Below, one piece after another: positions 1 through 64,000 of a DNA stretch of 64,000 nt. This stretch comes from Microbacterium testaceum (GTDB lineage: Bacteria > Actinomycetota > Actinomycetes > Actinomycetales > Microbacteriaceae): contig NZ_QDFT01000009.1 in assembly GCF_003075375.1 (NCBI RefSeq), forward strand, positions 1-64,000, given 5' to 3'. Position 1 is the stretch's first letter; each line of letters begins with the position of its first letter. A program made the position numbers and the translations under genes. The notes beneath the pieces are model-generated. The model had not been told where the DNA came from and made no database searches. It saw only the letters and a list, made by a program, of their open reading frames with translations.

Positions 1-1
1 G

Positions 2-340
2 GGCGATCAGCGCGCGGTGCGGCCGGAGTTCCCGGCATCCCCCGCCCAGGTCGACGACGTCGACGAGGCGATCCTCGAGGCGCACCGCGCGCTGATCGCC
101 CTGCGCCGCCGCAAGGCGTGGCTGTGGCGTGCCCACACCGACGTGATCGAGGTCGCGAACACCGCGATCGCCCTGCGCACCGCCATCGGCGACGACGCCG
201 TGGTGGTCGCCCTGAACATCGGCGACGACCCGGTGACGCTTCCGGCCGCCGACGCCCGCGAGCGCGTCGCGGGCGACGGGAACCTGGTCGACGGGCGCGT
301 CGAGCTCGGGCCGCGCGGGTGGGCGGTGTTCGAGGCCTGA
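2..340 (+). CDS. GH13 alpha-amylase/alpha-glucosidase family, C-terminal part only
   Basis: The window opens inside this gene; 112 in-frame codons are visible before the TGA. They encode the last barrel helix region (ILEAHRALIALRRR) and the small all-beta C-terminal domain (VVALNIGDDPVTLP, then GWAVFEA) typical of GH13 alpha-glucan hydrolases. The catalytic Asp/Glu/Asp lie upstream of the window, so substrate and subfamily cannot be read. A glucan role, such as maltodextrin or sucrose/trehalose-type glucosidase, is family knowledge only. A 68-base gap separates it from the convergent response regulator. Confidence 0.6.
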   Translation, partial: GDQRAVRPEFPASPAQVDDVDEAILEAHRALIALRRRKAWLWRAHTDVIEVANTAIALRTAIGDDAVVVALNIGDDPVTLPAADARERVAGDGNLVDGRVELGPRGWAVFEA

Positions 341-408
341 GCCGGTGAGCCCCGGTCGATGTCGACGGGCTCGACGGCTCCGCGCGCTCCGGCCCCTGAG
401 CCGCGACG

Positions 409-1059
409 TCAGCCGCCCGCGCGGAAGCGGTGCTCGGGCCGTCCCGTGCTGCCGTAGCGCAGGCCCACCTGCACGACGCCCCGCTCGGCAAGAGTGGTCA
501 GGTGACGCTGCGCGGTGGCGCGCGAGACGCCGATGCGTTCGGCCACCTCGGCCGCCGAGGCCTCGTCCGTCCCGAGGGCGGCGAGCACGCTCTGCTCCGT
601 CGTCGACCGCGCCAACGAGGGTCCCTCGCGCTCTCCGCGCATGACGGATGCCGCGCGGTCCACGTCGTCCTGCGACAGGGGCCGCCCCGCGGCGAGCAGG
701 TTGCGATAGCGCGCGAAGCGGTCCAGTCGCTCCGCGAGCACGCGGGTGTCGAACGGCTTCACCAGGTAGGCGAGGGCTCCGGCCGAGAACGCGCGGCGCA
801 CGGTCGCGGCATCCGTCGCCGCCGACAGCACGAAGGCGTCCGCGTCGAGGGAGCGCACGAACTCGATCCCGTCCCCGTCGGGCAGGTAGACGTCGGCCAG
901 CACGAGGTCGGGTGCGTGCGCGGCGACCGCGGCACGCGCTTCACCGATCGTGCGCGCGGGCTCCAGGGCGACGAACCCCGCCCGCGCCGCGACCGCGTCG
1001 CGGTGAAGTCCCGCGACACGGAAATCGTCGTCGACCACCAGGACCCGGATGCCGCTCAC
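409..1059 (-). CDS. CitB/DcuR-type response regulator
   Basis: Cytoplasmic partner of the sensor kinase just upstream. With the GTG start at 1059 the protein has 216 residues. The N-terminal receiver domain shows the acidic cluster VVDDD (10-12), the phospho-acceptor Asp56 (LADVYLP) and Lys101 (LVKPF). The C-terminal third carries a winged helix-turn-helix (AAEVAERIGVSRATAQRHL) as in the CitB/DcuR/DpiA group. The start was chosen because GTG overlaps the kinase stop as GTGA (1056-1059), a translational-coupling arrangement; the frame stays open further upstream, but only inside the kinase gene. It probably controls the divergent citrate transporter at 2886. Confidence 0.88.
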   Translation of the reverse strand: MSGIRVLVVDDDFRVAGLHRDAVAARAGFVALEPARTIGEARAAVAAHAPDLVLADVYLPDGDGIEFVRSLDADAFVLSAATDAATVRRAFSAGALAYLVKPFDTRVLAERLDRFARYRNLLAAGRPLSQDDVDRAASVMRGEREGPSLARSTTEQSVLAALGTDEASAAEVAERIGVSRATAQRHLTTLAERGVVQVGLRYGSTGRPEHRFRAGG

Positions 1060-2693
1060 GCGCCCTCCCCCTCTCGAACCGTCTCGTCCACCCGGCGTCG
1101 CACGCCCGGCAACCGCGCGGCCACGACCGCGCCGTGCCCCGCCCCGCCCGGATCGACGACCCACACCTCGCCGCCGCGGCGTCGCGCGAACTCCCGCGAG
1201 AGCGGCAGGCCGATACCCAGGCCGTGCACGGCGTCGACGTCGTCGCCGCGCTCTCGCGGCGCGAAGATCGCATCGACGTCGTCGATGCCCCCGCCCGAGT
1301 CGGACACGGTCACGACGACCGCGTCGGCATCGTCGAGCACGCTGACCTCCACGGCGCGGGGCGGCGGCGCGGATGCCGCGGCGGTGACCGCGTTGTCGAT
1401 CAGATTCCCGAGCACGGCGACGACGTCCTCGACCTCGTCGATCGGGGTGCGCGAGAACGTGTCGTCGGCGATGCGCAGGACCACCCCGCGCTCGCGGGCC
1501 GACAGCGCCTTGGCCCCCAGGAACGACTGCAGCATCGCGTCGTCGACGAGCTCGATGCCGGGCACGGCCCAGTCGACGGACCCACGGTCCACGAGATCGG
1601 CGAGGAAGGCGCGCGCCTCGTCGACGCGCCCGGCGTCGAGCAGCCCCACGGCGGCGTGCAGACGGTTGGCGTTCTCGTGCCGCTGCACGCGCAGCGCGTC
1701 ACCCATCGCGCGCACGCTGTCGAGGCGCCCCGACAGTGCCATGACGTCGGTGCGGTCGCGCAGCACGGCCACCCGACCCAGGGTCCGCGCACCGCGGCGG
1801 ACCGGGCGCACATCGACGAAGACGACCCGGTCGCCCAGCGGCAGGCCCGCCGAGGAGCCCACCCGCGACAGGGCGGCGGCGACCGCCGGGGGCAAGCCCA
1901 ACGCATCGACCGGGCGGCCCACGGCATCCGTGATCCCCAGCAAACGCTCTGCTGCGGTGGTGCACACGCGCACGATCCCGGCGTCGTCGCACGCGAGGAC
2001 TCCCTCGTCGGCCCCCTCGAGCACGGCGGTCTGCGTCTGCACGAGGGCGACGAGCTCTTCGGGCTGCACCCCCAGGGTCAGGCGCTCGAGGCGGCGACGC
2101 ATCAGCAGGGCGACGACCGCGCCGATCGCCACGGCGAGCGCGACGGCGACCGTGATGCCGCCGACGAGCGCGGGGAGGTCGTCGAAGACGCTCGCCCGCT
2201 CGAAACCGACGCTCACCTCGCCCACCGGCGCACCCCCGTCCGGCGGGGAGATCGGCACCTTGGCGCGCGCCGACTCCCCCAGCGTGCCGGTCTCCCACGT
2301 GACGACCTCGCGACCGGCCAACGCGTCGGCGAAGCTCGTGCTCACGACCTGCCCGAGGCGGTCCGGATCGGGGTGGGCGAGACGGATGCCGTGGTCGTCG
2401 GTGATCACCACGAACAGACCCTGTGTGCGGTTGGTCACGTCGGCGGCGTACTGCTGCAGTGCTCCCCCGCGCAGGTCGGAGGCCGCGGGGGTACCCGGAT
2501 CGGCGGAGTACGCGGTCACGAGCTGGCGGACGTCGGGGGCCTCGGCGACGGAGCGGGCGATGTTCAGCGCGGACGAATCGGCCTCGGCTTTCAGCTGCTG
2601 CACCCCCAGCCAGGCGAAGACCGCCGTGCACACGGCGACGACCACGAGCTGCGTGGCGACCTGGACGACGAGCATCCTCGTGGCGAAACGCAC
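1056..2693 (-). CDS. CitA/DcuS-type sensor histidine kinase
   Basis: Membrane sensor for an external carboxylate, probably citrate from its neighbour. The protein has 545 residues: membrane helix 1 (about 7-30), an extracellular sensing domain (about 30-165), membrane helix 2 (about 174-198), a PAS-like domain (about 215-320), then the Spo0B-like dimerisation helix with His339 (RVQRHENANRLH) and a HATPase_c domain with N box (GNLIDNA, near 430) and G boxes (DSGGGI near 465, HGLGIGLPLS). The GTG at 2693 was chosen because GGAGG (2699-2703) lies five bases upstream; the frame opens further but without a ribosome site. It is followed by its response regulator with a 4-base overlap. Confidence 0.88.
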   Translation of the reverse strand: MRFATRMLVVQVATQLVVVAVCTAVFAWLGVQQLKAEADSSALNIARSVAEAPDVRQLVTAYSADPGTPAASDLRGGALQQYAADVTNRTQGLFVVITDDHGIRLAHPDPDRLGQVVSTSFADALAGREVVTWETGTLGESARAKVPISPPDGGAPVGEVSVGFERASVFDDLPALVGGITVAVALAVAIGAVVALLMRRRLERLTLGVQPEELVALVQTQTAVLEGADEGVLACDDAGIVRVCTTAAERLLGITDAVGRPVDALGLPPAVAAALSRVGSSAGLPLGDRVVFVDVRPVRRGARTLGRVAVLRDRTDVMALSGRLDSVRAMGDALRVQRHENANRLHAAVGLLDAGRVDEARAFLADLVDRGSVDWAVPGIELVDDAMLQSFLGAKALSARERGVVLRIADDTFSRTPIDEVEDVVAVLGNLIDNAVTAAASAPPPRAVEVSVLDDADAVVVTVSDSGGGIDDVDAIFAPRERGDDVDAVHGLGIGLPLSREFARRRGGEVWVVDPGGAGHGAVVAARLPGVRRRVDETVREGEGA

Positions 2694-2885
2694 GCGCACC
2701 TCCGGGGCTCGGCATCGTCGACGTGCGGGGCGAAGCCCGCGAACGCGTGCGCGAAATGCGCAGAACACACGGTACGCGCATAACGCCCCTCAATGCGAGC
2801 AAGCGCGCGCGGTCCACCCCGGCCTGCGTAGTGTCACCGCATCGACGGCGCGTCCCGTGCCGGCATCCCCGACGAAGGAGTCGCG

Positions 2886-4412
2886 ATGACCCCCCTGATC
2901 CTCTCGGCCGAAGCGGTCGAGTACGCGGTGGCTTATACGCCCGCCGACGGCGTGCTCGTCGCCCTCGGCTTCCTCATGGTCCTGTCGTTCATGGCGCTGA
3001 TCATGACCCGCCGCATGACCCCCATGGTCGCCCTGATCGTCGTGCCGACGATCTTCGGCCTCATCGCCGGCGCCGGCTTCGGCCTGGGCGACATGGTGAT
3101 CGACGCGATCGGCAAGATGGCCCCCACGGCCGCCCTGCTGCTGTTCGCGATCATGTACTTCGGCATCATGATCGACGTCGGACTCTTCGATCCGCTCATC
3201 CGCGTGATCACGCGCTTCCTGGGCGACGACCCGGCCAAGATCGTGCTCGGTACGGCGATCCTCGCGGGAGCCGTGTCGCTCGACGGCGACGGATCCACGA
3301 CCTTCATCATCACCACCTCGGCGATGCTGCCGCTGTACCTGCGCCTGGGCATGAGCCCGGTCGTCCTGACCTGCGTCGCGGGTCTGATGAACGGCACGCT
3401 GAACATCGTCCCGTGGGGCGGACCGACCGTTCGCGCCGCGACCGCCCTGGGCCTGCAGCCCACCGACGTCTTCGTTCCGATGATCCCCTCGCTGCTGGCC
3501 GGCCTGGTCGTCGCACTCGCCTTCGCGTGGTTCCTCGGCCTGTCCGAGCGCAAGCGTCTCGCCGGTTCGATCGACACCGCCAAGATCGACGGCCCCGGCG
3601 GCTTCGGACGCCTGGGCGCGCCCAAGATCTTCCGCGGCGCGGAGCACAAGCCCGGCGCCCTCGCGTCGCTGCGCACCGGCAACGTGGTCACCGTCCGCGG
3701 CGGCCAGGGCGCCGTCGCCGCCCCGCAGTTGGTCGAGGCCGCCGACACGGCGATGGCCGACACCATGCTCGACCCCAACCGCGCGACGCTGCGCCCGAAG
3801 CTCATCTGGTTCAACCTCGCCCTGACCGTCGCGGTCATGGTGCTGCTGGTCATGGACCTGTTCCCGCTGGCGTTCGTGTTCATGGTCGGGGCCGCCCTCG
3901 CCCTCATCGTGAACTTCCCCAAGCTGCGCTCGCAGGCCGACGAGATCGTGGCGCACGCTCCGAGCATCGTGGGCGTGGTGTCGATGGTGCTCGCCGCCGG
4001 CGTCCTGGTCGGGGTGCTGAACGGCACCGGCATGGTCTCCGCGATGGCCGACTGGATCACGCAGGTGATCCCCTCGTCGATGGGTCCGTTCCTCGCGGTC
4101 ATCACGGGCGTGCTCTCGATCCCGTTCACGTTCTTCATGTCGAACGACGCGTTCTACTTCGGCATCCTCCCGGTGCTGGCCGAGAGCGCGGCGAACTACG
4201 GCATCGCACCGGTCGAGATGGCCCGCGCCTCGATCACCGGTCAGCCCGTGCACCTGCAGAGCCCGCTGGTGCCGGCGATCCTGCTTCTCGTGTCGCTCGC
4301 CGGGGTCAACCTCGGCGACCACCACAAGAAGGTCCTGTGGCGCGCGACGGTCGTGTCGCTGGTCATGCTGGCGGTCGGCGTGCTCGTGGGGGCGGTGCCG
4401 CTGCTCGGCTGA
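2886..4412 (+). CDS. CitMHS-family citrate:cation symporter
   Basis: A 508-residue, very hydrophobic protein with about 12 membrane segments, of the length and sequence style of the CitMHS family (citrate-Mg2+ or citrate-Ca2+ with H+ symport in Bacillus CitM/CitH). Visible family traits are the long N-terminal hydrophobic block (LVALGFLMVLSFMALIMTRR), a Gly/Asp/Ser-rich loop (SLDGDGSTTFIITTSAML) and the C-terminal HLQSPLVPA stretch. A strong ribosome site (GAAGGAG) precedes the ATG. It is divergent from the CitA/CitB-like pair, which is the usual arrangement for citrate-induced uptake. The transported metal complex cannot be told from sequence. Confidence 0.9.
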   Translation: MTPLILSAEAVEYAVAYTPADGVLVALGFLMVLSFMALIMTRRMTPMVALIVVPTIFGLIAGAGFGLGDMVIDAIGKMAPTAALLLFAIMYFGIMIDVGLFDPLIRVITRFLGDDPAKIVLGTAILAGAVSLDGDGSTTFIITTSAMLPLYLRLGMSPVVLTCVAGLMNGTLNIVPWGGPTVRAATALGLQPTDVFVPMIPSLLAGLVVALAFAWFLGLSERKRLAGSIDTAKIDGPGGFGRLGAPKIFRGAEHKPGALASLRTGNVVTVRGGQGAVAAPQLVEAADTAMADTMLDPNRATLRPKLIWFNLALTVAVMVLLVMDLFPLAFVFMVGAALALIVNFPKLRSQADEIVAHAPSIVGVVSMVLAAGVLVGVLNGTGMVSAMADWITQVIPSSMGPFLAVITGVLSIPFTFFMSNDAFYFGILPVLAESAANYGIAPVEMARASITGQPVHLQSPLVPAILLLVSLAGVNLGDHHKKVLWRATVVSLVMLAVGVLVGAVPLLG

Positions 4413-4429
4413 GTCGGAAGCGACGATGG

Positions 4430-4465
4430 ACGGGGGTCCGGATGCCACGGCATCCGGACCCCCGT
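4430..4465. terminator. Bidirectional terminator hairpin
   Basis: Perfect inverted repeat: ACGGGGGTCCGGATGCC (4430-4446) and its complement (4449-4465), with the loop closing on CACG. It lies between the convergent citrate transporter and DUF4832 gene. The arms contain an inverted pair of the GGATGCC 7-mer that is enriched across the window. Confidence 0.85.
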
Positions 4466-4482
4466 TCTCGTCGGCGTGCCCG

Positions 4483-6168
4483 CTAGGACGGCGTCCGGCG
4501 GCCCCGTCTGCGCCCGATCACCGCGAACGCGGCGCCGGCCGCGAGAAGGAGGACGGCGAGGGTGGCGCCGAGCACGGTCGACGCGGCCCCGGTCTCGGGC
4601 AGGCGGTCGACGGGCGATCCAGGACGACTCGTCGACGGCGTCGACGTCGGGAGGGCGACCGCACCTTCGGCCGGGCCGGTGGGAGCGGGTGACACGCTCG
4701 GACCGCCCGGCGCGGAGGGCGCCGGGGTGGCCGCCCCGACCCGCACCACCTGTCCCAGGTCGTTACGTCCGGTGGAAGCATCCCATGTCCCCAGATTCGC
4801 CAGACGGATGGCGAAGCGGGAGTCAGCGGCGACCGATGGCTCCGCGGCGGGGAGGGCGAGCGAAACGCGATAGTCGCCGGGAGGGACCGTGCCGAGCGGA
4901 ACGTCCAGGGTCACCCTCTGCCCGGCGGCCCAGGTGCGCGCATCGACGGGGACCGGGACGGTGATCTCGCGCTGGGGTCCGCTCAGAACGATTCGGACGG
5001 GACGCGGATTGTACGGCGCCGCCCACCCGTCGTTGCGAAGCGTTATCGACACCATCGCTGCCGGGCCGTCCACCACCCGCGAACTCTCGAGCACGAGACG
5101 ATAGCCGAGTCGCCGCGACACCGCGTCGATGCCGTCCTGTCCCCAGGACTGGAGGACATCTCGGTTGTAGTCCTCGTTGAGGAAGCTGAAGTGGTACCGC
5201 TGCAATTCAGCCGCGGCCGATGGCCATGAGGATCGCGGTGCGTTCACGGCGCAGGTCTCTCCGCCCATCGGCAGGTACTTCGTCTCTTGAGCGAGGTAAT
5301 CCTGGTCGAGTGTCAACGGGTCGGACTGGAAGGTTCCGAAGTCGTCGGGCGATGCCAGGAAGCAGTCGTTGTGATGACCGATACGCGCCGCGTTCGAGCC
5401 ACCCCAGGCCTCGGCCGCGGAGAGCGCACCGGCCGTTCCGCTGGGTCTGTTGAGCGCCCGCTGCTTCGCCAGCATCGTACGCACCTGTACCGCCCGGTTC
5501 GCGGGAAGGGCCGCGAGAAGCGCCTCGACCACTTGCGTGCGCTTCGCCCAGTCCACGTCCGTCACCACCGAGGGGTCCGCCGGGTCGGCGACGAAGTGAT
5601 CCGTGTAGTACCCCTCACCCCATAGCCCGATGAACCCCTGCTGCAGCGCCGCGATGACGTCGGTATTGGCGCGCAGCAGAGGAGTGAGCTGGGAGATGTG
5701 CGCGAGCACGCGCTCGACGGGTGCGTCGCCGTAGGGCGGGACGGGGGGTGCGCCCCCGCCCTGTGCGTAGGCGAAGCGAAGAATGACAGTGACGCCCGCC
5801 GCGCGCGCGACGGCGAAATCCGCGTCGAGGGCGGCGAGTACGACGGGATCGAGATCGGCGCCGACGTAGCGCTCGAGGTAGACGACCCGCAGGATCTGGG
5901 TGACCCCCCGGGCGCGCAGCGCCGTCAGTTCGCCCCGGTCGAGGGGCGTCCACCCCGAGCCGTCGGGGTAGGAATGCGTCTCGGTGTGGTGGTACCAGCC
6001 GCGGGCGGGATTGGCGATGACGGACGGATCTTCGGCGTAGACGACGGTCTTGTCGGATGGCGCCGCCGAACTCGGGAGGACGGGACCGCCGACGACGACA
6101 GCCGCGATCAGACCGACGGCGACAATGACCCGCGCGATACGGGCGGGAGCGGGGATGATGAGGGTCAC
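4483..6168 (-). CDS. Secreted DUF4874/DUF4832 protein with LPETG wall anchor
   Basis: A 561-residue surface protein. It has an N-terminal signal peptide (about 1-36, ending SSAA), then a TIM-barrel-like region beginning NPARGWYHHTETHS with conserved stretches (ILRVVYLERYVG, FIGLWGEGYY), characteristic of DUF4874 followed by DUF4832. After a Pro/Ser/Thr linker come LPETG, a membrane helix and an Arg-rich tail (RRRGRR), a canonical sortase signal. The GTG start is preceded by AGGAG five bases away. The family's biochemical role is not established; the barrel fold and the neighbouring GH43 suggest a carbohydrate target (inference). Confidence 0.82.
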   Translation of the reverse strand: MTLIIPAPARIARVIVAVGLIAAVVVGGPVLPSSAAPSDKTVVYAEDPSVIANPARGWYHHTETHSYPDGSGWTPLDRGELTALRARGVTQILRVVYLERYVGADLDPVVLAALDADFAVARAAGVTVILRFAYAQGGGAPPVPPYGDAPVERVLAHISQLTPLLRANTDVIAALQQGFIGLWGEGYYTDHFVADPADPSVVTDVDWAKRTQVVEALLAALPANRAVQVRTMLAKQRALNRPSGTAGALSAAEAWGGSNAARIGHHNDCFLASPDDFGTFQSDPLTLDQDYLAQETKYLPMGGETCAVNAPRSSWPSAAAELQRYHFSFLNEDYNRDVLQSWGQDGIDAVSRRLGYRLVLESSRVVDGPAAMVSITLRNDGWAAPYNPRPVRIVLSGPQREITVPVPVDARTWAAGQRVTLDVPLGTVPPGDYRVSLALPAAEPSVAADSRFAIRLANLGTWDASTGRNDLGQVVRVGAATPAPSAPGGPSVSPAPTGPAEGAVALPTSTPSTSRPGSPVDRLPETGAASTVLGATLAVLLLAAGAAFAVIGRRRGRRTPS

Positions 6169-6418
6169 GGGGTCTCCTGAGCCGGGTGCGGTCGTGTCCT
6201 CGGGAGAACCCGCTGACCCTGAACTTTCTCACCGTCCTCCTCAGCGGTTCGACGGGCGGGCGTCCACCCTTTCGGGGTGAGGTCGGCAGGCCTTGCATTC
6301 TCCGTCCGCCCGCGTCGGATGTCCGCCTCCGTCGCCGCGGGCGGGTGCACCTTCTTCACCCCGTTCCTCATCTTCTGGTCAGCTCCGCTTCGCCCGCACG
6401 TCTGCCCCGCAGAGCGAC
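6169..6418. other. Intergenic, upstream of the DUF4832 gene
   Basis: About 250 bases without a supported gene. It should contain the leftward promoter of the DUF4832 gene. I see a small hairpin near 6265-6282 (CACCC/GGGGTG) but no convincing operator; none of the three LacI operator types occurs here. Confidence 0.4.
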
Positions 6419-6460
6419 GATGCCGGCGCCGCACCCCCGGAAGGGTGCGACGCCGGCATC
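6419..6460 (-). terminator. Terminator of the GH43 gene
   Basis: Stem-loop just past the GH43 stop (leftward): GATGCCGGCG (6419-6428) pairs with CGCCGGCATC (6451-6460) and, after one mismatch, CGCACCC (6430-6436) with GGGTGCG (6443-6449). The loop is 6 bases. There is no strong T-run, so termination strength is uncertain. Confidence 0.7.
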
Positions 6461-6471
6461 TTGTCGGCGGA

Positions 6472-9400
6472 TCAGGCCGCGGCGCGGCGCGGGCGGCGCA
6501 TCGCCCACAGGGCTCCGCCGGCGACCAGCAGCGACGCCGCGAGCAGGCCGGCACCCAGCGGCGCCTGCGCGCCGGTGGCGGCCAGCTGGCCCTTGGCGAC
6601 GACCGTGATCCCGAGGTGCGGGAGCTCGGTGGCGTCGGCGCGGAATACGACGATCGAGTGCGCACCCGCGGGCAGGTTGCCCGGGATCTGCACCGAGAAC
6701 GTCACGCGTCCGTTGGCGTCGGCGGCCGGGATCCCCGCGATGCGGATCGGGTCGCTTCGCAGCTCCGCCCGGATCTGCTCGCCGGCCTGCAGACCGGTGA
6801 CGGTGACGATGACCGTCCCACCGCGCTCGACCGTCGAGGTCGAGGCCGCGACGACCGGGCCCGTCGACGCGGCCGAGGGCGACGCCGACGCGGTCGGGTT
6901 CGCCGTCGGGCTGGCCGTCGGGCTCACGGTCGGATTCGCCGTCGGGCTCACGGTCGGGTTCGCCGTCGGACTGGCCGTCGGGCTCGCGGTCGGGCTGGCC
7001 GTCGGGCTCACGGTCGGGCTGGCCGTCGGATTCGCCGTCGGGCTCGCGGTCGGGCTCGCGGTCGGGCTGGCCGTGGGGCTGGCCGTCGGCTGAGGCGTCG
7101 CGGGCACCTCGCGCGGGGCGACACTCGTCAGCGTCGGCGTCACGGGCTGGAACAGTCCGTCGGCGCCGATGGTGACGCGGTCGATCGTCGTCTCGCGGTT
7201 GGTGCCGTTGCCGCCGGGGATCGCGAAGCGGTGGTAGGCGATGTACCACTCGTCCGTGCCGGGCACGTTGATGATCGAGCTGTGCGCCGTGCCGAGGATG
7301 CCCTGTGACGGGTCCTTCTGCAGGAGCAGGCCGTGGAAGGTCCACGGTCCGTTGACGCTCGTGGACGTGGCGTATCCGACGCGGTAGTCGGGCGAACCGG
7401 TGTCGTCGATCGAGTACGTCAGGTGATACAGACCGTCGCGGTAGTTCATGAAGAGCCCCTCGCGGAATTCGGGCAGACCATCGATCCGCTTGATCGTGCC
7501 CGCCTTGATGCTCTTCATGTCGTCCGCGAGCTCACCGTAGACGGGGCTGCCGTTGCCCCAGAACAGGTAGTACTTGCCCGTCTGGGGGTCCTTGAAGGCC
7601 GCCGGGTCGATCGCCTGACCGCTGTTGACGCTCTCGCCGTTGGTGATCATCGGCTGCGCTTCCGCAGTGAACGGCCCCTCGGGGCTGTCGGCCACGGCGA
7701 CACCGATCATCTTGCGGTTCGCGTTCGGTTCGTGACCGCTGAAGTAGAAGTAGTACTTCCCGCCCTTCTCGGTGATGGTCGGCGCCCACGCGTTGCCGGT
7801 CGCCCACGCAACGTTGCCGTTGGCGCCGTCGAGGGTGAGGAACGGCTTGTCCGACCGCGTCCAGTCGACGAGGTTCTTCGACTTCCAGACGTAGAAGGTG
7901 TTGCCGCCCCAGCCCGGGGTGCCGTCGGTCGTGGCGTAGATGTAGTACGTGTCACCGAACACCGCGATGTTCGGGTCGGCGTACAGCCCCGGCAGCACCG
8001 GGCTCTTCATCTCGACCGCCTTGAGCGTCCACACCACGTCCGCCTTGCCGTCCGTCTTGAGCGTGACCGTCATGGGCGTGCTCAGGTTGCGGACGGTGCC
8101 GGATGCCGGGGTGGCCGTCGTGCCCGTGGCCGTTGCGAATGTCGGACGCAGCGTCGTCAGGTCGGTACCCGGCTTGACGGGGAACGTCACGGTGCGGTTG
8201 GCGGTGTCGACGAGGGGAGCGACCTTGAGCGCCGAGGGGTCCTGCAGGCTGATGTCGCCCAGGATCTCGGGGTTCCCCGACTGCTCGACGACTTCCTGCG
8301 GGCTCAGCGCGCGGTTGAAGAGCGCGAAGTCGCGCATCTGACCGCGGAAGAGGTTGTCGGCGTTGTACACCGACCTGCCCAGGTAGTTCGCCAGGGTCGA
8401 ACCCCCGCCGATGTCGCCGGGACGCACGGTCACGTTGGTGTTCTCGGCGACCTGCTGGCCGTCGAGGTACAGGCGGGCCGTGCTGCCCTTCAGGGTGTAG
8501 GTGAGGTGGACCCACTGGCCGCGCGGCAGAGCCGCTCCGGCCGTGGCGTTCTGCTCGCCCGTCCAGTTGCCCGTGGTCAGGGCGCCCCGGTACTGACCGT
8601 CACCCGTCGAGAACAGGTAGCCGTTGCCCTCGCCGTTGCCCCCGGTGTTGCCGAACCCGTAGAGGAAGTAGGGGTTCCGCTGGGCGGGGTCGATGCGCAG
8701 CTCGGTCTCGACGGTGAAGTCGTTCATGCCCACCAGGACGTTGTCCGGCAGATCGACGTAGTCGTCGGTCCCATCGAAGGTCAGCGCGCCACCGGCGAAC
8801 GTCGCTCCGCCCTGCACCTGCGCGTCACGTCCCGCTCCCGAGCGGTCGTGAAGAACCGCGCCGGGCGCATCGGTGAAGTCGTAGTGCAGGATCTCCCCGT
8901 TCGCGTTGGCCTGCAGCGGCTGCGGCAGGTTGGCGCGCAGCGCGGCGAGCTCGGCTGCCGTCACCGGCATGACCGTTCCGTGACGCGGGCTGGCGGGCAG
9001 ACGGTAGGTGGCCGGCACCTGCCAGTTCGGGTCGGCGATGTCGGTGGTGGCCAGCGGGATGTATCCGCGTCCGCCGTACTCGTCGACGAAGAGGTAGTAC
9101 TTGTCGCCGTTGACGTCGCCCGGGTTGGCCTTGAAGATGCTGGGACCCTCGACCGCTCCCGTACCGGCGTTGCGGCCGATGCACGAGGTGACGCTCTTCC
9201 ACTGGTCCAGCGGCGCCGTCAGCACGGGCGAACTCTCCTGGATGATGTCGCTGCACCCGGTGGTGCCGGCGCCCTCGTCCTTGGTGAAGCGCTGGTAGAC
9301 GCCGTCGGCCTTGATGACGGTGGAGTCGATGCGCGACATCCCGTCCTGCCAGATCTTCGTGTCGCTGAACGTCACGAAGTCGCGCGTGGTCGCGTACAGC

Positions 9401-10902
9401 ATGCGGTTGTAGCTGTTCGTGGTGTGGTTCGGGTCGTTCTCGGGGTAGAGCTGCGAGGCCCAGAACACGACGTACTCGCCGAGGGTCTCGTCGTAGTACG
9501 CCTCGGGCGCCCAGGTGTTCCCGGCCGTGTCCGGCGAGACCTTCACGTGGCGCTGCGCGCTCCAGGTGACGAGGTCGTGGGACTCCCAGACTTCGAGGTA
9601 CTTCGAGCCCTGCCGCTGCGCGCGACCCCAGTCGCCGTTGCGACCGATCGAGAGGTCGGTGGCGATCAGGTAGAACGTGTCGCCCTCGGGAGAGCGGATG
9701 AGGAACGGGTCGCGCAGGCCCTTCTCGCCGAACGTCGACGTGAGCGTGGGCTGTCCGCCGTTGAGCTCCGTCCACGACAGGGCGTTGTTGCCGTTGCTCG
9801 CCGCAAAGTAGATGTTCTCGCCCGCGACGGAGTTCCCGGTGAAGTAGGCGAAGGTGTAGCCCTCGAACGGTCCGATGTCGGCGGCCTTGCGAACCGCGGC
9901 AGAGAACGTGCGCTTCTGCGTGGTGGCGTTCTTGGTGATGGATGCCGTCAGCTCGACCGTCGTGTCGGCGTCGCGCCGCGTCACGGTACCGTCGGCCGCG
10001 ATCACGTCGCCGTTCGCCGAGGTCCACGTGACCGGGAGCCCCTGGGAGCTCTTCGGCAGCGTGAGGTTGCCGCGCACGTCGTCGATGTTCGTGACGGTGA
10101 GGGCCGAGAGGGCGCTCGCGACCGCGGCACCGTCCTCGGGGGTCTTCACCAGGCCCTGCACCTGCGTGGCGCTCAGGGCACCGTCGTACAGGCGGAAGTC
10201 GCGGATGCTGCCGGCCAGAAGGTTGTCGAGACCGTAGTTCGAGCGACCGAGGTAGTTGCTCGCCGTCTTGCCTCCGCCGATCGCTCCGGGCGTCGATGTG
10301 ACGGCGCGGTTCTCGGCGACCTGCCGACCGTCCACGTACAGGCGTGCGGTCTGCGTCGGGGCGTCCAGAGTGTAGGTGACGGTCTTCCACACACCGCGCT
10401 CGAGATCGGCTCCGCTGCGCGTCTCCTGCTCGGTGGTCCAGTTGCCCAGCGCGATGCCGGCACGAGCCGGGTTCCCCGTCGAGAACAGGTACCCGTCGCC
10501 GACGTTGCCGGTCGTGTTGCCGAGACCCCACAGGAAATAGTTGCCGGCCTGCTCCGCGCGCACGATGACGTCGGCGCTGACGGTGACCGAGGTGAGCCCC
10601 TGGAGAACATCGTCGGGGAGCTTGACGTAATCGTCGACGCCATCGAGGCGCACGCCGTCGGCGCCCGCGAGAGTGGGGCCGCCGACCAGGGTCGCGTTCT
10701 TGTCGTGGCCGGACGCGTCGTGCGCGACCGTTCCACTCGTCTCGTCCAGGGGATACGAGAGCACGAGCTGCGGGTCGGTCTCGGCGGCGCCGGCCCCGAG
10801 CGGGACGGTGAGGGGTGCGGCCACCAGGGCGGCGACGACCGGGACGGTCAGCGCCCACAGGGGCGTGCGGCGTGGGGGCGCCGCGGAGGGAGTGAATGGC
10901 AC
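6472..10902 (-). CDS. Surface-anchored double-GH43 enzyme with two LamG domains (LAATG anchor)
   Basis: A 1476-residue extracellular enzyme. Order seen: signal/membrane segment (about 10-40); LamG-like domain (about 45-250); Ig-like spacer (253-330); first GH43-type five-blade propeller (about 344-655); second LamG-like domain (about 672-873); Ig-like spacer; second GH43 propeller starting PGLYADPNIAVF (about 965-1250); Pro-Thr-rich repeat linker (1271-1338); a beta domain; then LAATG, a membrane helix and an Arg-rich tail. GH43 enzymes are mostly arabinosidases, arabinanases, xylosidases or exo-galactanases; which of these applies is not decidable here. The GTG at 10902 was chosen because the operator and promoter lie at 10964-10991, inside the longer open frame, and AGGA lies 10 bases upstream. 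It is regulated by the neighbouring LacI protein. Confidence 0.85.
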   Translation of the reverse strand: MPFTPSAAPPRRTPLWALTVPVVAALVAAPLTVPLGAGAAETDPQLVLSYPLDETSGTVAHDASGHDKNATLVGGPTLAGADGVRLDGVDDYVKLPDDVLQGLTSVTVSADVIVRAEQAGNYFLWGLGNTTGNVGDGYLFSTGNPARAGIALGNWTTEQETRSGADLERGVWKTVTYTLDAPTQTARLYVDGRQVAENRAVTSTPGAIGGGKTASNYLGRSNYGLDNLLAGSIRDFRLYDGALSATQVQGLVKTPEDGAAVASALSALTVTNIDDVRGNLTLPKSSQGLPVTWTSANGDVIAADGTVTRRDADTTVELTASITKNATTQKRTFSAAVRKAADIGPFEGYTFAYFTGNSVAGENIYFAASNGNNALSWTELNGGQPTLTSTFGEKGLRDPFLIRSPEGDTFYLIATDLSIGRNGDWGRAQRQGSKYLEVWESHDLVTWSAQRHVKVSPDTAGNTWAPEAYYDETLGEYVVFWASQLYPENDPNHTTNSYNRMLYATTRDFVTFSDTKIWQDGMSRIDSTVIKADGVYQRFTKDEGAGTTGCSDIIQESSPVLTAPLDQWKSVTSCIGRNAGTGAVEGPSIFKANPGDVNGDKYYLFVDEYGGRGYIPLATTDIADPNWQVPATYRLPASPRHGTVMPVTAAELAALRANLPQPLQANANGEILHYDFTDAPGAVLHDRSGAGRDAQVQGGATFAGGALTFDGTDDYVDLPDNVLVGMNDFTVETELRIDPAQRNPYFLYGFGNTGGNGEGNGYLFSTGDGQYRGALTTGNWTGEQNATAGAALPRGQWVHLTYTLKGSTARLYLDGQQVAENTNVTVRPGDIGGGSTLANYLGRSVYNADNLFRGQMRDFALFNRALSPQEVVEQSGNPEILGDISLQDPSALKVAPLVDTANRTVTFPVKPGTDLTTLRPTFATATGTTATPASGTVRNLSTPMTVTLKTDGKADVVWTLKAVEMKSPVLPGLYADPNIAVFGDTYYIYATTDGTPGWGGNTFYVWKSKNLVDWTRSDKPFLTLDGANGNVAWATGNAWAPTITEKGGKYYFYFSGHEPNANRKMIGVAVADSPEGPFTAEAQPMITNGESVNSGQAIDPAAFKDPQTGKYYLFWGNGSPVYGELADDMKSIKAGTIKRIDGLPEFREGLFMNYRDGLYHLTYSIDDTGSPDYRVGYATSTSVNGPWTFHGLLLQKDPSQGILGTAHSSIINVPGTDEWYIAYHRFAIPGGNGTNRETTIDRVTIGADGLFQPVTPTLTSVAPREVPATPQPTASPTASPTASPTASPTANPTASPTVSPTASPTASPTASPTANPTVSPTANPTVSPTASPTANPTASASPSAASTGPVVAASTSTVERGGTVIVTVTGLQAGEQIRAELRSDPIRIAGIPAADANGRVTFSVQIPGNLPAGAHSIVVFRADATELPHLGITVVAKGQLAATGAQAPLGAGLLAASLLVAGGALWAMRRPRRAAA
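6889..7093 (-). repeat. 12-bp tandem repeat encoding the Pro-Thr linker
   Basis: About 17 head-to-tail copies of a degenerate 12-base unit (GTCGGGCTSGCC and variants on the + strand), encoding repeats of Ala-Ser/Asn-Pro-Thr. It lies inside the GH43 gene between the second catalytic domain and the wall anchor. Such repeats slip easily, so linker length may vary between strains. Confidence 0.9.
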
Positions 10903-10963
10903 GGGGGCGGGGTCCTCTCGTGATTGCGTCTTCGCAGAACCATCGACGTCGACGGTCCCCGCT

Positions 10964-10991
10964 ATGTTAGCGCTCACACTCACCGTCACAA
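10964..10991 (-). promoter_or_regulatory. Promoter and LacI-type operator of the GH43 gene
   Basis: The + strand carries TGTTAGCGCTCACA at 10965-10978, a near-palindrome. Read leftward, a -35-like TTGTGA (10986-10991) and a -10-like TAACAT (10964-10969) are 16 bases apart, so the operator covers the spacer and most of the -10. A 16-base string including the operator, ATGTTAGCGCTCACAC, recurs exactly in front of the importer operon at 18551. Confidence 0.85.
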
Positions 10992-11050
10992 CAGGGCCGT
11001 CGTGACGGAACGGTGACGACCGGCGCATGGCGCGACCACCGGCAGCCGGG

Positions 11051-11074
11051 GCGGCCGCCCACTATGACGGCCGC
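11051..11074 (-). terminator. Weak hairpin after the LacI gene
   Basis: GCGGCCG (11051-11057) and CGGCCGC (11068-11074) around a 10-base loop, just past the LacI stop in the leftward direction. There is no T-run; it may end the importer/LacI transcript before the GH43 promoter. Confidence 0.45.
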
Positions 11075-11087
11075 GCCGCGCCGCGCG

Positions 11088-12122
11088 TCAGCGCGAGGAA
11101 CGCGTGACGGGTCGCTCGATGGGCGCGGAGTCGCGCACGATCAGGCGCGTCGGAAGGGGCGTGCTCTCGCTCACCGTGTCCGGTTCTTCGACCGCGAGGA
11201 GCACCTTCTGCATGAGGATCTCGCCAAGGGCGGCGAAGTCCTGGCGGACGGTCGTCAACGACGGATAGAGGAACGCCGCCTCGGGCACATCGTCGATGCC
11301 GACCACGCCGACGTCCTCGGGAACCCGCACCCCGCGCTCGCGAAGCGCCGACAGCACGCCGATGGCCATGTGGTCGTTCGCGACGAAGATGCCCTCCCCC
11401 GGTGCGATGTCGGCCTCGCCTGCGATCCGGTAACCGCTCGCGGCCGACCAGTCGCCGTGGACCACGCCCATGGCTTCGCTCCGGGATGCCGCGAGCTCGT
11501 CCCTCCAGCCCCGCAGACGTTCGACGGCGTCGGGGTTGCGCGCCGGTCCGGCGATGTGGCGGATGGGGCCGTAGCCCGCTTCGCGCAGGTGCCGCACGGC
11601 GCTGCGCGCGGCACGATACTGGTCGATCGCCACCAGGCGCGGGTGCGGGCGGCTGGTGGTCGCGACGGCGACGAGCGGAATGTCGAGCTCGAGGGCCTGG
11701 ACCGCCGCGAGCACTTCGGTGTCCACGACGATGAGGACGATGGCATCCACTCGCTGCTTGAGAAGACCGTCGATCGCGGAGCGAACCGCGGCGACCTCGT
11801 TCTCGGGGGAGCTGATCGCGTCGACGTTGTACCGGGCGGCGCGGGCGGCGAAGTTGAAGTTCATCGCGATCGACGACGGGCCGTAGTCGACCGACCCCGG
11901 CTGGACGAGGCCGATGGTGCGGGTGCGTCGCGTGACCAGAGCGCGCGCCGCCGGGGACGGGCTGTAACGCAGCTGGGCGATCGCCTGCTCGACGCGGGCG
12001 CGGGTCGCCGGGCGCACGTTCGGCATGTTGTTGAGCACGCGCGACACCGTCTGGTGGGACACCCCGGCGAGTCGTGCGACGTCGAAGATGTTGGCGGTAC
12101 GTGCGGGTTTGTCGTCAGTCAT
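11088..12122 (-). CDS. LacI-family repressor of the importer/GH43 regulon
   Basis: A 344-residue DNA-binding regulator. An N-terminal helix-turn-helix (IFDVARLAGVSHQTVSRVLNN, about 11-31) and hinge are followed by a periplasmic-binding-protein-like effector domain (IGLVQPGS ... FVANDHMAIG ... VGVVGIDDVPEA). Its ATG overlaps the ATPase stop by 8 bases (12115-12122), so it is translated with the second ATPase and is probably autoregulated through the operator at 13676. The three TGTTAGCGCT-core sites in this region are its likely targets. The effector is presumably the imported sugar; its identity is unknown. Confidence 0.9.
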   Translation of the reverse strand: MTDDKPARTANIFDVARLAGVSHQTVSRVLNNMPNVRPATRARVEQAIAQLRYSPSPAARALVTRRTRTIGLVQPGSVDYGPSSIAMNFNFAARAARYNVDAISSPENEVAAVRSAIDGLLKQRVDAIVLIVVDTEVLAAVQALELDIPLVAVATTSRPHPRLVAIDQYRAARSAVRHLREAGYGPIRHIAGPARNPDAVERLRGWRDELAASRSEAMGVVHGDWSAASGYRIAGEADIAPGEGIFVANDHMAIGVLSALRERGVRVPEDVGVVGIDDVPEAAFLYPSLTTVRQDFAALGEILMQKVLLAVEEPDTVSESTPLPTRLIVRDSAPIERPVTRSSR

Positions 12123-13662
12123 CGGCGCCCGCCTCCGGACTCTCGGGCTTGGCCACGAGAGCCAGGAGGGCGTCAGGTGTCAGGTCGACGGCGGGCACGA
12201 TCTGCGCGACGACGCCGTCGCGCATGACCGCGACCAGGTGCGCGACGCGCAGCACCTCGTCGAGCTCCGCCGAGATGTAGATGATCGAGAGTCCGTTGTC
12301 GGACAGCTCGCCCACCAGACGCTGGATCTCGGCCTTGGCGCCGACATCGATCCCGCGCGTCGGCTCGTCGAGCACGATCACCCGCGGGGACAGGGCCAGC
12401 AGTCGCGCGAGCAGCACCTTCTGCTGGTTGCCGCCCGACAGCGTCGACACCGGTCGGTCGATGTCGGTGGGTCGGATGTGCAGCGCCTCGACCCAGCTGT
12501 GCGCGAGCTCGCGGCGGCGGGCGGTGCTCAGACGGTGGAAGATGCCGCGCTGCGCCTGCAGTGCGAGGCTGATGTTGTCGAGAACACTCAGGTCGCCGAT
12601 GACGCCCTCGGTGCGACGGTTCTCGGACGAATAGGCGATGCGCTGCGCGATCGCGTCACGCGGCGAGGTGAGGCGGACGGGCTGGCCGTCGATGGTCACG
12701 TCACCCGTCGTCGGGCGGTCGACGCCGGTGAGCGCGCGCGCCAGCTCGCTGCGGCCGGACCCGAGAAGGCCCGCCACCCCGATGACCTCGCCCTCGCCGA
12801 GGTCGATGTCGGCCTCCCTCAACCGAGGGCCCGAGGCGATCCCGCGGGCGCTGATCACCGAGGGGCTGCCGTCGTCGTCGAGCACGCGCTGCCCGATCGG
12901 CGCGAGCGACGCCGCAGCGGCGCCCAACATCTTCTCGACGAGGTCGATACGCAGCAGCTCGCGCGTGGCGTACTCGCCCACGAGGCGACCGCCGCGCAGA
13001 ACCGTGACCCGATCGCAGATCTCGTAGACCTGGTCGAGGAAGTGCGAGACGAAGACCACCGCGATACCGGTCTCTTTGAGCTCGCGGATGACGCGGAAGA
13101 GCTCGGCGACCTCATCGGCGTCGAGGCTCGAGGTCGGCTCGTCGAGCACCAGGACCTTGACGTCGACCGACACGGCCCGCGCGATCGCGACGAGCTGCTG
13201 GATCGCGAGGGGGTGCGACGACAGCACCGAGGCCGGGTCGATCTCGACGCCGAGCGCGGAGAGGGCCGCTGCGGCGTGCTCGCGCATCGCGGCGTGATCG
13301 ATGATCCCCCAGCGGCGGGGCTCACGACCCAGCCAGATGTTCTCGGCGACCGTGAGGTTGGGCAGCAGGTCGATCTCTTGGTAGACCGTGGAGATACCGG
13401 CGGCCTGCGCCTCGGCGGGGGAGGAGAAACGGCAGCGCACCCCGTCGACCAGGATGTCGCCGGAATCCAGCCGCAGTGCGCCGGTGATGGCCTTGATGAG
13501 CGTGGACTTGCCGGCGCCGTTCTCGCCCATGAGCGAATGCACCTCGCCGGCGCGGAGCAGGAAGTCGACGCCCGACAGGGCGGACTCGACGCCGAAACGC
13601 ACCGACGCCCCGCGCACCTCGAGGAGGGGCGGGGCGACGGTGGCGGGCATGAGGTACATCAT
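12115..13662 (-). CDS. Second sugar ABC ATPase (RbsA/YtfR type, tandem cassettes)
   Basis: A 515-residue double ATP-binding cassette. Cassette 1 has Walker A GENGAGKST, the family-typical altered signature (HPLAIQQLVAIARA) and Walker B VLVLDEPTSSLD. Cassette 2 has a degenerate Walker A (GLLGSGRSEL, normal in this family), signature LSGGNQQKV and Walker B VIVLDEPTRGID. It is closely similar in layout to the ATPase at 15787, yet has its own operator upstream and is coupled to the LacI gene downstream. ATG codons at 13662, 13659 and 13650 are all possible starts; the ribosome site (GAGG) is too close to 13662, so 13659 may be the real one. Confidence 0.88.
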   Translation of the reverse strand: MMYLMPATVAPPLLEVRGASVRFGVESALSGVDFLLRAGEVHSLMGENGAGKSTLIKAITGALRLDSGDILVDGVRCRFSSPAEAQAAGISTVYQEIDLLPNLTVAENIWLGREPRRWGIIDHAAMREHAAAALSALGVEIDPASVLSSHPLAIQQLVAIARAVSVDVKVLVLDEPTSSLDADEVAELFRVIRELKETGIAVVFVSHFLDQVYEICDRVTVLRGGRLVGEYATRELLRIDLVEKMLGAAAASLAPIGQRVLDDDGSPSVISARGIASGPRLREADIDLGEGEVIGVAGLLGSGRSELARALTGVDRPTTGDVTIDGQPVRLTSPRDAIAQRIAYSSENRRTEGVIGDLSVLDNISLALQAQRGIFHRLSTARRRELAHSWVEALHIRPTDIDRPVSTLSGGNQQKVLLARLLALSPRVIVLDEPTRGIDVGAKAEIQRLVGELSDNGLSIIYISAELDEVLRVAHLVAVMRDGVVAQIVPAVDLTPDALLALVAKPESPEAGADD

Positions 13663-13675
13663 GCCTCGCGCGACG

Positions 13676-13689
13676 CGAGAGCGCTAACA
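13676..13689 (-). promoter_or_regulatory. LacI-type operator before the second ATPase
   Basis: Read leftward: TGTTAGCGCTCTCG. Its first ten bases match the operators at 10965 and 18552; the second half is weaker and the site is inverted relative to them. It lies 14-27 bases upstream of the ATPase start, between the permease stop and this gene. This suggests an internal, LacI-controlled promoter for ATPase plus regulator. Confidence 0.7.
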
Positions 13690-13727
13690 CCGCGGGGCGT
13701 GTTCTCGGCCGCCGCGGCGCGAGCGGG

Positions 13728-14747
13728 TCAGCGACTGAGGGCGGAGCGCGAGACGATCACCCGCTGGACGACCACGAAGAGCAGCAGCAGCGCACCGACC
13801 GTGATGCGGGTCCACGACTGCTCGGCACCCGAGAACGAGATGATCGTGCGGATGAGGCCGTAGACGAAGACACCGATCATGGAGCCCACCACGAACCCGC
13901 TGCCGCCCGTCAGCAGCGTGCCGCCGATGACGACCGCGGCGATGGTGTCGAGCTCGGTGCCCACGCCGTTCAGCGGGTAACCGGCGCCGGAGTACGCCGT
14001 CAGGACGATCCCCGCGAGACCGGCGCAGATACCGCTGATGACGTACACCGCCAGCTTCGCTCGCACCACCGGAAGACCCATCAGACGAGCCGACTGCTCG
14101 TTGCCGCCGACAGCGTAGACGGTGCGGCCGAAGCGCGTGTAGCGCAGCACGAACGCGGCGAGCGCGACCGTCAGCAGGGCGATGATGCCGGTCGGGGTGA
14201 TGTACCACCCTGCGAACGAGAAGCGCGTCGACTGCAGCCACAGCAGGCCGTCGTTCTCGACCTTGATGGACTCGAGGCTGACCACGAAGGCGAGGCCGCG
14301 GGCCAGGAACATGCCCACGAGGGACGCGATGAACGGTTGCACGTCGAAGAACTGCACGAGCACGCCGATGAGCAGGCCGATCGCGGCGCCGATGAGCACC
14401 ATCGCGGGGATCGCGACCGCGACCGGCACGCCGTCGCCCAGCATCTTGGCGCAGAGGATGCCGGTGAAGGCCATGACCGCCCCCACCGACAGGTCGATGC
14501 CCCCGGTGAGGATGACGAAGGTCATGCCCACGGCCAGGACGAGCAGGTACGCGTTGTCGAGCAGGATGGACGACAGGATGCGGTTCAGCTGGAAGTTGGG
14601 GAAGTACCACATCGAGCCCGCGATCATCAGCACGAGGATGACGACGGCGGCGAACACCGGGACCCACGAGATGTGGCGGCTGAGGAAACGGCGGTACGAG
14701 CCCGCGGGGGACGACGCGACGCGTCGGTCTTCAGTGAGAGTGACCAT
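13728..14747 (-). CDS. Sugar ABC permease (YjfF/RbsC type)
   Basis: A 339-residue integral membrane protein of the BPD_transp_2 family, with about 10 helices. It shows the family signature GMTFVILTGGIDLSVGAVMA and the cytoplasmic coupling region TRFGRTVYAVGGNEQSARLMG. The ATG at 14747 shares one base with the stop of the preceding permease (TGATG), so the frame open further upstream is not used. It forms the heterodimeric channel with the next permease. In the E. coli Ytf system the equivalent pair imports galactofuranose; other members import ribose, galactose or arabinose. Confidence 0.88.
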   Translation of the reverse strand: MVTLTEDRRVASSPAGSYRRFLSRHISWVPVFAAVVILVLMIAGSMWYFPNFQLNRILSSILLDNAYLLVLAVGMTFVILTGGIDLSVGAVMAFTGILCAKMLGDGVPVAVAIPAMVLIGAAIGLLIGVLVQFFDVQPFIASLVGMFLARGLAFVVSLESIKVENDGLLWLQSTRFSFAGWYITPTGIIALLTVALAAFVLRYTRFGRTVYAVGGNEQSARLMGLPVVRAKLAVYVISGICAGLAGIVLTAYSGAGYPLNGVGTELDTIAAVVIGGTLLTGGSGFVVGSMIGVFVYGLIRTIISFSGAEQSWTRITVGALLLLFVVVQRVIVSRSALSR

Positions 14748-15790
14748 CAGGACAGCACCTTTGCGTCGGGACGTCGGGTGAGGGGACGCAGCGCGTTGCG
14801 ACCGGCCGTCTGGAAGAAGGCGCGGAAGCGGGGCGACTGCAGGAGCACGACGATGAGCACGGCCGCGGCCATGAACACCGGGCTGACGGCGGGCGGGACA
14901 CCCAGGAAGGTGATGGTGCTCTTGAGCGTCTGGATCGTGAACACGCCCACGACGGTGCCCGCCAGGCTGAACTTGCCGCCCGCCAGCGAGGTACCCCCGA
15001 GGACGACCGCGAGGATGGCATCCAGTTCGATGTAGAGACCGGCGGCGTTCGCGTCGGCAGCCATGATGTTCGAGCTGTAGAGGATGCCGGCGATACCGGC
15101 GAGGATTCCGCTCGCGATGTACGCGCCCCAGATGATGCCGCGGGAGCGGACACCGGCCAGTCGGCTCGCCTCGGGGTTGATGCCGACGGCCTCGGTGAGC
15201 ATGCCGAGGGCCGTGCGACGCTCGAGTACACCGACGATGATCACGGCGGCGATCGCGACGAAGAAGGCGAACGGCAGACCGAAGACGTAGCCACCGGCGA
15301 TGAACTTGTACGGGTCGCTGTTGATGGTCGTGATGAAGCCGCCCGTGATCAGCAGGGCGACGCCGCGGCCGGCGAGCATCAGCACGAGTGTGGCGATGAT
15401 CGGCTGGATGCCGAGCACCGACACGAGGAAGCCGTTCCAGACGCCGAGCAGCAGAGCCACCCCGACGGCCGCGGCGATGGCGGTGAAGACCACGCCGAGG
15501 TTGCCGGGATCCGGCGAGGCCTCGATGACGGTGAGGGCGACCGCACCGGACACCGCCATGATGGCGCCGACCGACAGGTCGATGCCGCGCGTCGCGATGA
15601 CCAGGGTCATACCGAGGGCGACCAGCATCAGCGGAGCGCTGTTGCGGAGGATGTCGATCAGCGACCCGTAGAACTGTCCGTTCTGCATCGTGATGCTGAG
15701 GAACGACGGGCGCGAGATCGTGTTGACGGCGATCAGCGCCACGAGGGCCGCGATCGGCCAGACGAGGCGGTGGCTGAGGAATTTCTTCAT
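14747..15790 (-). CDS. Sugar ABC permease (YtfT/RbsC type)
   Basis: A 347-residue membrane protein with about 10 helices, BPD_transp_2 family. The conserved GMTLVIATRGIDLSVGAIMA and LGGTSLAGGKFSLAGTVVG motifs are visible. Its ATG overlaps the upstream ATPase stop as ATGA (15787-15790), and its stop touches the next permease start. It is the second channel subunit of the importer. Confidence 0.88.
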   Translation of the reverse strand: MKKFLSHRLVWPIAALVALIAVNTISRPSFLSITMQNGQFYGSLIDILRNSAPLMLVALGMTLVIATRGIDLSVGAIMAVSGAVALTVIEASPDPGNLGVVFTAIAAAVGVALLLGVWNGFLVSVLGIQPIIATLVLMLAGRGVALLITGGFITTINSDPYKFIAGGYVFGLPFAFFVAIAAVIIVGVLERRTALGMLTEAVGINPEASRLAGVRSRGIIWGAYIASGILAGIAGILYSSNIMAADANAAGLYIELDAILAVVLGGTSLAGGKFSLAGTVVGVFTIQTLKSTITFLGVPPAVSPVFMAAAVLIVVLLQSPRFRAFFQTAGRNALRPLTRRPDAKVLS

Positions 15791-17373
15791 GCGATCTTCT
15801 CCCGATCGGACGACAGTGTCTCGGGCGTGGGGTGCGGTCCTGCGGCGGTGACCGCCTCGGACTGGCCTTCGGCGATGTAGGCGACCAGCCCGTCGAGGTC
15901 GACGTCACGGGTGGCCAGCTCGCCGATCTTACGACGGTCGCGCAGAACGGCGACACGCTGAGCGAGACGCAGCACCTCTTCGAGCTCCGAGGAGATGAAG
16001 ATGACCGCCAGTCCCTTCTCGGCGAGCTCGGCCACCTTGCGCTGGATGTCGGCCTTGGCGCCGACGTCGATGCCGCGGGTCGGCTCGTCGAGGATCAGCA
16101 GCTCCGGGGCGGTGGCGAGCCACCGCGCGAGCAGGACCTTCTGCTGGTTGCCACCGGAGAGGTTGCGGATGAGCGCGTTCGGATTGGCCGGGCGTACGCC
16201 CAGCGCGGTGATGTACTCGTCGACGATCGCCGCCTTCTCGGCCGCGCTGATGCGGCGCAGGGCGCCGCGACGAGCCTGCACGCCGAGGATGATGTTCTCG
16301 GCGACGGTCAGGTCGCCGACGATGCCCTCGGCGCGACGGTCCTCGGACGAGAACGCGACGCCGCGGTCGAGGGCGTGACGCGGAGAGCCCAGGCGTGCGC
16401 CGGTACCGCTGACCTCGAGGCGACCGTCATCGGCGCGGTCCGCGCCGGCGATGAGACGAGCGAGTTCGGTGCGGCCCGAGCCGAGCAGACCCGCGAGCCC
16501 GACCACCTCGCCGGGATAGACGTCGAGGTCGACCGGTTCGAGGGCGTTCTTGCGGGCGAGCGAGACCGCGTGCAGCACGGGGGTGCCGGAGCGGTCGATG
16601 GCTCGCTCGGCGCTGGCCGAGATGGCATCCAGTTCGCCCAGCTCACGCCCGATCATCTTGGCGACGAGCTGTTCGCGGCCGAGCTCCTCGACGGGGTACT
16701 CCCCCACGAGGGTGCCGTTGCGCAGCACGGTGAGTCGGTCCGAGATCTCGTAGATCTGGTCGAGGAAGTGCGAGACGAAGAGGATCGCGACACCGCGATC
16801 GCGCAGATCGCGGATGACGCCGAACAACTGCTCGACCTCACCGCGGTCGAGGCTCGAGGTGGGCTCGTCCAGCACCAGGACCTTGGTGTCGACGACCATG
16901 GCGCGGCTGATGGCGACGAGCTGCTGGACGGCGATCGAATGGCTGGCGAGGATCGAACGCGTGTCGATATGGACGCCCAATTCGGCGAGGTACTTCGCGG
17001 CGGCGGCGTGCGTGGCCTTCCAGTCCAGCATGCCAGCGCGGCGGATCTCGTTGCCGAGCATGACGTTCTCGCCGACCGTGAGGTTCTGACAGAGGTTGAC
17101 CTCTTGGTAGACCGTCGCGATTCCCGCGGCCTGAGCGTCGGCGGTGGAGCGGAACTGCCGCTCCTGCCCGTCGACGCGGATCGTCCCCTCGTCGATGCCG
17201 TAGACACCCGTCAGGGCCTTGATGAGGGTGGACTTTCCGGCGCCGTTCTCTCCCATGAGGGAGTGGACCTCGCCGGCGTAGAGCGTGAAGTCGACGCCGT
17301 CGAGCGCCTTCACACCGGGGAACTGGATGCTGATGCCGCGCATGGCGACGACGGCAGCACGTTCGGAAGTCAT
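15787..17373 (-). CDS. Sugar ABC ATPase (YtfR/RbsA type, tandem cassettes)
   Basis: A 528-residue double cassette that powers the importer. Cassette 1 has GENGAGKST, HSIAVQQLVAISRA and VLVLDEPTSSLD; cassette 2 has the degenerate GLLGSGRTEL, LSGGNQQKV and LILDEPTRGIDVG. It lies between the binding protein and the two permeases in one leftward operon. It differs from the paralogue at 12115 mainly in the termini and inter-cassette region. Confidence 0.9.
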   Translation of the reverse strand: MTSERAAVVAMRGISIQFPGVKALDGVDFTLYAGEVHSLMGENGAGKSTLIKALTGVYGIDEGTIRVDGQERQFRSTADAQAAGIATVYQEVNLCQNLTVGENVMLGNEIRRAGMLDWKATHAAAAKYLAELGVHIDTRSILASHSIAVQQLVAISRAMVVDTKVLVLDEPTSSLDRGEVEQLFGVIRDLRDRGVAILFVSHFLDQIYEISDRLTVLRNGTLVGEYPVEELGREQLVAKMIGRELGELDAISASAERAIDRSGTPVLHAVSLARKNALEPVDLDVYPGEVVGLAGLLGSGRTELARLIAGADRADDGRLEVSGTGARLGSPRHALDRGVAFSSEDRRAEGIVGDLTVAENIILGVQARRGALRRISAAEKAAIVDEYITALGVRPANPNALIRNLSGGNQQKVLLARWLATAPELLILDEPTRGIDVGAKADIQRKVAELAEKGLAVIFISSELEEVLRLAQRVAVLRDRRKIGELATRDVDLDGLVAYIAEGQSEAVTAAGPHPTPETLSSDREKIA

Positions 17374-17400
17374 GTCCGACCGCTTTCTGAAGAGTCATGG

Positions 17401-17439
17401 GGTGTGCGGGGCCGGTCGGGGAGTCCGGCCCCGCACACC
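17401..17439. terminator. Strong hairpin between binding protein and ATPase genes
   Basis: Perfect 15-bp stem: GGTGTGCGGGGCCGG (17401-17415) and complement (17425-17439), loop 9 bases, no T-run. In binding-protein operons such intergenic hairpins partly terminate or stabilise the upstream message, giving excess binding protein over ATPase and permeases. Confidence 0.8.
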
Positions 17440-17491
17440 GGGGGAGGTTGCGTCGGGCGTCGGGGAACGCCGTCAGCGGGGGGGGTCTGGA

Positions 17492-18478
17492 TCAGTAGGG
17501 GCGGCTGTCCAGGACCTTCTTGGCCTGCTCCTGGTCGAAGGCCTGGTCCTCGACGATGTAGCTCTTGTCGACGGACTCGCCGGCGACGACCTTCTTGACG
17601 ACCTCAGCCGTCTTCTCACCCAGCAGCGGGTTGCACTCGACGATGTAGTTGAACTCGCCGTTCGCCAGGGCGGTCATGCCGTCCTTGACCGCGTCGATCG
17701 TGACGATCTTGATGTCGGTGCCGGGCTTGAGACCCGCGGCCTTGATGGCCTCGAGGGCACCGAGGCCCATGTCGTCGTTGTGCGCGAAGAGCACGTTGAT
17801 CTGCGAGCCGTACTTCTGCAGGAAGCCCTCCATGACGGTCTTGCCGTCGGCGCGGGTGAAGTTACCGGTCTGCGAGTCGAGCACCTTGATGTCGGTGCCG
17901 GCGATCGCGGAGTCGAAGCCCGACGCGCGGTCGGTCGCGGCCGACGAACCGGTCGTGCCCTCGAGGACGACCAGGTTGGTGGGCGCGGAGCCGAAGTTGT
18001 CGGCGACCCACTTGCCCGCGGTCTCGCCCTCCTTCTTGAAGTCCAGGCCGATCCAGCTGGCGTAGAGGTCCTTCGAGGCCGAGACCGTGCGGTCTTCGAG
18101 GATGACCGGCATGTTGGCGTCCTTCGCCTCCTGCAGCACGTCGTCCCAACCGTCGGTGACGATGGGGGCGAGCACGATGGCGTCCACACCCTGGTTGATG
18201 AAGCTGCGCACCGCGGCGATCTGCGCCTCGGGCTTGTTGTCGGCCGCGTTGAAGACGAGGTTGAAGCCGTTGGCCTCGCTGAACGCCTCTTTCATGGACT
18301 CGGTGTTGGCGCTGCGCCAGCCGCTCTCGGAGCCGGTCTGAGCGAAACCGACCGTGATGACGCCGTCGCCACCGCCGTTGCCACCCGCCGCGGCACCGCC
18401 GCCGCCCGCGCAACCGGTCGCAGTCAGGGCCAGAGCGCCCAGGAGCGCGACTCCCGCGATGATCTTCTTCGCCTTCAT
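17492..18478 (-). CDS. Sugar-binding lipoprotein of the ABC importer (YtfQ-like)
   Basis: A 328-residue Peripla_BP_4-type solute-binding protein. A lipoprotein signal peptide ends at Cys23 (TATGC), followed by a Gly-rich spacer and the fold's landmarks: VGFAQTGSESGWR at the first strand, GVDAIVLAPIVTDGWDDVL and NVLFAHNDDMGLGALEAI. The YtfQ-like opening (Gly-Ser-Glu-Ser-Gly-Trp-Arg) suggests a furanose or pentose ligand, but only binding assays would settle it. It is the first gene of the leftward operon; GAGGAGG precedes the ATG. Confidence 0.9.
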   Translation of the reverse strand: MKAKKIIAGVALLGALALTATGCAGGGGAAAGGNGGGDGVITVGFAQTGSESGWRSANTESMKEAFSEANGFNLVFNAADNKPEAQIAAVRSFINQGVDAIVLAPIVTDGWDDVLQEAKDANMPVILEDRTVSASKDLYASWIGLDFKKEGETAGKWVADNFGSAPTNLVVLEGTTGSSAATDRASGFDSAIAGTDIKVLDSQTGNFTRADGKTVMEGFLQKYGSQINVLFAHNDDMGLGALEAIKAAGLKPGTDIKIVTIDAVKDGMTALANGEFNYIVECNPLLGEKTAEVVKKVVAGESVDKSYIVEDQAFDQEQAKKVLDSRPY

Positions 18479-18550
18479 GGTGAAACCTCCTCGTTTCGCC
18501 GGCCACTGTGCCGGGTCATGTGATGCAGCTCTCGGGTGAGCCGTTGATGA

Positions 18551-18581
18551 ATGTTAGCGCTCACACGGCGAGTCCTGTCAA
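18551..18581 (-). promoter_or_regulatory. Promoter and LacI-type operator of the importer operon
   Basis: Operator TGTTAGCGCTCACA at 18552-18565 on the + strand. Read leftward, a perfect -35 TTGACA (18576-18581) and -10 TAACAT (18551-18556) are separated by 19 bases, with the -10 inside the operator. The arrangement matches that at 10964. Confidence 0.88.
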
Positions 18582-18628
18582 GGAGGACTTGGCAACGGAA
18601 TGGTCACGACGAGGCGCGAGGAGGGTGA

Positions 18629-18642
18629 TGTGAAGCCTCACA
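18629..18642. promoter_or_regulatory. Palindrome TGTGAAGCCTCACA
   Basis: Perfect 5-base arms TGTGA/TCACA around AGCC, in an unusually AT-rich patch (18640-18670) upstream of the secreted HExxH gene. It resembles LacI/GalR-type or CRP-type half sites. No regulator can be assigned. Confidence 0.4.
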
Positions 18643-18750
18643 AAAATGAGAACTGTATGAGAAATATGGCCCTGCCCTGCCGTTTTGGCAAGAGCCGCCC
18701 TACGTTTCCGAGCAGCGACGACGCCGTCGCTCTTCCCGAAGGAGAAACCG

Positions 18751-19443
18751 ATGACGGACATCCCCCGATCCCGCACCCGCTCGCTCCGCCGCCTCGTCCT
18801 GGCCGGAGCCTTCGCTCTGGCCGCGGCGCTGACCCCGGTGGTGGTGAACGCCGCCCCCGCCGAAGCAGCCGGGCGCCTCACGTACACGCTGTACGAAGAG
18901 GCATCCCCCACCGCCGACCAGGCCGACGCCTACGCGCGGATCCGCGCCGCGATGGACGCCGCCGTCGCGCGATACAACGAATTCAGCGACTTCGACCGGC
19001 ACCTGAACGTCTACTACGTGCCGGGCGTACCCACCGCCGAGGCGAGCATCGACGGCACCATCCGCTTCGGCGAGAACCGCGGCTTCATGCAGGAGCGCAC
19101 CGCGCTGCACGAGATCTCGCACACCGTCGGCAACGGCACCGCCGACGCCTGGTACGCGATGTGCCAGAACGGACAGTGGACGGGACCGAACGCGAAGGCC
19201 AAGCTCGCCGAATTCGACGGCGCCGGGGCCGTGCTCAACTGCGGCGGCTCGCACATCTGGCCCTACGGACTCAACTACGACGACGAGATGTCCGACGTCA
19301 ACGCCGACCGCCACGTGCAGATCATTTGGGCGATGATCGCCGACGGTATGTTACAGCTCGCGACATGCGGGTCCGGTCCCTCGCGACCGGCCCGCATGTC
19401 GCGATGTTTCCTCGTCGGCGCCGCGACCGTGACGAGCGGCTAG
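18751..19443 (+). CDS. Secreted putative zinc metallopeptidase (HEISH motif)
   Basis: A 230-residue exported protein. It has a twin-Arg-containing signal peptide (RSRTRSLRRLVLAG, cleaved near APAEA-A) and a compact domain with the zincin motif HEISH at 120-124 (ALHEISHTVGNGT), preceded by TIRFGENRGFMQ. The ATG has a strong AAGGAG eight bases upstream. The last 29 residues, after ADGM, look non-native: they read through a terminator-like hairpin (19358-19404) and stop only at a TAG that belongs to the next gene's promoter. A recent stop-codon loss is the simplest reading. Similar domains occur in actinobacterial secreted proteins; the substrate is unknown. Confidence 0.7.
   Translation: MTDIPRSRTRSLRRLVLAGAFALAAALTPVVVNAAPAEAAGRLTYTLYEEASPTADQADAYARIRAAMDAAVARYNEFSDFDRHLNVYYVPGVPTAEASIDGTIRFGENRGFMQERTALHEISHTVGNGTADAWYAMCQNGQWTGPNAKAKLAEFDGAGAVLNCGGSHIWPYGLNYDDEMSDVNADRHVQIIWAMIADGMLQLATCGSGPSRPARMSRCFLVGAATVTSG
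19358..19404 (+). terminator. Hairpin inside the 3' end of the HExxH gene
   Basis: Perfect 14-bp arms TCGCGACATGCGGG (19358-19371) and complement (19391-19404) with a 19-base loop, followed by TGTTTCC. It has the build of an intrinsic terminator but lies within the open frame. Confidence 0.7.
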
Positions 19444-19453
19444 CGTCGAAGGC

Positions 19454-20014
19454 ATGACCTCGCTCCCCCACAACACCCCCGAGAGCACGCCCGCCATCGG
19501 CACCTCGGTCTCGGCGGACGACTTCAAGCGCGCTTTCCGGGGCCACCCGGGCGGCATCGCCGTGATCACCGCCTACGGCGAGCACGGCCCCGTCGCCCTC
19601 ACGGCCTCGTCGGTCTCGTCGGTCAGTGCCGACCCGCCGCTGCTGATCTTCTCGGTCTCGGCCCTGTCGTCGGCGACGCCCACGATCATCGCGGCCGACA
19701 CCATCGTGGTGCACCTGCTCGACGCCGAAGACATCGGTCTCGCACGCGCGGGTGCCACCAGCGGCCTGGACCGCTTCGCCGACACCTCGACGTGGTCGCG
19801 CCTGGCGACCGGCGAGCCGGTCTATCACGGTGTGCGAGCCTGGCTGCGTTGCAAGATCGTCAGCCGGATGGATGCCGGCGGCTCCACCGTCATCGCCGCG
19901 CAGGCGCTTCAGGTCGACGTCGAGCGCGACCTCGAACCCGGCGAGCCGGGGTCCGCCCTGGTCTACCACAACCGCTCCTGGCACCGCCTGGGCGAGCACT
20001 CGCGCCTCGACTGA
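19454..20014 (+). CDS. Flavin reductase-like FMN-binding protein
   Basis: A 186-residue cytoplasmic protein of the flavin reductase-like domain family (HpaC/DIM6-NTAB split barrel). The domain starts with FKRAFRGHPGGIAVITA, continues ALTASSVSSVSADPPLLIFSV, and ends with the YHNRSWHRL motif. Such proteins reduce free FMN/FAD with NAD(P)H for partner monooxygenases. The LLM-type oxidoreductase at 33201 is not adjacent, so no partner is assigned. The -10-like TAGCGT begins 13 bases before the ATG, which predicts a leaderless mRNA. Confidence 0.85.
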   Translation: MTSLPHNTPESTPAIGTSVSADDFKRAFRGHPGGIAVITAYGEHGPVALTASSVSSVSADPPLLIFSVSALSSATPTIIAADTIVVHLLDAEDIGLARAGATSGLDRFADTSTWSRLATGEPVYHGVRAWLRCKIVSRMDAGGSTVIAAQALQVDVERDLEPGEPGSALVYHNRSWHRLGEHSRLD

Positions 20015-20037
20015 CGGGCCGCGGCGCCCGCTCGCGA

Positions 20038-20928
20038 TCAGTGGGCGGCGGGGGCTCCTCGCCGCACCAGGCGCTGGATCCCCGTGACGACCGCGACGAT
20101 GATCAGTCCGAGCACGAGGCCGAAGACCGCCGACATCGCCGTCTCGACGATCCACACGACGACGGGACCCGCCGCCTCGATCGCGTGCGTGACCAGGTGG
20201 ACCACGTCGTAGGGACCGTGCCAGAACGTCTCGGCGAGGTTCTGCAGCACGAGGTGACCCCCCACCCACAGCATCGCGACGGTACCGACGATGCTGATGA
20301 TGCGGAACACGGTTGGCATGGATGCCACGACCCGGGCCCCGAACCGGCGCACGCCGCGCGACTCGCTCTTCATGAAGCGCAGACCGATGTCGTCGATCTT
20401 GACCAGCAGGGCGACGGCGCCGTAGACGACGACCGTCATGGCCAGACCGATGACGAGCAGCGCGCCCAGCGTCATCCAGATCCCGAAGCCGGGATCCAGG
20501 CTCGTCAGAGCGATCAGCATGATCTCGGTGCTGAGGATGAGGTCTGTGCGCACCGCACCGAAGACCAGCTTCTTCTCGTCGCGCGGGGCGTCCTCGTCGT
20601 GCGCCTCGTGATGCACGCCGAACCACTCGAGCACCTTCTCGGCGCCCTCGAAGCACAGGAACCCACCGCCGATGATGAGCAGGAACGGCAGGACCCACGG
20701 GGCGAAGGCGGTCAGCAGCAGCGCGATCGGGATGATGATCACGTACTTGTTGATGATGCTGCCGAGCGCGATCTTCCACACCACGGGGAGCTCGCGCGCG
20801 GGCGTCAGCCCCTGCACGTACTGGGGCGTCACGGCCGCGTCGTCGATCACGACGCCGGCCGTCTTGGCGCTGGCGCGCATGGCGGCGCTGAGGATGTCAT
20901 CGACGACGGCGAGCAGACCGACCGACAT
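20038..20928 (-). CDS. DUF808 (YedI-type) membrane protein
   Basis: A 296-residue integral membrane protein. The typical DUF808 start is seen (SVGLLAVVDDILSAAMRAS with TAGVVIDDAAVTPQYVQG), then several hydrophobic helices and the FLLIIGGGFLCFEGAEKVLEW stretch. Function is unknown in this family. The ATG at 20928 has GGGAGAAG upstream and fits the family N-terminus better than the ATG 48 bases earlier. A leftward -10-like TAGTCT is at 20980-20985. Confidence 0.85.
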   Translation of the reverse strand: MSVGLLAVVDDILSAAMRASAKTAGVVIDDAAVTPQYVQGLTPARELPVVWKIALGSIINKYVIIIPIALLLTAFAPWVLPFLLIIGGGFLCFEGAEKVLEWFGVHHEAHDEDAPRDEKKLVFGAVRTDLILSTEIMLIALTSLDPGFGIWMTLGALLVIGLAMTVVVYGAVALLVKIDDIGLRFMKSESRGVRRFGARVVASMPTVFRIISIVGTVAMLWVGGHLVLQNLAETFWHGPYDVVHLVTHAIEAAGPVVVWIVETAMSAVFGLVLGLIIVAVVTGIQRLVRRGAPAAH

Positions 20929-21104
20929 GCGTTCTTCTCCCGGGGACGAGGGTGCGGTCACGTGCGGGCCGCGCACTCGAGACTATCGGGCGCACGTCGA
21001 CGCCGAGAGGGCATCGCGCGCGGGTCGCGGCATCCCTCCCTGTCGAGGCGGGACCGACCGTCGCTAGGGTGAAGCCAGCGCTGTGATCGAGTGAAGGGGA
21101 TGCC

Positions 21105-21695
21105 ATGTCGTTCATCACCCGCGGGTTCTCGGGCCGCCGCCGCGAGCGCGACCCGAGGCTGCCGCCCGGCCAGACGTCGGTGAGTGACTGGCCGGTGCTC
21201 TCGGCGGGCCCGACTCCGGCCGTCGCCGCGGACAGCTGGGAATTCGTCATCGGCACCGAGAACGGCGTGCACCAGTGGAGCCGCGCCGACCTCGAGGCCC
21301 TGGGCGTGGACGACATCACCGTCGACATCCACTGCGTCACCCACTGGACCCGGTTCGACATGCCGTGGCGCGGGGTGTCGCTGGACCGGCTGTTCGCCGA
21401 GGTCGAGACCGACCACCGGTACGCGATGGTGCACTCCTTCGGCGGGTACACCACGAACCTCGCTCTGGACGACCTGCTCGGTGGCAGGAGCTGGATCGCC
21501 TTCGAGGCCGACGGCGCTCCGCTCACCCCCGAGCACGGTGGACCCGCCCGACTGCTCGTGCCGCACCTGTACTTCTGGAAGAGCGCGAAGTGGGTGCAGG
21601 GCCTGGTCACCATGCCCGCCGACAAGCCCGGCTTCTGGGAGCAGAACGGCTACCACCTGCACGGCGACCCGTGGCGCGAGGAACGATACGGGTGA
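21105..21695 (+). CDS. Sulfite-oxidase-like molybdopterin oxidoreductase
   Basis: A 196-residue protein matching the molybdopterin-binding sulfite oxidase fold in its short bacterial form. It carries the presumed Mo-ligand Cys77 (DIHCVTHWTRFD), the WRGVSL motif, the FGGYTTNLALDDLLGG and PEHGGPARLLVPHLYFWKS stretches, and a C-terminal PGFWEQNGYH. No signal peptide is visible, so it probably acts in the cytoplasm. It is coupled to an FAD reductase by a GTGA overlap, which presumably supplies electrons. The substrate is unknown. Confidence 0.87.
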   Translation: MSFITRGFSGRRRERDPRLPPGQTSVSDWPVLSAGPTPAVAADSWEFVIGTENGVHQWSRADLEALGVDDITVDIHCVTHWTRFDMPWRGVSLDRLFAEVETDHRYAMVHSFGGYTTNLALDDLLGGRSWIAFEADGAPLTPEHGGPARLLVPHLYFWKSAKWVQGLVTMPADKPGFWEQNGYHLHGDPWREERYG

Positions 21696-22420
21696 GCCGC
21701 CGGACGGCATCCTGGCACGCAGCGACCGTCGTCGGAACGCGACCCGAGACGACCACCGCCCGCCGGATCGAGTTGGACGTGCCCACCTGGCCCGGCAACG
21801 ACGCGGGGGCGCACCTGGACGTGCGACTGACCGCGCCGGACGGCTATCAGGCGAGCCGGTCGTACTCGGTCGCCTCGTCGGGCGAGGGCACGCGGATCGT
21901 GCTCGCGGTGGACGAGGTGCCCGACGGCGAGGTGTCGCCCTTCCTCGTCCACGAGCTGCGCGGCGGAGACCGCCTCGAGGTGCACGGTCCGCTGGGGGCG
22001 TTCTTCGTGTGGACGCCGTCGGACGATCCCTCGCCCGTCCAGTTGATCGCGGGCGGCTCCGGGGTGGTCCCGCTGTTCGCGATGGCATCCGCGCACGTCG
22101 AGGCGGCGGACGCGACGGAGTTCCGCCTGCTGTACTCGGTGCGGTCCCCGGACGACGTGTTCTTCGCCGAGGAGCTGCCCGCGCTCGCGACCTCGATCGA
22201 TCTCGACGTCGTCTACACCCGAGCGGCGCCGCGCGACTCCCCCGCCCCCGTGGGGCGACTGACTCCGGAGCGCCTGCGCGCTCTCACCCTTCCGCCCGAG
22301 CGTGCTCCGCGCGTCTACGTCTGCGGCCCCACCCCGTTCGTCGAGGCCGTCTCGCAGTGGTTGCTGGCGGACGGCCACAATCCGGCGCGCGTGCGCACCG
22401 AGAGGTTCGGAGGATCGTGA
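21692..22420 (+). CDS. FAD/NAD(P)-binding oxidoreductase (ferredoxin reductase type)
   Basis: A 242-residue reductase with an N-terminal FAD-binding beta barrel (SRSYSVASS flavin motif) and a C-terminal NAD(P)-binding domain (QLIAGGSGVVPLFAM, then VYVCGPTPFVEAV). It lacks an obvious 2Fe-2S domain. The GTG start overlaps the stop of the sulfite-oxidase-like gene as GTGA (21692-21695), and the next small gene overlaps its own stop; the three form one translational unit. Likely electron donor to the molybdoenzyme. Confidence 0.87.
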   Translation: MSRRTASWHAATVVGTRPETTTARRIELDVPTWPGNDAGAHLDVRLTAPDGYQASRSYSVASSGEGTRIVLAVDEVPDGEVSPFLVHELRGGDRLEVHGPLGAFFVWTPSDDPSPVQLIAGGSGVVPLFAMASAHVEAADATEFRLLYSVRSPDDVFFAEELPALATSIDLDVVYTRAAPRDSPAPVGRLTPERLRALTLPPERAPRVYVCGPTPFVEAVSQWLLADGHNPARVRTERFGGS

Positions 22421-22518
22421 TGGGCGTTCTCGACGGCAACGTCCTCGCCGGGCAGCTCGACGACCTCTTCGGAGGGGATGCCACGACCACGACCTCCGAG
22501 CGCGCGACCGTTCAGTAA
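22420..22518 (+). CDS. Truncated DUF6510-like small protein
   Basis: A 32-codon frame starting on the stop of the FAD reductase (TGATG) with an excellent GGAGG six bases upstream. The N-terminus LDGNVLAGQLDDLFGGDAT matches what I recall of DUF6510, a zinc-ribbon-like protein that in related actinobacteria follows a sulfite-oxidase-like/FAD reductase pair. Here it ends before any of the expected Cys pairs. It is either a relic or a trimmed version; the family match is from memory. Confidence 0.55.
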   Translation: MGVLDGNVLAGQLDDLFGGDATTTTSERATVQ

Positions 22519-22565
22519 GGTGTGGCTGACGTGTCGTGGGGGCACGCGGAACAGTGAGGACTCTC

Positions 22566-22943
22566 ATGGTCGAGACCAGCCAGATTCTGTCGTGGACGTT
22601 GCAGCGCGAGATCGCGACACCGGATGACGTGCGCACGCTCCTGGTCGAGGGCGAGCAGGCCGTCGCGTCGTTCCAGACGTTTCGCGACTCTGCGACGTTC
22701 ACGACCAAGCGCCTGATCGTCCGGGATGCCCAGGGGCTGACGGGGCGGAAGGTCGAGATCTACTCCCTGCCGTACTCGGCGATCGAGATGTGGTCTTCTG
22801 AGAACGCCGGTGGCCTGCTCGATCGGGATGCCGAGATCGAGCTGTGGACCAAGGTGGGACACATCAAGATCAAGGTCACCAAGGGTGCGGACATCCGGCG
22901 CCTGGACAGCCTCATCGCGTGGGCCGTCCTGCACAAGCACTAG
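22566..22943 (+). CDS. PH-domain (bacterial) protein
   Basis: A 125-residue cytoplasmic protein resembling bacterial PH-domain proteins of the YvbH/SHOCT-less type (LVEGEQAVASFQTFRDSATFTTKRLIV ... YSLPYSAIEMWSSEN ... WTKVGHIKIKV). Function is not established in this family. GAGGA precedes the ATG at 22566. A hairpin (CATCCTGC 22968-22975 with GCAGGATG 22989-22996) follows and may terminate it. Confidence 0.75.
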   Translation: MVETSQILSWTLQREIATPDDVRTLLVEGEQAVASFQTFRDSATFTTKRLIVRDAQGLTGRKVEIYSLPYSAIEMWSSENAGGLLDRDAEIELWTKVGHIKIKVTKGADIRRLDSLIAWAVLHKH

Positions 22944-23101
22944 CCCGACCCGTCCCGCGCGAGACGGCATCCTGCTGACACCTCGGTTGCAGGATGTCAC
23001 CGGGTCATCGCGGAGATGCTGTCTCGACGAAGCCCGGAGAGGGAGACCCGGCGCCAGTGAGCGGAGCGGCGGAGGGCGGGTGAGGCGCCGTGCGGGACGC
23101 G

Positions 23102-23127
23102 AAAAGCCCCGGCGAACCGGGGCTTTT
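23102..23127. terminator. Bidirectional intrinsic terminator after tRNA-Ser(GCT)
   Basis: AAAAGCCCCGG (23102-23112) and its complement (23117-23127) around CGAA, flanked by T-runs in both directions. It ends the leftward tRNA transcript and also stops rightward readthrough. Confidence 0.92.
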
Positions 23128-23131
23128 TCGG

Positions 23132-23220
23132 CGGAGACGGAGGGATTTGAACCCTCGGTCCCCTTACGGGGACTCCACCTTAGCAGGGTGGTGCACTAGG
23201 CCTGACTATGCGACGTCTCC
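23132..23220 (-). tRNA. tRNA-Ser(GCT)
   Basis: An 89-nt class II tRNA. The 7-bp acceptor stem is GGAGACG (from 23220) with CGTCTCC (to 23133), with discriminator G. The anticodon loop reads CTGCTAA with GCT at 23182-23184, and there is a long variable arm (GAGTCCCC ... GGGGAC) and a T arm GAGGGTTCAAATCCCTC. CCA is not encoded. A leftward -10-like TAGTAT lies at 23256-23261. Confidence 0.95.
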
Positions 23221-23263
23221 AGGTGATCACGCTGTTCGCGCGAGCACACCGGTCCATACTAAC

Positions 23264-23283
23264 CGGATGCCGCCCGGCATCCG
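23264..23283 (-). terminator. Hairpin after the LCP gene
   Basis: CGGATGCC (23264-23271), loop GCCC, GGCATCCG (23276-23283): a perfect stem made of an inverted pair of the enriched GGATGCC 7-mer. It lies past the LCP stop in the leftward direction. Confidence 0.7.
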
Positions 23284-23313
23284 AAACCGAGATCGGACGC
23301 CGGGCGGATCGTG

Positions 23314-24600
23314 TCAGCGGACGTTGCCGTTCGAGCAGGTGGCCTGGGCGGCGGTCTGACCGGCGATGCCGTCGGGCAGGACCACGGCGCCCGAGGTGGG
23401 GGCCGGGGTGGCCTGCGCGGACTCGGTCGGCGACGGGGCGGCCGTCTCGACCGGCGCGGGCGATTCGGACGGCGCCGGAGTGGCGCTCTCGTCGACGACC
23501 ACGCCGTCGCCGTCACTGAGCTTGCCCGACAGTTCGAGCGGCTGGTTGGCGGCGAGCGCGGCCCACAGCGTGTCGGCGTCCTCGGTGTCGGGGACGACGC
23601 GGTTGGGGTTGTCGGGGTCGGTGTAGGTCGGGTACTGGATGAAGACGATCTCGCTGAAGGGGACGTCCTTGACCGCGGAGGCGATCTGCACGAGCGTCAG
23701 CGGGTTGGTCAGCGACGTCGACGGGTCGACGTTGCGCAGAGCGGTCGACGCGAGCTTGTAGAGCGTTGCGGGGTTCGACAGCACCTCTTGGCTCTTGAGC
23801 TTGTTCGCCAGGCGCGACATGTACTGCTGCTGGTTGGAGATGCGGCCGAGGTCGCCGCCGTCGCCGACGCCGTGACGGGTGCGGAGGAACTGCAGGGCGT
23901 CGAGTCCCTTCACCTGGCGGGTCCCGGCCGGCCAGTCGATGCCGGTGTAGGGGTCTTTGATGCCGTTCGCGATGCACACGTCGACGCCGCCGATCGCGTC
24001 GGTGATGTTGATGACGCCGCCGAAGCTCACCTTGGCGGCGAACGGGATCTCGAGACCGCTCAGCTCGGACACCGTCTGGACGACGCACGAGAGCCCGCCG
24101 TACATGAAGGCGCTGTTGATCTGCTGCTTGCGCATCGCGGAGTGCTCGACGCCGTCGGCATCCGTGCACGAGGGGATCGGAGCCATCAGGTCGCGCGGGA
24201 ACGAGATGACCGTGACCCGACGCGGAGCGTCGGAGATGTGCACGAGCATGTTGACGTCGTTGAGGTTGCCCTCGGAGTCGGGACCCGAGCACCGGTCGCC
24301 GAAGTACTGGGCGAAGTCGGGTTCGCACTCATCGGTACCCACGAGCAGCATGTTCACCCCGCCCTTGAGCTCGCCCAGGTCGGGCGGGACGGCGGGCTGA
24401 CCCTTGAGCTCGACGGCGTCGGCGGTGAAGCTGCGCGTCAGGTCGGCGGCGGCGTAGGCCAGGACGGTCCCGCCCGAGACCAGCACGACCGCCAGGAGGA
24501 TCGCGACGCCGCGCATCAGTTGAGCGACGGGCCCGGGCGAAGTCAACCGCCCGTGACGTGCGACCGTGCGTTGACGGCGCGGGGTGATGTTCTTTCTCAC
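23314..24600 (-). CDS. LytR-CpsA-Psr (LCP) family cell-wall glycopolymer ligase
   Basis: A 428-residue membrane-anchored protein: cytoplasmic Arg-rich start, one membrane helix (about 30-52), then an extracellular LCP domain (GGVNMLLVGTDE ... NLNDVNMLVHISD ... VTVISFPRDLMAPIP ... INSAFMYGG ... GLDALQFLRTRHGVGDGGDLGRI) with the conserved Arg residues that bind the lipid pyrophosphate. A Pro/Ser/Thr-rich tail with two terminal-region Cys residues follows. LCP enzymes attach teichoic-acid-like or arabinogalactan-like polymers to peptidoglycan. The GTG start has AAGGA six bases upstream; -10-like TAGTAT is at 24675-24680 (leftward). Confidence 0.92.
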   Translation of the reverse strand: MRKNITPRRQRTVARHGRLTSPGPVAQLMRGVAILLAVVLVSGGTVLAYAAADLTRSFTADAVELKGQPAVPPDLGELKGGVNMLLVGTDECEPDFAQYFGDRCSGPDSEGNLNDVNMLVHISDAPRRVTVISFPRDLMAPIPSCTDADGVEHSAMRKQQINSAFMYGGLSCVVQTVSELSGLEIPFAAKVSFGGVINITDAIGGVDVCIANGIKDPYTGIDWPAGTRQVKGLDALQFLRTRHGVGDGGDLGRISNQQQYMSRLANKLKSQEVLSNPATLYKLASTALRNVDPSTSLTNPLTLVQIASAVKDVPFSEIVFIQYPTYTDPDNPNRVVPDTEDADTLWAALAANQPLELSGKLSDGDGVVVDESATPAPSESPAPVETAAPSPTESAQATPAPTSGAVVLPDGIAGQTAAQATCSNGNVR

Positions 24601-24762
24601 TCGGGTCCTTCCGTGACGGATGCCGCCGGCCCGGCGACGCGTCGACCCGTGCGGCGAGGCCCGAGGTCGGAGCCATACTAGGGATCCCGTGCTGTGAATG
24701 CTGTGAAGATCGGGCGTTTCACCCGGCGTGACCCCCGTGTGGACGATCGCTTCGGTAGCGAT

Positions 24763-25035
24763 TCAGCGACGGTAGGCGTCACGCCGATGGCTGATGGACA
24801 CGATCTCGATCACGAGTCTGCGTTCGACGATCCGGTACAGAACTCGGTACTCTCCCCGCCGCGCCGAGAACAGCGGCGCCAGGGGTTCCCGGAGGGGTTT
24901 ACCCACCCGGTACGGGCTCTGCGCGAGCGCGCCCACGATGAACTCGAAGGCGGCCGCAGCCACTTTCTCGGGAAGCTCGGACTCGAGGGCGCGTCGAGCC
25001 GCCCTCGTGAAGACGACCTCGTAACCGTCCGTCAC
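24763..25035 (-). CDS. RelE/ParE-family toxin
   Basis: A 90-residue basic protein with the RelE fold pattern: YEVVFTRAARRALE, GKPLREPLAPLFSARRGEYRVLYRI and a C-terminal VIEIVSISHRRDAYRR. RelE-type toxins cut ribosome-bound mRNA. The GTG start overlaps the antitoxin stop as GTGA (25032-25035), typical of antitoxin-first operons. A small hairpin (ATCGCT 24746-24751 with AGCGAT 24757-24762) follows the stop directly. Confidence 0.88.
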   Translation of the reverse strand: MTDGYEVVFTRAARRALESELPEKVAAAAFEFIVGALAQSPYRVGKPLREPLAPLFSARRGEYRVLYRIVERRLVIEIVSISHRRDAYRR

Positions 25036-25316
25036 GAGGACAGGCGCCCACGAGCGATCATCGCGGCGCGGACGTCGTCGACGCTCGAGACCTGCGACGA
25101 CTCGAGGTCGGCAAGCCCTTCACGGAGCGCTTCGACCTCGTCGGGTCTGCTCAGCACGTCCACGGTCTCGAGGAGAGAGTCGTAGTCATCGGCGCTCAGC
25201 AGCACGGCCACTCGGTCGCCGTTGCGGGTGACATCGAATCGCTCGTGCGTCGTCACGGCGGAGTCGATGAGCTTGGACAGGTTGGCGCGAGCGTCCGCGA
25301 GAGAAAGCGTCGTCAT
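25032..25316 (-). CDS. Phd/YefM-family antitoxin
   Basis: A 94-residue antitoxin starting MTTLSLADARANLSKLIDSAV, the Phd/YefM DNA-binding domain, followed by a charged toxin-neutralising tail. The ATG at 25316 is 13 bases after the first base of a leftward -10-like TAGAAT (25324-25329), which predicts a leaderless mRNA. An ATGTACAT palindrome overlaps the start and could be the autoregulatory site. Confidence 0.88.
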   Translation of the reverse strand: MTTLSLADARANLSKLIDSAVTTHERFDVTRNGDRVAVLLSADDYDSLLETVDVLSRPDEVEALREGLADLESSQVSSVDDVRAAMIARGRLSS

Positions 25317-25492
25317 GTACATAATTCTAGCGTCACCCGTTCGCGGCACTCTGGCGCATCAGCGAGAGAAGCCGATGGAGTCGCCCGCCTGCTCCGGCTC
25401 TCTCGGAAGCCCGCCCACGAGTGATCGACGCTGCCGTCACTCGCCGACGCCGACGACGTATCGAGGCGGCGCGCAGTCCGTCCACAGACGAA

Positions 25493-25524
25493 AACCCCGC
25501 CCGAACTCTCGTTCGGGCGGGGTT
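25493..25524 (-). terminator. Intrinsic terminator of tRNA-Ser(TGA)
   Basis: Perfect 14-bp stem AACCCCGCCCGAAC (25493-25506) with its complement (25511-25524), loop TCTC; a T-rich stretch follows in the leftward direction. The 25317-25492 stretch beyond it holds no gene I can support. Confidence 0.9.
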
Positions 25525-25541
25525 CGGCTGACGCCCATCGG

Positions 25542-25626
25542 CGGAGGGTGTGGGATTCGAACCCACGGGACATTGCTGCCCACTGGTTTTCAAGACCAGG
25601 TCCATCGGCCGCTCGGACAACCCTCC
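25542..25626 (-). tRNA. tRNA-Ser(TGA)
   Basis: An 85-nt class II tRNA. Acceptor stem GGAGGGT/ACCCTCC, discriminator G, anticodon stem CTGGT/ACCAG enclosing CTTGAAA (anticodon TGA), long variable arm, T arm with GGTTCGAATCC. CCA is not encoded. It lies 2.2 kb from serS. Confidence 0.95.
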
Positions 25627-25709
25627 CGGACGCCCCGAGTCTACCCAGGGTGTCGGGCGCCCTCGTCCAGGCCCCGGGCGAGATCGTCGCCGGCGGATAG
25701 CGTCGAGAC

Positions 25710-26960
25710 ATGGCCACGATCGCGCGCAGCCCCTTGGCATCCCTCTTCCTCCGTCTGGGCAGTCAGGTGTGGGTGCGCGCCGCGCTGTTCACCCTGATCG
25801 CCATCGTGGTCGCCCTCGCGGCGCGGTTCGTCGGCCCGCTGCTGCCGTTCTCGTTCCGGTTCGGTCTGGCCGACGGCGCCGTCGACGAGCTGCTGCAGAT
25901 CATCGCCACCGCCATGCTCACCGTCAGCACGTTCTCGGTGACGGCGATGGTCACGGCCTTCTCGTCGGCGACGACGACCGCCACCCCGCGGTCCACGCCC
26001 CTGCTGATCGCCGACCCGACGTCGCAGAACGCCGTGTCGACCTTCGTCGGCGCGTTCGCCTTCTCGCTCGTCGGCATCGTCGCCCTGTCGACTGGGTACT
26101 ACGAGAGCCAGGGGCGCACGATCCTGTTCGTCGCGACGCTCGTCATCATCGCGATCGTCGTCGTCACCCTGCTGCGCTGGATCTCGCACCTGTCGACCTT
26201 CGGACGCATGGCCGACGTCATCGACCGGGTCGAGAAAGCCGCCACCGTCTCGCTCGAGACGCACGCGACGCACCCGACCCTGCAGGCGCACGCCGCCGTC
26301 GAAGTTCCCCGCGGCGCGGTCGCCGTACACGCCGACGAGGTCGGCTACGTCACGCACGTCGACGTCGCCGGACTCGACCGCCTCGCCCGGCAGCACGACG
26401 TCGAGGTGCACGTGCGGGCCACCCCCGGGCGTATTGCCGACGCACGCGTCCCCCTGGCGTTCATCGACGGCTCGGGCGACGACGACGTGCGGGCGGCGGT
26501 GCGGCGGGCGTTCCGCATCGAGCACCACCGCACCTACGAGCAGGACCCGCGCTTCGGCGTCATCGCCCTGACCGAGATCGGCAGCCGGGCGCTGTCGGCG
26601 GCGACGAACGACCCCGGCACCGCGATCGAGGTGATCGCCGCTCTGCAGCGCGTCTTCTCGCGCGCGCTCGCCCTGCGCCCCGATGCCGACGTCGCCCACG
26701 AGAGGGTGTACGTGCCGGCCCCGCGGCTGGTCGACCTGGTCGACGACGCGTTCCGCCCCCTCGCGCGCGACGGAGCGGCGGACGTCGAGGTGCAGGTGCG
26801 CCTGCAGAAGTGCCTCGCGTCGCTCGCGGCATCCGCTCCCCACCAGCGCGAGGTGTTCGCGGACGCCGCACGGGCCGCGGAGCAGAGGGCGCGGGGCGCC
26901 CTGGATCGGGCGGACCGACGGACGCTGCGTCGGGCGATGCGCGGAGCCTGGACCGTCTGA
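25710..26960 (+). CDS. DUF2254 membrane protein
   Basis: A 416-residue protein with about four N-terminal membrane helices (including LFTLIAIVVALAARFV and FVATLVIIAIVVVTLL) and a soluble C-terminal half. It carries the conserved DUF2254 blocks LLQIIATAMLTVSTFSVTAM, HRTYEQDPRFGVIALTEIGS and NDPGTAIEV. Function is unknown. -10-like TAGCGT starts 12 bases before the ATG (leaderless). Confidence 0.88.
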   Translation: MATIARSPLASLFLRLGSQVWVRAALFTLIAIVVALAARFVGPLLPFSFRFGLADGAVDELLQIIATAMLTVSTFSVTAMVTAFSSATTTATPRSTPLLIADPTSQNAVSTFVGAFAFSLVGIVALSTGYYESQGRTILFVATLVIIAIVVVTLLRWISHLSTFGRMADVIDRVEKAATVSLETHATHPTLQAHAAVEVPRGAVAVHADEVGYVTHVDVAGLDRLARQHDVEVHVRATPGRIADARVPLAFIDGSGDDDVRAAVRRAFRIEHHRTYEQDPRFGVIALTEIGSRALSAATNDPGTAIEVIAALQRVFSRALALRPDADVAHERVYVPAPRLVDLVDDAFRPLARDGAADVEVQVRLQKCLASLAASAPHQREVFADAARAAEQRARGALDRADRRTLRRAMRGAWTV

Positions 26961-27854
26961 TCAGAGGGCGCGGAGCACCGCGGCGACGCCGCCCTCGGTG
27001 ACCGAGAGACCCACCTCGCCCGCTGCCGCGTGCACCTCGGGCGGACCCTGGTGCATCGCGATCGCGCGACCGCCGTTGCGGACGGCCCACTGCATCATCT
27101 CGATGTCGTTGCGACCGTCACCCATGACCAGCACCCGGTCGGGCGAGATGCCCAGCCAGCCGCGCACGAGCTCGAGCGCGGTGGACTTGTCGACGCCCTT
27201 CGGCGCGATGTCGAGCCACGCCGTCCAGCCGATCGCGTACGAGACCTGCGTCAGACCGATGCGCTCGACGAGCTCGAGGAAGTCCCTGTCGGTCTGCTCG
27301 GGCGCGACCACGACGACGCGGCAGACGGGCTGCGCCGACAGCTCGGCGAACGTGACCCGGTCGGCCTGCTCGAGGTTCCAGTCGTCGAGGTAGTCGGTGA
27401 ACAGCCTCTTGCCGTCGGGCAGCTCGACCAGGAAGTGCGCATCCGGCAGGTGCTCGCCGAGCAGCGTCAGCACCTCGGTCGGGTCGAACGTCTCGACGTG
27501 GGCGCGCACGTATTCGCCGTCGTCGCCCCGACGCCGCATCACGATGGCCCCGTTCGAGCACACCGCGTATTCGGGACGGATGCCGAGCCGGTCCATGATC
27601 GGGTGGGTGCTGTCCCAGCTGCGGCCGGTGGCGAGCATCACCTCGTGACCCGCCGCCTGCGCGCCGGCCACCGCCTCGACGACGCCGGGGCTCAGGGTGT
27701 CGTCCTCGAGCAGCACCGTGCCGTCGATGTCGAGCGCGATGAGCATGCGCCCCACGGGGGCGTCGTCGGCCAGCGAGGCGACGACGTCGGCCGCCTCCTG
27801 CTTCGGCGCGCTCTCGACGTCACCGGTTTCGGGAAGGGCGGCCTCGCGGGTCAC
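26961..27854 (-). CDS. HAD-superfamily (Cof-type) phosphatase
   Basis: A 297-residue hydrolase with HAD motif [12 protein letters not shown], motif II region LATGRSW, and motif [13 protein letters not shown]; an inserted cap domain lies between, as in class IIB Cof enzymes. They dephosphorylate sugar phosphates, flavin precursors or similar. The GTG start overlaps the serS stop as GTGA (27851-27854), so it is co-translated; an internal ATG at 27746, just before motif I, is the alternative start. Confidence 0.88.
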
Positions 27855-29119
27855 GCGATGGGCTCCATGACCTCGAGCCCGCCGAGGTACGGACGCAGCA
27901 CCTCGGGCACCGTCACCGACCCGTCGGCGCGCTGGTGCGTCTCGAGCAAGGCCACGATCCAGCGCGTCGTGGCGAGGGTGCCGTTCAGCGTCGCGACCGG
28001 CTGCGTCTTGCCGCCGTCCGCCGGGCGGAACCGCGTCTCGAGACGGCGCGCCTGGTAGGTCGTGCAGTTCGAGGTGCTGGTCAACTCGCGGTAGGAGTCC
28101 TGCGTGGGGACCCACGCCTCGATGTCGAACTTGCGCGCCGCGCTCGAACCGAGGTCGCCGGCGGCGACGTCGATGACCCGGTACGCCAGGCCGAGGTCCT
28201 GCAGCATGCCCTCTTGCATGGCGACGAGACGATCGTGCTCGGCCTCGGCATCCGCGGGATCGGTGTAGACGAACATCTCGAGCTTGTTGAACTGGTGCAC
28301 GCGGATGATGCCGCGGGTGTCCTTGCCGTACGAGCCGGCCTCGCTGCGGTAGCAGGTCGACCACCCGGCGTAGCGCTTCGCGCCGCGCTCCAGGTCGAGG
28401 ATCTCGTCCATGTGGTAGCCGGCGAGGGGGACCTCGCTGGTGCCCACGAGGTACAGGTCCTCTTTGTCGAGGTGGTAGACCTCGTCGGCGTGCTGGCCGA
28501 GGAATCCGGTGCCCCGCATGACCTCGGGGCGCACGAGCGTCGGCGGGATCATCGGGGTGAACCCGGCCTGCAGGGCCCGGTCGAGGGCGAGGGTCATGAG
28601 CGCGAGCTCGAGCCGCGCGCCGATCCCGGTGAGGAAGTAGAAGCGGCTGCCCGACACCTTCGTGCCGCGTTCCATGTCGATCGCGCCGAGCAGCTCGCCG
28701 ATCTCGAGGTGGTCGCGCGGGGTGAAGTCGTAGGTCGGGATCTCGCCGTGCGTGCGGAGCGTGACGAAGTCCGCCTCGCCGCCGGCCGGAACGCCCTCGA
28801 GCACGATGTTCTCGATCTTCGACAGCGCCGCGTCGGCGGCGGCCTCGGCCTCGGCCACCGCGTGCTGGGCGGCCTTGACCTGCTCGCTGAGCTGCTTGGC
28901 CTCGGCGACCAGCGCGGCCTTCTCGTCCTTGGGCGCCTGGGCGACGCGCTTGCCGTGCGCGTTCTGCGACGCGCGGAGCTCTTCGAAGGCGGTGATGGCG
29001 GCGCGGCGGTCGCGGTCGGCGGCGAGGGCCTCGTCCACCGAATCCGGCGACTCCCCGCGGGCGATCTGGGAGCGCTTCACGAGCTCGGGATCTTCACGCA
29101 GCAGAGTCAGGTCGATCAC
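27851..29119 (-). CDS. serS: Seryl-tRNA synthetase
   Basis: A 422-residue class II aminoacyl-tRNA synthetase. It has the N-terminal long coiled-coil arm (about 30-105), then the catalytic core with motif 2 ([20 protein letters not shown]) and motif 3 ([10 protein letters not shown]). Length and architecture are normal for bacterial SerRS. The GTG start is 12 bases after a leftward -10-like TAGGAT (29126-29131), so the mRNA is probably leaderless. Two tRNA-Ser genes lie within 5 kb. Confidence 0.96.
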
Positions 29120-29339
29120 GCGTCCATCCTATGGTCGGGTCGGCGCGTGTCCGCCGCCGTGGCCCGGTCCGTGCCGCGGGGCCGTGGATCGGCGCGGCCT
29201 CGACGCGCGCGCCGTCGAGCCGACCGAGAAGGTGGATGCCGGCATCCCGAACATCCGGACCCCGGCAGCTGCGATGCTCGCCGTCAACCCCTCGTCGCAG
29301 ACCGGTCGGCGCGCGGGACGCGGTCCTATGGTGGATGCC

Positions 29340-30629
29340 ATGGCCGCCCCTGACGAGCCGCGTGACGACGCGGAGTCCCCCGAAACCGTCCCCGCCGATG
29401 CCCCCGCTGAGGTGAAGGCGGACGCCGCCGCGGCTGACGGATCGCACGACGACTTCCACGCCGCGCGCCTCGGCGACGATGCGGGCGACCGCCCGCGTAA
29501 GGACGTCCCCCACCCCAAGGACGCCGCTGAGCCCGACGACGTCATCCATCAGCCCGAGGACGTCGACCCGGATTCGTCCGAGGAGCTCCCCGGCAAGGCG
29601 CAGCGCGTCGACGCCGAGGGCGGCGAGAAGCCGATGGACGCCGAACCCGCGCAGAACAAGCGCGCGGCCCTCGTCTACAACCCCACCAAGGTCGAACCCG
29701 AGGAGCTGCGCGGCCGCGTCGCCGAGCTGTCGAAGGACGCCGGCTGGGCCGAGCCCCTCTTCTACGAGACGACCGTCGACGATCTGGGCGACGACGCCAC
29801 CCGCGCCGCGCTGGACGAGAAAGTGGATGCCGTGCTCGTGGCCGGCGGCGACGGCACCGTCCGCGCGGTCGCCGAGGCCCTGACCTCCACGGGTGTTCCG
29901 CTCACGATCCTGCCCAGCGGCACGGGCAACCTGCTCGCGCGCAACCTCTACCTGCCCCTCGACGACACCGACACGATGATCCGCGCGACCTTCGAGGGCG
30001 ACGTCCACTCGATCGACACGGGACTCGCCCGCATCCGCCGCGCCGACGGCGAGATCGAGGAGCACGGCTTCTCGGTCATGGCCGGCATGGGGCTGGACGC
30101 GGCAATGATCCAGAACACCCGCGACGACCTCAAGAAGCAGGTCGGCTGGGTCGCGTACGTCGACGGCGCCGCCCGCTCCCTCGTCAACGCGAAGCCGTTC
30201 CGCGTGATGTACCAGTTGAACGGTCACCGCCTGCACTCCGCGAAGGTGCAGAGCGTGCTCTTCGCGAACTGCGGTGCCCTGCAGGGCGGTGTCGCCCTGA
30301 TCCCCGACGCCTCGATCGCCGACGGTCGCCTCGACGTGGCCGTCCTGCAGCCGACCGGAGTGCTGGGCTGGCTCGGCGTGTGGCGGAGCATCGTGTGGGA
30401 CAACTCGGTGCTGCGCAAGTTCCGCGCCGGTCGTCGCGTGCTCGAGCGCCGCAAGGACTCGTCGGTGCGGTACCTGCGGGGCACGGGCATCGAGCTCGCC
30501 ACCTCGCCGGCGCAGCCGATCGAGCTCGACGGCGACGAGTTCGGAGAGGCGACCCGCATCTACACCAGCATCATCGCGGGCGGTCTGATCGTGGCGCTGC
30601 CGAAAGGTCACGACACCTCGTCCATCTGA
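29340..30629 (+). CDS. Diacylglycerol/lipid kinase family protein
   Basis: A 429-residue DAGK-catalytic-domain protein. The kinase part starts near 110 with RAALVYNPTK and includes VLVAGGDGTVRAVAEAL and ILPSGTGNLLARNLYLPL (nucleotide binding), then GMGLDAAMI. The first ~100 residues are a highly acidic, Pro/Asp-rich tail not part of the usual fold. The ATG at 29340 was preferred to the in-frame ATG at 29328 because TATGGT (29327-29332) fits a leaderless -10. It probably phosphorylates a membrane lipid. Confidence 0.85.
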   Translation: MAAPDEPRDDAESPETVPADAPAEVKADAAAADGSHDDFHAARLGDDAGDRPRKDVPHPKDAAEPDDVIHQPEDVDPDSSEELPGKAQRVDAEGGEKPMDAEPAQNKRAALVYNPTKVEPEELRGRVAELSKDAGWAEPLFYETTVDDLGDDATRAALDEKVDAVLVAGGDGTVRAVAEALTSTGVPLTILPSGTGNLLARNLYLPLDDTDTMIRATFEGDVHSIDTGLARIRRADGEIEEHGFSVMAGMGLDAAMIQNTRDDLKKQVGWVAYVDGAARSLVNAKPFRVMYQLNGHRLHSAKVQSVLFANCGALQGGVALIPDASIADGRLDVAVLQPTGVLGWLGVWRSIVWDNSVLRKFRAGRRVLERRKDSSVRYLRGTGIELATSPAQPIELDGDEFGEATRIYTSIIAGGLIVALPKGHDTSSI

Positions 30630-30844
30630 CGTTCGGCGTCGGGGGCCGGACGGCGGACGGCGGACGTCGGACGGCGCCGCGAGACCGTGCGCCCTCGTCC
30701 AGACCGTAGGCACTGGTCGACGAACGGGCACGGTTTCGCAATAGGGGTGCGGTCTGGCCTCGGATGCGCGGGCGCGGCGGCGCCGGGCGCGGCGGCGCCG
30801 GCCGGGGCGGGTGTCAAGCCCGGAGGACGGGATGCCGCGGTGGA
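30630..30844. other. Intergenic with imperfect inverted repeats
   Basis: Holds a short GGCGGAC repeat (30650-30675). ACCGTGCGCCCTCGTC (30684-30699) is imperfectly complementary (13/16) to 30719-30734. CCAGACCG (30699-30706), inside that loop, pairs with CGGTCTGG (30750-30757) outside it, a pseudoknot-like geometry. A GCGGCGGCGCCGG-type repeat follows (30770-30802). No gene is supported. Confidence 0.5.
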
Positions 30845-30856
30845 TAGCGTCGGGGA

Positions 30857-32227
30857 ATGGCTTCGCCCTCGATCGTGTGGTTCCGTGACGACCTCCGCCT
30901 GACCGACCATCCGGCCCTGCGCGCCGCGCTCGACCGCGACGAACCCATCGTCGCGCTCTACGTGCTCGACGAGGAGTCCGACGGCGTCCGTCAGATCGGC
31001 GGAGCCGCCCGGTGGTGGCTCGACGGCTCACTCGGCTCGCTCGGCGAGCGCCTCGCCGAGCGCGGTTCGTCGCTCGTCCTGCGACGCGGGAAGGCGTCCG
31101 AGGTCGTCCCCGCCGTCGCCGATGAGATCGGCGCGGGCGCGGTCTTCTGGAACCGCCGGTACGGCGGGGTCGAGCGCGAGATCGACGCCACGATCAAAGA
31201 GAAGCTGCGCGCCGACGGGCTGACCGTGGCCTCGTTCGCGGCGAACCTGCTGTACGAGCCCTGGACCGTTCGCACGCAGAGCGACAAGCCCTACGGCGTC
31301 TACAGCCCGTTCTCGCGCGCCGTGCAGAAGCTGCCCGCGCCGCGACCGCCGCTGCCCGAGGCGCGCAAGGTGCCGGGGCTGTCGGCATCCATCGACTCCG
31401 ACGACCTGTCGTCGTGGGGCCTGCTGCCCACGGAACCCGACTGGGCCGGCGGCCTGCGCGAGACGTGGGAGCCCGGAGAGCCCGCCGCGAAGGCGCGCAT
31501 GAGGGAGTTCCTCGACGACGACCTCGGTGACTACTCGACCTCCCGCGACGAGTTCGCCGGTGGTGCGACGTCGAACCTGTCGCCCCGCCTGCGCTGGGGC
31601 GAGCTGAGTCCGTACCAGGTGTGGCACGAGACGCTGGAGCACAAGGGTTCGGGGACGCACGCGAAGAGCGCGGCGGGATTCCTGTCCGAGATCGTCTGGC
31701 GCGAGTTCGCCTGGCACGTGACGTTCCACGCCCCGGACATCGCGACGAAGAACTGGCGTCGCGAGTACGACGCCTTCCCCTGGCCGACGCTGAACCGCTC
31801 CCACCTCGAGAAATGGCAGCGGGGCGAGACCGGCGTCGCCGTCGTGGATGCCGGGATGCGTCAGCTCTGGAAGACCGGCGTCATGCACAACCGGGTGCGC
31901 ATGGTCACGGCATCCTTCCTCATCAAGAACCTGCTGATCGACTGGCGCCACGGCGAGCAGTGGTTCTGGGACTGCCTGGTCGACGCGGACGCGGCGAGCA
32001 ATCCGTTCAACTGGCAGTGGGTCGCCGGATCGGGAGCGGATGCCGCACCCTACTTCCGCGTGTTCAACCCTGAGACGCAGCGCAAGAAGTTCGATCCGCG
32101 CGACGCGTACGTGAGGGAGTGGGCACCGGAGCACCTCGGTGACAACCCGCCGGAGCCGATGGTCGATCTGGGAGAGACGCGCAAGCGCGCCCTCGACGCG
32201 TACTCGCACGTCCGTCACGGGGGCTGA
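30857..32227 (+). CDS. phr: Deoxyribodipyrimidine photolyase (class I)
   Basis: A 456-residue light-dependent repair enzyme. It has an N-terminal alpha/beta antenna domain (VWFRDDLRLTDHPAL), then the helical FAD domain with GELSPYQVW, SEIVWREFAWHV, GMRQLWKTGVMHNRVRM and the WFWDCLVDADAASNPFNWQW block that surrounds FAD and the lesion. Length fits CPD photolyases. -10-like TAGCGT begins 12 bases before the ATG (leaderless). Confidence 0.93.
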   Translation: MASPSIVWFRDDLRLTDHPALRAALDRDEPIVALYVLDEESDGVRQIGGAARWWLDGSLGSLGERLAERGSSLVLRRGKASEVVPAVADEIGAGAVFWNRRYGGVEREIDATIKEKLRADGLTVASFAANLLYEPWTVRTQSDKPYGVYSPFSRAVQKLPAPRPPLPEARKVPGLSASIDSDDLSSWGLLPTEPDWAGGLRETWEPGEPAAKARMREFLDDDLGDYSTSRDEFAGGATSNLSPRLRWGELSPYQVWHETLEHKGSGTHAKSAAGFLSEIVWREFAWHVTFHAPDIATKNWRREYDAFPWPTLNRSHLEKWQRGETGVAVVDAGMRQLWKTGVMHNRVRMVTASFLIKNLLIDWRHGEQWFWDCLVDADAASNPFNWQWVAGSGADAAPYFRVFNPETQRKKFDPRDAYVREWAPEHLGDNPPEPMVDLGETRKRALDAYSHVRHGG

Positions 32228-32244
32228 GCTCGCGGGCACGCGAA

Positions 32245-32272
32245 AGGGGCGCCACCTCGCGGTGACGCCCCT
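32245..32272. terminator. Bidirectional terminator between phr and asp23
   Basis: AGGGGCG (32245-32251) and CACC (32253-32256) pair with GGTG (32261-32264) and CGCCCCT (32266-32272); one mismatch, loop TCGC. It sits between convergent genes. Confidence 0.8.
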
Positions 32273-32283
32273 GTCGACGGATG

Positions 32284-32706
32284 TCAGTTGACGCGCGCCT
32301 CGTCGGCGGTGTCCTCGTCGTCGTCGCCCGGGATGAAGACGTCGACCACGGTCACGTTGATCTCGGCGACCTTCATGCCCACGAGGTCGGTGATCGCCTC
32401 GTGAACGGCCTTGCGGACGTTGCCGGCCACGCGCTGGAGCTGCTCGGGGTAGTCGACCTGGATGGCGATGTCGGCGGCGACCTCGGTCTCGCCGACCTCG
32501 ACGCTCACGCCCTGGGCGTAGTCCTTCGAGCCCACGGCCTGGCGGATGTTGCCGATGACGCGGGCCGCGCCGCCGCCGAGGGCGTGCACGCCGGGAACCT
32601 CGGCCGCGGCGATGCCGGCGACCTTGGCGACGACGGCGTCGACGATGACGGTCGAGCCGCCGTCCTTCGTGGTGGGGGTGCCGGTGGTGATGGTGTTCTC
32701 AGCCAT
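32284..32706 (-). CDS. Asp23/Gls24-family envelope stress protein
   Basis: A 140-residue protein with the Asp23 domain: IVDAVVAKVAGIAAAEVPGVHAL, then VEVGETEVAADIAIQVDYPEQ and VAGNVRKAVHEAITDLVGM. Members associate with the membrane and respond to envelope or alkaline stress. A strong AAGGAAG site precedes the ATG. It is a single gene here rather than the multi-gene Asp23/AmaP cluster of other Gram-positives. Confidence 0.9.
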   Translation of the reverse strand: MAENTITTGTPTTKDGGSTVIVDAVVAKVAGIAAAEVPGVHALGGGAARVIGNIRQAVGSKDYAQGVSVEVGETEVAADIAIQVDYPEQLQRVAGNVRKAVHEAITDLVGMKVAEINVTVVDVFIPGDDDEDTADEARVN

Positions 32707-32826
32707 GTGCGCTTCCTTCCGTCGTACCGGGACCGTGTGTCCCGCGATGTCATAGATGAGACGCGGGCCGGCACCGATTCGTCACGCGGTTTTCCTGAGA
32801 GGAACCTGGGGATGGATGCCGCGCCC

Positions 32827-33105
32827 TCAGCCGTCGTACCAGACGCCGGCCGCGGAGTCGGGTTCGACGTCCGGACCCTGGTCGGTCGTCGCATCCTCGC
32901 CCCACAGCACGACGCGCGTGTGCGCACTGAAGAGGACCCGCACCTCGCGACCGCCGGTCACCGTGAATCGCTCGAACCGCCCACCGTCGTGGACCGCCGT
33001 CTCGATGCGGCGCTCGAGGTCGGCGACGTCCTGCCCGGGCGCGAGGGCGAACGTCGCATCGTCCACGGCCATCATCGTGCGTGCTTCGGTCCCCAATCCG
33101 TTCAT
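32827..33105 (-). CDS. Small conserved-looking hypothetical protein
   Basis: A 92-residue frame with balanced, protein-like composition: DDATFALAPGQDVADLERRI, then FERFTVTGGREVRVLFSAHTRVVLW and an acidic end. I do not recognise the family; the pattern suggests a small alpha/beta domain. Start at ATG 33105 is supported by a leftward -10-like TATCGT (33113-33118) beginning 13 bases upstream, matching the leaderless layout of neighbouring genes. Confidence 0.6.
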   Translation of the reverse strand: MNGLGTEARTMMAVDDATFALAPGQDVADLERRIETAVHDGGRFERFTVTGGREVRVLFSAHTRVVLWGEDATTDQGPDVEPDSAAGVWYDG

Positions 33106-33200
33106 GCGCGGCACGATAAGAACCCCGCCGCCTCCCGGTCACGGGGGTTGCGCTCCCCGCCCGAAGGAATACGCGCGGGGCCGCGGCGGTTGCAGACCTG

Positions 33201-34250
33201 GTGAACGACGCGATCCCCTCCCTCTCCGTTCTCGACCTCGTGCCCGTGCGACACGGGCAGACCAGCGCCCAGGCGGTGAGCGCGGCCCTCGACCTGGTCG
33301 AGCGCGCCGACCGCCTCGGTTACCGCCGCTACTGGTTCGCCGAGCACCACAACATGCCCTCGGTGGCGTCCACCACTCCCCCGGTCCTCATCGCCGCCGC
33401 CGCGGCGCGCACGAGCCGCATCCGCGTGGGGTCGGGCGGGGTCATGCTGCCCAACCACTCGCCGTTGATCGTCGCCGAGCAGTTCGCCGCCCTCGAGGCC
33501 CTGGCCCCCGGTCGCATCGACCTGGGCATCGGCCGCGCCCCCGGCAGCGACCCGGTCATCACGCAACTGCTCAATCGCTCCGGCACGACCAGCGACGTCT
33601 CGCGGTTCCCCGACCACGTCACCGACATCATGGCGCTGACCTCGCCCGAGGGCGCGACCGTCCGTTTCACCTCGGGCACCGAGTACCAGGTGAAGGCGAC
33701 GCCGTCGGCATCCGGGATGCCGCAGGTGTGGCTGCTCGGGTCGAGCGACTACTCCGCGCAGCTCGCCGCGAGCTTCGGTCTGCCCTACGTCTTCGCCAAC
33801 CACTTCGCCGGTGAAGGCCTCGACCGCGCGCTGCACCTCTACCGCGACCAGTTCGTCGCCAACGAGAGCGGCGAGGGTCCCCGCACCTTCGTGACCGCCA
33901 ACGTCGTCGCCGCCCCCACCGCCGAAGAGGCCGAGGAGCGAGCCCTTCCGCAGCTGCGCATGATGGCGCGCCTTCGCACCAACCGTCCCCTCGTGCCGCT
34001 CGAGACGATCGAGCAGGCCCAGGCCGACCCGTTCGACGCGATGGCCGAGTCGATCATGGCGTCCACGCGGCAGAAGTGGTTCGTCGGGACGGGCCCGGAC
34101 GTGCAGGGTCAGCTCGCCGCTTTCGCCGCGCAGCACGGCGTCGACGAGATCATGGTGTCGCCGGTGGCGGGCGCCTACGACGGCGAGGGAGCGGACGGAC
34201 GCATTCAGACGCTCGAGCTGATCGCAGAGCAGGCGGCCGTCGCGGCCTGA
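33201..34250 (+). CDS. Luciferase-like (LLM) flavin-dependent oxidoreductase
   Basis: A 349-residue FMN/F420-type monooxygenase of the luciferase-like family, close to the group starting LSVLDLVPVRHGQT. TIM-barrel landmarks are YWFAEHHNMPSVAS, RIRVGSGGVMLPNHSPL, LALG-equivalent IDLGIGRAPGSDP and the C-terminal VDEIMVSPVAG. GTG is the only well-placed start; I see no ribosome site, so the start may be leaderless. The substrate is unknown. Confidence 0.9.
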   Translation: MNDAIPSLSVLDLVPVRHGQTSAQAVSAALDLVERADRLGYRRYWFAEHHNMPSVASTTPPVLIAAAAARTSRIRVGSGGVMLPNHSPLIVAEQFAALEALAPGRIDLGIGRAPGSDPVITQLLNRSGTTSDVSRFPDHVTDIMALTSPEGATVRFTSGTEYQVKATPSASGMPQVWLLGSSDYSAQLAASFGLPYVFANHFAGEGLDRALHLYRDQFVANESGEGPRTFVTANVVAAPTAEEAEERALPQLRMMARLRTNRPLVPLETIEQAQADPFDAMAESIMASTRQKWFVGTGPDVQGQLAAFAAQHGVDEIMVSPVAGAYDGEGADGRIQTLELIAEQAAVAA

Positions 34251-34302
34251 GAGGGGTGGGCGGGTGCGGGTGCCCGCCCACGGTCGCCGCGGCGTCCGAG
34301 GG

Positions 34303-35265
34303 TCAGGCCTCGGGCTCGCCGCTCAGCAGACCCCGCAGCCAGTCGCGTGCCTCGACGAACACGTCGTCGCTGTAGCGCTGCGGGTACCGGACGATCGCGC
34401 GGTCCGCGCGCGCGTAGGAGCCGAGGAAGATGACCTTCGGGCTGAAGCGCCGAAGGCCCAGGAGCGCGTCGGCCATGCGCTCGTCGTGCACGTGTCCGTC
34501 GGCGTCGATCACGAAGCGGTAGCGCCCGAGGGCGTCGCCGATGGGGCGGGATGCCAACAGGCTCAGGTTGATGCCCCGGGTGGCGAACTGCTCGAGCAGC
34601 TCCAGCAGGGCGCCCGGGTGGTCCTCGGGCAGCTCGACGATGAGCGAGGTCTTGTCTGCTCCGGTCGGGGGCGCCGGCGCGACCGTGCGGCTGACCAGCA
34701 CGAAGCGCGTCACGGCGTTGGGGTTGTCGCCGATGTTCTCGGCCAGCACGCTCAGGTCGTGGTGCGCGACGATCCCGGGGGCGGCGACCGCCGCGTCGGC
34801 GGCGCTCGTGCCGTCCAGCACTCCGAGCGCGCTCGCGACGTTGCTCTCGGCCGGCAGGTGCGCGTGGGCGGGCAGGTTCTTGCTCAGCCAGCCCAGGCAC
34901 TGTCCGTAGGCGACCGGGTGCGCGGCGACGAGCGAGACGTCGTCGAGGGTGGCTCCGGGCCGCCCGACGAGCACGAAGTTCACGGGGACGAGGTATTCGC
35001 CCACGATGCGCAGTCCCGGCACGGTCGCCAGGGCATCCTGCGCCGTCGAGACCCCGCCGTCGACGGAGTTCTCGATCGCGATCATCGCGGCATCCGATCG
35101 TCCCTCGACGACGTCGGCCAGCGCTTCGCCGACATTGCGCACCGGGCGCCAGATCTGGTCGCGCGCCTCGGGCACCTGCGCGAGGGCCGCCTCGGTGAAC
35201 GTCCCGGCCGGGCCCAGGTAGCTGTAGGTACGACGGGCGGGCACGGTCTCTGTGTCGGGCAGCAC
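34303..35265 (-). CDS. pheA: Prephenate dehydratase
   Basis: A 320-residue monofunctional enzyme converting prephenate to phenylpyruvate in phenylalanine synthesis. It has a PDT domain (SYLGPAGTFTEAAL, AMIAIENSVDGGV, catalytic Thr in AVTRFVLVS) and a C-terminal ACT regulatory domain (SLIVELPEDHPGALLELLEQF) for feedback by phenylalanine. The GTG at 35265 lies 13 bases after the first base of TAGGCT (35273-35278), whose TAG is also the stop codon of the upstream EamA gene. Confidence 0.94.
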   Translation of the reverse strand: MLPDTETVPARRTYSYLGPAGTFTEAALAQVPEARDQIWRPVRNVGEALADVVEGRSDAAMIAIENSVDGGVSTAQDALATVPGLRIVGEYLVPVNFVLVGRPGATLDDVSLVAAHPVAYGQCLGWLSKNLPAHAHLPAESNVASALGVLDGTSAADAAVAAPGIVAHHDLSVLAENIGDNPNAVTRFVLVSRTVAPAPPTGADKTSLIVELPEDHPGALLELLEQFATRGINLSLLASRPIGDALGRYRFVIDADGHVHDERMADALLGLRRFSPKVIFLGSYARADRAIVRYPQRYSDDVFVEARDWLRGLLSGEPEA

Positions 35266-35275
35266 GGCGACCAGC

Positions 35276-36193
35276 CTAGACCGGGGTGTGCGCTTCGGCC
35301 TCCGCGACCGCGGGACGACGCCGCGCGCGCGGCGCCATCGTCGTCACCAGCACGCCGCCCACCAGCAGGAGTCCCCCGAGGATCTCGGCCGGCGCCGGGA
35401 TCTGGCCGAGCAGCAGAACCGCGGCGATCATCGCCACCACGGGCGCGAGCAGCACCCACGGGACTACGGCCGCCGAGGGATTGCGGGCGAGCAGGCCGTT
35501 GAAGATCGCGTACCCCGCGAGGGTGCACAGTCCGGCCGTGTACACCGTCGACAGCACGGCCGACCAGCCGAACGCGGCGAGCCCCGCGCCGATCGCGGCG
35601 GGACCGTCGACGGCGAACGCGAGGGCGAGCGCCGGGACGGGGACGACGAGCGCCGACCAGACCGTGAGCGAGAGCGCACCCAGCGGCCCCGGGCCCGCGA
35701 CGACGCCGGCCCGCCGGGACACGACGTTGCCCACCGCCCACGACAGCGCCGCGGCGAGCGCGAGCACCACCGCCAGCGCGGGGGCGTTCCCCCCGCGACC
35801 GGCGGCGACCACCGCGAGGCCGGCCACTCCGATCGCGACGCCCACGCTCTGCCCCGCGGTGGGCCGCTCGCGCAGCACGCCCGCGGCGATGACGACCGTG
35901 AACACCGCCTGCGCCTGCAGCAGCAGTGCCGCCAACCCCGGCTGCAGCCCCAGCGCCAGCGCGGTGTAGAGCAGTCCGAACTGCCCCAGGCTCATGAAGA
36001 GCCCCACTCCCACGACGGTGCGCCAGGACGCCACGGGCCGCGGCACGATCACGACGAAGACCGCGACGACGGCGAAGCGGATCGCGACGAACAGCAGCGG
36101 CGGGATGCCGGCCATCCCCCACTCGATGACGAGGAAGTTGAAGCCCCAGGCGGCGGCCACCCCGGCGGCCAGCATCATGTCGCGTCTGCTCAC
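35276..36193 (-). CDS. EamA/DMT-family transporter
   Basis: A 305-residue membrane protein with about 10 helices and two EamA repeats (AAAWGFNFLVIEWG start; LSWAVGNVVSRRAG at the second repeat). The family exports or imports amino acids and metabolites; EamA members near LysR genes are often amino-acid exporters. GTG at 36193 is preferred, with ATG at 36178 possible. It is divergent from the LysR gene, which probably controls it. Confidence 0.85.
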   Translation of the reverse strand: MSRRDMMLAAGVAAAWGFNFLVIEWGMAGIPPLLFVAIRFAVVAVFVVIVPRPVASWRTVVGVGLFMSLGQFGLLYTALALGLQPGLAALLLQAQAVFTVVIAAGVLRERPTAGQSVGVAIGVAGLAVVAAGRGGNAPALAVVLALAAALSWAVGNVVSRRAGVVAGPGPLGALSLTVWSALVVPVPALALAFAVDGPAAIGAGLAAFGWSAVLSTVYTAGLCTLAGYAIFNGLLARNPSAAVVPWVLLAPVVAMIAAVLLLGQIPAPAEILGGLLLVGGVLVTTMAPRARRRPAVAEAEAHTPV

Positions 36194-36231
36194 GGACCCA
36201 GTCCAGCGGCATCCGTTGTGAAGCACCAGCG

Positions 36232-36254
36232 ACCGTTTCTTCACGAAAAACGGT
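36232..36254. promoter_or_regulatory. Putative LysR operator between divergent genes
   Basis: ACCGTTT (36232-36238) and AAACGGT (36248-36254) form perfect arms around 9 bases; an overlapping pair GTGAAG (36218-36223)/CTTCAC (36239-36244) has 15 bases between. The site abuts the -10-like TAGCAT (36254-36259) of the leaderless lysR mRNA, as expected for autoregulation. Confidence 0.7.
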
Positions 36255-36265
36255 AGCATCGCTGC

Positions 36266-37183
36266 ATGATCGATCTGGATGCCGTCCGATCGCTGCGCAC
36301 GGTCGCCCGCGAGGGGAGCGTGTCGGCGGCCGCCTCGGCCCTGGGCTTCACCCCCTCCGCCGTGTCGCAGCAGATCAAGCGCCTCGAACGCGAGACCGGC
36401 GTGACCCTCCTCGAGCGCGTCGGCCGTGGCGTCGCCCTCACCGACGCCGGGACGCACCTCGTCGTGGGCTCGACGCCGATCCTCGCCGAGCTCGAGAAGC
36501 TGCGCGCCGACCTGCAGGCCGACGGCTCGCCCCGCGGTGCGGTCGCCGGCGACCTGCGGGTCGCAGCCTTCTCGACGGTGGTACGGGGGATGCTGGCGCC
36601 CCTGCTGGTCGACCTCGCCGCCGCGCATCCCGACCTGCGCCTCCTCGTACGCGAGAGCGAGCCGTGGGAGACGGTCGCGCTCGTGGCCTCCGGCCAGCGC
36701 GATCTCGGGATCGCACACCAGTGGGGCGGAGTGGCCCTCGCGATCCCCGAGAACCTCGTCGTCACGCCCCTGTTCACCGACGTCGCCGACGTCATCGTCC
36801 ACCGGAACCACCGCCTCGCCGACCGCGAGGTCGTGCACCCCGCCGACCTCGCCGACGAGGCCTGGGTCGCGACCTTCGAGACCACCATCTGCCGGCAGTG
36901 GCTGCGACGACTGTTCGACGGCATCCGCAATGCACCCCGCGTGGTCTACGAATCCATGGAGTTCGAGAACCACCTCGAGCTCGCGCGCACCGGGGCCGTC
37001 GTGGCGCTCGTGCCGCGGCTCGGACGCGCCGCCCTCGGCGACGACCTGGTCGCGATCCCCACCGCGGCACCGGCCTCCACCCGCGACGTCGTCGCCGTGC
37101 ACCGGCGCTCGCAGGCCGATTCGCCCGCGCTGCGGGTCGCGCTCGAGGCCCTGATCGCCGCGGGACGCGGCCGCCCGCGCTGA
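36266..37183 (+). CDS. LysR-family transcriptional regulator
   Basis: A 305-residue regulator with an N-terminal winged HTH (LRTVAREGSVSAAASALGFTPSAVSQQIKRLE) and a C-terminal substrate-binding-like effector domain (LRLLVRESEPWETVALVASGQRDLGI). It probably controls the divergent EamA transporter and itself through the palindrome at 36232. The ATG lies 12 bases after the start of TAGCAT. Confidence 0.92.
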   Translation: MIDLDAVRSLRTVAREGSVSAAASALGFTPSAVSQQIKRLERETGVTLLERVGRGVALTDAGTHLVVGSTPILAELEKLRADLQADGSPRGAVAGDLRVAAFSTVVRGMLAPLLVDLAAAHPDLRLLVRESEPWETVALVASGQRDLGIAHQWGGVALAIPENLVVTPLFTDVADVIVHRNHRLADREVVHPADLADEAWVATFETTICRQWLRRLFDGIRNAPRVVYESMEFENHLELARTGAVVALVPRLGRAALGDDLVAIPTAAPASTRDVVAVHRRSQADSPALRVALEALIAAGRGRPR

Positions 37184-37300
37184 GCGCTTCCCCGCCCGGG
37201 GGCCTACTCACGGGCCCAGCGGAGCCGTCCGCGACGACGGATTCGCCCAGAATGCGTCACGGCGTGTGCGCATGTCGGGGACAGCGGGCAGACTGGGCGC

Positions 37301-38947
37301 ATGAGCAGTCGCGCAGGACAGCCCGCCGAGGCATCCGATCTCATCGACATCGACGAACTGATCGCCGCTTACTACGACCGCAAACCGGATGCCACGGTGC
37401 CCGAGCAGCGCGTCGCCTTCGGCACCAGCGGCCACCGTGGATCGTCGCTGAGCACCAGCTTCAACGAGGACCACATCCTCGCGACCACCCAGGCGATCGT
37501 GGACTACCGCGCCGCGCAGGGCATCACCGGCCCCCTCTTCCTCGGCCGCGACACCCACGGTCTGTCGCTGCCGGCTGAGCGCAGCGCGATCGAGGTTCTC
37601 GTCGCCAACGGCGTCGACGTGCGCGTGGACGCCCGCGACTCGTGGGTGCCGACCCCCGCGCTCAGCCACGCGATCCTCACCTACAACCGCGACCGTGCCG
37701 CCGACGACGCGGGCCGCTCGGACGGCATCGTCGTGACCCCCTCGCACAACCCGCCCCGCGACGGCGGATTCAAGTACAACCCCCCGCACGGCGGCCCCGC
37801 CGACACCGACGCGACCGGCTGGATCGCCGACCGCGCCAATGCGCTGATCGCCGCCGGGCTCGAGGGCGTGCAGCGCACCCCGCACGCCGACATCGACCTC
37901 GAGAGCCTGGGCCAGTACGACTTCCGCGACGCGTACGTGCGGGATCTGGCATCCATCATCGACGTGGACGCGATCAAGAACGCCGGCGTGCGCATCGGCG
38001 CCGACCCGCTGGGTGGCGCATCGGTCGAGTATTGGGCGCTCATCGCCGAGGTCTACGGCCTCGACCTCACGGTCGTGAACCCCGAGGTCGACCCGACGTG
38101 GAAGTTCATGACGCTCGACTGGGACGAGAAGATCCGCATGGATCCCTCGTCCCCCTCGGCCATGGCCTCGCTCGTCGCCGCGCGCGACGAGTACGACATC
38201 CTCACGGGCAACGACGCCGACGCGGACCGCCACGGCATCGTCACGCCCGACGCGGGTCTGATGAACCCCAACCACTACCTGGCCGTCGCGATCGACTACC
38301 TCTTCTCGCACCGCGACGGATGGCCGACGGATGCCGCCGTGGGCAAGACCCTCGTGTCGTCGATGATCATCGACCGCGTCGCCGCCTCGCTCGGCAAGAC
38401 GCTCCTCGAGGTGCCGGTCGGCTTCAAGTGGTTCGTCCCCGGCCTGCTCGACGGATCCGTCGCCTTCGGCGGCGAGGAGTCCGCCGGAGCGTCGTTCCTG
38501 CGCAAGGACGGCACCGTCTGGACCACCGACAAGGACGGCATCCTGCTCTGCCTGCTCGCCGCCGAGATCCTCGCCGTCACCGGCAAGACGCCCTCGCAGC
38601 GCTACGCCGAGCTCGAGGCGGAGTTCGGCGCGTCGGCGTACCAGCGGGTCGACGCCCCGGCCTCGCCCGCGCAGAAGTCGGCCCTGTCCAAGCTGTCTCC
38701 GGATGCCGTCTCGGCCACCGAGCTGGCGGGTGAGCCCATCACGGCCAAGCTGTCGCACGCGCCGGGCAACGGCGCCGCGATCGGCGGCCTCAAGGTGCAG
38801 ACCGAGTCGGCGTGGTTCGCCGCCCGACCCTCGGGCACCGAGGACGTCTACAAGCTGTACGCGGAGTCGCTGCGCGGCGAGGACCACCTGCGCGAGGTGC
38901 AGGAAGAGGCGCGGGCCGTCGTTTCGGCCGCCCTCGGCCAGGCCTGA
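37301..38947 (+). CDS. pgm: Phosphoglucomutase (alpha-D-glucose phosphate-specific)
   Basis: A 548-residue alpha-phosphohexomutase interconverting glucose 1- and 6-phosphate. Catalytic serine Ser148 lies in [10 protein letters not shown]; the Mg-binding loop is [10 protein letters not shown], the sugar-binding loop [11 protein letters not shown], and the phosphate-binding loop [10 protein letters not shown]. Length matches E. coli Pgm. It links galactose (Leloir) and glycogen metabolism, which fits the galactoside systems nearby. A CAGACT box begins 12 bases before the ATG. Confidence 0.95.
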
Positions 38948-38971
38948 CGTACGGTCTTCTCAGCGGCGTCG

Positions 38972-39002
38972 CCCCTCGCGGGCGGCGCCGCTTTCGCGTG
39001 CG
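38972..39002 (+). terminator. Terminator after pgm
   Basis: AGCGGCG (38972-38978) with CGCCGCT (38996-39002), plus GCC/GGC inside, followed by TTTCG. Confidence 0.7.
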
Positions 39003-39012
39003 CCCGCGGCGC

Positions 39013-39120
39013 GCGCGGAGTGCGGGGGCGCGGGGGTGCGCGGGGCGCGGGGGTGCGGGGGGGGGCGCGGGGGTGCGGGGCGCCGGGGGCGCCGGGGATG
39101 CCGGGGGCCCGGGGTCGCGA
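39013..39120 (+). repeat. G-tract low-complexity block
   Basis: Irregular repeats of GCGGGGGTGCGGGGC-like units on the + strand, with more than ten runs of four or more G. Potential G-quadruplex. No coding signal. Confidence 0.8.
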
Positions 39121-39145
39121 CGGCGCGGGCGCGCGCGGGTCGGTG

Positions 39146-39222
39146 CTCGCCGATAAACGCCGATCCGTGCGAAACATGCGGCAACGCCGCGTGTGTGAGC
39201 ACGGAGGGCGTTTATCGGCGAG
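39146..39222. repeat. 77-bp palindromic element, copy 1
   Basis: A nearly full-length hairpin. The outer 16-bp perfect stem is CTCGCCGATAAACGCC (39146-39161) with 39207-39222. The middle stem is TCCGTGC (39164-39170) with GCACGGA (39199-39205). The inner stem is ACATGCGGC (39174-39182) with GCCGCGTGT (39186-39194), with one G-T pair. A second copy lies 139 bases downstream. Confidence 0.9.
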
Positions 39223-39284
39223 AGGGCAGCGGACCTCCGCCGCGCAGGAACCCCGCGGCGCGCGCGCCCGACCGTCCCGCCCGC

Positions 39285-39361
39285 CACGCCGATAAACGCC
39301 GATCCGTGCGAAACACGCGGTGACGCCGCGTGTTTCAGCACTGAGGGCGTTTATCGGCGAG
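39285..39361. repeat. 77-bp palindromic element, copy 2
   Basis: Same architecture: outer stem CGCCGATAAACGCC (39287-39300) with 39346-39359; inner stem GAAACACGCGG (39310-39320) with CCGCGTGTTTC (39326-39336), now a perfect 11 bp. Several differences from copy 1 in the inner stem keep or improve pairing, which argues that the folded form matters. Confidence 0.9.
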
Positions 39362-39370
39362 GGGGGGCGG

Positions 39371-39418
39371 GGATGCCGCGGCCCCGACGCTCCGCAGAAC
39401 GTCGGGGCCGTGGCATCC
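39371..39418. terminator. Bidirectional terminator between pgm and alcohol dehydrogenase
   Basis: A 19-bp stem (39371-39389 with 39400-39418) with one G-T pair and a 10-base loop; it begins GGATGCC and ends GGCATCC. It serves the leftward alcohol dehydrogenase and backs up the pgm terminator. Confidence 0.88.
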
Positions 39419-39433
39419 GGGCCGGATCGGGGA

Positions 39434-40480
39434 TCAGGCGGGGGCGAAGGTCTTCGCGTCGATGACGAAGCGGTAGCGCACGTCGCTCTTCAGCACGCGC
39501 TCGTAGGCCTCGTTGATCTGGTCGGCCGAGATGAGCTCGGTCTCGGGCGCGATGCCGTTCTCGGCGCAGAAGTCGAGCATCTCCTGGGTCTCGCGGATGC
39601 CGCCGATCGACGAACCCGCGAAGGAACGACGGTTGGTGAACAGCGTGAAGACCTGGATGGGCAGCGGCTCCGGCGGGGCGCCGACGTTGACCATTGTGCC
39701 GTTCAGCGCCAGCAGACCCAGGTACTGCTTGAGGTCGAGCGGCGCGCTGACGGTGTTGATGATGAGGTCGAAGTGCTTCTTCAGCTTGTCGAAGGTCTCG
39801 TCGTCCTTCGTCGCGTAGTAGTGGTCGGCGCCCATCTTCAGGCCGTCGTCCTTCTTGCTCAGCGTCTGCGAGAGCACGGTGACCTCGGCGCCCATGGCGT
39901 GGGCGATCTTGACGGCCATGTGGCCGAGACCGCCGAGGCCGACGACCGCGACCTTCTTGCCGGGGCCGGCGTTCCAGTGGTTCAGCGGCGAGTAGGTCGT
40001 GATGCCGGCGCACAGCAGCGGCGCGGCCTTCTCGTAGGGGATCGACTCGGGCACGCGCAGCACGAAGTGCTCGTCGACGACGATCTTCTCGCTGTAGCCG
40101 CCCTGCGTGATCGTGCCGTCGACGTCCTTGGCGCCGTACGTGCCGATGTTGCCCTTCTCGCAGTACTGCTCCTCGCCCGCGAGGCAGTTCTCGCACTCGC
40201 GGCACGAGTTGACCATGCAGCCGACGCCGACGCGGTCGCCGACCTTGTGGCTGGTGACCTCGGAGCCGACTTCGGCGACGGTGCCGACGATCTCGTGGCC
40301 GACGGTCAGCGGGTAGGGCACCTGGCCCCACTCGCCCCGGATGGTGTGGATGTCGGAGTGGCAGATGCCGGCGTAGGCGATGTCGATCAGGACGTCCTTC
40401 GGGCCGACCTCACGGCGCTCGATGGTCGTGGGCTCAAGGGGTGAGGTCGCGGACGACGCCGCGTAGGCGTTGACGTGCAT
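39434..40480 (-). CDS. Zinc-dependent NAD(P) alcohol dehydrogenase
   Basis: A 348-residue medium-chain dehydrogenase of the YahK/cinnamyl-alcohol type. Catalytic zinc ligands lie in [16 protein letters not shown] and GHEIVG, structural zinc cysteines in [15 protein letters not shown], and the Rossmann motif is [15 protein letters not shown]. These enzymes reduce aldehydes with NADPH; here possibly sugar- or lignin-derived aldehydes (inference). GAGGAG precedes the ATG. A palindrome at 40549 lies in its upstream region. Confidence 0.93.
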
Positions 40481-40548
40481 GGGTCTCCTCGGTGGGGTCT
40501 ATTGGGACGGGTTCCATTGTGCTCTCGCCGGGTCGCGAAAAGACGGGC

Positions 40549-40564
40549 TTGCACGCACGTGCAA
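40549..40564. promoter_or_regulatory. Palindrome upstream of alcohol dehydrogenase
   Basis: TTGCACGCACGTGCAA: 7-bp perfect arms with two central bases, 69 bases upstream of the dehydrogenase start. It looks like an operator; the regulator is unknown. Confidence 0.5.
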
Positions 40565-40585
40565 ACGGGTGAAGGACGACGCCGG

Positions 40586-40624
40586 GGGCCGCGCCGGTCG
40601 CCTTCGAACGATCCGACGCGGCCC
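40586..40624 (-). terminator. Hairpin after the GH30 gene
   Basis: GGGCCGCG (40586-40593) with CGCGGCCC (40617-40624); the 23-base loop contains TTCGAA. It lies just past the GH30 stop, leftward. Confidence 0.6.
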
Positions 40625-40632
40625 TCTGACGT

Positions 40633-43600
40633 TCAGACCCGCGAGCGGCGGCGGCGCAGCACCACCGCGCCCGCACCGGCCAGCAGCAGCACGAGGGCGG
40701 TGATCGCCGTGGCCGTCACGCCTTCGGCGTTCAGACCCGTCGCCGCGAGAGGCCGACCCGAGGCCTTTCCGGCCGCGTCGGTCGCGCCCGGAGTGCCCGC
40801 CCCGGTACCACCGCCCGTTCCCGTGCCGGTCCCCGCGCCGGGGGCGCCCGCGCCCGGGGCGCCCGTGCCGGGGGTCACGCCGCCGGAACCGCCCGTGTCG
40901 GGAGTGCCGCCGTTCGACCCACCCGTGCTCGGGTCGACCACCGCGGCCGGGACCAGCACGCCCGAGCGGCTCTTACCGTCCTGGAACCCGGATGCCGTCG
41001 CCGTCACCGCGACGCTGATCTCGCGACCCGCGTCCGCGGCGGTCAGCGCGTAGGCGTCGGCCGTGGCGCCGTCGATCGGCGATCCGTCGCGCAGCCACGC
41101 GAAGGCCAGGACGGCATCCGCGGGATCGGTGGTCGCCGTGGCCCGCACGGTCGATCCCACGCGCGGCTCTCCGGTGACGACCGGAGTGCCCACGCCCACG
41201 GCACGGTTCACCGTCACCGTGTACGTGCGCGCCATCCCGTCGGGGGCGGTCACCTCGACCGTGCCAACGCCGCCGACCGCACGTGCGGCCGGATCGGTCG
41301 CGCCCGGCTGCGTGACGACGACGCGTGCGTCCTCGTCCACGGCGAGCGCGTGCAGGCTCGGCCAGGCCGCCCCGGTGGAGGTGACCGTGTACGCGAGGGT
41401 GTCGGGGTCGAAGCCCGCGACGGGCTCGTCGCCGACCGTCAGCCGCGCCAGATCGGCGATGCCGGCGGGGGCGGGGGCGGCCGCGTAGATCTCGACCTCG
41501 GACACGATCATGTGCGTCTGCGGGCGCGCGGTCATGACCACGCGCACCTCGTCGGCCGCACCCGTGAGCGGCACGCTCACGCGCGGCGCACCGCTCGCGG
41601 GATCGGGAACCGGCGTGGCCGCGCCCGGCACCCACTCGCCGTCGGCGAGACGGTGGTCCACCCGGATCGAGGTGGGCCAGCTGAGGGTCGCTCCGTCGCG
41701 GTAGAACTGCACGTCGACGTGCGTGAGCGTCTCGCGCTGGGCCAGACGGTAGCTCAGCGTGTCCTGCTCGTTCTTGGTGCCCGAACGCCAGTTCGACCAT
41801 CCCTTGTCGGTCATGCTGCCATTGATGGTGTTGCGGACGTCGTACTGCGCGCTCTCGGTGAACGTCGCTGCCGGCTGGCTCTGCGGGGCGACGTTGTGCT
41901 CCGAGGCGGCCGTGACGATGACCGTCAGGCGCGCCGGCAGTTTCTCGCCGCTGGGCCCCGTCGCCACGCCGGCGACCTCGACGGTCCCCGGTGCCGCGAA
42001 CGACGCGTCACTCAGTCCGTCCCAGCTCCACACGACGGGCACCCCGTACCCCGCGCCCGAGGGGCGCAGTTCGGCCTGGACCTCGGCATCCGCCTGCTTC
42101 TGCACGGTGCCGAGGGCGCTGCCGGCGGGGACGGTGACCGACGCCGGCCGCGTCGCGGTGAACGCGCCGACCTCAACCGTCGCGGTCGCCTCGAAGGGCG
42201 CTCCGAAAAGGTCGGTGCCGGTGCCGCGTACCTGGACCGTGCCGGGGCGCGAGAAGTCCACGCCCTCGAGCTGCCACGTCACCGCGGCGCTGCGCGGCGT
42301 CGAACCGCCGTAGCGCAGGGCGACCGTCTCGGGCAGCGTCGGCGTGACGCCGACAGCGGTGGCGACCGAGACCGGCTTGGCGCCGACGACGGCCGTTCCG
42401 GCGATGCGCCACTGCTGATTGCCGCCGCCGTTGGACGTCCACAGACCGACCGCCGCCCCGGGCGTGGAGCTGCCGCCGTTGACGTCGAGCACGCGTTCGG
42501 CCGCGACGTTCAGGACCGAGTAGTACGTGCCGTCGACGGTGGATGCCATCCACTGCAGGGAGGGGTCGGCCGCCGCCGCGGTCAGGTCGGCGTCGACGAG
42601 CGCGGTGCCGCCGCCCCGTGAGGCGAGGAACTTCCCCGTGCCGTTCTGCAGCGTGAAGCGGTGCCGGTTGGTGCCCTCACCGTCGATCGTGCGCACGGTC
42701 CAGGACTGCGCGCGCGCAGCCTCGGCCGTCGTGGCCGGGGCCCGGACGGCCAGGGTCGACGACGCGTCGAGGGCGAGGCCGCTCTGCAGTCCCGTCAGCT
42801 GAACGGTCCGACCGTCGCGCAAGGCGGCGGCGTCGGCGGAGACACCCGAGACCCCGTCGATCTGGAAGGTCACCACCGACTTCGCGGGGATGGTGAGGGT
42901 GGCGGTGCGGGATGCCGTGTCCACGGCGACCGGTTCTCCGCGCACGAGCGCGTTCGAGGACGGCGCCTCGACGGTCGACTGGGTCGTCACGATCGGGGTG
43001 ACCGTCGCCCCGGGAGCGATCGCCCCGAAGTCGCGCAGGTCGATCTCGACGGTGCGGTCCGCGTCCTCGGCGTTGACGTGGACGATGGTCGCGCCCGTGC
43101 CGTCGGCGTCGAGCGCCGCGGTGGACTGCGCGTCGTCGGTCGCCATCAGGTGCGCCCCGGGTGTGATGAAGTGGGTGAAGTTGCGCACGGTGTTGAACTT
43201 CTCGTTGGTCAGCACCTTGCACGAGGGGTCGGCCTCGCCGTCCGCGATCCGTCGCTCGGACTCGCCCTCGGCGTTGCAGTCGAAGTCGATGAAGACGCTG
43301 CCCCAGTTCAGCTTCTCGACCTTCTCCATGTTGTAGAGGTCTTCGACGGGCTGCCAGAACACCCACGCGTCCGGCTCGAGCTCGCGCAGGTCGCCCACGA
43401 TGTGCTGCGCCATGCCGATGCCGTTGTCGATGTCGTTCGTGACGAAGCCCTTGTCCTGCGCGGTCCAGTTGCCCTCGACCTCGCTCATCCACAGCGGCTT
43501 GTCCGCGGCCTTGGCGATGTCACGGACCACCGGACGCCCGTCGGTGCCGTAGGTGTGGACGTTCAGCTGGTCCACGAGCGCCTTGGACTGCGCCGACCAC

Positions 43601-44538
43601 GCGTTCCAGTTGGTGGCGAAGATGCCGGGGTTGGTCTCGTCCATCGCCGAGATGACGGCGTCGGTCGTAGTGCTCGGCTGCGCCAGACGCGCCGCGAGCG
43701 CTTTGACCATGGCATCCTGCGCCTGCGGTCCGATGTGAGCGCCCTCTTGACGTCCACCGGTCGGCCAGGTCGCGCCGTCGGGGATCTGCGTCGACCAGTA
43801 GTTGGTGTTGGGCTCGTTGAACGGATCGATCGTGTCGAAGGTGATGCCGTGCTTCTTCTCGAGCTCATCGACGACGGTGACGAGGTAGCCGGCGAACTTG
43901 TCCATGTCGGCCGGGGCGAGTTGCTCGCTGGTGGCGTTGTTGATGCCTCCCGAGGCGTAGCCGCTCTGCGTGAGGAAGTACGGCGGCGAGTTGCTGAACG
44001 CCTCCCAGTGGGTGACCTTGTTCTTCAGCGCGTCGAGCCACCAGCGCTGACCGGCATCGGCGTCGAAGTCGTACGAGGCGGGGTCGTCCGGATTCCAGGC
44101 CGCCTTGTAGCGGTCGCGATCGGCGTAGGTCGAGGTGATCGGCCCGTTCGCGTCGCTCGCGGCGAGGTCGGGGTTCCAGAATCCCGGCACCGCTCCACCC
44201 GGGCGCAGGTACGAGGGAACGTCGGTGGCGTTGCCGCCACCGATGTTGTACCGGGCGATGTTGAGGTTGAGCCCGTCGTCGCCGAACACGGCGTCGTAGA
44301 GCTTCTGCCGGACGTCGGCGGGATAGCCGCCGGTCGCGTTAGCGAACCAGACGAGGCTCGTGCCCCACCCCTCGAAGGGCTTCTCGGACGCGGTGGCGGG
44401 ATTGGGGGTGATGCGCACGGGCGCGGACCCGGCCGCGTGGGCCGGAGGGGGTGCCACGGCGGCCGCGGCTCCGAGCGCGCCGGCGGCCAGGGCCACGGCG
44501 CAGGTCATCGACAGCAGTCGAATCGACGTCATCGTCAT
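40633..44538 (-). CDS. Surface-anchored GH30 glycosidase (endo-beta-1,6-galactanase-like), multidomain
   Basis: A 1301-residue extracellular enzyme. It has a signal peptide (about 1-36, PAHAA) and a GH30 barrel plus beta domain (about 45-560) with predicted acid/base Glu242 (DPFNEPNTNYW) and nucleophile Glu353 (LWMSEVEGNW). The opening FEGWGTSLVWFANATGGYP resembles GH30 subfamily 5, whose characterised members cut beta-1,6-galactan side chains of arabinogalactan proteins. Then come a ricin-type trefoil (about 575-712), two Ig-like domains (725-878), an F5/8-type carbohydrate-binding domain (880-1020), a cadherin-like strand domain, another Ig-like domain, a Gly-rich linker, LAATG, a membrane helix and RRRRSR. 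Tandem operators lie upstream. ATG at 44532 is an alternative start. Confidence 0.85.
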   Translation of the reverse strand: MTMTSIRLLSMTCAVALAAGALGAAAAVAPPPAHAAGSAPVRITPNPATASEKPFEGWGTSLVWFANATGGYPADVRQKLYDAVFGDDGLNLNIARYNIGGGNATDVPSYLRPGGAVPGFWNPDLAASDANGPITSTYADRDRYKAAWNPDDPASYDFDADAGQRWWLDALKNKVTHWEAFSNSPPYFLTQSGYASGGINNATSEQLAPADMDKFAGYLVTVVDELEKKHGITFDTIDPFNEPNTNYWSTQIPDGATWPTGGRQEGAHIGPQAQDAMVKALAARLAQPSTTTDAVISAMDETNPGIFATNWNAWSAQSKALVDQLNVHTYGTDGRPVVRDIAKAADKPLWMSEVEGNWTAQDKGFVTNDIDNGIGMAQHIVGDLRELEPDAWVFWQPVEDLYNMEKVEKLNWGSVFIDFDCNAEGESERRIADGEADPSCKVLTNEKFNTVRNFTHFITPGAHLMATDDAQSTAALDADGTGATIVHVNAEDADRTVEIDLRDFGAIAPGATVTPIVTTQSTVEAPSSNALVRGEPVAVDTASRTATLTIPAKSVVTFQIDGVSGVSADAAALRDGRTVQLTGLQSGLALDASSTLAVRAPATTAEAARAQSWTVRTIDGEGTNRHRFTLQNGTGKFLASRGGGTALVDADLTAAAADPSLQWMASTVDGTYYSVLNVAAERVLDVNGGSSTPGAAVGLWTSNGGGNQQWRIAGTAVVGAKPVSVATAVGVTPTLPETVALRYGGSTPRSAAVTWQLEGVDFSRPGTVQVRGTGTDLFGAPFEATATVEVGAFTATRPASVTVPAGSALGTVQKQADAEVQAELRPSGAGYGVPVVWSWDGLSDASFAAPGTVEVAGVATGPSGEKLPARLTVIVTAASEHNVAPQSQPAATFTESAQYDVRNTINGSMTDKGWSNWRSGTKNEQDTLSYRLAQRETLTHVDVQFYRDGATLSWPTSIRVDHRLADGEWVPGAATPVPDPASGAPRVSVPLTGAADEVRVVMTARPQTHMIVSEVEIYAAAPAPAGIADLARLTVGDEPVAGFDPDTLAYTVTSTGAAWPSLHALAVDEDARVVVTQPGATDPAARAVGGVGTVEVTAPDGMARTYTVTVNRAVGVGTPVVTGEPRVGSTVRATATTDPADAVLAFAWLRDGSPIDGATADAYALTAADAGREISVAVTATASGFQDGKSRSGVLVPAAVVDPSTGGSNGGTPDTGGSGGVTPGTGAPGAGAPGAGTGTGTGGGTGAGTPGATDAAGKASGRPLAATGLNAEGVTATAITALVLLLAGAGAVVLRRRRSRV

Positions 44539-44576
44539 TCCGATCCGGTCGCATCGGCGCGACCTCGGTGGGGGCG

Positions 44577-44604
44577 TGTTGACGTCAACATGTTGACGTC
44601 AACA
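44577..44604. promoter_or_regulatory. Two abutting LacI-type operators of the GH30 gene
   Basis: TGTTGACGTCAACA occurs at 44577-44590 and again, with no gap, at 44591-44604; each is a perfect palindrome. They lie just downstream of the GH30 -10, so bound repressor would block initiation or early elongation. The same motif brackets the importer promoter at 45804-45850. Confidence 0.92.
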
Positions 44605-44607
44605 GCG

Positions 44608-44637
44608 AGCCTACGGGAGAGCCGACCGCCGCCGCAA
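44608..44637 (-). promoter_or_regulatory. Promoter of the GH30 gene
   Basis: Leftward -35-like TTGCGG (44632-44637) and -10-like TAGGCT (44608-44613), 18-base spacer. The predicted start of transcription falls at the edge of the tandem operators. Confidence 0.65.
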
Positions 44638-44639
44638 TG

Positions 44640-44702
44640 CCCGGGCGGCGCGAGCCCGCCCGGGGCGGAAGGCGACCGCACGGGCACGGCTCCGCGGTCG
44701 CC
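44640..44702 (-). terminator. Two hairpins after the second LacI gene
   Basis: GGCGACCGC (44671-44679) with GCGGTCGCC (44694-44702), and further on CCCGGGCGG (44640-44648) with CCGCCCGGG (44656-44664). Either could end the leftward LacI transcript before the GH30 promoter. Confidence 0.6.
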
Positions 44703-44744
44703 GAGCGCTGAGACCGCCTCGGGGTCGGGCGACGGCGGCCCGGC

Positions 44745-45788
44745 TCAGCGCGGGCCGGAGCTCGCCCGGACGACGAGCGACGTCGGCACGAGGGTGCGGG
44801 CGTGCTCGCCACCCGGCCCCTCGATGTCGGCGATCAACGCGCTCATCGCCTCTTCGCCGACGCGTTGGAAGCGCTGGCGGACGGTGGTCAGCGGCGGCCA
44901 GAAGTTGGCCGCCTCGGGCATGTCGTCGAAGCCCACGACGCTCACCTGGCCGGGAACCGCCCGCCCCGCCTCGTGCAGGGCGCGGATGACGCCGAGCGCC
45001 ATCTGGTCGTTCGCCGCGAACACCGCGGTCACCTCGGGCCGCACCGCCAGCTCTGCGCCGATGCGGTGGCCCGACTCGGCCGTCCAGTCGCCGATCTGCA
45101 CGTCGGGGACGCGGCATCCCCGATCCTCGAGGGCCTCGCGCCAGGCGATGCGGCGACGCTCGGCGGCGAAGGACTCGGGCGGACCCGACACGTGCCACAC
45201 CGTCTCGTGGCCCAGATCGAGCAGGTGCTCGGTCGCCAGCCGGGCCCCCTGCGCCTGGTCGTTGTCGACGACGGCGTAGGGGTAATCAGCGCTCGAATCG
45301 ACGACCACGACCGGAAGACCCGAGGGGATCGATAGCTCGTTCTCACCCAGCCGGTGCGTCTCGATGAGGATCACGATGCCGTCGACCGCGTGCTCGCGCA
45401 GGCGCAGGAACGCCCCCGACACGTCGGACTGCGACGCCGACTGCACGGTGATGAGGGTGATCGAGTAACCGGATGCCGCGGCAACCGACGCCAGAGCGTC
45501 GAGGGTGCGCGTGTTGCCGTACGAGCTGAGCGAGAACATGATGACGCCGATGCTGCGGAACCGGCCCGATCGCAGCGCGCGGGCGGCGCTGTTGGGGCGG
45601 TAGCCGAGCGTGGCCATCGCGTCCAGGACGCGCTGGCGGGTGTCGGGGTCGACGTTCGCGCGTCCGTTCGCGACGCGCGAGACGGTCTGTCCCGACACGC
45701 CGGCAGCCGCGGCCACGTCGGCCATCGACACCTCTCGTCGGCGTTCGCGCGTCGGGATCGCGGTCGACGTCGTCGTCGTCTCGCTCAT
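44745..45788 (-). CDS. LacI-family repressor of the arabinogalactan regulon
   Basis: A 347-residue regulator with HTH SMADVAAAAGVSGQTVSRVANG and hinge region (NSAARALRSG), followed by the effector domain (IGVIMFSLSSYG ... VVVDSSADYPYAVVDND ... VSVVGFDDMPEAANFW). The ATG at 45788 was chosen because an upstream in-frame ATG (45818) would overlap the operator at 45804. It is divergent from the importer. Its recognition helix (GQTVSRVANG) differs from those of the other two LacI proteins, consistent with its different operator centre. Confidence 0.92.
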   Translation of the reverse strand: MSETTTTSTAIPTRERRREVSMADVAAAAGVSGQTVSRVANGRANVDPDTRQRVLDAMATLGYRPNSAARALRSGRFRSIGVIMFSLSSYGNTRTLDALASVAAASGYSITLITVQSASQSDVSGAFLRLREHAVDGIVILIETHRLGENELSIPSGLPVVVVDSSADYPYAVVDNDQAQGARLATEHLLDLGHETVWHVSGPPESFAAERRRIAWREALEDRGCRVPDVQIGDWTAESGHRIGAELAVRPEVTAVFAANDQMALGVIRALHEAGRAVPGQVSVVGFDDMPEAANFWPPLTTVRQRFQRVGEEAMSALIADIEGPGGEHARTLVPTSLVVRASSGPR

Positions 45789-45803
45789 GTCGGCCCCCTC
45801 GGA

Positions 45804-45850
45804 TGTTGACGTTGACACCCTAGCGCGGTCGGGTTATGTTTACGTCAACA
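45804..45850 (+). promoter_or_regulatory. Importer promoter with two operators
   Basis: Consensus-quality promoter: TTGACA (45812-45817), 17-base spacer, TATGTT (45835-45840). Operator TGTTGACGTTGACA (45804-45817) covers the -35, and TGTTTACGTCAACA (45837-45850) covers the -10/start; centres are 33 bases apart, about three helical turns. Leftward -10-like TAGGGT for the LacI gene lies in between, so the repressor probably controls itself too. Confidence 0.9.
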
Positions 45851-45898
45851 TCCCGGCCAACCCGACCGGGATGCGCACCAATGAAGAGGCACCGGACG

Positions 45899-46822
45899 AT
45901 GACGACCACCGCGGCACCCCCGCCCGCCCTGCGCACTCCGCGGCGCAAGCGGCGCGCACGAATCGACGACCGCGGCTGGCTGTTCGTCGCCCCCTTCGCG
46001 CTGATCTTCGCGCTCGTGTTCCTGGCGCCGCTGGCGTACTCGATCTACCTGAGCCTGTTCCGCGATCAGCTCATCGGCGGCAACGCCTTCGTGGGTCTCG
46101 ACAACTACGTCACCGCGTTCGCCGACCCGAAGTTCTGGGACGGCTTCGGTCGCGTCGGGGCCTTCCTCGTCGTCCAGGTGCCGATCATGCTGGTGCTCGC
46201 CCTGGCCGCAGCCCTGGCGATCGACAGCGCACGGCTGCACGCCGCCGGCTTCTACCGCATCGTGATCTTCCTGCCCTACGCCGTGCCCGCCGTCGTCGCG
46301 GTGCTCATGTGGGGCTACATCTACGGCGACCAGTTCGGCCTCACGCGCAACCTCAACGACCTGCTCGGCGGTACCTACGTCCAGCCCTTCCTCCCCGAGT
46401 GGATGCTGCTGTCGATCGGCAACATCGTGACCTGGCAGTTCGTGGGCTACAACATGCTCATCTTCTACTCGTCGCTGAAGACCATCCCCACCGAGCTGTA
46501 CGAAGCGGCATCCATCGACGGAGCGGGCGCGTGGCGCACGATCTTCTCGATCAAGATCCCCGCGGTGCGCGGCGCGATCGTCATCGCGACCATCTTCTCG
46601 ATCATCGGCAGCTTCCAGCTCTTCAACGAGCCCAACATCCTCAAGCCGCTGGCCCCGAACACGATCTCGACGTTCTTCACGCCGAACATGTACGCCTACA
46701 ACCTCTCGTTCGCCGGCCAGCAGTACAACTACGCGGCCACGATCGCCATCATCATGGGCGTCATCACCGCCGTCATCGCCTACGTCGTGCAGCTGCGCGG
46801 CTCACGTCAGGAGGCGCGATGA
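45899..46822 (+). CDS. Sugar ABC permease 1 (CUT1, MalF type)
   Basis: A 307-residue membrane protein with about six helices and the MalF-type coupling loop (YEAASIDGAGAWRTIFSIKIP). First gene of the operator-controlled operon. The ATG at 45899 is used because upstream in-frame ATGs fall in or near the operator; AGAGG lies 9 bases upstream. It pairs with the next gene to import an oligosaccharide, presumably from arabinogalactan. Confidence 0.92.
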   Translation: MTTTAAPPPALRTPRRKRRARIDDRGWLFVAPFALIFALVFLAPLAYSIYLSLFRDQLIGGNAFVGLDNYVTAFADPKFWDGFGRVGAFLVVQVPIMLVLALAAALAIDSARLHAAGFYRIVIFLPYAVPAVVAVLMWGYIYGDQFGLTRNLNDLLGGTYVQPFLPEWMLLSIGNIVTWQFVGYNMLIFYSSLKTIPTELYEAASIDGAGAWRTIFSIKIPAVRGAIVIATIFSIIGSFQLFNEPNILKPLAPNTISTFFTPNMYAYNLSFAGQQYNYAATIAIIMGVITAVIAYVVQLRGSRQEAR

Positions 46823-47754
46823 CCACCGCGACCGCACCCCGCACCGACACCGTCGCCGTGACCACCTCGCGAGGCACCGGCCGCGCCCGCTTCGCGCGCA
46901 CGTCGCCGACCCGCAGCAAGAAGTCGCTGGTGCTCAGCATCGTGATGGGCCTGTACCTGCTGTACACGCTCGTGCCCCTGGCGTGGCTGGTCATCAACGC
47001 CACGAAGACCCAGCCCGACCTGTTCACCACCTTCGGCCTGGGCCCGGGCAACAGCTTCGCGCTCTTCGACAACATCGCGCAGACCCTGACCTACCGGGAC
47101 GGCATCTTCGTCCGGTGGCTCGGCAACACGCTGCTGTACGTCGTGGTCGGCGCCGGCGGCGCGACGCTGCTCGCCACCCTCGCCGGATACGGTCTCGCCA
47201 AGTACAACTTCCGCGGGCGCAAGGCCGTCTTCGCCGTGGTTCTCGGCGCGATCGCCGTCCCCGGCACGGCCCTGGCGGTGCCGACGTTCCTGCTGTTCAG
47301 CCAGCTCGGCCTGACGAACACCCCGTGGGCGATCATCATCCCCTCTCTGATCAGCCCGTTCGGGCTGTACCTGATCTGGGTCTACGCCTCGGACGCGATC
47401 CCCACCGAGCTGCTCGAGGCCGCCCGCATGGACGGAGCGGGCGAGTTCCGCACGTTCTTCACCATCTCGATCCGGCTGCTCACCCCCGGCATCGTCACCG
47501 TGCTGCTCTTCGCGGTCGTGGCGACGTGGAACAACTACTTCCTCCCGCTGATCATGCTGAGCGACCCGGCGTGGTACCCGCTCACGGTCGGCCTCAATCA
47601 GTGGAACGCGCAGGCCATCGGCGTCGGCGCGCAGCCCATCTACAACCTCGTGATCACCGGAGCACTGCTGTCGATCATCCCGATCGTCGCCGCGTTCCTC
47701 GTGCTGCAGCGCTTCTGGCAGTCGGGCCTGAGCGCCGGCAGCGTCAAGCAGTGA
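46819..47754 (+). CDS. Sugar ABC permease 2 (CUT1, MalG type)
   Basis: A 311-residue membrane protein with about six helices and the MalG-type coupling loop (LLEAARMDGAGEFRTFFTISI). It overlaps permease 1 as ATGA (46819-46822), with GGAGG upstream. No ATPase gene accompanies the pair. Confidence 0.92.
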   Translation: MTTATAPRTDTVAVTTSRGTGRARFARTSPTRSKKSLVLSIVMGLYLLYTLVPLAWLVINATKTQPDLFTTFGLGPGNSFALFDNIAQTLTYRDGIFVRWLGNTLLYVVVGAGGATLLATLAGYGLAKYNFRGRKAVFAVVLGAIAVPGTALAVPTFLLFSQLGLTNTPWAIIIPSLISPFGLYLIWVYASDAIPTELLEAARMDGAGEFRTFFTISIRLLTPGIVTVLLFAVVATWNNYFLPLIMLSDPAWYPLTVGLNQWNAQAIGVGAQPIYNLVITGALLSIIPIVAAFLVLQRFWQSGLSAGSVKQ

Positions 47755-47842
47755 TCCCCTGACCCCCCACCGCAGCAACCCGCCCGCGGGTCGCCGCAGC
47801 AGCATCCGCACCACATCCACAACAACGAAGTAGAGGAATCCG

Positions 47843-49192
47843 ATGACATTCATGCGCAAGGGCTCCGCCGTCCGGCGGACCGTCTTCGCCGTCGCCGCCA
47901 CCGCCCTGACGGTGGGCGCACTGACCGCGTGCTCGGGCGGCAACGCCGGCGGCGGCGCGGCCGGTTCGGCCGACGACATCGAGAAGGCGCTCGAGGCCGG
48001 CGGCGAGATCACGTACTGGTCGTGGACGCCCTCCGCCGAAGCGCAGGTCGCCGCCTTCCAGGCGAAGTACCCGAACGTCAAGGTGAACCTCGTCAACGCT
48101 GGCACCAACACCGAGGAGTACACCAAGCTGCAGAACGCCATCAAGGCGGGCTCCGGCGCCCCCGACGTGGTGCAGATCGAGTACTACGCCTTCCCCCAGT
48201 TCGCACTCTCGGACTCGCTGCTCGACCTGTCGTCGTACGGCTTCGGCGATCTCTCGGGCGACTACAGCTCGGGCCCGTGGGGCTCGGTCGAGTTCGACGG
48301 CAAGATCTACGGTCTTCCGCAGGACTCGGGCCCCATGGCCCTCTTCTACAACAAAGAGGTCTTCGACCAGGCCGGCATCTCGGCCCCCAAGACGTGGGAC
48401 GAGTACTACGCGGCAGCGCAGAAGCTGCACGCGGCGGACCCGTCGAAGTACATCACCGCCGACACCGGCGACTCGGGCTTCGCGACCAGCATGATCTGGC
48501 AGGCCGGCGGCACCCCGTTCAAGACCTCGGGCACCGACGTCACGATCGACCTGCAGGACGAGGGCTCGAAGAAGTTCGCCGACAATTGGAACCGCCTCGT
48601 CGAGGGCGGCCTGCTCGCCGACACCCCGGCGTGGAGCGACGAGTGGTTCAAGGGGCTCGGCGACGGCTCGATCGCCTCGCTGATCACGGGCGCCTGGATG
48701 CCGGGCGTGCTGGAGTCGTCGGTCAAGGACGGCTCGGGCAAGTGGGCCGTGGCCCCCATCCCCACCTATGACGGCACGGCGGTGACCGCCGAGAACGGCG
48801 GCGGCGGCCAGGCGGTCGTCAAGCAGAGCAAGAACCCGGCTCTGGCGGCCGGCTTCCTCAAGTGGCTGAACAACGACGAGGAGAGCCTCAAGATCTTCGC
48901 GGAGTCCGGCGGCTTCCCCTCCACCACCGCGCAGCTCAGCGACCCCGCTTTCGTCGAGCAGGAGTCGAGCTACTTCGGCGGCCAGAAGATCAACGAGGTG
49001 CTGACGCAGGCCTCGAGCGAGGTCCGTGAGGGCTGGAGCTACCTGCCGTTCCAGGTGTTCGCCAACAGCATCTTCAGCGACACGGTCGGCCAGTCCTACG
49101 CATCGAAGAGCGACCTCAACACCGGTCTGACGACCTGGCAGGACCAGCTCGTCCAGTACGGCAACGACCAGGGCTTCTCGGTCAACAAGTAA
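47843..49192 (+). CDS. Extracellular sugar-binding lipoprotein (CUT1)
   Basis: A 449-residue family 1 solute-binding protein. The lipobox is LTAC (Cys near 30), then a Gly/Ala spacer, TYWSWTPSAEAQVAAFQAKYP at the mature N-terminus, DVVQIEYYAFPQF, and YGLPQDSGPMALFYNKEVF. The gene comes after the permeases, not before as in many operons. GAGGA lies seven bases before the ATG. The ligand is unknown; it probably binds a galacto- or arabino-oligosaccharide. Confidence 0.92.
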   Translation: MTFMRKGSAVRRTVFAVAATALTVGALTACSGGNAGGGAAGSADDIEKALEAGGEITYWSWTPSAEAQVAAFQAKYPNVKVNLVNAGTNTEEYTKLQNAIKAGSGAPDVVQIEYYAFPQFALSDSLLDLSSYGFGDLSGDYSSGPWGSVEFDGKIYGLPQDSGPMALFYNKEVFDQAGISAPKTWDEYYAAAQKLHAADPSKYITADTGDSGFATSMIWQAGGTPFKTSGTDVTIDLQDEGSKKFADNWNRLVEGGLLADTPAWSDEWFKGLGDGSIASLITGAWMPGVLESSVKDGSGKWAVAPIPTYDGTAVTAENGGGGQAVVKQSKNPALAAGFLKWLNNDEESLKIFAESGGFPSTTAQLSDPAFVEQESSYFGGQKINEVLTQASSEVREGWSYLPFQVFANSIFSDTVGQSYASKSDLNTGLTTWQDQLVQYGNDQGFSVNK

Positions 49193-49202
49193 CAATCCGC
49201 GC

Positions 49203-49240
49203 GGGGGCGGGTCGCATCTGTTCGTCTGCGACCCGCCCCC
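49203..49240 (+). terminator. Hairpin between binding protein and GH51 genes
   Basis: Perfect 14-bp stem GGGGGCGGGTCGCA (49203-49216) with 49227-49240, 10-base loop, followed by TTCCCTTCC. It could partly terminate, lowering GH51/GH35 relative to the importer. Confidence 0.85.
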
Positions 49241-49267
49241 TTCCCTTCCCCGCGAGGAGACACCCGA

Positions 49268-50788
49268 ATGACCTCCCCCACCCGCATCGTCGTCGATCGC
49301 TCCGCGACCGGTGCCCCGGTTCCGCGCCGCCTGTTCGGCTCGTTCGTGGAGCACATGGGCCGCTGCGTGTACGACGGCATCCATTCCCCCGGGCACGGTA
49401 CGGCGGACGCGGCGGGCTTCCGCGCCGACGTGCTCGAGCTGGTGCGCGAGCTGGGGGCGACGGTGGTGCGCTACCCCGGCGGCAACTTCGTCTCGGGCTA
49501 CCGGTGGGAGGACGGCGTCGGACCGCGCGAGGCGCGTCCGGTGAGACTGGATGCCGCGTGGCACAGCACCGAGACCAACCAGGTGGGGCTGCACGAGTTC
49601 GCCGAATGGGCGGATGCCGCGGGCCTGGAGGTTATGGAGGCGGTCAACCTCGGCACGCGCGGCGTCGCCGAGGCCGCCGACCTGCTCGAGTACGCCAATC
49701 ACCCCTCGGGCACCGCCCTGAGCGAGCGCCGTCGCGACAACGGGCGCGACGAGCCCTTCGGCATCCGTCTGTGGTGCCTGGGCAACGAGATGGACGGCCC
49801 GTGGCAGATCGGGCACAAGACCGCCGACGAGTACGGCCGCCTCGCGGCCGAGACCGCGCGCATGATGCGCTTCATCGACCCCGACGTCGAGCTGGTCGCC
49901 GCCGGCAGCTCCAACCACGAGATGCCCACCTTCGGCGAGTGGGAGCGCACGGTGCTGCGCCACACCGCGGGCCTGATCGACCACATCTCGGTGCACGCGT
50001 ACTACGAGGAGGACCCCGCCGATCCGGCGAGCTTCCTCGCGAGCGGCGCCGCCCTGGACCGTTACATCGGCGATGTCGTCGACATCATCGACGCCACCGG
50101 CGCAACCGCCCCCGACGGGGGTCTCATCGGCATCAGCGTCGACGAGTGGAACGTCTGGAACCAGACCCGCTGGAACGAGGTCGACAAGCCCCGCGTCTTC
50201 ACCGGCGACTGGCCGATCGCGCCGCGCCTGATCGAGGACGACTACACCGTCACGGACGCCGTCGTCGTTGGCTCCCTGCTGATCACCCTCATCCGCCGCT
50301 CCGACCGGGTGTCGATGGCCAACCTCGCGCAGCTCGTCAACGTCATCGCCCCCATCCGCACCGAGCCCGACGGCGGTCCGGCGTGGCGGCAGAGCACCTT
50401 CCACCCCTTCGCGCTCACCGCGAAGGCGGCGACCGGGCACGTCGTCCTCCCCCGCGTCGACGGCGCCCGCATCGACACCGCCCGCCACGGAACGGTGGAT
50501 GCCGTCGACGCCGTCGCCACCGTGGACGGCGACACCGTCGCGGTGTTCCTGGCTCACCGCGACCTCGAGCAGTCCACGGCCGTCGAGCTCGATCTGGGGC
50601 GCGTGACCGACGTCGAGGCCGTGGTCGTCACGGTTCCGGACGGCGGCGACCGTCACACCACCAACTCCGCCGACGCCGAACCCGTCGCCCCGACCGCGCT
50701 GCCGGTCGAGGCGGGAGCCGACGGCATCCTGCGCTTCACCCTTCCCGCCCTCGCCTGGCTGCGCCTGACCGCGCGCCTGACCGACTGA
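49268..50788 (+). CDS. Alpha-L-arabinofuranosidase, GH51
   Basis: A 506-residue intracellular enzyme (no signal peptide). It is a GH51 barrel with predicted acid/base Glu174 (LWCLGNEMDGPW) and nucleophile Glu293 (ISVDEWNVW), almost the same positions as in well-studied GH51 enzymes; the N-terminal LFGSFVEHMGRCVYDGI and RYPGGNFVSGY are family landmarks. It removes terminal alpha-L-arabinofuranosyl groups from imported oligosaccharides. GAGGAG precedes the ATG. Confidence 0.94.
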   Translation: MTSPTRIVVDRSATGAPVPRRLFGSFVEHMGRCVYDGIHSPGHGTADAAGFRADVLELVRELGATVVRYPGGNFVSGYRWEDGVGPREARPVRLDAAWHSTETNQVGLHEFAEWADAAGLEVMEAVNLGTRGVAEAADLLEYANHPSGTALSERRRDNGRDEPFGIRLWCLGNEMDGPWQIGHKTADEYGRLAAETARMMRFIDPDVELVAAGSSNHEMPTFGEWERTVLRHTAGLIDHISVHAYYEEDPADPASFLASGAALDRYIGDVVDIIDATGATAPDGGLIGISVDEWNVWNQTRWNEVDKPRVFTGDWPIAPRLIEDDYTVTDAVVVGSLLITLIRRSDRVSMANLAQLVNVIAPIRTEPDGGPAWRQSTFHPFALTAKAATGHVVLPRVDGARIDTARHGTVDAVDAVATVDGDTVAVFLAHRDLEQSTAVELDLGRVTDVEAVVVTVPDGGDRHTTNSADAEPVAPTALPVEAGADGILRFTLPALAWLRLTARLTD

Positions 50789-50802
50789 TACCGAAAGACA
50801 TC

Positions 50803-52524
50803 GTGACGACCTTCTCCCTCGGCGAGACCGACTTCCTGCTCGACGGACGACCCCACCAGGTCATCTCGGGAACGCTGCACTACTTCCGCATCCACCCCGA
50901 GCACTGGGCGGACCGCATCCGCACCGCCAAGGCGATGGGCCTGAACACCATCGAGACCTACGTCGCGTGGAACGCGCACGAGCCCGTCCGCGGGGAGTGG
51001 GATGCCACGGGCTGGAACGACCTGGGCCGCTTCCTCGACCTGATCGCCGCCGAGGGACTGCACGCGATCGTGCGCCCGGGACCGTACATCTGCGCGGAGT
51101 GGCACAACGGCGGGCTGCCGGTATGGCTGACCTCGACGCCGGGGATCGGCATCCGTCGCTTCGAACCGCGGTTCGTGGAGGCGGTGTCGGAGTATCTGCG
51201 GCGCGTGTATGAGATCGTCGCTCCCCGTCAGATCGACCGCGGCGGCAACGTCGTGCTCGTGCAGATCGAGAACGAGTACGGCGCCTACGGCTCGGACAAG
51301 GACTACCTGCGCGAACTCGTGCGCGTGACGAAGGACGCCGGCATCACCGTGCCGCTGACCACCGTCGACCAGCCGATGCCGTGGATGCTCGAGGCGGGGA
51401 ACCTGCCCGAGCTGCACCTGACCGGCTCGTTCGGCTCGCGCTCCGCCGAGCGCCTCGAGACCCTCCGCCAGCACCAGCCCACGGGACCGCTCATGTGCAG
51501 CGAGTTCTGGGACGGCTGGTTCGACTGGTGGGGCAGCATCCACCACACGACCGACCCCGCGGCATCCGCCCACGATCTGGATGTGCTGCTCGCGGCCGGC
51601 GCCTCGGTCAACATCTACATGGTGCACGGCGGGACGAACTTCGGCACCACGAACGGCGCGAACGACAAGGGCCGTTTCGACCCCATCGTCACCTCGTACG
51701 ACTACGACGCCCCGATCGACGAGTCCGGCCACCCGACGGCGAAGTTCCACGCGTTCCGCGAGGTCATCGCCAAGTACGCGCCCGTGCCCTCGGACGTTCC
51801 CGGTCCCCGGCCCGAGGCCCCCGTCCTCGAGGTCGCCCTGTCGGGCGAGGGGGATTGGATGCCGGGCGCCGCCCCGACGGCGATGGCCGACGACCCGCCG
51901 AGCTTCGAGCAGCTCGCGCACCTCGGCCCGCTCGTGCGCTACGACGTCGCGCTGCCCGCGTTCACCGGCCCCGCGGCCCTCGTGTTCGACGAGATCCGCG
52001 ACCTGGCGTGGGTGCACGTCGACGGCACGCCCGTCGGCCGCCTGTCGCGGACGCTGCACGAGCGCGCTCTGACCATCCCGGCGGGCGCGCGCCTGACGGT
52101 GCTGGTCGAGGACCAGGGTCGGGTGAACTACGCCGACCGTCTCGGTGAGGCGAAGGGACTCATCGGTCCGGTCACGCTGAACGGCGAGCCGCTGACCGGA
52201 TGGACGGCGACCCCCGTCGCCCTCGAGGCCGCCACGGGAAGCGGGACCGGCGCGTTCGGTCGCGCTCTCCTGCGCGGGTCCTTCGACCTCGACGCCCCCG
52301 CGGACCTGTTCCTCGACACGCGCTCGTGGGGCAAGGGCTACGCGTTCGTCAACGGCTTCTTCCTTGGCCGGTACTGGAACAACGTGCCGCAGAACACGCT
52401 CTACGTGCCCGGCCCCGCCACCCGCGCCGGTGCGAACGAGATCGTCGTGCTCGAGCTGGAGCACGCGGTCGAGCCGGTCGCGCGGTTCGTCGCCGAACCG
52501 TCGTTGGGGCAGCTCGAGGAGTAG
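50803..52524 (+). CDS. Beta-galactosidase, GH35
   Basis: A 573-residue intracellular enzyme. GH35 barrel: FRIHPEHWADRI, GLNTIETYVAWNAHEP, RPGPYICAEWHNGGLP, acid/base Glu158 (QIENEYGAYG), nucleophile Glu234 (MCSEFWDGWFDWWG), MVHGGTNFGTTNGAN; then beta domains. The GTG start lies 14 bases after the GH51 stop with only a weak GAAAGA site, so it probably depends on coupling. GH35 enzymes take beta-1,3-, 1,4- or 1,6-linked galactose from chain ends. Confidence 0.93.
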   Translation: MTTFSLGETDFLLDGRPHQVISGTLHYFRIHPEHWADRIRTAKAMGLNTIETYVAWNAHEPVRGEWDATGWNDLGRFLDLIAAEGLHAIVRPGPYICAEWHNGGLPVWLTSTPGIGIRRFEPRFVEAVSEYLRRVYEIVAPRQIDRGGNVVLVQIENEYGAYGSDKDYLRELVRVTKDAGITVPLTTVDQPMPWMLEAGNLPELHLTGSFGSRSAERLETLRQHQPTGPLMCSEFWDGWFDWWGSIHHTTDPAASAHDLDVLLAAGASVNIYMVHGGTNFGTTNGANDKGRFDPIVTSYDYDAPIDESGHPTAKFHAFREVIAKYAPVPSDVPGPRPEAPVLEVALSGEGDWMPGAAPTAMADDPPSFEQLAHLGPLVRYDVALPAFTGPAALVFDEIRDLAWVHVDGTPVGRLSRTLHERALTIPAGARLTVLVEDQGRVNYADRLGEAKGLIGPVTLNGEPLTGWTATPVALEAATGSGTGAFGRALLRGSFDLDAPADLFLDTRSWGKGYAFVNGFFLGRYWNNVPQNTLYVPGPATRAGANEIVVLELEHAVEPVARFVAEPSLGQLEE

Positions 52525-52552
52525 CCCGTCACGGGAACAGGCGCGTGCGCCA

Positions 52553-52587
52553 AGAACAGGCCGATCCCTCGCGGGTCGGCCTGTTCT
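52553..52587 (+). terminator. Terminator of the GH51/GH35 operon
   Basis: Perfect 12-bp stem AGAACAGGCCGA (52553-52564) with 52576-52587, 11-base loop. The hexamer GAACAG/CTGTTC occurs four times between 52534 and 52605, so alternative pairings exist. Confidence 0.85.
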
Positions 52588-52661
52588 CGTGGCATCCCCT
52601 GTTCTAGTGGCGCCCCTCCCGCCCGGCGGCCGACCCAGGGCCCGCGCGGCCACGCCCGCGC

Positions 52662-52720
52662 GCGAGGCGCCGGTTCCTGTCGCTCCCGAAGCGCCGGAAT
52701 GCCCGATCGTGGCGCCTCGC
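52662..52720. repeat. Inverted repeat in the intergenic region
   Basis: GCGAGGCGCC (52662-52671) and GGCGCCTCGC (52711-52720), perfect 10-bp arms 39 bases apart, upstream of the PNPOx-like gene. Role unknown. The rest of 52588-52758 holds no gene. Confidence 0.6.
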
Positions 52721-52758
52721 ACGGGAGAGTCCGGGCTCGGGAGGAGCAGGATGGGGGC

Positions 52759-53328
52759 ATGACGATGGCTGCGTGGCTCCGGTCGATCCCTTCGCTCACG
52801 GGGACTCCCCCCGAACGGGATGCCGCGCCGCTCCCCGACGCACCGGAGGCGCTGTTCGAGCGGTGGATCCGGCAGGCCCTGGACGCCGGCGTCGTCGAAG
52901 CGCACGGCGCGACCCTCGCGACGGTCGATGCCGACGGCATCCCGGATGCGCGCACGCTGATTCTCAAGGATCTCGGCCCGGAGGGGTGGGCCTTCGCCGG
53001 CCCGCGCGCCTCCGCCAAGGGGGCGCAGCTCGCGGCACAGCCCGCCGCGGCGCTGAACTTCTGGTGGCCCGCGGTCCTGCGAGCCGTGCGCGTGCGCGGG
53101 CGGGTGGTCGAAGCGTCCGCCGAAGACAGCGCCGCCGACCTCGCCGCCCGGTCCGCCGCCGCCCGCGACGGGATCGAGCCGGGCGCGTGGGTGCTCTGGC
53201 GACTCGTCCCCGACCGCGTCGAGTTCTGGCAGGGCTCCCCCGACCGTCGGCACCTGCGCACGATCTACCGTCGCACCGCAGACGGCTGGCAGCGGACAGA
53301 CCCCGCGAACGAGAGCGAGAACCGATGA
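52759..53328 (+). CDS. Pyridoxamine 5'-phosphate oxidase-like flavoprotein
   Basis: A 189-residue split-barrel flavoprotein of the PNPOx type. It shows the N-terminal ATVDADGIPDARTLILKDLG FMN-binding strand pair, GPRASAKGAQLAAQPAAALNFWW, and a C-terminal VEFWQGSPDRRHLRTIYRR. This resembles PdxH in order but is short and diverged, so a vitamin B6 role is not certain. It overlaps the cupin gene as ATGA. Confidence 0.82.
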   Translation: MTMAAWLRSIPSLTGTPPERDAAPLPDAPEALFERWIRQALDAGVVEAHGATLATVDADGIPDARTLILKDLGPEGWAFAGPRASAKGAQLAAQPAAALNFWWPAVLRAVRVRGRVVEASAEDSAADLAARSAAARDGIEPGAWVLWRLVPDRVEFWQGSPDRRHLRTIYRRTADGWQRTDPANESENR

Positions 53329-53765
53329 GCGACTACGAGATCACCGAGATCGGTGGGCTGGACGACTGGCGCGACCACTTCGGCGGGTTCGCCCCGGCCC
53401 GCTCCCGCGACGGGCGACGCGTCGTCGACCAGGAGCTGACCATGCAGTTCATCGGGATGACGGCGAACGCGCTCCTCCCCGGAGAGGAGGCGGGCTACTG
53501 GCACCGGCACACCCGGGTCGAGGAGCTGTACGTCTTCCTCGAGGGGCGCGGCCAGATGGGTCTCGACGACGACGTGATCGACGTCGGCCCCGGCAGCGTC
53601 GTGCGGGTCGGTCAGAACGTCTGGCGCACGTGGCGCGCGACCCCGGACGGGGAGGGCGAGCTGCGGTGGCTCTGCATCCGCGCGGGCGGCGAGGCTCTCC
53701 CACCCCTGCCCGACGACAGCTCGCGTGACCCCGAACGCCCGATGCCGTGGGGCGACCGGGCCTGA
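53325..53765 (+). CDS. Cupin-domain protein
   Basis: A 146-residue single-domain cupin: YWHRHTRVEELYVFLEGRGQMGLDDD (motif 1 with His/His/Glu metal ligands) and VGPGSVVRVG toward motif 2. The final His of motif 2 is not evident (NVWRTWRATPDGEGEL), so metal binding may be altered. The start overlaps the PNPOx-like stop (ATGA, 53325-53328). Function is unknown; both genes are probably co-expressed. Confidence 0.82.
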   Translation: MSDYEITEIGGLDDWRDHFGGFAPARSRDGRRVVDQELTMQFIGMTANALLPGEEAGYWHRHTRVEELYVFLEGRGQMGLDDDVIDVGPGSVVRVGQNVWRTWRATPDGEGELRWLCIRAGGEALPPLPDDSSRDPERPMPWGDRA

Positions 53766-53778
53766 CGGCGGTTCGGCG

Positions 53779-54348
53779 TCAGGCGCGCGTTCGCGCGTGG
53801 TGGCGCTTGACGCGGTTGCGGTTGCCGCAGCCCGCGGCGGTGCACCAGATGCGGTTGCGCCGAGGAGAGGTGTCGAGGTACACCCAGCCGCACGCGTCGT
53901 CGCCGCACTGTCGCGCCGCGCGCAGATCCGAGGTCAGCAGGTCGTGGGCGAGCAGGGCGATCGCCGCACGCGGACCGGTTCGATCGGCGGGCGGATGCCA
54001 GTGCCACCGGTCGCCGTCACGGTGCAGGCGCGAACGGCTGAGGGCGTCGATGTGCTCGCGGGCGATGAGGGCCACGGCATCCGGAGAGTCCTCGAAGACG
54101 GCCTCGTAGACGGCTTCGCGGAGCGCGAGGATTGCGGTGTGTTCCGGGGCCGCCGTCTCGCGCGCGGCGGACGCGAGAGCGCGGAGGGCGTCGGAGTCGA
54201 CCAGGTCGATCTCGGCGCACCACTCGAGCACCGCCTCGACGTCCGGCAGCGTGTCGATCGCGCGCGCGTCGTCGAGGCGCCAGTGCACCGTGTCGACGAG
54301 GTCGAAGGCCGGGTGGCCCCCGACGCGGGGAAAGGTCGTCGCGCCCAT
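53779..54348 (-). CDS. CGNR zinc-finger (ABATE) regulator
   Basis: A 189-residue protein: N-terminal ABATE-type domain (RVGGHPAFDLVDTVHWR) and C-terminal CGNR zinc finger (CGDDACGWVYLDTS ... WCTAAGCGNRNRVKRH). Such proteins are thought to be stress-linked transcription regulators. The ATG lies 13 bases after the first base of a leftward TACGCT (54356-54361), predicting a leaderless mRNA. It is divergent from an MFS exporter that it may regulate. Confidence 0.88.
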   Translation of the reverse strand: MGATTFPRVGGHPAFDLVDTVHWRLDDARAIDTLPDVEAVLEWCAEIDLVDSDALRALASAARETAAPEHTAILALREAVYEAVFEDSPDAVALIAREHIDALSRSRLHRDGDRWHWHPPADRTGPRAAIALLAHDLLTSDLRAARQCGDDACGWVYLDTSPRRNRIWCTAAGCGNRNRVKRHHARTRA

Positions 54349-54406
54349 ACTCGACAGCGTAATGCGCGAGACGGTCTTGACGCGTTACGTTTCCAGACGA
54401 GACGTT

Positions 54407-54434
54407 TAACGGGTGAAGACGGATACACCCGTTA
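54407..54434. promoter_or_regulatory. Inverted repeat over the MFS start codon
   Basis: TAACGGGTG (54407-54415) and CACCCGTTA (54426-54434), perfect 9-bp arms with 10 bases between. It includes the GTG start; it could be an operator or an mRNA hairpin hiding the start. Confidence 0.65.
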
Positions 54435-55669
54435 GAAAACGACTGAGCCGAGACTTTCACCGGTTCTGGCTGGCGCAGACGACCTCGGCTGTCGGCAGCC
54501 AGGTCGGTGATCTCGCCGTCCCCCTGCTGGCCGTGGTGGTCCTGCACGCGACGGCCGCGGAGGCCGGGCTCGTCGGGGTCGCCCGCTGGCTGCCGTTCCT
54601 GCTGCTCGCGCTCCCCCTGGGCGTCCTGGTCGACCGGCGCCGACGGCGGCCCGTCCTCGTCGCCGCCGACATCGCGCGCGCGGCCCTCATCGTCGTTCTC
54701 GTCGCCGTGGCTGTGGCCGGTTCGCTGACCCTCCCCGTGCTGCTGGGAATCATCTTCGTCATCGGGGCCTTCACTGTCGCGTTCGAGGTGGCGTACCAAT
54801 CGTTCCTCCCCACGGTCGCCGCGCGAGACGACCTCGAGCGAGCCAATGGGCGGTTGCAGGCCACCGCCTCCGCCGCCCAGGTCGGGGGACCGGGCCTGGG
54901 CGGGTGGCTCGTGCAGACCCTGACGGCCCCGTGGGCCCTCCTCTCCCAGGCCGTGACCTATGCCGTGTCGGCCGTGGCGCTCCTCGGCATCCGTTCCTCC
55001 GAGCCCGGCCCCCTCCCCGAGCGCCGCGGCGCCCTCGTCGAGCTGCGCGAGGGACTGCGTTTCGTCCGACACGATCGCTTCCTGGTCTCGCTCGTGGGCT
55101 TCTCGGCGATCTACAACCTGTTCGCTCAATGGATCACCGTGCTGCTGCTCGTGCACGCCGTGCGCGAGCTAGGCCTGACCGCGGGGCATCTCGGTCTCGT
55201 CTTCAGTCTCGGCGCGGCGGGAGCCGTGGTCGGCGCCGCGGCCGCCCCCGCGAGCGTGCGGCGGTTCGGCGTCGGACCGGTGCTCATCGCCTGCGCCGGA
55301 GCCGAGAGCCTCGTTCTCGGCGTCATCCCGTTCGTGGATGCCGCGTGGTCGCCGCCCGTGATCGTCGCCGCCCTGGTGGGTGTCTTCGCGATCAACGGCG
55401 CGGGCACGTCGCTCTCGAGCGTGGTGGCTCTCACCCTGCGGCAACTGCGGACGCCCGACCACCTGCTCGGACGAGTGAACGCGACCGTGCGGTGGATCTC
55501 CTACGGCGTCGTCGCGATCGGGGCGGGCCTCGGCGGCCTCGCCGGCGAAGCCCTGGGCACCCGGGCCGGGATCGCCGCGGGGTGCGTCGGGGTGGCCCTC
55601 ACCGTCGTGCGGGTGGCAGCTTCGCCGCTTCGCACCATCCGCGACGCCGCGAGCATCGCCCTGCGCTGA
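54413..55669 (+). CDS. MFS exporter (EntS/MFS_3 type)
   Basis: A 418-residue membrane protein with about 12 helices. It starts with a basic segment (RKRLSRDFHRFWLAQTTSAVG), then GVLVDRRRRRPVLV, the loop 2-3 motif of major facilitator exporters, and NGRLQATASAAQVGGPGLGG. Close relatives export siderophores or drugs. The GTG at 54413 lies inside an inverted repeat and has no clear ribosome site, so the start is less certain. Confidence 0.85.
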   Translation: MKTDTPVRKRLSRDFHRFWLAQTTSAVGSQVGDLAVPLLAVVVLHATAAEAGLVGVARWLPFLLLALPLGVLVDRRRRRPVLVAADIARAALIVVLVAVAVAGSLTLPVLLGIIFVIGAFTVAFEVAYQSFLPTVAARDDLERANGRLQATASAAQVGGPGLGGWLVQTLTAPWALLSQAVTYAVSAVALLGIRSSEPGPLPERRGALVELREGLRFVRHDRFLVSLVGFSAIYNLFAQWITVLLLVHAVRELGLTAGHLGLVFSLGAAGAVVGAAAAPASVRRFGVGPVLIACAGAESLVLGVIPFVDAAWSPPVIVAALVGVFAINGAGTSLSSVVALTLRQLRTPDHLLGRVNATVRWISYGVVAIGAGLGGLAGEALGTRAGIAAGCVGVALTVVRVAASPLRTIRDAASIALR

Positions 55670-55683
55670 CCCGCGGCAAGGCC

Positions 55684-56955
55684 TCACGGCGTCGAGACGG
55701 CGGACTCCGCGGCATCCGGGGCCTTCGACCGGAGTGACGGGCTCGTGAAGCGCGTGCGGCCGATGACCACCGCGGCGGCGATCATGAGCGCGGCACCCAG
55801 CACATAGGGCGCCGCGTGCGCGACGTGGGCGTAGAGCAGGCCCGCGACCAGCGGCGCGACCGTTCCGACGGCGGCGTTGAGGGACTGCGCAGCCCCGGCG
55901 ATCCAGCCCTGCTCGTCGTCGGCGACGGCGTTGGAGAGCAGACCGTCCATCGTTGCCTGAGCCGCGCCCTGGCCCGCCGCGAGCGTCAGCGCACCGACGA
56001 CGAACAGCCACGGCTGGGCGAACAGCGACGCGACCCCGGCGAGGGCGACGAGCCCGATCGCCTGGGTGACGATGCCGCTGACGACGACGCCCCGCTCGCC
56101 GATGCGCGGTAGCAGGAGGCCGAGCAGCACGCCCTGGATCGCGATGTCGATGATGCCGACGCACGCGGTGAGCAGGCCGATCGCGGTCGGGCTCCACGAG
56201 ATCGCGTCCAGCGCGAGCACGCTGAAGTTGTTGACGAAGAAGCCGAACGGCAGCCCGACGAGGATCAGCCCGATCATCAATCCGCGCAGCTCCGGCCGAC
56301 GGAAGACACCGCGGAACATCGCGAACGGGTGCACCGCCCGCAGATCGAGGGTGGCGATGCGCTTGTCGGGGTCGAGGCTCTCGGGCAGCAGGAAGATGCT
56401 GAGGATTGCGACCGTCAGGGCGAGCCCGGCCGTCACGAACACGGGCAGGTCGACGTCGATCGCGGCGAGGGCGCCGCCGAGAGCGGGGCCGACCATCGTG
56501 CCGATTCCGGCGGTCGCGCCGAGCACCCCGAAGCGGCGAGCGCGCTTGTCGGGCGGGGTGATGTCGGCGAGGTAGGCGAAGAGGGCGGGAAGGTCGCCGG
56601 CGGTGACGCCCTGCACGATGCGGCCGAGCAGCAGCACCCAGATCGCACCCCCGACACCGAAGAGCAGGAAGCCGAGGGCGGCGCCGAAGCCGGCGACGAT
56701 GATCACCGGCCGACGACCGAAGCGGTCGGAGATGCGGCCGAGGAACGGGGCGACCAGGAAGGCGCACAGCGCGTTGATGGTCTCGAGGATGCCGACCCAC
56801 ACGGCCAGGTCGGCGGGGTTCGCCACGTAGCGCAGCACCACGAAGGGGAGCACCGGCAGCACGACGGTCATACCGGCGGTGGTGAGCGTCGTGATGACGA
56901 CGAGCATGGTCCAGGCGCGACGGCCGCGCTCGCGAGGGGGCTGAAGTGAAGTCAT
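55684..56955 (-). CDS. MFS exporter (TetA-like)
   Basis: A 423-residue membrane protein with about 12 helices. It shows the MFS motif LGRISDRFGRRPVIIVAG and the GRIVQGVTAGDLPALFAYLADITPP stretch typical of tetracycline/multidrug DHA1 exporters (PPDKRARRFGVLGA). It is divergent from a TetR regulator. Leaderless: leftward TTGACA (56984-56989), 16-base spacer, TACAGT (56962-56967), and the ATG 12 bases after the -10 begins. Confidence 0.9.
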   Translation of the reverse strand: MTSLQPPRERGRRAWTMLVVITTLTTAGMTVVLPVLPFVVLRYVANPADLAVWVGILETINALCAFLVAPFLGRISDRFGRRPVIIVAGFGAALGFLLFGVGGAIWVLLLGRIVQGVTAGDLPALFAYLADITPPDKRARRFGVLGATAGIGTMVGPALGGALAAIDVDLPVFVTAGLALTVAILSIFLLPESLDPDKRIATLDLRAVHPFAMFRGVFRRPELRGLMIGLILVGLPFGFFVNNFSVLALDAISWSPTAIGLLTACVGIIDIAIQGVLLGLLLPRIGERGVVVSGIVTQAIGLVALAGVASLFAQPWLFVVGALTLAAGQGAAQATMDGLLSNAVADDEQGWIAGAAQSLNAAVGTVAPLVAGLLYAHVAHAAPYVLGAALMIAAAVVIGRTRFTSPSLRSKAPDAAESAVSTP

Positions 56956-57023
56956 GCCGTAACTGTAGTCGTACCAGTTTCGGTGTCAATACAGTTTCGG
57001 AGCGAGACCGGTACACTGTTGCC
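56956..57023. promoter_or_regulatory. Divergent leaderless promoters and TetR operator
   Basis: Leftward: TTGACA/TACAGT for the MFS gene. Rightward: TACACT (57012-57017), 12 bases before the tetR ATG. AACTG (56961-56965) and CAGTT (56975-56979) form an inverted pair over the leftward -10 and spacer, and CAGTTTCGG occurs twice (56975-56983, 56992-57000), 17 bases apart. TetR probably binds here and represses both. Confidence 0.8.
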
Positions 57024-57608
57024 ATGAGTGCAGAGGTGGGTCGCCGCGAGCGCAAGAAGGCCGCGACGCGAAAGGCCATTTCGGACGCCGCGACCCTTCT
57101 CTTCATCGAGCGGGGATTCGACGAGGTCAGCATCCGAGAGATCGCCGACGCCGCCGACGTGTCGCCCACGACCGTCTTCGCGCACTTCCCTCAGAAAGAG
57201 GCCCTCGTCTTCGACGAGGACGATGCCCAACGCGAGATGCTCGTCGCCGCCGTGCGCGATCGTGGCCCCGGCACCTCGGTCTCGGACGCGCTGCGCGACC
57301 TCTACCGGCGCGAGCTCCTCGATCTCGCCTTCGATCCCGCGGGCGCGCAAAGGCGACGCTTCATGCAGCTGATCGCGGACACCCCCGCCCTGCACGACTA
57401 TGCGTCGCGGATGTGGCTGCGCCACGAAGACGCCCTGGCCGAGGCCATCGCCCAGACGACGGGGCAGAGCGAGCCGGATGCCGAGACCCGGGTGTACGCG
57501 CGAACAGTGCTGCAGCTGCAGCTGCTCGCCTTCGAGCACGACGACGCCGCCGCCACGATCGAGGCGGGCTTCCGCATCCTCGAACGGGGATGGCACGAGC
57601 CGCGCTGA
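57024..57608 (+). CDS. TetR-family regulator
   Basis: A 194-residue repressor with N-terminal HTH (ERGFDEVSIREIADAADVSPTTVFAHFPQKEALV) and a C-terminal ligand domain (LQLQLLAFEHDDAAATIEAGF). It is divergent from the MFS exporter, the standard layout for drug-induced efflux. The longer upstream frame is rejected because it would cover both promoters. Confidence 0.92.
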   Translation: MSAEVGRRERKKAATRKAISDAATLLFIERGFDEVSIREIADAADVSPTTVFAHFPQKEALVFDEDDAQREMLVAAVRDRGPGTSVSDALRDLYRRELLDLAFDPAGAQRRRFMQLIADTPALHDYASRMWLRHEDALAEAIAQTTGQSEPDAETRVYARTVLQLQLLAFEHDDAAATIEAGFRILERGWHEPR

Positions 57609-57631
57609 CGCCGTGCCCCCGGTTCGGGGCG

Positions 57632-57697
57632 GGTTCTTGCGCTCGGGGCGGAAATCTCGCGCCCCGAACGCAGAACGGCGCCCCGAACGCCAGAACC
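57632..57697. terminator. Long inverted repeat between tetR and the third LacI gene
   Basis: GGTTCTTGCGCTCGGGGCG (57632-57650) matches the complement of 57679-57697 at 17 of 19 bases; a third partial copy, CGCCCCGAACGCAGAAC, lies inside. It probably acts as a bidirectional terminator for the convergent genes. The rest of 57609-57747 holds no gene. Confidence 0.65.
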
Positions 57698-57747
57698 GCG
57701 ACCGACGCCCGCGCGACGCGACGCCGACGGAGCGCGCGAGGGCGGGG

Positions 57748-58764
57748 CTAGACCGACGCGCGCCAGACGATCGGCGCGTCGAGCAGGATGCCCCCGGCAT
57801 CGGCGACGCCACCCGACAGCTGCACCAGCACGGCCTCGGCGGCCGCGGCACCCAGACCCTCGGCCGGCTGATCGACCGTCGTCAACGGCGGGTCGGTGCG
57901 CCGCGCCCACGCGCTGTCGTCGAACCCCACGACCCCGACGTCGTCGGGCACCCGGCGACCGGCGGCCCGCAGCGCTTGGACGGCGCCGGCGGCCACGGCA
58001 TCCGAGGCTCCGAAGACGGCGTCGATGTCGGGGGCGCGCTCGAGCAGGCGCCGCATGCCCGCCTCTCCGTCGGCGAAGGCGTAGAGCGGCACGGACTCGA
58101 CGAGCGTCTCGTCGAAGTCATCCCCCAGAGCCTCGCGGAACCCCGCGAGACGGTCGCTGCCCGAGTCGCGATCGAGGGCGGCGGCGATCATGCCGATGCG
58201 CCGGCGCCCGGAGGAACGCACGCGCGCGGTGATGGCCCGCGCGGCGCCGAGGTTGTCGATGCCGACCCAGGGCCGGCTGATGCCCGGCGGGTGGCCCACG
58301 TAGGCGACGGGCAGGCCGAGGCGCTCCACGACATCGGTGATGGGGTCGTGCTGACGGGCCGAGACGATGACCGCGCCGTCGACGAAGCCGCCGCTGAGGT
58401 AACGCGCGACGCGGTCGGTGTCGCGATCGGTGTCGATCACGAGACACACCATCTGGTAGTCGGCCTGCGACAGAGCGGTGTTGGCACCCAGCAGGATGCC
58501 GCCGATGTTGGGGTCTTCGAGGAACAGCGAGTGGGGCTCGTGGACGATGAAGCCGACCGCCTGCGTGCGCTGGCGGACGAGCGTGCGCGCGGCGTTGTTG
58601 GGGACGTAGCCCACCTCGCGGATCGCGGTCTGGATGGCCTCTCGCGCGTGCTCCGAGACGTATCCGCCGTTCAGAACGCGACTCACGGTGCCTCGCGAGA
58701 CCCCGGCCGCCTTCGCCACGTCGTGCACGGTGCTGCGCCGGCGCCCGGGCGGAGGAGGCGTCAT
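57748..58764 (-). CDS. LacI-family repressor of the GH42/importer operon
   Basis: A 338-residue regulator with HTH STVHDVAKAAGVSRGTVSRV and hinge (NNAARTLVRQR), followed by the effector domain (AVGFIVHEPHSLF ... VVGFDDSAWARR). It is divergent from the GH42 operon. Leaderless: leftward TAGGCT (58771-58776) begins 12 bases before the ATG. Its operator is predicted to be TGTGCACGTTCACA. Confidence 0.92.
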   Translation of the reverse strand: MTPPPPGRRRSTVHDVAKAAGVSRGTVSRVLNGGYVSEHAREAIQTAIREVGYVPNNAARTLVRQRTQAVGFIVHEPHSLFLEDPNIGGILLGANTALSQADYQMVCLVIDTDRDTDRVARYLSGGFVDGAVIVSARQHDPITDVVERLGLPVAYVGHPPGISRPWVGIDNLGAARAITARVRSSGRRRIGMIAAALDRDSGSDRLAGFREALGDDFDETLVESVPLYAFADGEAGMRRLLERAPDIDAVFGASDAVAAGAVQALRAAGRRVPDDVGVVGFDDSAWARRTDPPLTTVDQPAEGLGAAAAEAVLVQLSGGVADAGGILLDAPIVWRASV

Positions 58765-58770
58765 GGGGTC

Positions 58771-58878
58771 AGCCTAGCGAAAGCCGGCAGTTGACGACCG
58801 CGCCGCCCCGTGTCAGTATGTGCACGTTCACACATTTTCGATCCCGCTCCGGACATCGCGGATGTGTGCACGTTCACA
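58771..58878. promoter_or_regulatory. Divergent promoters with two LacI-type operators
   Basis: TGTGCACGTTCACA at 58819-58832 and an identical copy at 58865-58878, 46 bases apart. Rightward TTGACG (58791-58796), 17-base spacer, CAGTAT (58814-58819) would drive the GH42 operon with operator 1 at the start of transcription. Leftward TAGGCT serves the LacI gene. Confidence 0.9.
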
Positions 58879-58903
58879 GAACCCGCGAAGGAGCGACCCC
58901 CGG

Positions 58904-60937
58904 ATGCTTGCCGTCGACCATCTGGCCCCTCGGACCCGAGAGGACGCTCCGCTGTCTTCGCTGACCCGCGAGGGTCTGGTGTTCGGGTGCGACTACAACC
59001 CCGAGCAGTGGGACCGCGACGTCTGGGACGAGGACATGCGCCTCATGCGCGAGGCCGGCGTGGGACTGGTCGCCGTCAACATCTTCGGGTGGTCGTGGAT
59101 CAACCCCGACCGCGGCGTCTGGACCTTCGACGAACTCGACGAGGTCATGGACCTCGCCCACGCGCACGGCATCCGGGTCAACCTCGGCACGGCGACGGCC
59201 TCGCCCGCGCCGTGGGTGACGGCACGGCATCCCGAGATCCTCCCCGTCACCGAGGACGGCACGCGCCGCTTCCCCGGCGGACGCCAGGCCTACTGCCCCA
59301 GCTCGCCGATCTTCCGCGGGTACGCCGCCGAACTCAGCCGTCGCGTCGTCGAGCGCTACGCCGACCACCCCGCCCTGGCCATGTGGCACGTCTCGAACGA
59401 ACTCGGATGCCACAACGCCCTCTGCTACTGCGACGCCAGCGCCGTCGCGTTCCGCGCGTGGCTCGAGGCACGCTACGGCTCGCTCGCCGCCGTCAACGCC
59501 GCGTGGGGCACCTCGTTCTGGAGTCAGCGCTACAGCGCTTGGGACCAGATCCTGCCCCCGATGGCGGCCCTGTCGCTGCGCAACCCCGGTCAACTGTTGG
59601 ACTTCCAGCGCTTCTCGTCCGACCAGCAGCTCGAGCTGTACCGCGCCGAGGCCGCCGTGATCCGCGCGCGCAGCTCGGCACCGGTCACGACGAACTTCAT
59701 GGTCACCGCGCACATCCGCGCCCTCGACTACTTCTCGTGGGCCGGCGAGATGGACGTCATCGCCAACGACCACTACCTCGACCGGCGCCTGCCCGACCCG
59801 CTCGCCGAGCTGAGCTTCGCGGCCGACCTCACCCGCGGCCTCGCCGCGGGAACGCCCTGGCTGCTGATGGAGACCTCCACCGGTGCGGTCAACTGGCAGC
59901 CCCACAACCTCGCCAAGGGCCGGGGCGAGCTGCTGCGCAACGTCGTCTCGCACGTCGCCCGCGGTGCGGACGGCATCTGCTTCTTCCAGTGGCGGGCCTC
60001 GGCGCAGGGCGCGGAGAAGTTCCACTCCGCCCTGCTGCCGCACGCCGGCACCGACACCGCCCAGTGGCGCAGCGTCATCGAACTCGGCCGAACCCTGCGC
60101 GCCCTGCAGCCGGTCGCGGGCTCGACCGTCGTCTCGGACGCCGCGGTGCTGTTCGACTGGGAGAGCTGGTGGGCGCTCGAGAACGAGGGCCGCCCCAGCG
60201 AGGACGTCCGCTACCTCGACCAGGTGCACGCGGCCCACGCCGCCCTCGCCGCGGCGGGCGTATCCACCGACGTCATCTCGGCCGGCGCCGACCTGTCCGC
60301 CTACCGCCTGGTCGTCGTCCCCGCCCTGCACCTCGTCCGCGACGCCGACGCCGAGCGCATCGCCCGCTTCGTCGAGGCCGGCGGCACGGCCGTGATCACC
60401 TTCGCCAGCGGCATCGTCGACGAGCGCGACCGCGTGCGCCTCGGCGGCTACCCCGGGGCGTTCCGCGACCTGCTCGGCATCGTCTCCGAGGAGTTCGCGC
60501 CCCTCGGCCCCGCACAGACCGTCGCGCTCGACGACGGCACCACCGGATCGATCTGGTCGGAGCGCCTGCGCGCGGTCGACGCCGAGGTGGACGCCCGCTT
60601 CGTCGACGGTCCCGCCGCGGGCCTGCCCGCCCGCACCCGGCGCCGCGTCGGTGCCGGCACCGCGTGGTACCTCGCCACGCTGCCCGCCGCCGAGGCGTAC
60701 CGCGACCTGCTCTCGACCGCGGCCGAGGCCGCCGGCATCCGTCCGATCCCCGCCCGCCCGGGCGTCGAGGTCGTGCGTCGCGCGGACGCGGAGCGCGCGT
60801 TCACGTTCGTCGTCAACCACACCACCGAGGCGGTCGAGATCGCGGCGCACGGCCGCGACGCGATCACCGGCGAGCCCGTCGAGGGCGTCGTCGCCGTCGC
60901 CGGCGGAGCCGTCCGCATCATCGAGGAGACCCTGTGA
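58904..60937 (+). CDS. Beta-galactosidase, GH42
   Basis: A 677-residue intracellular enzyme. The start region FGCDYNPEQWDRDVWDEDMR is a GH42 hallmark; predicted acid/base is Glu166 (HVSNELGCHN) and nucleophile Glu323 (LLMETSTGAVNWQP). Cys residues around NALCYCDAS resemble the family zinc site. C-terminal trimerisation and beta domains follow. GH42 enzymes hydrolyse beta-galactosides from plant galactans and milk oligosaccharides. The ATG at 58904 follows both operators and has AAGGAG 10 bases upstream. Confidence 0.94.
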   Translation: MLAVDHLAPRTREDAPLSSLTREGLVFGCDYNPEQWDRDVWDEDMRLMREAGVGLVAVNIFGWSWINPDRGVWTFDELDEVMDLAHAHGIRVNLGTATASPAPWVTARHPEILPVTEDGTRRFPGGRQAYCPSSPIFRGYAAELSRRVVERYADHPALAMWHVSNELGCHNALCYCDASAVAFRAWLEARYGSLAAVNAAWGTSFWSQRYSAWDQILPPMAALSLRNPGQLLDFQRFSSDQQLELYRAEAAVIRARSSAPVTTNFMVTAHIRALDYFSWAGEMDVIANDHYLDRRLPDPLAELSFAADLTRGLAAGTPWLLMETSTGAVNWQPHNLAKGRGELLRNVVSHVARGADGICFFQWRASAQGAEKFHSALLPHAGTDTAQWRSVIELGRTLRALQPVAGSTVVSDAAVLFDWESWWALENEGRPSEDVRYLDQVHAAHAALAAAGVSTDVISAGADLSAYRLVVVPALHLVRDADAERIARFVEAGGTAVITFASGIVDERDRVRLGGYPGAFRDLLGIVSEEFAPLGPAQTVALDDGTTGSIWSERLRAVDAEVDARFVDGPAAGLPARTRRRVGAGTAWYLATLPAAEAYRDLLSTAAEAAGIRPIPARPGVEVVRRADAERAFTFVVNHTTEAVEIAAHGRDAITGEPVEGVVAVAGGAVRIIEETL

Positions 60938-61863
60938 CCACCACCGTCCCGGCCCCGACGCGGGCCGCGCGCGCGAGCGAGCCGAAGCCCCGGCGCCCGC
61001 GCGTGCCGTTCAAGAGCGCGATCGTCATCCTGCTCGCCCCCTTCGCGGTGCTCTTCGCGCTGTTCTACGTGCTGCCCATCGTGTTCGCGGTCGTGCAGTC
61101 GCTGCTCGTCGTCCGCCGCGAGGGCACCTTCGGCAAGGCCGAGCTCGTGTTCGGCGGCTTCGCGCAGTACGCGCAGGTGTTCCAGAACGAGGCCTTCTGG
61201 TCGTCGATGCTGCGCATGCTCGCCTTCGGCGTGGTGCAGGTACCGGTCATGCTGGGCCTCGCCCTGGTCTTCGCGCTGCTGCTGGATTCGCCGCTGCTCA
61301 AGGGCAAGCGCTTCTTCCGCCTGGCGTTCTTCGTGCCCTACGCCGTTCCCGGTGTCATCGCCGCGATCATGTGGGGCTCGCTCTTCTCGCCCAACCTCTC
61401 GCCGTTCACGGCCCTGACGCAGAACGTCGACTTCCTCGGCGCCGACCTGGTGCTGTGGTCGATCGCCAACGTCGTCACCTGGGTCTACGTGGGCTACAAC
61501 ATGCTCATCATCTACTCGTCTCTGCTGTCGATCCCCAGCGAGATCTACGAGGCGGCCCGCCTCGACGGCGCCGGACAGTTCCGCATCGCGTGGTCGATCA
61601 AGATCCCCCTCGTGCGTCCGGCGATCGTCATGACCGCGATCTTCTCGATCATCGGCACGCTGCAGCTGCTGGCCGAACCGCAGGTGTTCCGCTCGTTCAG
61701 CTCGGCGGTCACCAGCACCTTCACCCCGAACATGACCGTGTACGCCACGGCATCCATCCCCAATGCGAACCTCGCCGCGGCGTTCTCCGTGGTGCTGGCC
61801 GTGACCACCTTCGTGCTGTCGTTCGGCTTCATGAAGTGGATGCAGAAGAAGGGCAACGCATGA
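60934..61863 (+). CDS. Sugar ABC permease 1 (CUT1, MalF type)
   Basis: A 309-residue membrane protein with about six helices. The coupling loop is YEAARLDGAGQFRIAWSIKIP. The GTG start overlaps the GH42 stop (GTGA, 60934-60937). It is closely similar to the permease at 45899, suggesting the two operons derive from one ancestor. Confidence 0.92.
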   Translation: MTTTVPAPTRAARASEPKPRRPRVPFKSAIVILLAPFAVLFALFYVLPIVFAVVQSLLVVRREGTFGKAELVFGGFAQYAQVFQNEAFWSSMLRMLAFGVVQVPVMLGLALVFALLLDSPLLKGKRFFRLAFFVPYAVPGVIAAIMWGSLFSPNLSPFTALTQNVDFLGADLVLWSIANVVTWVYVGYNMLIIYSSLLSIPSEIYEAARLDGAGQFRIAWSIKIPLVRPAIVMTAIFSIIGTLQLLAEPQVFRSFSSAVTSTFTPNMTVYATASIPNANLAAAFSVVLAVTTFVLSFGFMKWMQKKGNA

Positions 61864-62768
61864 GCGCCGTCACCACCCTCCGCCCCGCGCGCGGCACGCG
61901 TCCCGCCCGCGGCCCCCGCTCCGGTGCGGTCCGCGAGCCGCTGGTCTCGCGCACCTCGGCGATGCTCGTCATGGCCGTCTTCACGGTGTACTTCCTGCTG
62001 CCGCTGTGGTGGCTGCTCGTGGCCTCGAGCAAGAGCACCGGCGACATCCTGACCACGAACCCGCTGTGGTTCGCCGACATGCGCCTGTTCTCGAACATCG
62101 GCGACCTGTTCGCCTACCGCGACGGCATCTTCTTGCGCTGGCTCGGCAACTCCCTGCTGTACGCGGGCCTCGGCGGCGCCGTGGCGACGCTGCTGGCGGC
62201 GATGGCGGGTTACGCGCTGGCGAAGTACCGCTTCCCGGGCCGTGAGCTGGTGTTCGACGTCGTGCTCGGTGGCGTTCTGGTCCCGGCCACGGCCCTCGCC
62301 CTGCCGCTGTTCCTCATCTTCAGCCAGGTGCAGCTCACCAACACGTTCTGGGCGGTGTTCCTTCCGTCACTGGTCAGCCCCTTCGGCGTGTACCTCGCGC
62401 GCATCTTCGCCGCGTCGTCGGTGCCCGACGAGCTGCTCGAGGCGAGCCGCCTGGACGGCGCGGGCGAGATCCGCACCTTCTTCACCGTGAGCCTGCGGCT
62501 GATGAGCCCGGCGCTGGTGACCATGTTCCTGTTCCAGTTCGTGGCGATCTGGAACAACTTCTTCCTGCCGCTGATCATGCTGCGCAGCGAAGAGCTCTTC
62601 CCCGTCGTCTTCGGGCTCTACGGCTGGAACAACCAGCTCAACCAGATCCCCGAGCTGCGCGGGCTCGTCCTGATCGGCGCCCTGCTGTCGGTCATCCCCC
62701 TCATCGTCATCTTCCTGCTCCTCCAGCGCTTCTGGCGCAACGGTCTCGGGACCGGTGCCCTGAAGTGA
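61860..62768 (+). CDS. Sugar ABC permease 2 (CUT1, MalG type)
   Basis: A 302-residue membrane protein with about six helices. The coupling loop is LLEASRLDGAGEIRTFFTVSL, close to the permease at 46819. It overlaps permease 1 as ATGA (61860-61863). Confidence 0.92.
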   Translation: MSAVTTLRPARGTRPARGPRSGAVREPLVSRTSAMLVMAVFTVYFLLPLWWLLVASSKSTGDILTTNPLWFADMRLFSNIGDLFAYRDGIFLRWLGNSLLYAGLGGAVATLLAAMAGYALAKYRFPGRELVFDVVLGGVLVPATALALPLFLIFSQVQLTNTFWAVFLPSLVSPFGVYLARIFAASSVPDELLEASRLDGAGEIRTFFTVSLRLMSPALVTMFLFQFVAIWNNFFLPLIMLRSEELFPVVFGLYGWNNQLNQIPELRGLVLIGALLSVIPLIVIFLLLQRFWRNGLGTGALK

Positions 62769-62796
62769 TCCCTTCGGCGGCTCCCGCCGCCCCCAC

Positions 62797-62821
62797 CCCG
62801 GACGCAAACGGCGCGTCCGGG
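62797..62821 (+). terminator. Hairpin between permease 2 and binding protein
   Basis: CCCGGACGC (62797-62805) with GCGTCCGGG (62813-62821), 7-base loop, just before the binding-protein ribosome site. Probably a message-stabilising or attenuating element. Confidence 0.7.
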
Positions 62822-62842
62822 TCACCAGAGAAAGGCATTCGC

Positions 62843-64000
62843 ATGAAGCACAGAATCCTCGCGGCGACCTCCGGCGTCGCCCTGTCGGCTCTGCTCCTGG
62901 CCGGCTGCGCCGGCGGCGGAAGCGGCGACGACGCCGCCTCGGCGGCCGACTGCGCCCCCGCCGACGGTCCCGTCACCCTCGAGTTCACCTCGTGGATCCC
63001 GGGTATCGAGAAGGTCGTCGAGATGTGGAACTCGGAGAACCCCGACATCCAGGTCAAGGTGCAGACCGGCCCGAACGGCAACAGCGGCACGTACCAGAAC
63101 TTCTTCAACCAGATCGCCGCCGGCAACGCCCCCGACCTCGGTCAGATCGAGTACGACGCACTGCCGAACTTCCTCGTGCAGGACGGGCTCGAGAACATCG
63201 GCGGCTGCTCCGACGTCGTCGCCGCCAAGGACCAGTTCGTCGGGTGGGCGTGGAACCAGGTCGCCCTCGGCGAGGACGGCGCGGTCTACGGCATCCCCCA
63301 GGACATCGGTCCGATGGCGCTGTTCTACCGCAAGGACCTGTTCGAGAAGAACGGCATCGCGATCCCCACCACGTGGGACGAGTACACCGAGGCCGCGAAG
63401 AAGATCCGCGCGCTCGGCGGCTACATCACCAACTTCTCGCAGTCCGACATCAACCAGTTCGCGGGCTTCGTGTGGCAGGCCGGCGGACAGTGGTTCGGCA
63501 ACGACGCGGACGGATGGACGGTCTCGCTGACCGACCCCGCCTCCGAGAAGGTCGCCGAGTACTGGCAGTCGCTGATCGACCAGGACCTCGTCTCGACCTA
63601 CCCGGCGTGGACCGACGAGTGGAACAACGCCTACAACTCCAGCCAGGTCTGGACGTGGAACTCGGCCGTCTGGGGCGCCAACTCGATCTCGAGCGGCGCT
63701 CCCGACACCGCGGGCGGCTGGGCCGTCTCGGACCTGCCGCAGTGGGCGGCCGGCGAGAAGGTCGCGGGCAACTGGGGCGGATCGTCCATCGCGGTCCTCA
63801 AGGGCAGCGAGCACCCCTACGAGGCGACGAAGTTCGCGCTCTGGCTGAACACCTCGGAAGAGGCGCTGACCGCCCTCAACCAGGAGGCGAACATCTACCC
63901 CGCCACGACCGAGGGGCTGAAGCTCCCCTCGCTCGCGCAGGGCGTGGAGTTCTACGGCGGCCAGAAGATCTACGACGTCTTCGCCAAGGCAGCGACCGAG
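62843..64000 (+). CDS. Extracellular sugar-binding lipoprotein (CUT1), 3' end beyond the window
   Basis: 386 codons are visible; the gene runs off the window. Lipobox LAGC (Cys near 22), mature start after a Gly/Ser spacer, then VTLEFTSWIPGIEKVVEMW, DLGQIEYDALPNF, YGIPQDIGPMALFYRKDLF. It parallels the protein at 47843 (IEY, YGxPQDxGPMALFY), suggesting related ligands. AAAGG precedes the ATG. Confidence 0.92.
   Translation, partial: MKHRILAATSGVALSALLLAGCAGGGSGDDAASAADCAPADGPVTLEFTSWIPGIEKVVEMWNSENPDIQVKVQTGPNGNSGTYQNFFNQIAAGNAPDLGQIEYDALPNFLVQDGLENIGGCSDVVAAKDQFVGWAWNQVALGEDGAVYGIPQDIGPMALFYRKDLFEKNGIAIPTTWDEYTEAAKKIRALGGYITNFSQSDINQFAGFVWQAGGQWFGNDADGWTVSLTDPASEKVAEYWQSLIDQDLVSTYPAWTDEWNNAYNSSQVWTWNSAVWGANSISSGAPDTAGGWAVSDLPQWAAGEKVAGNWGGSSIAVLKGSEHPYEATKFALWLNTSEEALTALNQEANIYPATTEGLKLPSLAQGVEFYGGQKIYDVFAKAATE

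Follow-up and report, generated by a model that had tools for sequence, protein, structure and literature searches.

A four-box palindromic repeat of Microbacterium and its element-flanked partner gene: a candidate REPIN-RAYT-like system with an unrelated enzyme

To our knowledge, REPIN-RAYT is the only system where palindromic repeats exist as a population maintained by an enzyme that is inherited vertically. REP sequences are short palindromes with a tetranucleotide head, and RAYT is a Y1 HUH transposase. According to the accessible text of two reports, RAYT genes are always flanked by two inverted REPs and, by the criteria used there, are found in gammaproteobacteria only (PMC2817692); they are single-copy and vertically inherited, and REPINs are also present in E. 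coli genomes without RAYT (PMC8049555). Inverted repeats are used differently by AbiEi, the antitoxin of a type IV toxin-antitoxin system: in the available portion of PMC3985639, the Streptococcus agalactiae protein binds, at its own promoter, a pair of 11-bp inverted repeats separated by 27 bp and represses itself. Here we describe a family of palindromic repeats in Microbacterium together with a partner gene, a repeat-enzyme system that follows the logic of REPIN-RAYT but is apparently of a new kind, its parts being unrelated. In the literature searched, with subscription papers mostly uncovered, no report links AbiEi, DUF559 or Vsr-like proteins to palindromic repeats and none deals with these repeats; Microbacterium is absent from the accessible part of PMC12306157. 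If this is a second, unrelated solution, the repeat-enzyme arrangement evolves repeatedly and its purpose becomes askable, a large and mostly unnamed protein family gains a testable function, and the DNA target of a member becomes predictable from the flanks of its own gene.

The window, a 64,000-nt stretch of Microbacterium testaceum DNA (contig NZ_QDFT01000009.1, positions 1 to 64,000), carries two copies of the element in the gap between pgm and a convergent alcohol-dehydrogenase-like gene. Their coordinates and non-coding placement are those given in an earlier note made from the sequence alone, and they are recovered as a 79-nt direct repeat of 91% identity (39148-39226 against 39287-39365). 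The outer stem, which that note had described as fully paired, is indeed so: arms 39146-39161 and 39207-39222 of copy 1 are 100% complementary. Major features are summarized in Table 1. Folding gives a single long interrupted hairpin for each copy on both strands, with stability z scores of -8.0 to -10.3 that 0 of 200 shuffles equalled in each of four foldings. The copies are 92% identical across a 73-bp core, while identity is 30% in the left and 55% in the GC-rich right 20-bp flank, so the element is a sharp-ended unit.

Table 1. Features of the palindromic elements, their neighbors and the partner gene. Positions refer to the window unless a contig is named.
Feature	Position	Strand	Remark
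Family-1 palindromic element, copy 1	39146..39222	.	67-bp core 39151-39217
Box 1, copy 1	39151..39160	+	CGATAAACGC; box profile
Box 2, copy 1	39170..39179	+	CGAAACATGC
Box 3 (inverted), copy 1	39189..39198	-	
Box 4 (inverted), copy 1	39208..39217	-	GCGTTTATCG on +
Family-1 palindromic element, copy 2	39285..39361	.	67-bp core 39290-39356
Boxes, copy 2	39290-39299, 39309-39318, 39328-39337, 39347-39356		
pgm, left neighbor of the copy pair	37301..38947	+	name from the earlier reading
Alcohol-dehydrogenase-like gene, right convergent neighbor	39434..40480	-	named from translation only
Family-2 element	57622..57688	.	same four-box 67-bp layout, different box GTTCGGGGCG
Partner gene, 319-aa protein	G000 contig C2:40856-41812	-	between presumed nusG and rplK

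Other suggestions made for the pair held in part. Compensatory change in the inner stems is seen within the family, where two-sided changes occur, but the difference between the two window copies includes a one-sided change from a T-G wobble to C-G. GC-rich inverted repeats do adjoin the pair where terminators had been named, but a consensus terminator scan requiring a T run found none near the copies. The idea of a structured RNA finds no support in any known Rfam family, since a search of 701 bp returned nothing at the gathering score and five sub-threshold matches, none of them inside the elements. A blastn search of plasmids gave zero matches. A separate inverted repeat with 27-nt arms, 85% complementary, lies at 39366-39423 between copy 2 and the dehydrogenase gene; it has no T run and is almost identical in the Microbacterium genome G023. 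On the other side, beside copy 1, an extremely G-rich low-complexity stretch (38995-39140) is missing in G023, whose locus holds one element.

The genome that contains the window (G000) is a 3.36-Mb draft of 107 contigs. A covariance model, R1, was built from an alignment (A1) of 26 of the 30 copies then known; in this genome it yields 80 strand matches, equal to 40 distinct copies, all with E<1e-10. They occupy 25 intergenic sites, alone or in clusters of 2-4, and none of the sites overlaps a gene predicted by our own codon-bias gene finder. Neighboring genes are convergent at 10 sites, tandem at 10 and divergent at 5. The 9-mer GATAAACGC occurs 67 times in the genome, every time inside an element by coordinates, compared with a single occurrence of the reversed control. 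An autonomous element sharing the same ends was rejected as a candidate, this exact 9-mer never being orphaned in the genome.

The family-1 unit is 67 bp long and has four boxes of 10 bp each, set on a 19-bp grid (10-9-10-9-10-9-10) in the orientation > > < <. Among 196 distinct 67-mers from the loci collected, conservation is confined to arm positions 1-10 and 20-29 and does not extend to the 9-bp spacers. Without a length constraint, a size of 67 bp is found in 115 of 116 well-matched elements; for the inner box, the offset is 19 in 116 of the left and 115 of the right arms. Chance palindromes were considered and rejected: among the 80 matches listed of 107 found in a scan for the end pattern, those from Microbacterium are 67 bp and those from other taxa are not. 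An attC-like integron site was also rejected as a candidate, the boxes being direct within an arm, unlike those of the usual attC layout.

Further copies with conserved pairing, which the earlier note had set beforehand as the test of its reading, are present, as the 40 copies of this genome and their covariation show. In 26 of them, 87.1% of the cells in 28 nested pairs are paired, and the covariation score is 0.146 against 0.097 when shuffled (0/500 shuffles reach it) and 0.035-0.055 for slid versions. Across the 196 67-mers, the first spacer pairs more often than independence predicts; at position 17 the values are 0.84 observed and 0.46 expected. Shared ancestry inflates covariation and co-evolution statistics alike. 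Two-sided changes occur in 10 of the 28 pairs, an unexceptional number, equalled in 35 of 500 shuffles. The covariation signal could come from selection for pairing or from correction of one palindrome arm by the other in the DNA, and either would yield it.

Hairpins this stable on both strands, with variable spacers that keep their pairing and 10 of 25 sites between convergent genes, might be bidirectional terminators or mRNA-stabilising structures kept at gene ends. We consider such a role for the transcript very unlikely, because the T-run terminator is absent, a hairpin needs neither the strict 67-bp length nor the 19-bp grid, and 5 of the 25 sites lie between divergent genes; it would also leave unexplained the lineage-specific boxes and the linkage to a gene described below.

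The covariance-model search for other copies that the earlier note had proposed found them widely: at E<=1e-4, R1 marks 105 of 366 Microbacterium genomes as element-positive. Plain blastn underestimates this spread, detecting the element in only 3 of 58 relatives. More distant genomes have the identical layout with other boxes; GCATAAACGC fills all four box positions in one copy of genome G007, and box types GAAACACC are found in G140 and G144. Many positions are shared between species. Seventeen of 20 loci from G023 and G016 align to element loci of G000, as do many of the best-scoring loci of other species. At the site between pgm and the dehydrogenase gene the copy number is two in G000, one in G023, two in G373 and three in G347, and the single, partly decayed copy of G023 aligns to window copy 2. 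Between species, copies that share a site have a mean identity of 0.81 (best match per site), only slightly above the 0.74 for other sites, and the orthologous copy beats the best copy from another site in 20 of 49 cases; the positions are thus old, and the sequences turn over or are homogenised. In genome G182, at least seven related elements form an array in which most are spaced by about 155 bp (C1:3545716-3546883).

The earlier note had offered a REP/BIME-like non-autonomous element with a possible RAYT. The first half of this suggestion fits the 40 intergenic copies, their clusters of 2-4, their palindromic form and the presence in G000 of a gene for a dedicated enzyme. The tie to RAYT failed. 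Palindromic, intergenic, clustered and dispersed copies are what ordinary REP or REPIN repeats moved by a RAYT would look like, but the Y1 transposase domain (PF01797) is found neither in G000 nor in any of 26 carrier genomes tested, against 5 of 14 control genomes, and this explanation is hardly credible.

The partner gene lies between neighbors that we recognised from their sequences and take to be nusG and rplK. It is flanked by elements on both sides in G000, G023 and G377, and also in the distant G007, where the boxes are different. Genus-wide, an ortholog of at least 300 bits is present in 33 genomes, all of which are among the 105 that are element-positive. All 30 best ortholog loci have an R1 match (E<=0.01) within 1.5 kb. 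The 30 close orthologs all adjoin nusG and/or rplK (26 both; four are cut by a contig end), and the genes of the partner family that we have seen are free-standing between other genes. At E<=1e-40, a threshold at which many matches are more distant homologs, 222 of 366 genomes have a protein match, namely 94 of the 105 that are element-positive and 128 of the 261 that are element-negative. Gene and element presence are thus far from perfectly linked at this threshold; part of the discrepancy may arise because R1 detects chiefly a single type of box. Such a match is missing from 11 of the 105 element-positive genomes, including G128, G176, G374 and G376 with very strong elements, and in G347 the partner gene is interrupted by a stop codon; by analogy with the REPINs of E. 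coli genomes without RAYT, these may be losses that left the repeats behind.

A further measure of linkage was the number of four-box palindromes lying no more than 350 bp from the gene, at loose and strict thresholds (given in this order). Close orthologs at the nusG locus (n=30) have them on both sides in 28 and 21 cases, on one side in 2 and 4, and on neither in 0 and 5. The corresponding numbers are 15 and 9, 3 and 8, and 2 and 3 for 20 distant Microbacterium homologs, which are 42-53% identical and mostly have palindromes with other boxes nearby, and 10 and 6, 4 and 6, and 10 and 12 for 24 loci from other genera of the order. Four further loci of the same genus have both sides in 3 and 2 cases and neither in 1 and 2. 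An order-wide set of 29 had included these four and L307, which is the same gene as L275 and was excluded from the recount. In comparison, when pseudo-genes are set into 20 arbitrarily chosen loci from these distant genomes, 19 have no palindrome, one has it on one side and none on both sides, at either threshold; the palindrome scan gave zero matches at 21 loci from other taxa, and strict thresholds gave 0/245 on Markov surrogates. The scan is imperfect: within the window, its strict setting detects copy 2 and the element at 57622 but not copy 1, and it also picks up a GC-rich repeat at 38963.

The 19-bp grid extends beyond the close orthologs. In 18 hairpins from 15 of the 20 distant Microbacterium loci, selected by pairing alone, arm self-similarity peaks at offset 19 (7.39 of 10 against 1.8-4.4), and in 24 hairpins from 16 of the 24 loci in other genera, selected likewise, the peak is again at 19 (5.83 against 2.2-3.8). 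Box similarity follows protein identity with a Spearman coefficient of 0.76 (2015 pairs, 64 loci, duplicate locus removed; 0/300 label permutations), to which common descent contributes and in which some box sets contain GC-rich false matches. Homologs of the gene occur in 98 of 149 genomes and 48 of 64 genera of the order. We regard the association of gene and repeats as well supported, and the two very probably form one system. In five loci (L098:5807-6787, L153:1204-2175, L248:1453-2424, L254:1204-2175 and L255:1480-2325) the end of the gene overlaps the downstream palindrome, into which it is apparently read, and the proteins end in residues of the DKR- or EKR-type.

The partner protein has two recognizable halves. 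PADLOC AbiEi profiles match residues 33-176 with an E value of 3.2e-11, and one of them, PDLC02228, matches 35 of 37 family members. Pfam and NCBIfam searches of the protein gave matches below cut-off or none; REase_MTES_1575 and DUF559 match the nuclease half below cut-off, and AbiEi_4 was found in one of the 37 members (E 0.0003). The Pfam namesake MTES_1575 was considered and rejected as an identity for the protein, being, in the part of PMC3710099 available, a multidomain HEPN-helicase protein distinct from it. A profile search of solved structures returned only two matches, with E values of 0.4 and 0.6. Across 37 homologs (alignment A2), E197, S200, R201, Q215, D228, G238-E239, D241-G242, K245-Y246, E261-K262, R264-E265 and R277-W278 are invariant. 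In an AlphaFold2 model of the L098 homolog (five sequences; pLDDT 83, pTM 0.81), residues 194-300 resemble the catalytic domain of the I-Bth0305I homing endonuclease (3r3p) with Z 10.8, residues 192-299 resemble Vsr (1cw0) with Z 9.5, and residues 12-189 give a middling match to AbiEi antitoxin (Z 7.4, rmsd 6.0); Foldseek alone finds I-Bth0305I with an E value of 0.02. On the evidence of the profiles and this model, the protein combines an AbiEi-like DNA-binding half with a Vsr/homing-endonuclease-like half and is a probable DNA-cutting enzyme.

Taken with the four-box repeat population, this dedicated protein is likely to constitute a REPIN-RAYT-like two-component system built on an unrelated enzyme. 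Binding, cutting, copying and autoregulation are activities that we infer for the protein. The AbiEi-like half would bind the boxes, and the Vsr/EDxHD-type half would nick or cut at or near the element in its extruded or its double-stranded form. Now and then, the repair of such a break, or replication across it, would produce a new copy of the 67-bp module, next to the old one or at a different intergenic site. The partner gene would stay put and be inherited vertically like RAYT genes, with the repeats as a slowly renewing population, and the upstream flanking palindrome would probably also allow the gene to repress itself, as with AbiEi. The repeats bound by AbiEi are 38 bp apart start to start, which is two 19-bp steps and the spacing of boxes 1 and 3; this analogy fits box recognition by the AbiEi-like half, and it may be a coincidence. 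We lean slightly towards the view that the enzyme copies the repeats. No insertion with an empty site or a target duplication was seen, so the case for element mobility is indirect.

The palindromes could instead serve as operators only, that is, as autoregulation, regulon or decoy sites of an AbiEi-type repressor whose nuclease half is degenerate or unrelated, and would then not be copied. The AbiEi precedent, as far as the available text of PMC3985639 describes binding to inverted repeats upstream of its own gene and repression, agrees with this, and so does a near-constant upstream distance: of the 28 loci of the nusG group with an upstream palindrome, 19 have it 65-72 bp ahead of the start codon. 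Palindromes are, however, found downstream as well, past the stop codon by 15 bp (median over all 50 loci); 10 of the 25 sites in G000 are convergent and only 5 divergent; the two window copies, 92% alike within dissimilar flanks, look like the product of unit copying; and residues of the nuclease half are invariant across 37 homologs. Operators without copying are therefore unlikely.

Another explanation is that palindrome, gene and palindrome form an autonomous transposon-like or homing unit of which the dispersed 67-bp copies are solo ends or miniatures. Such a mobile cassette would suit the fairly constant geometry, the homing-endonuclease-like fold and the paralogs found at other places with their own palindromes, but it is rather doubtful: with 30 of 30 close orthologs beside nusG and/or rplK, no recent movement of a whole cassette is seen in this group, and the genome contains no orphan of the exact family-1 9-mer. 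Like MITEs and solo IS ends, the elements are short non-coding units with terminal inverted symmetry; unlike them, they are almost wholly palindromic and of fixed length, and no target duplications were seen. I-Bth0305I and Vsr share with the partner protein the catalytic-domain fold of its predicted nuclease half, whereas the partner gene is fixed at one locus in the orthologs examined and accompanied by dispersed palindromes. The likeness to AbiEi antitoxin is in the N-terminal region, and the differences are the fusion to a nuclease-like domain and the placing of palindromes on both sides of the gene and genome-wide, where the available text on AbiEi has repeats of about 11 bp at its own promoter (PMC3985639).

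Comparison with REP/REPIN-RAYT returns us to the two-component reading. Both systems have clustered intergenic palindromes, an enzyme gene flanked by two repeats, a repeat sequence that tracks the enzyme sequence, vertical inheritance of the enzyme gene and, as far as the accessible parts of PMC2817692 and PMC8049555 describe it, repeats that persist without the gene. They differ in the enzyme, which is a predicted AbiEi plus Vsr/EDxHD-like nuclease here and a Y1 HUH transposase in RAYT; in the repeat, where a four-box palindrome on a 19-bp grid replaces the short REP palindrome and no GTAG/CGTC-type tetranucleotide head is found (the unit starts with CGATAAACGC and ends with GCGTTTATCG, and in the alignment the bases outside vary); and in their hosts, Microbacterium and other genera of the order as against the gammaproteobacteria. 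The full proposal, which we regard as evenly balanced between true and false, is that an AbiEi-fused Vsr/homing-type nuclease, itself immobile, copies a four-box 67-bp palindrome through the genome, that several such independent pairs can be present side by side in a genome, and that the class is widespread in the order and perhaps in the Actinomycetota, in convergence with REPIN-RAYT.

A second family within G000 bears on the matter of several pairs. Its element in the window has the same layout with a different box (Table 1), and a search of the own genome places family 2 at about 16 places. Its copies are densest on contig C1, where three of them lie to one side of a nuclease-gene paralog and a fourth lies to the other; this paralog is 31% identical to the nuclease gene, and the strict threshold counts one side only. 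Family 2 and the C1 paralog are an independent replicate in the same genome. G000 encodes further AbiEi-nuclease paralogs at C22:52474, C2:53782 and C46:17949. At strict thresholds no palindrome match was found near those on C22 and C46, both of which are near contig ends, and one was found near the paralog at C2:53782.
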